In this document: positions 1 to 20,159 of the stretch, in pieces | Position numbering within the stretch: the first letter of the stretch is position 1 | Layout: each line of letters begins with the position of its first letter | Source: a virus | Reading direction: 5' to 3' (one strand) | Length of the DNA stretch: 20,159 nucleotides | Virus record (IMG/VR): IMGVR_UViG_3300035698_000302 | Span: 1 to 20,159 of that record | Notes under the pieces: model-generated | Told to the model about the DNA's origin: nothing | The model's input: the letters and a program-made list of their open reading frames with translations, nothing else | Databases searched by the model: none | Position numbers and translations under genes: made by a program

Positions 1-28
1 ACTTATTGTTATAACTATTTGTTACTAT
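1..28. repeat. 28-bp direct repeat, copy 1 (copy 2 at 138-165)
   Basis: The sequence starting ACTTATTGTTATAACTATTT is identical over 28 bases at 1-28 and 138-165, a period of 137 bases. Copy 1 touches the window edge, so the repeat may extend further left. The copies differ from the next base on (position 29 against 166). An internal 8-bp palindrome GTTATAAC could be a protein-binding site. No function can be assigned. Confidence 0.75.
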
Positions 29-197
29 GTAAAGGTTTTTTAATTTTCTTATCCTATTGCGTTCCTTATGTAAAGATTATTACCAATCCCATTAAAGACG
101 TTTTCCAATTTTTTATAATTTTTTTTATATTATATTTACTTATTGTTATAACTATTTGTTACTATATTAGTTTTCTTATAGAAAACTTTTATATTAA
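1..197. other. Non-coding stretch after the tail fibre, with direct repeat and weak hairpin
   Basis: No convincing gene lies here on either strand. The region is extremely AT-rich. A perfect 28-bp direct repeat occupies 1-28 and 138-165; it contains the palindrome GTTATAAC. A 7-bp hairpin (AGTTTTC at 169-175, GAAAACT at 181-187) follows the fibre stop codon on the minus strand. It is not followed by a T-run in that direction, so it is only a weak terminator candidate. A plus-strand open frame starting at TTG 19 crosses into the fibre gene antisense, has biased hydrophobic composition and no recognisable features, and is not called. Confidence 0.5.
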
Positions 198-2903
198 TTA
201 TCCTTTTATAAATAGATATTCATTTGCCGTTGAAGTTGCTACAAGTCTAGCGCTAGTCAATCCCTCGCATTTTAGGTTGTTAGCATTTCCGTTAGGAATT
301 GTCGTTATAGTTACACCCGATGGATGTGTAAGATTTATATTAAAAAGTGCGCTACTGAAATTCCAAGACTGATTTATTCCTAAACCTAACGGTACGATAA
401 CAGTTAATTCTCCATTAGTTTTTATTGAGTGCAAATTGTAATCACTATCTAATAAAGTATAATTAGCATCTAAATAGGTAAAATTTTCTTGTATGGTACC
501 TACAAAACTTGAAGCGGTTACATTACCCCCAAAAGTGGCGTTGCCTGATTTAAAGTCGTGGTTTCCGCTTGAATCAATAGTATATCTAGCCGTATCACTT
601 GTTGCTAATGAAGTTGAGTGTGCTGTTTGAGTACCAATAACAAATTTATCTCTAAACGCAGTATTACCAGTTGAAGAACCCCCAGTTCCGATAATCCCAA
701 CAGCATCCGTATGGTTACCCCTTATTCTTAAAGCATTGTAACTTGTTGCAGCGGTGCCTGTTTGAAATAACTCAAAACTATAAACGGAACTTGTTTGATT
801 AATTAATACACTACCCCCAAAAGTGGCGTTTCCTGTTTTTCCATCAATATTAAAAACGTTAGTAGGTGTTGTTCCGTCTTTATTTATTACTACGTAATAA
901 TCCCCTCCTAAACCAGTACCACCAAAGTCATAGCCTTCAATTACTTGGTAAGTAGTTGAAGAAGTTGAATTAGAACCTGAAAGTATTATCCTTTGATTTG
1001 AGGAACCCGAATAAATTCTCGAATCATCTAAAATTACATTTCCCCCAAACGTGGCATTGCCTGACTTAAAGTCGAAATCTCCGTTTGCTTTGATACGCAT
1101 TCTTTCTGTTGGTGCCGTTGCATTTTGTCTTGTATAAAAACCTAACGCACAAGCCGTATTATTATCCGTAGCGTTTTCTTTAAACCCTTTTATTCCACCG
1201 TAAAAAGCTAAATCATCATTACCTGTCGCGTACTTACCTAGAAAAGATATTTCTCCTCCAACTCCTTCTGCCATATTTGCCGAATCTCCTGCAAGGAAAT
1301 TAGATGTAGCAAAGTTTGCAGTAGTAGCTATAAAAGACTGTATTCTTGAATTTCCATAACCAGACGTACGACCTACTGTTAAAGCACCCCCAAACGTAGC
1401 ATCCCCTGTAAAACTTGGTGAAGCCTTATTTGCTTTTAAATCTAAGGCGGTTTGTTGTGCAGAACTTACAGGCATATTTGTCAAAGCAGAACCGTCTCCT
1501 ATAAAATTACTAGCTCTTAAGTTACCTTGAAAGTAATTATCTGTAATACTTGAATTTCCTAAAGTAACTGTATTAGAACCGTTTCCGATAGCGTTAACTC
1601 CGATTACAATTTGGTTTGTTTCTCCGTCTGCGTTTGCCCTAGTATCTCTACCTATAAAAATAGATTCTGAACCTGTTTCGTTTGAAGTATTTCCGTCTGC
1701 TATATATCTACCCGATTGAAGACCTAAAGCTACGTTGGAACCTCCCGTTGTGTTATTTTGTAAACTTAGGTAGCCTAAAGCTACATTGTAACTTCCCGTT
1801 GTATTTTCATATAAATTTAGGTAACCTAAAGCTACGTTGGAATTTCCCGTTGTGTTATTTTGTAAACTTTGGAAACCTAAAGCTACGTTTCTATTTCCCG
1901 TTGTATTATTTTGTAAATTTAGGAAACCTAAAGCTACGTTTCCACTTCCAGTTGTATTATTTTGTAAACTTAGGTAGCCTAAAGCTGCGTTGGAACTTCC
2001 CGTTGTGTTATTTTCTCCAACACTACTACCTATAAAAGTATTATTTAAGGCATCACTTAAATCAAGTCTATTATTTATTGTAACAAGACCCGCAAAATTG
2101 GCATTTCCTGTAAAACTTGGTGAAGCCTTATTAGCTTTTAAGTCTAAAGCGGTTTGTTGTGCCGTTGAAATCGGTTTATTTGCATCCGTTGTATTATCTA
2201 CATTAGACAATCCTACATCTGCTTTAGCTAAAACAACCTCTCCAATCTTACCAGCTACGCTTAAAACTTTATCTGTGTTATCTATTTTAGCCCAACCGCT
2301 AGCAGTTTTTATAGCCCAATCGTTTACTTTCCAATCAGTAATCCCTCCAATATCTGTAGCACCCTCAACCGAAACAATCCAAAAATAACCTGTTTCAGTT
2401 GCTGTTGTAATGTCAGGCGTATTTGTGTCTGCATCCCAATTCCCTTGAGGTATTAAAGAACCTGCTAAGGCTAGTATTTCTGCTTTTAGTATCTTTCCTT
2501 GCTCTGCTGATAAAGGAACGCTTACACCTCCCGAAGTTACGTTGTCTACAATGCTCGCAATATCTACTTTTAAATCAATGTTAGATTGTAAAGTAGTATC
2601 TGCGGTTGTTCTTGCGGTTGCCTCTGTGTTTATGTTATTTTGTAAAGTTGTTTCTAATCCGTCTAATTGCGTAAGATTAACGGCATCATTAGCAGACAAA
2701 CCATTAGCAATTTTAAAAATCTCGCTACTGTTTCCGCTTATATCGGCTTTTAACGACAAGTCTGTAGCATTTAAAGCAATATTATCAACGTTGATATTAA
2801 CGCTTGTTTTTATCTCGTTTAAGTTTGCTGCAGTAACCTTATTTACTTCGGGTACTGGCTGACTTATTATATTTACTTTATCGTTATACTGTATCTTTGC
2901 CAT
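198..2903 (-). CDS. Tail fibre protein with YadA-head-like 17-aa repeats
   Basis: This 901-aa protein is the likely host-recognition fibre at the tail tip. The N-terminal region (about 1-60) is of the kind that attaches Bacteroidota phage fibres to the tail, followed by a heptad-like stretch. Residues about 293-394 hold six 17-aa repeats of the type NNTTGSxNVALGxxxLQ, which resemble the left-handed beta-roll repeats of trimeric autotransporter heads. Two copies of LDLKANKASPSFTG and several FKSGNATFGG-type modules surround them; these look like trimeric beta-rich shaft segments. The C-terminal part (about 805-901) appears to be a distinct tip domain. There is no chaperone-type peptidase motif that I can see. 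Its start shares one base with the stop of the upstream gene (TAATG), so translation is coupled. Receptor and trimeric state are inferred. Confidence 0.85.
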   Translation of the reverse strand: MAKIQYNDKVNIISQPVPEVNKVTAANLNEIKTSVNINVDNIALNATDLSLKADISGNSSEIFKIANGLSANDAVNLTQLDGLETTLQNNINTEATARTTADTTLQSNIDLKVDIASIVDNVTSGGVSVPLSAEQGKILKAEILALAGSLIPQGNWDADTNTPDITTATETGYFWIVSVEGATDIGGITDWKVNDWAIKTASGWAKIDNTDKVLSVAGKIGEVVLAKADVGLSNVDNTTDANKPISTAQQTALDLKANKASPSFTGNANFAGLVTINNRLDLSDALNNTFIGSSVGENNTTGSSNAALGYLSLQNNTTGSGNVALGFLNLQNNTTGNRNVALGFQSLQNNTTGNSNVALGYLNLYENTTGSYNVALGYLSLQNNTTGGSNVALGLQSGRYIADGNTSNETGSESIFIGRDTRANADGETNQIVIGVNAIGNGSNTVTLGNSSITDNYFQGNLRASNFIGDGSALTNMPVSSAQQTALDLKANKASPSFTGDATFGGALTVGRTSGYGNSRIQSFIATTANFATSNFLAGDSANMAEGVGGEISFLGKYATGNDDLAFYGGIKGFKENATDNNTACALGFYTRQNATAPTERMRIKANGDFDFKSGNATFGGNVILDDSRIYSGSSNQRIILSGSNSTSSTTYQVIEGYDFGGTGLGGDYYVVINKDGTTPTNVFNIDGKTGNATFGGSVLINQTSSVYSFELFQTGTAATSYNALRIRGNHTDAVGIIGTGGSSTGNTAFRDKFVIGTQTAHSTSLATSDTARYTIDSSGNHDFKSGNATFGGNVTASSFVGTIQENFTYLDANYTLLDSDYNLHSIKTNGELTVIVPLGLGINQSWNFSSALFNINLTHPSGVTITTIPNGNANNLKCEGLTSARLVATSTANEYLFIKG
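1405..1460 (-). repeat. 56-bp dispersed repeat in the fibre gene (partner at 2107-2162)
   Basis: Positions 1405-1460 and 2107-2162 match at 53 of 56 bases in the same orientation and frame. Both encode the module around LDLKANKASPSFTG, which flanks the 51-bp repeat block on both sides. Recombination between the copies would excise or duplicate the whole repeat block in frame. Confidence 0.9.
1723..2028 (-). repeat. Six tandem 51-bp repeats inside the fibre gene
   Basis: The plus-strand landmark CCTAAAGC recurs at 1723, 1774, 1825, 1876, 1927 and 1978, an exact 51-base period giving six in-frame units (CCTAAAGC to CCTAAAGC; the last unit, 1978, reads CCTAAAGCTGCG). Each unit encodes 17 residues. 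The units differ by a few bases, so they are not a recent simple expansion. Copy-number change would lengthen or shorten the fibre without breaking the frame. Confidence 0.95.
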
Positions 2904-3367
2904 TATATTAAAGTTTCTAAGTGAGATTCTAGCCCCGAATCTATTGGGTTAATGTTTGTGCTAACTGGTATACCGTAGCCTAAAATAGTAGCACTAAAAG
3001 TTATGAATTCATCTATATTACTTTCAGAAGATAAATCTGTTAAATAGCCTTTTCCGTTGTCAATATTGCCTTGATTGTCTTGTATTTTCCAATCTATTAA
3101 AAGTCTGTTTCTCTTAATTAATTTAAGAATATCGTAAGAAAATTTAGTAGTATCTCCGCCATTATAAAGGGTATTTAAAGCAACACCGCTAAAGTCTATG
3201 CTATATTCTTGGTTGGTTAATACGTAAGTTTTCCAACCGCCATTCTCTATATTTGTAGAATCTAAAGTTTCTACACTTTCAGAAAATCCGTTAGAGGTAA
3301 GGCATCCAATAGGTAAGAAGCCCTCGCCAATATCTAAGTAAAGTATACTATAAGTTCCGTTTATCAT
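2903..3367 (-). CDS. Second tail-tube-like protein (paralogue of the major tail protein)
   Basis: The protein has about 154 residues from the ATG at 3367. An in-frame TTG at 3373 would add two residues, but it lies only two bases from a TATATTTG box. It aligns along most of its length with the major tail tube protein at 8442-8876: ILYLDIGEGFLPIGCLTSN matches ILSIWDGSAYLPVGCLTSN, both have an internal DWK, and both end with DEF-T-S-T-L patterns. That places it in the TP901-1-type tail tube family. Its position between the baseplate-like gene and the fibre suggests a tube-fold adaptor joining fibre or tip to the tail (Dit-like role), or a minor tube subunit; this is inference. It ends in TAATG overlap with the fibre gene. 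Confidence 0.75.
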   Translation of the reverse strand: MINGTYSILYLDIGEGFLPIGCLTSNGFSESVETLDSTNIENGGWKTYVLTNQEYSIDFSGVALNTLYNGGDTTKFSYDILKLIKRNRLLIDWKIQDNQGNIDNGKGYLTDLSSESNIDEFITFSATILGYGIPVSTNINPIDSGLESHLETLI

Positions 3368-3375
3368 ATCCAATA

Positions 3376-3383
3376 CAAATATA
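3376..3383 (-). promoter_or_regulatory. Candidate -7 promoter box (TATATTTG)
   Basis: TATATTTG matches the Bacteroidota -7 consensus TAnnTTTG and lies in the 49-bp gap before the tube paralogue. No TTTG -33 box is visible at the usual distance, and the start codon follows so closely (ATG at 3367) that the transcript would be leaderless or nearly so. It may be chance in AT-rich DNA. Confidence 0.4.
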
Positions 3384-3422
3384 GATAAAACGTATCGTAA
3401 AGTTTAAATAAATATACTGAAA

Positions 3423-5543
3423 TTATCCACGAATAGTTGGCTCTACAACGTTGCCATAATCTAAAGTAAATTGATAATCTACATCTTCTAAGATGTCCGT
3501 ATCTAAAACTTCTACGTAGGTTATAGACGTTACGTTAGACAAACAATCATAGCTATACGAAGTAACCATAAAAACACCGTTAAAATTGCTAATAGTAGCA
3601 AGGTTTAAATAATCAAAATATCCGAAAATATCACCGCTATAGACTTGCAATGGTTTACCATACATTTTCATACGCTCCTCTCCCATTATTTTTAGAATTG
3701 GTTTTTTTTCTTCGACCCCTAATCTATTCCAATTCTCTGTGGGTGTAAATTGGTCTAACTCGTATATTGTACCATAATAGGTATCCGTAGGATTATCTCC
3801 GTTAAAAACTTGTTTTATATCCTTAATTTTTGAAGATGGTCTTAGTAACCTTTGAAATGTATGGTTTTCTCCTATTGCCTCAAGTTCCGCAGATAATGGA
3901 ACGACATCAATAACAAACCTAACATAAACTTCGCCAGTCTCATTAAGATAGTTAGGATATGTATTTACCTGTGGTATAAGTACACTTAAATCTCCGTTTA
4001 TAGGTGTTGCGCTTGTACTTGCTAAAAAACTACCATTTACTTGCAAAGGCATTTTAGCCAAAGTCGTAACCCATTCACTACCGTTAAAATAATATGTTTC
4101 TGCACCATTAGTAATTTTTAAAACTACATCAGAACTAAAACCCTCATTATTTAAAAAGTTACAACTTGTATTTACGGTAAGCTTTAACCTACTACTTGTA
4201 GGTACTATCTTAGTAGTACTTTGAAACCCACCATCGCTTCCAGATAGTGTAAAAGGGTCTATAAGTATTAAACTATCAACCAATCCATACTTGTAATTTA
4301 TACGAAAAGCACCTATAGAACTTTTAACTGTCTTTTGTTGGTTGGCGTTTACGTGGTGTGGGTAATAACCGTTTATCTGACTACCTAAAGTAACTCTAAA
4401 ATCAAAATTCTTTTTAGGTATTAATAAATTATCTCCGCTAAAGTCGTACCCGAAAAAAGACGGTATTGTAGCAGTTACTAAAGAGTTCGGTTTATATATT
4501 AGCCATTGCCCTTTATAAGCCGTAATAACCGCACCAAAAGGCTCTAAAACACTTCTTAGAACTTCGTCACAATTCATTATTGTATCTTTATCGTCTTTCA
4601 CAAACCGATCCGAGTTATAGTAAACATTCTCAAAAATAGAAAGGTCATTTCGTAAACCCTCGTAGTAAATATCTATACCAACAAATATGTTTGAGTTTAT
4701 TTTAGTCCTTTTTAGGCAGTTAGAAACTATTTTAATTAGGCTTTGCTTACCTACAAAACTAAGACCGTTAGCATCTTCTACGTAAGATAAGTTTTTAAGG
4801 AATCCAAGACCGTCTGTACAGTCTAAAGAAATTACCCATTTATCAGTTACTAGGCTTTCATAAATACCCTCTGGGCTTAACCAACCATTAAATAACGTTG
4901 TATTAGTTCCTAAAGCATCTCTTTTATAGGTTACTGAATAAGTGCGCTCCTCTTCGCTATAAAGGTCGTAGAATGTTAAATTAGAATCCGCTTGTAAGTC
5001 TATTTTTAAACCCGAACCTCTTATTGGTTCTAACGTGTCGTCTGTTTCTGAATATTCTAAACTACAACTTCCGTAGATTTTCGTAGGCTCTCCATCAAAT
5101 TCTGCGCTTAATATTTCCACTCTATGCCTAACATCTACAACATCGTTAAATTCAAAATAGTACTTTAAGTTTTGTATAGGTAAAGGTGCAGGAACAGGAT
5201 CACTTAAAACATAAGTTACTTTACCGCTAGATATAGCCGTTCCGCTTACTGCGTGAAAAGTTACGGTTGTATCTGTCGATGTTAAATTTAAAACACTACC
5301 TGTTTTAGTGATGGTTAAACCACCTTTAAAGATGTCAGCATTATAATCGAATCTAAATCTATTAGCGTAATTAATAGCAAGTATTTCTGTAGATTCATTT
5401 ATTCCTGGATGAAAGGCTCTAGCATTTTCAGGCTCTACAAATGTTTCTATTAAATCACCATTAACACCCCCTACGCTATAAGTAACTATAATACTGTTAT
5501 TTAGCTGCAAACTGCTAATAAAACTTAATTGTAATTTTTTCAT
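3423..5543 (-). CDS. Large tail tip / baseplate protein
   Basis: This 706-aa protein follows the tape measure gene by three bases, the position where siphoviruses encode distal-tail, hub or tail-associated proteins. Its sequence is beta-rich, with no signal peptide or membrane segment. The N-terminal third is rich in short beta-strand and Thr/Ser stretches. A central segment (about 320-355) with CDEVLRSVLEPFGAVITAYK and QWLIYKP resembles baseplate-type proteins of Bacteroidota phages. The C-terminal part (about 600-690) contains YSGDIFGYFDYLNLATISNF and a run of hydrophobic/Tyr strands that look like the final hub domain. I cannot name a precise family from sequence alone. A role at the tail tip holding the fibre is inferred from order. 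No peptidoglycan hydrolase motif is evident. Confidence 0.65.
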   Translation of the reverse strand: MKKLQLSFISSLQLNNSIIVTYSVGGVNGDLIETFVEPENARAFHPGINESTEILAINYANRFRFDYNADIFKGGLTITKTGSVLNLTSTDTTVTFHAVSGTAISSGKVTYVLSDPVPAPLPIQNLKYYFEFNDVVDVRHRVEILSAEFDGEPTKIYGSCSLEYSETDDTLEPIRGSGLKIDLQADSNLTFYDLYSEEERTYSVTYKRDALGTNTTLFNGWLSPEGIYESLVTDKWVISLDCTDGLGFLKNLSYVEDANGLSFVGKQSLIKIVSNCLKRTKINSNIFVGIDIYYEGLRNDLSIFENVYYNSDRFVKDDKDTIMNCDEVLRSVLEPFGAVITAYKGQWLIYKPNSLVTATIPSFFGYDFSGDNLLIPKKNFDFRVTLGSQINGYYPHHVNANQQKTVKSSIGAFRINYKYGLVDSLILIDPFTLSGSDGGFQSTTKIVPTSSRLKLTVNTSCNFLNNEGFSSDVVLKITNGAETYYFNGSEWVTTLAKMPLQVNGSFLASTSATPINGDLSVLIPQVNTYPNYLNETGEVYVRFVIDVVPLSAELEAIGENHTFQRLLRPSSKIKDIKQVFNGDNPTDTYYGTIYELDQFTPTENWNRLGVEEKKPILKIMGEERMKMYGKPLQVYSGDIFGYFDYLNLATISNFNGVFMVTSYSYDCLSNVTSITYVEVLDTDILEDVDYQFTLDYGNVVEPTIRG

Positions 5544-5546
5544 ATA

Positions 5547-7754
5547 TTATGTCAAACTTAAAGAGCCACCTAAACTTCTATTCCTTGAAAGTGTGTTACT
5601 TAACACACCTACTAATTTTGTGCCTTGTATCTCGAATACTACGTTCTGTAGACCGCTAGAACCACTTGAAGCACCAAAGTTTCCACCGCTACTTGAACCG
5701 CTAAAATCACTAGCACCTGAACCCCTAGACGAAGAACCACCGCTAGATGACCCCTTACCTAAACCACCACTAAAAGACTTTACTGCACCACCTATTGCTA
5801 TTAATGCAGTACCAGCTATTATAGCTCCAATACCACCACCGAAAGGGTTTTTCATAGATTTAGAAAAAGCTTCACTTGCAATACCCGCTGCAACCACCAA
5901 AGAACCGTATTTCTGTAATGTACTTCCCATTGCACTAAGAATAGTACCCATAAAAGCTTGAATTACATTACCGCCATTTGCTAGCGCCATCCCTATATTA
6001 TTACCTAATTGTTCAAATGTAGATAAAACACCATTTTGTAATATATTTGAAACACCATCACTAAATTGTTGTGCCTTTTCCCTCATTAATGCAGCTTGCA
6101 TATCAAACTGTTCGGTATCAATTAAAGGCATCATTGGTAAAGATAAAGGCTCTGAATTAACGCCACTTGATAAACCATCTAAATTCAATCCTACTGTCTT
6201 ACTTCTACCATTAGTTGAGCCTTCTGTAACTCCGTCTGCTAAAGAAATACCTATAGAATTACCTACTTCTTTTGCAGTTTCTTTTAGTGAGTTTCCTAAA
6301 GAAGTTAAACTTTTCTTTATCTCTTGTGGTGTTTTATGTTTTAACTCTCCGTTTACTGTTTCATCTAAAGCCTTTGCAATATTTACGCCTATTTCATCAC
6401 CTGCTTCTTTAGCGTATTTAGAAACTTCTTTACCTATATTAGATAAACCTTTAGTTATAATATCTTTAGCACCTATTATTCCTTCGCTTATTTTTGCTGG
6501 ATTTAAACCTAAAACCCCAGTTATAACCTTACCTATGTTTTTAAATAAATTTATAACATTAGAGCCAAAGCTTTTCATATAAGCCCAAATACTCTTAAAA
6601 GCAAATTTTGCAAGTGTCCAAACGTTTTTAAACTGTAATCCAATCGCTGCGATAATACCTCTTAATAAAGCACTTTGATTATAAACGTCTACAAAAGAAT
6701 TATAAAATTCAGCCACTTTCACAATAATAGCATCAAAGCTCTTGTAAACTATAACACCTAAAGCAGCTATAGCAGCAATAGTTAACCCTATAGGGCCAGT
6801 TAAAATTGTAAAGCCTGTAATTAATGCGGGTATTATTGTAGTTGATAAAAACCCTAAGCCAATTAACAAAGGCCCGACAACCGCCACCAAAGCAGCGACT
6901 ACAACTATTATTTTTTTTGTGGTTGGGCTTAAATTTGTAAATGCTTTTACTAATTTGTTTACGTAGGTAATTGCCTTAGTAAAATATGGTAATAATATCT
7001 CACCAAAAGCTACGGATAGCTCTTTTACGGATTCCGTAAAGATTCTCATTTGATTGGCAGAACCATCGCTAGTCCGTGCGAAATCTCCTTGTGCATTTTT
7101 AGTTATTGATAAAATATAAGCGTAACGAAGTTGCACCTTTTGTGCCTGTGTCATTGCTTCAATGTTACCAGATATACCCTTTGAAAGTGCGTAAGCTTTT
7201 AGATTGGCTATTGTCATTACAATACCCATTCTTTTTAAAGATTCAGTTTCACCTGTAAAAACACCATTTAAAGCCGTTGTAACCTCTTTAATGTTAATGT
7301 TCTTAAAAGATGACATATCTCCAGCCAAACCAACTAAAGAAGTCGCTAAAATAGCCGCCTTATCTGTTGGAATACCCATAGAAGTACCCATATCTCCAAA
7401 AAGTGCAGCCATATCTAAGGCAGTACCCTCTGCAATACCAAAAGTTTCTAAAGTTGTTTTTGCAAATTTACGTACTTCTTTAGAAGAACTTTTAAAAGCT
7501 ACATCAACTTTATTTAAACTTTCTGTAAAATCCGAAGACATTTTGATAGCAGCGCCACCAATTGCTAACAAAGGCAACGTTAAATAGGTAGCCATAGACT
7601 TACCTATTCTACCCATTTTCTCTCCAACTCTTTTTAACTTGTCTGTGAGTTTTTCAGCAGCCGCACCGATACCGCCTAAAGCTTTTTTTGCTTTACCTAA
7701 CTCCGATAATAACCTGTCAATTTTTGCGGATATCTCTACGCTTAATTCTGCCAT
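5547..7754 (-). CDS. Tail tape measure protein
   Basis: The 735-aa protein sits directly after the tail chaperone pair, the classic tape measure position, and is the longest tail gene apart from the fibre. The N-terminus (1-60) is helical and rich in Ala, Lys and Leu. Residues about 75-250 carry the tape-measure core pattern with SSKEVRKFAKTTLETFGI and LNGVFTGETESLKRMGI. A long hydrophobic stretch at about 281-337 (KKIIVVVAALVAVVGPLLIG onward) offers two or more membrane-spanning segments for genome delivery. The C-terminal part (about 600-735) has further hydrophobic helices, then a Gly/Ser-rich linker and a short end. It sets tail length and is expelled at infection. By the usual rule of about 1.5 angstrom per residue the tail would be near 110 nm, which is an estimate only. 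Confidence 0.92.
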   Translation of the reverse strand: MAELSVEISAKIDRLLSELGKAKKALGGIGAAAEKLTDKLKRVGEKMGRIGKSMATYLTLPLLAIGGAAIKMSSDFTESLNKVDVAFKSSSKEVRKFAKTTLETFGIAEGTALDMAALFGDMGTSMGIPTDKAAILATSLVGLAGDMSSFKNINIKEVTTALNGVFTGETESLKRMGIVMTIANLKAYALSKGISGNIEAMTQAQKVQLRYAYILSITKNAQGDFARTSDGSANQMRIFTESVKELSVAFGEILLPYFTKAITYVNKLVKAFTNLSPTTKKIIVVVAALVAVVGPLLIGLGFLSTTIIPALITGFTILTGPIGLTIAAIAALGVIVYKSFDAIIVKVAEFYNSFVDVYNQSALLRGIIAAIGLQFKNVWTLAKFAFKSIWAYMKSFGSNVINLFKNIGKVITGVLGLNPAKISEGIIGAKDIITKGLSNIGKEVSKYAKEAGDEIGVNIAKALDETVNGELKHKTPQEIKKSLTSLGNSLKETAKEVGNSIGISLADGVTEGSTNGRSKTVGLNLDGLSSGVNSEPLSLPMMPLIDTEQFDMQAALMREKAQQFSDGVSNILQNGVLSTFEQLGNNIGMALANGGNVIQAFMGTILSAMGSTLQKYGSLVVAAGIASEAFSKSMKNPFGGGIGAIIAGTALIAIGGAVKSFSGGLGKGSSSGGSSSRGSGASDFSGSSSGGNFGASSGSSGLQNVVFEIQGTKLVGVLSNTLSRNRSLGGSLSLT

Positions 7755-7756
7755 TA

Positions 7757-8442
7757 CTATTTTTTATTATATTGTTTTTGAGCCTTTAAAATAGCATTCC
7801 TATGAACATCGCTTAGACCTTTTGCGTTACTTTCACCGTCTAAAGGAATAAACTTATCTTTAGATTTAGGTAACTTCTTAGGGTCAATATGAGAACCTAT
7901 TAATGAAGCGTAAGCCATCTCACGAACCTTATACCATTCGTTTTTTTCTATTCGTCTGTGAGCGTGTTGCCTAATACAAAACTCCGCCCACGTCATATCG
8001 TAAACGTAAGACAAAGACGGAGTATTTAGTTCTCCTAAAGCGAAAGAAATTATATCACTTGCCCAGTCTAATTCTTTGGGTTCGCTCTCTTCTTTCCCGA
8101 CGTTGGAATTTTATTTTTTGCTACTGGTACGTCTTTTGTCATACTGTTACTAAACGCATCTAAAAACAAACTAACGCCGTCAGAAGCTACACCGCCAACA
8201 CTATCTAATAAGTCTATAAAATCATACAGTTTTAACGCAACTTCTTTGCCTTCTCTCTCAAGATTATAAGCATAAGAAGTATACATTAATTTAGGAATGA
8301 CCTTAAAAGGATTATTTTTAATATTCGCATCCAATTCATCAATAGAACAGTCTAAACTATCCAATAACTCACCTAAAAAACCCAGTCCGAAATGAAAACC
8401 CAGTTCTTTACCCTCAAAATTTAGCTTTATTTTATTTGTCAT
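7757..8442 (-). CDS. Tail assembly chaperone, long form (gpG-gpT-type, -1 frameshift product)
   Basis: Ribosomes slipping -1 at GGGAAAG (8098-8092) leave the short chaperone frame after codon 117 and read 111 more codons to the stop at 7757, giving a fusion of 228 aa. The extension begins EESEPKELDWASDIISFALG and ends with KAQKQYNKK. The second frame is open continuously from the slip site. Its only early start-like codon is a TTG at 8014, so it is better read as the frameshift extension than as an independent gene. In lambda the equivalent gpG and gpGT bind the tape measure and recruit tube protein; neither is in the virion. The gene order tube, chaperone, tape measure is the same here. Confidence 0.88.
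8068..8442 (-). CDS. Tail assembly chaperone, short form (gpG-like)
   Basis: This is the zero-frame product, 124 aa, soluble and acidic in its first half with a Lys/Arg-rich tail (KKRANPKN). Residues 1-30 (IKLNFEGKELGFHFGLGFLG) and the helical middle fit tail assembly chaperones found between the tube and tape measure genes of siphoviruses. Its start overlaps the tube gene stop by one base (TAATG). The slip site lies at codons 115-117, so only seven residues after it are unique to the short form. Confidence 0.85.
   Translation of the reverse strand: MTNKIKLNFEGKELGFHFGLGFLGELLDSLDCSIDELDANIKNNPFKVIPKLMYTSYAYNLEREGKEVALKLYDFIDLLDSVGGVASDGVSLFLDAFSNSMTKDVPVAKNKIPTSGKKRANPKN
8092..8098 (-). other. 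-1 ribosomal frameshift site GGGAAAG
   Basis: On the minus strand the heptamer is phased G GGA AAG in the zero frame (GGA codon at 8097-8095, AAG at 8094-8092), the canonical X XXY YYZ arrangement. It is the same heptamer used in phage lambda G/T. Re-pairing gives GGG AAA, and the -1 frame then stays open for 111 codons into the chaperone extension. I see no obvious strong stimulatory hairpin immediately downstream. Confidence 0.9.
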
Positions 8443-8876
8443 TATGCGTTAGGATCTACAGTTACAATTAAACCGCTATTTTGTAGCGTTCCGCTATAAG
8501 TAGCAAATTCGTCACCAGCAGCAGCAGAAATCTCTAAGTCAGCCAAAACCGCAGAGCCATAGTAAGCTACAGGCGCATCTTGGTCGCTTGTCATTTTCCA
8601 ATCTTGTGTAGTTCCTTGCGCAACGTTTATAAAATCTAAAAGTGCGTTAAAGTCTGTTTTTGTTGCATCTGTTTTAATATAAGTTGCTTCGAAAGAAACT
8701 TCTGAACTTGTCGAACCCGCTTGTCTAATAATCTGACTAGGTGCGCATTTAGTCTGTGCTTCAATTACGTTTCTTGTAACGCTTAAAGAGTTTGAGGTTA
8801 AACAACCTACTGGTAAATAAGCTGAACCATCCCAGATAGATAGAATAACGGCATCGCCTTTAATAAAAGTACTCAT
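8442..8876 (-). CDS. Major tail tube protein
   Basis: The 144-aa product has the length and composition of TP901-1-type major tail proteins. Landmarks are LPVGCLTSNSLSV near residue 21, a central DWKM, and a beta-rich C-terminal half (YYGSAVLADLEISAAAGDEF). It polymerises as rings around the tape measure to form the tail tube. Its position just before the chaperone pair agrees. It has its own promoter region (8903-8967 plus the -7 box), with about 26 bases of leader before the ATG, as expected for an abundant structural protein. A diverged paralogue lies at 2903-3367. Confidence 0.88.
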   Translation of the reverse strand: MSTFIKGDAVILSIWDGSAYLPVGCLTSNSLSVTRNVIEAQTKCAPSQIIRQAGSTSSEVSFEATYIKTDATKTDFNALLDFINVAQGTTQDWKMTSDQDAPVAYYGSAVLADLEISAAAGDEFATYSGTLQNSGLIVTVDPNA

Positions 8877-8902
8877 TTTTGTATATTTTTATAATTATAT
8901 AC

Positions 8903-8967
8903 CAAAGATAAATATAATTTATACCAAATGCGATATTAATAACTATAATTTATACCCATTGCGATAC
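8903..8967 (-). promoter_or_regulatory. 65-bp late-gene promoter/operator element, copy B (tail operon)
   Basis: Reading the minus strand, the element begins GTATCG at 8967 and ends in the -7 box TATCTTTG (8910-8903). TATCGC occurs at 8966-8961 and again at 8935-8930, exactly 31 bp apart, each followed by GGTATAAATTATA. A degenerate third unit overlaps the -7 box and runs past it. The whole element matches 13654-13718 at 56 of 65 bases with no gap. No TTTG lies at the standard -33 distance; a TTTG lies only 14 bases above the -7 box. The arrangement suggests an activator or repressor binding two sites on one face of the helix. Confidence 0.8.
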
Positions 8968-8979
8968 TATGAAATAAGT

Positions 8980-9009
8980 TTTGTATTGTGGTGGTTTTTA
9001 CTATATTTG
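8980..9009 (+). promoter_or_regulatory. Consensus Bacteroidota promoter for the plus-strand gene
   Basis: TTTG at 8980-8983 and TATATTTG at 9002-9009 are separated by 18 bases, matching the -33/-7 promoter architecture (TTTG, TAnnTTTG) known for Bacteroidota primary sigma factor. Transcription would start near 9013-9016, which leaves a short leader before ATG 9029. It lies only 13 bases from the 65-bp element that drives the opposite strand, so the two divergent promoters share one regulatory region. Confidence 0.85.
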
Positions 9010-9028
9010 CTTAAAAAGGATAAAAACG

Positions 9029-9391
9029 ATGAAAGCAAACGAATTAAGGATTGGAAACTATTTAACAGACACTAAAAACATCTTAATAGTTAAATCACTG
9101 ACTAAAGAAAATGTTTATTGTGATATTTATAAATTTAAAGAAACCCCACTATCTAAAATTGAAACTATACCATTAACAGAAGATTGGTTGTTGAAGTTTG
9201 GGTTTACTTGGGATTTAAAGAAAGTGTATTTATGTAGGAATGAAATAGCATACAGAATTAGATATGTTAGAAATTCATTAATATTAATTCAAGGAAAACA
9301 ATGTATAACTATTCCTAATTTAAAACACGTACACCAATTACAAAACCTATACTTCACACTTATAGGTAATGAATTAATTTTAACACAATAA
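9029..9391 (+). CDS. Small phage protein of unknown function, antisense to the structural operon
   Basis: The 120-aa protein begins MKANELRIGNYL and ends KHVHQLQNLYFTLIGNELIL. Both signatures recur in uncharacterised proteins of Bacteroidota phages and mobile elements, as does the middle IPLTEDWLLKFGFTW. A TTG at 8981 extends the frame upstream, but that codon lies in the -33 region of the promoter, so the ATG at 9029 is the credible start; AGGA precedes it by eight bases. No catalytic motif, signal or membrane segment is visible. It is the only plus-strand gene, wedged between tail terminator and tail tube, which fits an independently expressed accessory (moron-like) gene or an early gene. 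No plus-direction terminator is apparent. Confidence 0.8.
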   Translation: MKANELRIGNYLTDTKNILIVKSLTKENVYCDIYKFKETPLSKIETIPLTEDWLLKFGFTWDLKKVYLCRNEIAYRIRYVRNSLILIQGKQCITIPNLKHVHQLQNLYFTLIGNELILTQ

Positions 9392-9406
9392 AACTACTGC
9401 ATAAAT

Positions 9407-9434
9407 AAAAAACCTCACTAAATTAATAGTGAGG
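9407..9434 (-). terminator. Rho-independent terminator after the neck operon
   Basis: An 8-bp perfect stem CCTCACTA/TAGTGAGG with a 6-base loop lies at 9413-9434. In the minus direction it is followed by six T (9412-9407) and then more T-rich sequence. It sits 54 bases after the tail terminator stop codon, so it ends the neck-gene transcript. On the plus strand the stem is followed by A, not T, so it does not obviously stop the plus-strand gene. Confidence 0.8.
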
Positions 9435-9487
9435 AAAAAAAAGCTAAAAAAGAAAAAACATACTTCGAGGAAAAGTATAGGGTTAAG

Positions 9488-9922
9488 TTAGTTAATGGTT
9501 AATTCTAAACGCATTAACTTTCTAAATATATTCTCGTTTTCCGTAATGGTAACAATATCATTAGGAAAATCTTGTATTTGTTTCTGTACTACTAATCCAC
9601 TATCTACGTCTAAAACTAAGTTATTTGTAGCATTTCGTACTGCATCTATTATGTTTTCAGATAATAAACGGCTACCAGTGTTTCCGCTACCATCATACGT
9701 AGTTACAACGTCTATTAAAATAGAACTTTGCCAAACATCACCGCATTTAGTCATTTGGTCTACTTGGCTCGTTTGTGTTGTCATTAGTATAAAGTGTTGC
9801 GGTATTGTGTTGCCTGAAACCCTACTATCAAACGCGGGTATGGTCAACGTATCAACCACCAAATTATTAACGGCACTAAAGACCGCTTTGCGTATGTATT
9901 TGTCTGGTAATTGCTTAATCAT
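9488..9922 (-). CDS. Tail terminator / tail completion protein
   Basis: The 144-aa protein occupies the last place of the neck cluster, after the gp10-like gene, with an 8-base overlap (9915-9922). Its pattern of a short N-terminal helix (IRKAVFSAV), a PQHFILMTTQT strand, a VWQSSILIDVVTTYDG strand and a final alternating strand (NIFRKLMRLELTI) fits the small alpha/beta tail terminator fold (gpU or DUF3168-type). Such proteins cap the tail tube and make the joint to the head. Family membership is inferred from order, size and strand pattern, not from a diagnostic motif. Confidence 0.68.
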   Translation of the reverse strand: MIKQLPDKYIRKAVFSAVNNLVVDTLTIPAFDSRVSGNTIPQHFILMTTQTSQVDQMTKCGDVWQSSILIDVVTTYDGSGNTGSRLLSENIIDAVRNATNNLVLDVDSGLVVQKQIQDFPNDIVTITENENIFRKLMRLELTIN

Positions 9923-10346
9923 ATTTATTTGTTAATGTTTTTAGTAGGTGTTTTAAATCCTTTAAATATTGTGTTCTCCCTTTTACAAAAGCTGGGTATA
10001 AATACGGTCTAGGTTGTAAATTAATTTGTTTAACGCCTGCACCCTTAAACTGTATTGCAATCTCTTTTAATTCTGCTGGCACTTGCACCATTTTACCAGT
10101 TCCAAATTCTACATAAGCACCGTAAGGAGCGTGTACAACTACCTTGTAATCAGCCTCTTCTACTTTAGTATAAATTATACTTTGGGCTAACTTACCGTAA
10201 TCTTTAGGTGCAAAAGCCTTCGCATCTGCAACAATATCCATAGAAACCGCCTTTGTAACTATTTCAACTCCTTTATCAGCTTCTTTCCCGAACTTCTCTA
10301 AGTCTTTTAACACCTTAACTAGCCCTTTTACGCTCTTATCTGACAT
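9915..10346 (-). CDS. HK97 gp10-like tail completion / neck protein
   Basis: The 143-aa protein shows the signature of the HK97 gp10 family: an N-terminal helical region with VSMDIVADAKAFAPKDYGKL (about 49-68), then YGAYVEFGTGKM (about 88-99), and a late PRPYLYPAF segment (about 122-130). AFAPKDYGKL followed by VEFGTG is the hallmark. It joins head and tail. Its start overlaps the stop of the adaptor gene by one base (TAATG). Confidence 0.92.
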   Translation of the reverse strand: MSDKSVKGLVKVLKDLEKFGKEADKGVEIVTKAVSMDIVADAKAFAPKDYGKLAQSIIYTKVEEADYKVVVHAPYGAYVEFGTGKMVQVPAELKEIAIQFKGAGVKQINLQPRPYLYPAFVKGRTQYLKDLKHLLKTLTNKYD

Positions 10347-10708
10347 TATATCGGCTCTATTTGCGTAACACTCCTTAACTCCTCTTTAGTTGCTATAATC
10401 TCTATAATGTCATCTCTAAAACTAACGTTAAAAGGTTGATTTTTTATAATGTATTTAAACCCTCTGTATTTTAAATATTGATTTAAACCATTGTAAGTAA
10501 TATCGTTTCTTTTACGAAATCTTACTTTAATTGTGTTTGTTGCGCTGGTAATTCCTATATCCGTGCTTCTATTTACATCGTTAAGCGTTATAATTTCAGC
10601 CCACGAAGACGTTATTAAAGTTTCTGCTACAGTATTACCGCCAAAACCATCCGATACATTAGACGTTTGCCATATTTCTATACGTTTGCTTAACTTTCTG
10701 CTTCTCAT
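10346..10708 (-). CDS. Head-tail adaptor (phage head-tail joining protein)
   Basis: This 120-aa protein belongs to the SPP1 gp16 / HK97 adaptor type. Residues 7-35 (SKRIEIWQT, DGFGGNTVAETLITSSWAEI) are the typical opening of the family, with short beta-strands and a Gly-rich turn. KVRFRKRNDITYNGLNQYLK and YIIKNQPF continue the small barrel. It sits between the connector and gp10-like genes and shares one base (TAATG) with both neighbours, so the neck genes are translationally coupled. Confidence 0.9.
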   Translation of the reverse strand: MRSRKLSKRIEIWQTSNVSDGFGGNTVAETLITSSWAEIITLNDVNRSTDIGITSATNTIKVRFRKRNDITYNGLNQYLKYRGFKYIIKNQPFNVSFRDDIIEIIATKEELRSVTQIEPI

Positions 10709-11178
10709 TAGATAAAAAATCTTGTGTAATTGCCTAAAATCATTTTAGATAACTCCGATAAATCTGCTTTTATACTTTTGCCTGTTTCGGGCGAATAATA
10801 CATTAAGTCTATCATTTCGTAAGCAACCTCAATTAAATCACTTGGTACGTTTATAGTATCAGCATAACCAACGTTTAAAACCACATTTAAATCCGTGCTT
10901 AACGTTGTTGTGTAAGTTGTATAAATAGAACGCTCCACACTTGTAGCCGTTGTCGGTGTTGTTAGGCTATTAATTGGATAGTCATATACATTTACAATAG
11001 AATTATCTACGACATAGCTTTTAGAACGTGCAAACAGAATATAATTAGTAACCCTTTCAATTTGCGAAAGCGAAGCCTTAATCATTCGAGTAATTTGCGC
11101 ATCGTCTTCTGTTAACGTGTCGTCAATTCTAAGGTATGTTTTAGCATCTGCTAACGTTATGATATCTAAATATGCCAT
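10708..11178 (-). CDS. Head-tail connector protein (gp6-like)
   Basis: The 156-aa protein starts IITLADAKTYLRIDDTLTED, the characteristic opening of HK97 gp6-like connectors, followed by helix DAQITRMIKASLSQIERVTN and a beta-rich middle. The last part (SDLIEVAYEMIDLMYY) is the second helical pair. It forms the ring under the portal. It begins inside the stop of the 56-aa gene (TAATG at 11178). Confidence 0.9.
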   Translation of the reverse strand: MAYLDIITLADAKTYLRIDDTLTEDDAQITRMIKASLSQIERVTNYILFARSKSYVVDNSIVNVYDYPINSLTTPTTATSVERSIYTTYTTTLSTDLNVVLNVGYADTINVPSDLIEVAYEMIDLMYYSPETGKSIKADLSELSKMILGNYTRFFI

Positions 11179-11348
11179 TACTTTGTTTTAATCGTTCTTT
11201 TGCGCTCTTTTGTTGCTTTTACTATTAACTCCGCTACGCCCTCGCTTATTAGTCTTTTGTTGTCTTTATCTCCAAAGTCTGCTACATCTCCTATTTTATA
11301 AGATTTTTGCTCACTTAACTTAAAAATATCCTTTATTATTTTAATCAT
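11178..11348 (-). CDS. Small neck-cluster protein, 56 aa
   Basis: The ORF runs from ATG 11348 to TAA 11180-11178. The peptide contains KSYKIGDVADFGDKDNKRLI then SEGVAELI and a Lys-rich end. A KxGDVxxFxxxxxxRLIxxGxAE pattern is common in small proteins that lie between capsid and connector genes of tailed phages; their role is not settled. It has a TATATTTG promoter box 48 bases above its start, below a terminator, so it opens the neck-gene transcript. The TAATG overlap with the connector argues strongly for translation. Confidence 0.8.
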   Translation of the reverse strand: MIKIIKDIFKLSEQKSYKIGDVADFGDKDNKRLISEGVAELIVKATKERKRTIKTK

Positions 11349-11395
11349 TTTAATGTTTTTATCTCGTAATTACGTGCGTATTACGATATATTACT

Positions 11396-11403
11396 CAAAT
11401 ATA
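11396..11403 (-). promoter_or_regulatory. Promoter -7 box (TATATTTG) for the neck operon
   Basis: TATATTTG lies between the lipoprotein terminator and the 56-aa gene, leaving a leader of roughly 40 bases. TATCGTA overlaps it and recurs as TATCGTAA about 20 bases downstream, recalling the TATCG cores of the 65-bp elements, but GGTATAAATT is absent. No clear TTTG at -33 is seen; this may be a weak or activator-dependent promoter. Confidence 0.5.
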
Positions 11404-11424
11404 CGATATAAAAAAACCAAGTGT

Positions 11425-11454
11425 AAAAAAAACCCTATCAAATTAATGACAGGG
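11425..11454 (-). terminator. Rho-independent terminator after the lipoprotein gene
   Basis: Minus-strand RNA can form the 8-bp stem CCCUGUCA/UGAUAGGG (11454-11433) with a 6-base loop, followed by eight U (11432-11425). One pair is G-U on this strand but would be an A-C mismatch on the plus strand, which points to the minus direction. It starts 24 bases after the lipoprotein stop codon. Confidence 0.9.
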
Positions 11455-11477
11455 CTTTAATAGGTGTGTAAAGTTGG

Positions 11478-11777
11478 TTAGTTGTATATTGATAAATCAC
11501 AAAGAGTTTGACCTAAACGAAAGTTATCTATAGTGTATTCTGAATTAGTAACACAAATAAGTAAACCTCTTGCGTCTCGAGTACCGAAAAGGTCAGCACG
11601 AACTACGGTTATACTCAATCTCGTTTCACATTGAGGATTACCACTATTAGCTGAAATAATACGCCAGCAATCGCTTACAGGGTTCTCTACCTCTATTTCT
11701 TCTAACTCTGTAATATAAGTATTTTCCGTGCAACCAATTAGCGTAATAAATCCAATAATAAACAGTAACTTTTTCAT
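11478..11777 (-). CDS. Small predicted lipoprotein (moron-like)
   Basis: The 99-aa product begins with a lipoprotein signal: MKK, a hydrophobic core (LLFIIGFITLI) and lipobox LIGC, so Cys16 should become the lipidated first residue. The mature part is about 84 residues, with further Cys in SDCWRII, PQCETRL, LLICVTN and TLCDLSI that could form disulfides outside the inner membrane. The gene is inserted between capsid and neck genes and bracketed by terminators on both sides, so it can be expressed on its own. A TATATTTA box just above it is one base from consensus and overlaps the end of the capsid terminator. Phage lipoproteins of this size sometimes block superinfection at the envelope; that role here is only a hypothesis. 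Confidence 0.8.
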   Translation of the reverse strand: MKKLLFIIGFITLIGCTENTYITELEEIEVENPVSDCWRIISANSGNPQCETRLSITVVRADLFGTRDARGLLICVTNSEYTIDNFRLGQTLCDLSIYN

Positions 11778-11799
11778 ATCTTTTTTATGTAAATATATG

Positions 11800-11834
11800 A
11801 AAAAAAAGCCCTAACGATTTAACGAAAGGGCTTT
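11800..11834 (-). terminator. Rho-independent terminator after the capsid gene
   Basis: An 8-bp stem AAAGCCCT/AGGGCTTT (11834-11827 with 11812-11805) encloses a 14-base loop and continues on the minus strand into eight T (11807-11800). It lies 22 bases past the capsid stop codon. It separates the highly expressed capsid transcript from the lipoprotein gene. Confidence 0.9.
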
Positions 11835-11855
11835 CTTACTATATTACTATTCTAC

Positions 11856-12971
11856 TTATGCAGTAGCCGTAAAATCTCCGTAAATCAACGCTAAAGGCTG
11901 CTCTACTGCTAAAGCCGTTTGGCTCTCTATTCTTGCGGTAATATTGTTCTTAACAAAGTTAGTCCCTTCAACATCAGAAAACTCTAAAGAAAGTCCTTCT
12001 GTGTTAATCTTGTTAACTCTTGACCAATCTCCTACATAGTACTTGTTAGCACCTACCCAAGTAGCTTTTAACAACTGAATACCATTTACTCTTAATACTG
12101 CACCTTCGTAAGATACGATAGCAGCTAAGTCATCTTTAGGAGTTTTTAAAATACTGTAGTAATCAGAAGGTCTTACAACTATTCCAGTTACATCGTAATC
12201 TGTATCTTCTAATTTAGAGATTTCATTTACTAACATCTCTACCTTAGTCTTTCCTGTGATAATTTCAGACGAAGCAGTTGCATCAGAAGCTAAAATAGCA
12301 TTAAATGCAGCGTTTTCAGCCTTAAAGTAATCTCTTCTTAATAAATCTGGAATTGCAGAAGCGATATAAGAAAGGTTGTTTCTCATTTTCTTAGAATACC
12401 TTGCGAAACCAGCGATAAAGTCAGTTGCAACGTCTACAGTAGCAAAGTCATAATCTTTTGCGTTCTTACTTGCTCCTTCTGTTTGCGCTCCAATAGAACC
12501 CTCTGAACCTGTTTCTTTGGTATAGGTATAAGTACCGCCATCAATGTTTACAGAACCTACTAAGTCAGATACATTTACTTTCTGCGAAGGAAAAGCAACA
12601 ATATCATAATTATAACTTCTTGGCTCATCTCCTGTTAAGTTAGCCGTAGACATATCTCCTACTGCTTTAACTTGTACTTTTTGGTTACTTAATCCTTTGA
12701 TTTCGTTACCACTTTCCATAATTGCAGACTTAATATTGTCTACGTTTTTAACTTCACTCTTCATTTTTGCCTGTAATTTTACGTCTAATTTATCTGCGTG
12801 GTCTTGTACTTTTTTCAATTCTAACGCAAACTCTTCTTTGATTGCTTTAGTTTCTAAAGATAACGCTTCACTATGCTTTACTTCAAACGCTTCTATTGCG
12901 TTCTTTACTTCTGTTTGAGATTTGCCCTCTAATTTTAGAGTTAGCGCTTCTAATTGTTCTTTTAATTCCAT
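11856..12971 (-). CDS. Major capsid protein, HK97 family
   Basis: The 371-aa protein has the two-part layout of HK97 gp5-type capsids. An N-terminal delta (scaffold) domain of about 95 residues is highly charged and coiled-coil (LKEQLEALTLKLEGKSQTEV onward). The HK97-fold shell domain follows, with YNYDIVAFPSQKVNVSDLVG (E-loop/N-arm side), TVDVATDFIAGFARYSKKMR, and a P-domain/A-domain run including VVRPSDYYSILKTPKDDLAA and VGANKYYVGDWSRV. The adjacent prohead protease would remove the delta domain, probably near residues 95-105, just before the MSTANLTG segment; the site is inferred. It starts 3 bases after the protease stop and is followed by a strong terminator. Confidence 0.95.
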   Translation of the reverse strand: MELKEQLEALTLKLEGKSQTEVKNAIEAFEVKHSEALSLETKAIKEEFALELKKVQDHADKLDVKLQAKMKSEVKNVDNIKSAIMESGNEIKGLSNQKVQVKAVGDMSTANLTGDEPRSYNYDIVAFPSQKVNVSDLVGSVNIDGGTYTYTKETGSEGSIGAQTEGASKNAKDYDFATVDVATDFIAGFARYSKKMRNNLSYIASAIPDLLRRDYFKAENAAFNAILASDATASSEIITGKTKVEMLVNEISKLEDTDYDVTGIVVRPSDYYSILKTPKDDLAAIVSYEGAVLRVNGIQLLKATWVGANKYYVGDWSRVNKINTEGLSLEFSDVEGTNFVKNNITARIESQTALAVEQPLALIYGDFTATA

Positions 12972-12974
12972 TGT

Positions 12975-13646
12975 TTAATGTTTTAATGTTTGTATAAATT
13001 CACTTATTAACTTTGCATTCATCGGCTCAACGTTAGGAGTGTCAATAATCAACGGCTCTGTACTAGTAAGTGATTTTAGTAATGCTTCAATCTGTTTTAA
13101 TCTTGTATCTGAATAGTCCAAGTCATAAGACTTCTCTATTAGTTCTAGTATTCCGTAAGTACTTTTAATACTCTTTATATCTTGCACGGTGCTTAACTCA
13201 TTAGCTGCCCAACTAGATAAAAAAGAATACTCCATTAACTTATATTCTGTAATAATAGATTTATTCTTTACATCTCTTTGTATTACGTTATAACCAATAG
13301 ACAATTCAGCATTTAAGCCGTTTTCGTGCATTAATTTAACGTCTGTAAACATATCCCTACCCATCTCTTTATTCATATTGAATTGAGTAGTTGTAAGTAG
13401 CCCGTAAGAATCTTCGGTATCTATATTCAAGGGAACGCCTATCATATCTTTAGGGTTGTGGTCTTTTAACACCCTAATACGCTTGTAGTTTTCCTTTACT
13501 GTCTTAGTAAAAGAACCCATTGCAGAAATATCTTTGTCGGAATCTTCATTATTATAGGCATTTGCATACGCTTTAATAACTCCTTTTGTTTCGTCTAAGT
13601 CCTTTAGGTCGAAACTTATTTGCTTAAAATTCATTTGTTTGCTCAT
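12975..13646 (-). CDS. Prohead maturation protease, HK97 (gp4-type) family
   Basis: The 223-aa protein begins with KGVIKAYANAYNNEDSDKDI, the usual first strands of the family. The catalytic His lies in VLKDHNP (H63) and the Ser in GLNAELSIGY (S116), the two diagnostic positions of these herpesvirus-assemblin-like serine proteases. It cuts the capsid delta domain and itself during head maturation. ATG at 13646 lies only seven bases below the -7 box, so the message would be nearly leaderless; the second in-frame ATG at 13634 (MNFKQISF) would allow a leader of about 15 bases and is a real alternative start. Length is typical for the family. Confidence 0.93.
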   Translation of the reverse strand: MSKQMNFKQISFDLKDLDETKGVIKAYANAYNNEDSDKDISAMGSFTKTVKENYKRIRVLKDHNPKDMIGVPLNIDTEDSYGLLTTTQFNMNKEMGRDMFTDVKLMHENGLNAELSIGYNVIQRDVKNKSIITEYKLMEYSFLSSWAANELSTVQDIKSIKSTYGILELIEKSYDLDYSDTRLKQIEALLKSLTSTEPLIIDTPNVEPMNAKLISEFIQTLKH

Positions 13647-13653
13647 AATTACA

Positions 13654-13718
13654 CAAATATAAATAGAATTTATAGCAAATGCGATATTAATAAATAATAT
13701 TTATACCTTTTACGATAC
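13654..13718 (-). promoter_or_regulatory. 65-bp late-gene promoter/operator element, copy A (capsid operon)
   Basis: Minus-strand reading runs from GTATCG (13718) to the -7 box TATATTTG (13661-13654). TATCG cores start at 13717 and 13686, exactly 31 bp apart. The first is followed by AAAAGGTATAAAT, the second by CATTTGCTATAAATT. It aligns without gaps to 8903-8967 with 9 differences in 65. It precedes the prohead protease and capsid genes, the most heavily expressed head genes, as its twin precedes the tail tube gene. Confidence 0.8.
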
Positions 13719-13727
13719 AAATGTTAT

Positions 13728-13883
13728 TTATATTGATTCGAATACAATATCATTATCTTGGTTTTTTAATGGTTCTGTGTGATTGTTTTCTCCTTGCAAT
13801 ATTGCATTAGGTATTTTATCAAAAGCCATACAAGACAAGTCACCTAAATAATTACTACAACTAATACATCTATTGTTTAACAT
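13728..13883 (-). CDS. Small cysteine protein, 51 aa, between minor head protein and prohead protease
   Basis: The ORF runs from ATG 13883 to TAA 13730-13728. Cysteines fall at C6, C9 and C18 (RCISCSNYLGDLSC), followed by FDKIPNAILQGENNHTEPLK and a short end IVFESI. The combination of a CxxC...C start, IPxxIL.GENxHxxPxK and a final IVFE is a pattern I associate with small conserved phage and prophage proteins of unknown function, perhaps metal-binding knuckles. It starts one base after the minor head gene stop (TAAAATG), which supports translation by coupling. It is too short for most gene callers. Confidence 0.85.
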   Translation of the reverse strand: MLNNRCISCSNYLGDLSCMAFDKIPNAILQGENNHTEPLKNQDNDIVFESI

Positions 13884-13884
13884 T

Positions 13885-15483
13885 TTATAGTGATTTAAAT
13901 AATTTTAATAATACTTCTGGCACTCCCTGTTCTCCAAAATATCTATAATGCGTGTACCATTCCGCTAAATACTCTTTATCATTCGTTCTACCATATTCAG
14001 AAACACTTCTAAGTTTGCTATATCCTAAAAACCTAGTTTCACCTAATTGTTTAAAGTGTCTGTAATGCCCTATTTCGTGAGTAAAAGTAGAACCTAAAGC
14101 ATCTATTTGATTTTCAAAAGAACTTGAAATACTCCAATATCTTGCCTTTTCTCCGTCTTTAATTTTTCTATCTATTACATTAATACGCCTTTTTAACGAG
14201 TTCATTCTAGTAATTACTTGTCTTTGGTTATATCTTACGTTTCCGACATAATTATCTTTGTAATCTGTAAGCATTTTATCATACTTTAATAGTTGATTTT
14301 CATAAGATACGATATCATTTTTAACCCTTTTTCTTAAATTAGAAATATTTAAAGCAATTTTATTATTAGACGGAGAGTATAATGCGTTAGCACCATCTCG
14401 TGCATTTCTATACGTTACTATTGAATCTAAATTCATTTTAGAAAACTTATTTTCTTTCTCAAATATTCTTAAAACCTCGTTATACTCTTCTTTTTTAAGT
14501 CCTTTTAAATTTACATTTTTTACACTACCAGTAGATAACATTCTATCTTCTGCTTCTTTTAATGTTTTAGCTGCTCTAAATACATTAGGATTAACAGTAC
14601 CTAAATTAGGTTTAACAGTACGTACAATAGGCTTAACAAACCCACTCGAAACAGGTTTATTAGCACCTGAAAGCATAATATTACCATCGCTATCTCTCCT
14701 TACAACTTGTGCAATGGAACAACGACAATTTATAACATTACCGCCTGACGTTCTGTTACCTTCAACCGTTAAAGGCGCACCCGCAAACATTAAATTCTCA
14801 CCGCTTACGTTAAAAGGTTTATCTAAAGGAACTCTAACTCGGTTCATTGCGTAATGGTCGTAACTGCTTTTAGGCGCTCTTCTTGTACGCTTATCTAACG
14901 CACTAATCCACACCTTATCCATAAGAACACCACTAACTGACGAAGATACAGTAGCAGCGTAATTTGATGCCGCAGTAGTTTCGGTACGTGCTATCCTTAA
15001 CGATTGCCATCTGTAAAAGTTTCTGCTCTTAATAGTTTTCTGCATATCAGAAGCTATTAAAGCCATAGACTTACCGTCTTCTATTCCTTTGGTTATTATC
15101 TGCGTTAAATACTCTGCATAACTACGCCTAACGCTTACGATTCTACGCCCACCATTCTTAACAAGCCATTGCATTAAAGTCTTTTGAAACTCGCTTAAAA
15201 AGCCATCAATCGTAAAATTCTTTTGGTTTATTTGTTTGTTTATTTGCTTACCTATTCTTTTACCGTGAACAGTACCGACTTCCTCATACACTTTAACGTA
15301 AGATTTTAGTATCTTTTCTTTAGAAATATGAGTTTCTAAGTAGGCTTTATAAGTGTTTACACTCATTTTGTCAAATGGTATATCGTTGGCAATCTCTTTA
15401 AAAGTTCGCTGAAATATAACCCTTACTTTATTCTCATAAGAGCCGTGCCACTTTAACCATTGCTTTCTGTATTGTTTTATCAT
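13885..15483 (-). CDS. Minor head protein (Mu gpF / SPP1 gp7-type) fused to a zinc-metallopeptidase-like domain
   Basis: The N-terminal part (about 1-290) is a minor head morphogenesis protein. It has a helical lead, IARTETTAASNYA (164-176), VWISALDKRTRRAP (191-204) and NCRCSIAQV (252-260), the MuF-domain landmarks. After a linker, residues about 300-532 form a second domain. TLKEAEDRML and ALYSPSNNKIALNI precede THEIGHYRHF with HExxH at 469-473, and SEYGRTNDKEYLAEW follows, offering Glu504 or Glu508 as third zinc ligand. This layout resembles MuF proteins that carry toxin or peptidase domains. The domain could be injected with the DNA, act in head assembly, or act against the host or rivals. 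It overlaps the portal gene by four bases (ATGA). Peptidase activity is predicted, not shown. Confidence 0.88.
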   Translation of the reverse strand: MIKQYRKQWLKWHGSYENKVRVIFQRTFKEIANDIPFDKMSVNTYKAYLETHISKEKILKSYVKVYEEVGTVHGKRIGKQINKQINQKNFTIDGFLSEFQKTLMQWLVKNGGRRIVSVRRSYAEYLTQIITKGIEDGKSMALIASDMQKTIKSRNFYRWQSLRIARTETTAASNYAATVSSSVSGVLMDKVWISALDKRTRRAPKSSYDHYAMNRVRVPLDKPFNVSGENLMFAGAPLTVEGNRTSGGNVINCRCSIAQVVRRDSDGNIMLSGANKPVSSGFVKPIVRTVKPNLGTVNPNVFRAAKTLKEAEDRMLSTGSVKNVNLKGLKKEEYNEVLRIFEKENKFSKMNLDSIVTYRNARDGANALYSPSNNKIALNISNLRKRVKNDIVSYENQLLKYDKMLTDYKDNYVGNVRYNQRQVITRMNSLKRRINVIDRKIKDGEKARYWSISSSFENQIDALGSTFTHEIGHYRHFKQLGETRFLGYSKLRSVSEYGRTNDKEYLAEWYTHYRYFGEQGVPEVLLKLFKSL

Positions 15484-16859
15484 AAACCGCCATCTACACT
15501 AGGAAAATCGTCTAAAGCCTGTTCTAACGTTAGTATATCTGTGTTTACGGTAATTTCATTCATTTGCTCGTTATCCGAAACTGATAGCTTCATAAAACTA
15601 CGACCTTCGTTTCTATTAATTAAACCAATCTCTATAGCTGGTTTTATCCAGTTTATCATTTCGGTTAAATCTTGTTGCATTTCAGGCAGTTCTGAATACT
15701 CAAACTTTAAACAAGTATCTTCATAGCCTTTAAAATGTGGTAAAATATCCGTATCAAAAGCTTCTGTTAAGAGGTTTAAATCTGGTATAATATTATCTAC
15801 TACAACTTGCTTACGGAATTGGTTTACATTGTCGTATTTAGCACCAGCATCATTATTTAGTAGCTTATCAGACCAACCTAACGCGTTACATATTTGCTTT
15901 TGGTCAAAGTTTAAGTAATCAAACAACTTTAATTCGTCTGTAGTCATACCTATTCTAGTGAAACCAATTTCAGCCGATACGCCCATTATTTGGCTTAACT
16001 TATCTTTATCGTTAAAAGAATCTTTAATACGCTCCTTAATTCCTTTCGCTTGGTCAGATGTTAACGGTGTTTGCCCTTTAGAATGTATAAAACCAAAAGC
16101 GCCACCGTTATTCATTGTTTTAATGTTTAGGTCTAAAGCGGTGTTAGAGCTTTCAATGTTCTTTAAGATTGCTCTTAATGGGCTTAAACCGTATAAGTGT
16201 GAGCCGTCAGTATCATAGTTTGGATTAGCATACTTTATATGCGTTACTTCATCTTCTGTGAATGTTACATCCGTTTCTCCGCTAATTAGTTTATAACCGC
16301 TAATAGGGCTTTCTAAACTCATTAAATCAGCGTTTTGTTTTAGTACAATATTCATTAAATGAGAAGGTAGCAAGTAAACACCTAGTATTTTACCAGCGTT
16401 TGCGCCCTCTGTTACACTTAATTTGTAGATATAAACGTTACCAGTTAATCTAATTAATGTTTTGTATAACTCTAACCATTCGCTCCACGTTTGCAAAGGG
16501 TTTGGCTTAACGATTGGCATATCTAACTCTTCGTCTGAATATGCTTTAGTTTCTATTAATAATTGCTTTGCTTGTTGTTGTGGTGTTAGGTCGTAACCTG
16601 TAGCCTTAACAAGTCTGTCCGCCTTTCTCTTTTGCTCTTTAGATTCTATCTTTTTAATAGTGTAAGGCACAGAAGAAGTCTTTGTAGCCATTTGTGCAAT
16701 AACACTATAAACAATAGGGTTTATATTATACCCTTTCTCTATGTAAGATACCGCATTAGTATCGTAGGCACTACCATTACCACCCATCCATTTAAAGAAT
16801 GATTGATTATACTTGTTTGTCGTGTTACCTCGCTTAAATATATCTGAAAATAATCCCAT
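15480..16859 (-). CDS. Portal protein, HK97-type
   Basis: The 459-aa protein has the features of HK97-family portals. It starts with a short variable lead (GLFSDIFKR), then YNINPIVYSVIAQMATKTSS (about 45-64), NPLQTWSEWLELYKTLIRLT with GNVYIYKL, and ITHIKYANPNYD-type text (VTHIKYANPNYD) leading into LYGLSPLRAI, the hallmark of this family. The C-terminal third (GRSFMKLSVSDNEQMNEITV) is the wing/crown end. Twelve copies form the ring that admits DNA and docks terminase. It overlaps the minor head gene by ATGA and is preceded by a possible promoter box in the gap after the terminase. Confidence 0.95.
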   Translation of the reverse strand: MGLFSDIFKRGNTTNKYNQSFFKWMGGNGSAYDTNAVSYIEKGYNINPIVYSVIAQMATKTSSVPYTIKKIESKEQKRKADRLVKATGYDLTPQQQAKQLLIETKAYSDEELDMPIVKPNPLQTWSEWLELYKTLIRLTGNVYIYKLSVTEGANAGKILGVYLLPSHLMNIVLKQNADLMSLESPISGYKLISGETDVTFTEDEVTHIKYANPNYDTDGSHLYGLSPLRAILKNIESSNTALDLNIKTMNNGGAFGFIHSKGQTPLTSDQAKGIKERIKDSFNDKDKLSQIMGVSAEIGFTRIGMTTDELKLFDYLNFDQKQICNALGWSDKLLNNDAGAKYDNVNQFRKQVVVDNIIPDLNLLTEAFDTDILPHFKGYEDTCLKFEYSELPEMQQDLTEMINWIKPAIEIGLINRNEGRSFMKLSVSDNEQMNEITVNTDILTLEQALDDFPSVDGGL

Positions 16860-16885
16860 CTAATAGTTATAATTTATACTGTAAA

Positions 16886-16893
16886 CAAAAATA
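16886..16893 (-). promoter_or_regulatory. Candidate -7 promoter box (TATTTTTG) before the portal gene
   Basis: TATTTTTG fits TAnnTTTG and lies in the 58-base gap between terminase and portal. Shortly below it GTATAAATTATA followed by ACTATTA resembles the GGTATAAATTATAGTTATTA part of the 65-bp elements, but no TATCG core accompanies it. It may be a decayed or partial member of the same set. Confidence 0.4.
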
Positions 16894-16917
16894 ATCATTA
16901 AAATCTATAATGTTAAT

Positions 16918-18132
16918 TTAAAAAAAGAATACTTTGTTGTTAACGCCTATGTCCATCATTTCGTGATACCTTATTGCATCTATTGCGTGGTTGTATTTAT
17001 CAATGGGTTTATTCTGTGTGTCTCCTCTCCTATCCTTCTGCCAAATGTATTTTTGAAACTCATTTAAAACATTCTTAGACTTAGATGTTATTAAATACTC
17101 TTGTGTTTGCATCGTTTGAATACCAAAAATAATAGAATCCGCACCTTTAGTAACAGGCATAATATTAACCCCAGTCCTTCTTATCTCTTCAATAGACTTA
17201 GGCTCTGCACTATCCGCATAAACAAAAGTATTCATAGGTAATACCTTAGCTATGTCGTGGTTAAGCATTCCTGTTCTGTATACTATTTCATTTAAAACCC
17301 TCTTACCTTCGTATTGATATACTTCAACTGCAGCCGTTGGGTCATTTGTATAACCGAAATCCAAACCAATACCTACCAATCTTGCACCGTCAGGAACGCT
17401 ACTAATAATACTCCAATTATCAAACACTACACCGTCTAAATTACCAACTAACCCCAAGCCATAAACACGCCATTTGTTAGACCAATATTTATTCTTAACG
17501 TTACCATCAGAGAATAAACTTTCAGTAGGTAAAAGAGTATCGAAAAAGCCTTTTTGCTTGTAGTCTAAAATACTTTTAACTTCGCTACTTGCTAAGTATT
17601 CATTATCTTCAAATGTTAATGTTATAAAGTTGTTTTCGTTTATGTAGTCGTCACCCCAAAAAAGAGCATCGGGGTTGTAATCTATTAATGTTAGACCAGC
17701 CCTAGATATAAACTGAACCGCAGTATCTACATCCATTTTATCCGCTTCATTGATATAGAGAATATCACGTCTAAAACCCTTACCTACATCGTTTACATCT
17801 GCACCTAAGAAATCTAAATAAGAACCGTTAAAGTATTCGTGTTTGCTTTCTGACTTATTAAAATCGTATTCGTTATCTAATACACCCCAGTCTTTACATA
17901 TCTTTTTGTAATCTCTTATAACCGTTCTCTTCATTTTAGAGAGTTCAGAAGAAAGAATAGTAGCTTCTTGGGTTTTTGAGCATAAAGATTGTATTAAAAG
18001 TTGTATTATACTAACCGTTTTAGAAGCACCTTGACCGCCACGAATAACAAATACGTTCTCGTCAGGGTTCGATTTTATAAGGTCTAAAATCTTAAAGTAA
18101 GCTCTCGTATATAGATATTTATTTTCTTTCAC
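16918..18132 (-). CDS. terL: Terminase large subunit
   Basis: The 404-aa protein packages DNA into the prohead using ATP and cuts the concatemer. The ATPase part shows a Walker A-type loop RGGQGASKT (31-39), Walker B DILYINEAD (123-131) and coupling motif LTLIDYNP (147-154). The RNase H-like nuclease part shows GIGLDFGYTNDPT with D258 and D264, YADSAEP with D307, and a final DKYNHAIDAIRYH with D378 and D385. Length is typical. It overlaps the small subunit gene by 14 bases. The DYNP motif points to the Terminase_3 (SPP1 G2P-like) group rather than lambda gpA. Confidence 0.96.
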   Translation of the reverse strand: MKENKYLYTRAYFKILDLIKSNPDENVFVIRGGQGASKTVSIIQLLIQSLCSKTQEATILSSELSKMKRTVIRDYKKICKDWGVLDNEYDFNKSESKHEYFNGSYLDFLGADVNDVGKGFRRDILYINEADKMDVDTAVQFISRAGLTLIDYNPDALFWGDDYINENNFITLTFEDNEYLASSEVKSILDYKQKGFFDTLLPTESLFSDGNVKNKYWSNKWRVYGLGLVGNLDGVVFDNWSIISSVPDGARLVGIGLDFGYTNDPTAAVEVYQYEGKRVLNEIVYRTGMLNHDIAKVLPMNTFVYADSAEPKSIEEIRRTGVNIMPVTKGADSIIFGIQTMQTQEYLITSKSKNVLNEFQKYIWQKDRRGDTQNKPIDKYNHAIDAIRYHEMMDIGVNNKVFFF

Positions 18133-18547
18133 TAATATCAGGAATATCTGGAATATTCAAACCACCACTTAACTCCGTAGACGTCTTATCTACTAAACTA
18201 TTTAAACGTTGTGTAATACTAGGGTTATAGAAACCTAAAAGACCGCCTGTTATTTGGTTTTCTCTTATTTCTTTTCTTACACGCGAACAGATAGGAATGA
18301 AGACATCATAATAACCGTCTTGATTTTTAAAATATTGCTCTACAACTCCGTATCTATCATAACAAAAACGCTCGAATCCTTCCATTGTTAAGGGTACTTT
18401 TTGCCCATCAGCTTTTCTCTCACCATCTTTACCTACATACTGAATTTTTAACCATTCTTTAGACTGTTCCTTTATATCTTCTTTATATTCGTTAAAGGCT
18501 TTTTCTATCTCTTCAGGCTTGTGGAAAATTCTTGTAGGGTGTGCCAT
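18119..18547 (-). CDS. terS: Terminase small subunit (P22 gp3-like)
   Basis: The 142-aa protein binds the packaging start site and presents DNA to the large subunit. The N-terminal half holds EEIEKAFNEYKEDIKEQSKE and a short Lys/Gly loop, then TMEGFERFCYDRYGVVEQYF, a winged/helical DNA-binding type segment. The C-terminal part has ENQITGGLLGFYNPSITQRL, the pattern of the P22 gp3-type small terminase family, which here follows directly into LVDKTS. P22-type enzymes package by headful from a pac site; whether this phage does so is inferred. It starts inside the stop of the 54-aa ORF (TAATG). Confidence 0.88.
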   Translation of the reverse strand: MAHPTRIFHKPEEIEKAFNEYKEDIKEQSKEWLKIQYVGKDGERKADGQKVPLTMEGFERFCYDRYGVVEQYFKNQDGYYDVFIPICSRVRKEIRENQITGGLLGFYNPSITQRLNSLVDKTSTELSGGLNIPDIPDISERK

Positions 18548-18711
18548 TATCTATCTCTTAAACTGTTATTAAAAAGTATTAAATCTCTATTACTTAACTT
18601 TGCTAACTCCTTACCTTGCTCTTTATACCATTTTAGAGCCAAAGCCTTACAACTATACTCTATAGAATAATCGTGGTGAACTCCGTTTCTCTTTATTCGA
18701 TATATGAACAT
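18547..18711 (-). CDS. Small protein of unknown function, 54 aa, upstream of the terminase genes
   Basis: The ORF starts at ATG 18711 and ends with TAA 18549-18547, overlapping the terminase small subunit start by one base. The basic peptide reads MFIYRIKRNGVHHDYSIEYS at its start, then KALALKWYKEQGKELAKLSN and a short tail; it is likely one beta hairpin and a helix. The frame is open another 20-odd codons upstream without an ATG, so the ATG is the best start. I recognise no family. Coupled overlap with terS is the main argument that it is real. Confidence 0.65.
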   Translation of the reverse strand: MFIYRIKRNGVHHDYSIEYSCKALALKWYKEQGKELAKLSNRDLILFNNSLRDR

Positions 18712-18770
18712 AAGGGGTGTTTTACGATATAAAGGTAATCTATTTGTATTGTAAAGTACTGTTTTGTTTG

Positions 18771-18885
18771 TAAATAAATGAAAACTTCTTAGTATACATC
18801 GGTAACACCCACCATTCTACACCCTAATTAAGTAGCTTGGTTTCTTATTGCGCCCTTTGTGATACTAAGAAGTTATGTTTATTTA
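18771..18885 (-). repeat. Long imperfect inverted repeat upstream of the terminase operon
   Basis: AACTTCTTAGTAT at 18783-18795 is perfectly complementary to ATACTAAGAAGTT at 18862-18874. Outside it, TAAATAAA at 18771-18778 pairs with TTTATTTA at 18878-18885 across a 3-4 base mismatch. The minus-strand RNA could thus fold into a 21-bp interrupted stem enclosing about 66 bases; the 5' arm begins with the stop codon of the DnaA-like gene. The enclosed part holds two GGGTGT direct repeats. No T-run follows, so it is not a simple terminator. Candidate roles are a packaging-site structure, a structured RNA, or a site for a DNA-binding protein. Confidence 0.8.
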
Positions 18886-19371
18886 ACTAGGCATTATAAT
18901 TAAATTATTTTGCAGATTGCTAAGCCCTAAAATATTGTATGAGTTTAAAACGTTGTTTATTAATTGCTTCGCCTTGTACTTTTCTACTTCTTTTGTATCG
19001 CTTAAACGCATTTTTAGATTATGCACTTTTAACTCTAGTCTTTTTAACTCGTGGTTTATTAGTAAGTCATCCGTTATTAAATAGTCGTCTATAACTAATT
19101 TATCTACGTTCTCTTTAAAAACAGAATCATATTTGTAATGCCCATCGTAGCTATTTAGATAGTGTATTATTGTAGCGTGGTCTTTGTTTATCAATTCGCC
19201 AATCTGTCTGTATTTCATCTTTAAATGATATCTACACACTTGTGCGAATACTAACCGAGCATCTACAAATTCTCTTTTTCTGCTTTTGTTTGTTGTTTCG
19301 TTAAAGTCTACTCCAAACGCTTTGCTAATATCCTTTTTTAAAACCTCTATAATTTCTTTTCTGCTAATCAT
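18883..19371 (-). CDS. Protein with DnaA domain IV-like DNA-binding region
   Basis: The 162-aa protein has a central stretch (about 31-75) that matches the C-terminal DNA-binding domain of DnaA: RKREFVDARLVFAQVCRYHL, a short turn, YRQIGELINKDHATIIHYL. The KDHATIIH segment corresponds to the DnaA signature helix (RDHSTVxHA). No AAA+ ATPase part is present, so it is not an initiator ATPase. A charged helical C-terminal half (LKRLELKVHNLKMRLSDTKE) may form a coiled coil or dimer. It may bind DnaA-box-like sites to control phage replication or transcription. It overlaps the preceding gene by ATGA and is the last gene before the packaging operon. Confidence 0.8.
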   Translation of the reverse strand: MISRKEIIEVLKKDISKAFGVDFNETTNKSRKREFVDARLVFAQVCRYHLKMKYRQIGELINKDHATIIHYLNSYDGHYKYDSVFKENVDKLVIDDYLITDDLLINHELKRLELKVHNLKMRLSDTKEVEKYKAKQLINNVLNSYNILGLSNLQNNLIIMPS

Positions 19372-19631
19372 ATCTTAAATAATTTTTTTTCTTGAATGTT
19401 AATTATGTAGTTTACTTTTTCTTGTACCGTTTGAAAGAACGAAGTGCGTTTTATATTGCTTTTTGCGTACACGTCTTCGAATAGCTCTATAAGCGTTTCT
19501 TGCGATAGTTCTAAGCGTTCTCTTAGCGTTACTGTCATAGGCAAAGGCTTCTCTGTTACCGTGTCTATTTCTTGTATTAAAAGGTCTATTAATATAAAGC
19601 ACCTTTGTAATTGTTGTTGGTGTTCGCTCAT
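19368..19631 (-). CDS. Unknown 87-aa protein in the early operon
   Basis: I do not recognise this protein. It is helical with two amphipathic stretches (QRCFILIDLLIQEIDTV and LRERLELSQETLIELFEDVY) and a Lys-rich end; no signal, membrane or metal-binding motif is visible. It starts one base after the HTH gene and overlaps the DnaA-like gene by ATGA, so it belongs to the same translationally coupled operon. Confidence 0.7.
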   Translation of the reverse strand: MSEHQQQLQRCFILIDLLIQEIDTVTEKPLPMTVTLRERLELSQETLIELFEDVYAKSNIKRTSFFQTVQEKVNYIINIQEKKLFKI

Positions 19632-19632
19632 T

Positions 19633-19836
19633 TTATATTTTTGATATTTTTATTTCAACTTTTAAACCTAACTCTTTGCAGATTTCTTCTAGTTTGCTAA
19701 ATTTTATTTGGTTCTTTTCTTTGATCCAATCGTGTACCGTGTTTTTATTTGTGTCTGTAAGGTGTCCGAACTCTGTCTGTGTGGTTCTGTAACTCAAAAA
19801 CAATTCTGTGAATAGTTTATTTATTGTGAATCTCAT
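19633..19836 (-). CDS. Small helix-turn-helix DNA-binding protein
   Basis: The 67-aa protein shows an XRE/Cro-like HTH: TTQTEFGHLTDTNKNTVHDW places helix 2 at TQTEFGHLT and recognition helix 3 at NKNTVHDWIKE, followed by the two closing helices (KFSKLEEICKELG) and a short VEIKISKI tail. It begins in an ATGA overlap with the gene upstream. It may be a phage regulator; a target such as the 65-bp elements is possible but unproven. Confidence 0.78.
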   Translation of the reverse strand: MRFTINKLFTELFLSYRTTQTEFGHLTDTNKNTVHDWIKEKNQIKFSKLEEICKELGLKVEIKISKI

Positions 19837-20159
19837 TCTTTTATAAGTTCTATTGCTCTGTTAATACTTTGCACGGCTTCCTTGTAATCTTGTGATTCGT
19901 CTTTATATCCTCTTTCGCCACCTTTTAATAATTTCTTTATTGCGTGTTGAATTGCTGGGTTTATAACATCAAACGCCCATAGAACATCGTACACGTCAAT
20001 CTCTACACCTTTGCACTTCACCTTGTATTTGTTTTCTTCTTTTGGGAATGCAACATCGCTAACAACGTCTAAGCCTATTTTAGAATAGTATTTCTGTAGG
20101 TCTTTTTGGTATTGGCTTGGCTCTTCGTATACCAAACCATCGTTTCCATTTTGTCCTAT
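19833..20159 (-). CDS. Unknown phage protein, 5' end outside the window
   Basis: The frame is open from the right window edge to the stop at 19833. A TTG at 20135 could be taken as a start, but eight sense codons before it (IGQNGNDG) read on without a stop, so the gene is most likely truncated by the edge. The visible part has a central IDVYDVLWAFDVINPAIQHA and GGERGYKDESQDYKEAVQSI. This order of a short amphipathic helix, a Gly-Arg-type loop and a final helix recalls small DUF3310-type phage proteins. I am not certain of the family. Confidence 0.7.
   Translation of the reverse strand: MGQNGNDGLVYEEPSQYQKDLQKYYSKIGLDVVSDVAFPKEENKYKVKCKGVEIDVYDVLWAFDVINPAIQHAIKKLLKGGERGYKDESQDYKEAVQSINRAIELIKE

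Follow-up and report, generated by a model that had tools for sequence, protein, structure and literature searches.

A paired 15-bp dyad beside the -7 box of phage late-gene promoters

Promoters of phage head and tail operons carry a module whose conserved unit is a 15-bp dyad, ATAAAT-N3-ATTTAT, set at a fixed place relative to the -7 box (TAnnTTTG). As judged from its sequence, its fixed place, the late genes behind it and its chance-level occurrence in hosts, the module is a phage-specific late-promoter element. In many phages a second dyad lies exactly 31 bp away. Hosts do not have this paired arrangement, and the paired sites are therefore probably the platform of a putative phage switch protein that times the production of virus particles.

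Twin copies in the window phage

The window, the whole stretch analysed here, comprises 20,159 nucleotides of IMG/VR record IMGVR_UViG_3300035698_000302. A sequence-only reading of this DNA had reported that positions 13654-13718 and 8903-8967 align without gaps at 56 of 65 bases, and both the identity and the coordinates hold. Outside a tail-fibre gene this is the top-scoring pair of 65-mers in the window, while the best pair per dinucleotide shuffle reached at most 42 (mean 39.6, sd 0.9; 40 shuffles). Each copy ends in a TAnnTTTG box (TATATTTG at 13661-13654 and TATCTTTG at 8910-8903), and they precede the protease and tail tube genes respectively. The features, with dyad matches given out of 12 arm positions, are as follows.

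13654..13661, minus strand: -7 box TATATTTG of the protease/capsid operon, by sequence and TAnnTTTG consensus; ATG at 13646, 7 nt on
13659..13673, minus strand: proximal dyad ATAAATTCTATTTAT (12/12), overlapping the -7 box by 3 nt; offset identical in relatives
13674..13689, minus strand: 16-bp linker TAATATCGCATTTGCT with one TATCG inside; not conserved in most relatives
13690..13704, minus strand: distal dyad ATAAATATTATTTAT (12/12), 31 bp upstream of the proximal dyad
13705..13718, minus strand: the linker's upstream copy GTATCGTAAAAGGT with the second TATCG, in a 31-bp tandem repeat of the window phage
8903..8910, minus strand: -7 box TATCTTTG of the tail-tube operon, by sequence; ATG at 8876, 26 nt on
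8908..8922, minus strand: proximal dyad ATAAATTATATTTAT (12/12), tail-tube copy
8923..8938, minus strand: 16-bp linker TAATATCGCATTTGGT, tail-tube copy
8939..8953, minus strand: distal dyad ATAAATTATAGTTAT (11/12), tail-tube copy
8954..8967, minus strand: the linker's upstream copy GTATCGCAATGGGT, tail-tube copy
3376..3426, minus strand: third twin element, weaker, before the second tail-tube gene; proximal dyad ATACGTTTTATCTAT (9/12), distal dyad ATAATTTCAGTATAT (9/12), -7 box TATATTTG
16886..16908, minus strand: portal promoter with -7 box TATTTTTG and a single weak dyad ATAGATTTTAATGAT (9/12) at offset -15, without a partner
12975..13646, minus strand: prohead protease (Peptidase_S78)
11856..12971, minus strand: major capsid protein (Phage_capsid)
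8442..8876, minus strand: tail tube protein (Phage_tail_2)
2903..3373, minus strand: second tail-tube-like protein (Phage_tail_2), 154 aa from its first in-frame ATG, about 8 nt past the -7 box

The 31-bp spacing of TATCG that had been described is the same in both copies (minus-strand starts 13717/13686 and 8966/8935). However, its interpretation as a half-site fails, because TATCG belongs to the linker and only the nearest relatives retain it; other relatives keep the ATAAAT-N3-ATTTAT dyads and their spacing without it. The earlier picture of two elements is further amended by the weaker copy at 3376-3426 and by the portal promoter with its lone weak dyad.

Conservation and distribution of the module

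Measured from TAnnTTTG, the proximal dyad starts 12 nt or, in fewer cases, 15 nt upstream. Its partner lies 31 bp farther upstream; some phages have it 31 bp downstream instead. Across 41 non-redundant protease and tube promoters, chosen regardless of whether they had a dyad, the ATAAAT-N3-ATTTAT score has two peaks, 9.7 of 12 at -12 nt from the -7 box and 8.1 at -43 nt, against a background of 4.95. Around 433 non-redundant phage -7 boxes, strong dyads fall at -12 (24), -15 (10), -14 (6), -43 (9) and +16 (4), with two at most at any other position. A partner stands at -31 in 15 of 47 promoters and at +31 in seven, three of which belong to Cellulophaga phage phi10:1. Spacing between dyads is fixed, while the register against the -7 box takes two values 3 bp apart. 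The sequence-only reading had envisaged two sites about three helical turns apart, and this gains support from the conservation of the 31-bp spacing in many phages. The arms of the proximal dyad co-vary, with 208 of 240 pairs complementary against a permuted mean of 185.5 (sd 3.2), a figure inflated by kinship among the phages; symmetry is weaker in the distal dyads than in the proximal. On a 51-kb contig of the window phage, strong dyads near -7 boxes occur solely before the protease and tube genes.

A blind scan of IMG/VR, with the twin dyad plus -7 box as query, returned 38 places in 36 stretches, and 36 of the 38 lie upstream of late genes: protease, tail tube, second tube or, in an unrelated podovirus lineage, the portal or scaffold. 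When the spacing was varied as a control, 31 bp gave 21 distinct sequences and every other spacing three or fewer. The module is also carried by the cultured and sequenced phi10:1, whereas the twin element is absent from the examined stretches of Elemo, phi38:1, phi19:3 and Gundel phages. A search of bacterial genomes confirmed no prophage relatives of the capsid. The source phages of the module are phages of marine flavobacteria.

A wide presence of the element in host chromosomes, which would have spoken against a phage function, was also checked, and it is essentially absent there. The twin module matched twice in a 257-Gb genome collection and once in the 300 Flavobacteriaceae genomes searched, both at chance level. 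A single dyad with a -7 box gave five matches in 150 host genomes, compared with three for a reversed control. An unrelated host repeat is ruled out by this chance-level occurrence. Together with the viral scan, it upholds the earlier claim that head and tail operons are preceded by a late-gene promoter element specific to phages.

Candidate readers of the paired dyads

The most likely reader of the dyads is a phage-encoded dimer that binds them in pairs, with activation as the first choice and repression as a serious rival. The activating version, to which we give about an even chance, is that the host primary holoenzyme uses the module and a phage-encoded homodimer on both dyads activates it. 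The host primary RNA polymerase holoenzyme would read the TAnnTTTG box, and one 15-bp dyad would sit in the spacer, abutting or overlapping that box, with the second 31 bp off, usually upstream. Homodimers on the two dyads would bind cooperatively on the same DNA face, three helical turns apart, and the one beside the -7 box would activate transcription of the head and tail operons at the late stage of infection. Activation is favoured because the sites stand at late operons only, the register takes two or three values and no -33 box is present. Counting against it are the failure to find a regulator gene among the proteins scanned, the downstream (+31) partner, which classical activators do not use, the lower symmetry of distal dyads and the fact that a weak -33 motif is normal for the phylum.

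The -33 box deserves particular care. In the window copies TTG is absent 17-23 nt upstream of the -7 box; among phage late promoters it occurs at N17-23 in 2 of 40 (shuffled, 3.3) and anywhere at N12-26 in 11 of 40. Host boxes have it in 13 of 69 cases (shuffled, 11%), and in start-site data for F. johnsoniae the -33 motif is weak (PMC6847099). The earlier observation that the box is missing stands, but the proposal that the element replaces the -33 contact gains no support, since host promoters hardly have TTG either. Its absence is not distinctive because it is rarely present in flavobacterial promoters.

No regulator gene was found in a phi10:1 scan that covered 54 proteins of up to 330 aa, most of the non-structural ones. 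Among the 25 of 32 matched families listed for these proteins, DnaA_C is the only transcription-factor-like DNA-binding domain, and neither Ogr_Delta nor an integrase or CI-type domain appears; early genes of other phages were partly scanned. Two binders had been suggested previously, and neither gains support. For the first, a 67-aa HTH protein, no relatives were found in most element-bearing contigs, and a single marginal relative otherwise. At least one long contig with the element lacks the second, a DnaA-like protein. DnaA_C proteins occur in the 51-kb contig, phi10:1 and three or four others, in one of which (G030) the gene lies among replication genes, and a viral scan with the window's own protein matched the window phage only. 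DnaA_C is not supported as a universal regulator, being absent from the 35-kb element-bearing contig G026 and from the podovirus contigs examined. A 54-aa protein encoded before the small terminase is confined to a close clade. Proteins common to siphovirus and podovirus carriers were tail-fibre, nuclease-like or unassigned, and none occurred in all.

Repression is rather unlikely, though it explains several features. A dimer on the proximal dyad would block polymerase and a second dimer 31 bp to either side would stabilise it, so that late genes stay off until removal, an arrangement akin to lambdoid or gal-type paired operators. Consistent with this, the proximal dyad reaches up to or into the -7 box, partners lie on either side, and inter-dyad spacing stays constant while the -7 register varies by 3 bp. 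The 51-kb contig also encodes an integrase and a CI-type HTH protein. However, lysogeny repressors act on early promoters, whereas strong dyads on this contig stand at late operons only; none of the -7 boxes in its early region, where the CI-type gene lies, has a strong dyad directly beside it. The scanned phi10:1 proteins, with no integrase or CI-type domain among the families listed, further argue against repression, as does the tight -7 offset, which repression does not need.

It is improbable that no dedicated regulator exists and that the module is a strong ordinary flavobacterial promoter with AT-rich upstream motifs symmetric by accident. F. johnsoniae promoters do have AT-rich motifs near -18 and -28 that are stronger than any -33 motif (PMC6847099), and host -7 boxes score slightly higher at the proximal place (6.3 against a background of 4.7). 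Nevertheless, a proximal match of at least 11 of 12 occurs at 25 of 41 phage late promoters (61%) and at 1.4% of host -7 boxes, which rules out a generic host promoter feature as the full explanation. In 150-300 host genomes the arrangement occurs no more often than expected by chance, and an ordinary promoter predicts neither the exact 31-bp partner nor co-varying arms.

Less probable still is a phage sigma factor or RNA-polymerase-binding protein that reads dyad and box as an altered core promoter: rigid dyad position, restriction to late operons and presence in a podovirus lineage agree with it, but the host-type -7 box is always retained (partly through promoter selection), no sigma-like protein was recognised in partial scans, and a repeated palindrome 31 bp away is unusual for sigma recognition. 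An RNA hairpin is unlikely because the predicted start lies downstream of the dyads.

Returning to the dimer-binding reading, a tentative extension is a new kind of late-gene switch, in which a horizontally shared, phage-encoded dimer binds in the core-promoter spacer and cooperates with a second dimer three helical turns to either side; unrelated siphovirus and podovirus lineages would both use it, and sister phages may have switched to a different 23-bp palindrome.

Significance and comparison with known systems

Bacteroidota phages abound in both marine and gut environments and infect hosts with an unusual sigma factor. In the open-access literature searched, no late-promoter control site was found described for these phages. 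With the module as a search pattern, late operons can be located from their sequence alone, as the blind scan illustrates, and phi10:1 offers a cultured phage in which it can be tested. It also makes the search for a regulator, and for late-gene timing in Bacteroidota phages, concrete.

The Bacteroidota primary-sigma promoter (TTTG at -33, TAnnTTTG at -7) shares with the module the -7 box near the ATG and the AT-rich upstream region; the module differs in lacking TTG at -33 and in adding the 15-bp dyad and its 31-bp partner. Late promoters controlled by P2 Ogr and P4 delta likewise have no good -35 box, and a dyad marks the site of the phage activator. That site, however, is TGT-N12-ACA near -55, whereas ATAAAT-N3-ATTTAT lies at about -17 and -48, the distal dyad spanning about -55 to -41; by reading, TGT-N12-ACA is absent from both 65-bp copies.

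In phage Mu C (mom) and MerR-type activation, a dimer binds a dyad that lies within or close to the spacer of a weak promoter. The module's dyad similarly occupies the spacer immediately before the -7 box, at -12 or -15, but a long-spaced -33 box is lacking and a second, phased dyad is added; no MerR or C homologue was seen in the proteins scanned, a partial set. Lambdoid OR/OL regions have regularly spaced dyads over a promoter, on which cooperative dimers are possible. The module resembles them in having several dyads at one promoter with regular spacing up- or downstream, but the spacing is 31 rather than about 24 bp, the promoters are late rather than early, and the -7 register is tight. 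Finally, SPbeta SPBRE elements and mycobacteriophage stoperators are also short, repeated phage control sites; these are scattered across the prophage, whereas the module stands once per late operon, at two to four operons.

Twin dyads at late promoters

The late genes of the window, a 20,159-bp virus contig in IMG/VR, lie on the minus strand in the order small and large terminase, portal, Mu-F-like head protein, protease, capsid, connectors, tail tube, tape measure, second tube and fibre. Its capsid is 59% identical to that of Flavobacterium phage 11b and 51% to that of Cellulophaga phage phi10:1. The sequence-only reading had described a 65-bp element in front of two of these genes, and the similarity of its copies is correct and far beyond chance: they agree at 56 of 65 bases, while no 65-bp pair in 40 dinucleotide shuffles exceeded 42 matches. 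Each copy holds TATCG twice, 31 bp apart, and is closed by a TAnnTTTG (-7) box.

Features of the window
13654-13718, minus strand: 65-bp copy before the protease gene
8903-8967, minus strand: 65-bp copy before the tail tube gene
11380-11410, minus strand: two TATCG sites 20 bp apart (TATCGTATATTTGAGTAATATATCGTAAT), upstream of a 56-aa connector gene and adjoining a terminator-like run; not compatible with the dyad module described below
8981-9391, plus strand: PHROG 10066 gene (unknown function) inside the tail operon, transcribed divergently from the tube promoter, with relatives in phi10:1
1665-2065: six tandem copies of a 51-bp repeat in the tail-fibre gene
1-28 and 138-165: perfect 28-bp direct repeat at the contig end

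A 51,285-bp contig (G001, locus L003) represents the same phage, with 18,232 identical bases. Portal, capsid and tape measure genes each occur twice in it, since it holds two late regions (L083, 2212-16714, and L085). At its fibre end the window shows 98% identity to the other region's fibre. This could reflect either a chimeric assembly or tandem prophages.

The analysis consists of sequence comparison throughout. DNA upstream of protease and tube genes was inspected in 80 capsid relatives and 35 tail-tube relatives; gene calls were simple ORFs except in annotated records, and many contigs are fragments. TATCG, proposed earlier as the half-site, is lost beyond the nearest relatives. The recurring unit is a 15-bp dyad, ATAAAT-N3-ATTTAT, whose start lies 12 nt (3-nt overlap) or 15 nt (abutting) before TAnnTTTG, with a second such site 31 bp farther upstream.

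When 41 non-redundant protease and tube promoters were chosen by -7 box position alone and scored at all offsets, the mean match peaked at -12 (9.73 of 12) and -43 (8.07); over all offsets the mean was 4.95, with an sd of 0.96 between offsets. A strong proximal dyad was present in 25 promoters. In 16 of these the site exactly 31 bp upstream of it (-31) matched at 9/12 or better, a level that only 2 of the 25 reached at any of ten other spacings. A set of 433 non-redundant -7 boxes from phages had strong dyads at -12 (24), -15 (10), -14 (6), -43 (9) and +16 (4), and no more than 2 at any other offset. Around 47 strong proximal dyads, from 130 bp upstream to 70 bp downstream, further dyads of at least 10/12 lay at -31 (15) or +31 (7); seven other spacings had one each. 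The portal, protease and tube promoters of phi10:1 show the +31 partner most clearly.

Distribution in phages and hosts

A twin-dyad pattern, ATARANNNNNNHTAT-N16-ATARATNNNNNTTAT-MTTTG, matched 38 places in 36 viral stretches. By BLAST, position or reading, the genes downstream were protease (14), tail tube (10), second tube (5), podovirus portal (5) and podovirus scaffold (2), the other 2 being without assignment. Matches in the source clade are not independent because the pattern was derived from some of those phages; the podovirus matches are independent. The podovirus genes fall in PHROG portal, terminase and structural families, with portals 24-41% identical to elemo, phi38:1 and Pachyviridae phages, so the module is common to phage lineages without detectably related head genes. 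When the gap was allowed to vary from 1 to 31, 21 distinct sequences were obtained at spacing 31 and 0-3 at each other spacing. The pattern matches twice in the window and in none of 100 shuffles. Two phages carry an identical 51-bp tube promoter (L156 643-693 and L147 9933-9983), a hint of promoter recombination given that their tube proteins share 44% and 69% identity with that of the window.

A widespread host repeat, named in the sequence-only reading as the outcome that would count against the element, was looked for in host genomes. The finding stands because matches were so few: 2 twin matches in a genome collection (257 Gb per its description), 1 in 300 Flavobacteriaceae genomes, in the genome used for choosing that family, and 5 for a single dyad plus -7 box in 150 genomes, versus 3 for a reversed control. 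Of 69 -7 boxes along 400 kb of Aurantibacter chromosome, 1.4% have a strong dyad, versus the 25 of 41 phage late promoters.

In a freshwater sister group (L010-L041) the corresponding late operons (those of portal, protease, tube and second tube) carry another palindrome, which supports the idea of lineage-specific late regulators. This 23-bp sequence, TTATTTA[GT]AAT-N-ATT[AC]TAAATAA, usually stands 5-6 bp ahead of the -7 box and occurs at 25 distinct promoters and nowhere in 400 kb of host DNA.

23-bp palindrome at late -7 boxes
L028 contig (G007): 4533, 9781, 13742, 15913 and others

Candidate binders and their role

Arms of the proximal site (e.g., ATAACT-AAT-AGTTAT; ATAAAT-TTT-ATTTAT) were complementary in 208 of 240 pairs from 40 promoters, a test inflated by sequence relatedness and including a few promoters of another register. 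Randomly re-dealt right arms gave 185.5 pairs (sd 3.2) and never attained 208 in 5,000 trials. This suggests a symmetric dimer as binder. Symmetry is weaker at the distal site (ATAAAW...YTAT).

The module sits at a core promoter, in almost constant register with the -7 box, and its dyad is repeated three helical turns away; in the 51-kb contig of this phage it is confined to late operons. Its simplest reading is a phage-encoded dimer that would bind both dyads cooperatively and control late transcription by host polymerase. There is roughly an even chance that the dyads serve activation, favoured because the module is restricted to late genes and its register is narrow. Repression is rather less probable; it is favoured by the dyad's overlap with the -7 box, by registers differing by a 3-bp shift and by partners on either side. 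Binding by a host factor is unlikely, since hosts lack the sites and the module was not found in the stretches read from related podoviruses of similar hosts. A DnaA_C protein, considered as regulator, occurs in several carriers and is missing from a 35-kb carrier; no protein was common to all carrier contigs compared.

The -33 region and transcript starts

The element had also been said to replace the -33 contact. In phage promoters TTG is indeed not enriched 17-23 nt before the -7 box (2 of 40, versus 3.3 expected), but replacement is not demonstrated because the -33 motif is barely visible in hosts too: TTG is weakly present at host boxes (19% versus 11% shuffled), and in F. johnsoniae the motif is hardly evident and is outweighed by AT-rich motifs near -18 and -28 (PMC6847099). 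Transcription there starts 4-5 nt past the -7 box (PMC6847099), which would place the proximal dyad between about -24 and -10 and the distal one between about -55 and -41. Several ATGs lie only 4-8 nt past the -7 box (window 13646 and about 3368; protease or second-tube starts in L051, L132, L157 and others), so these mRNAs are expected to have no leader or almost none, in contrast to most F. johnsoniae transcripts (PMC6847099).
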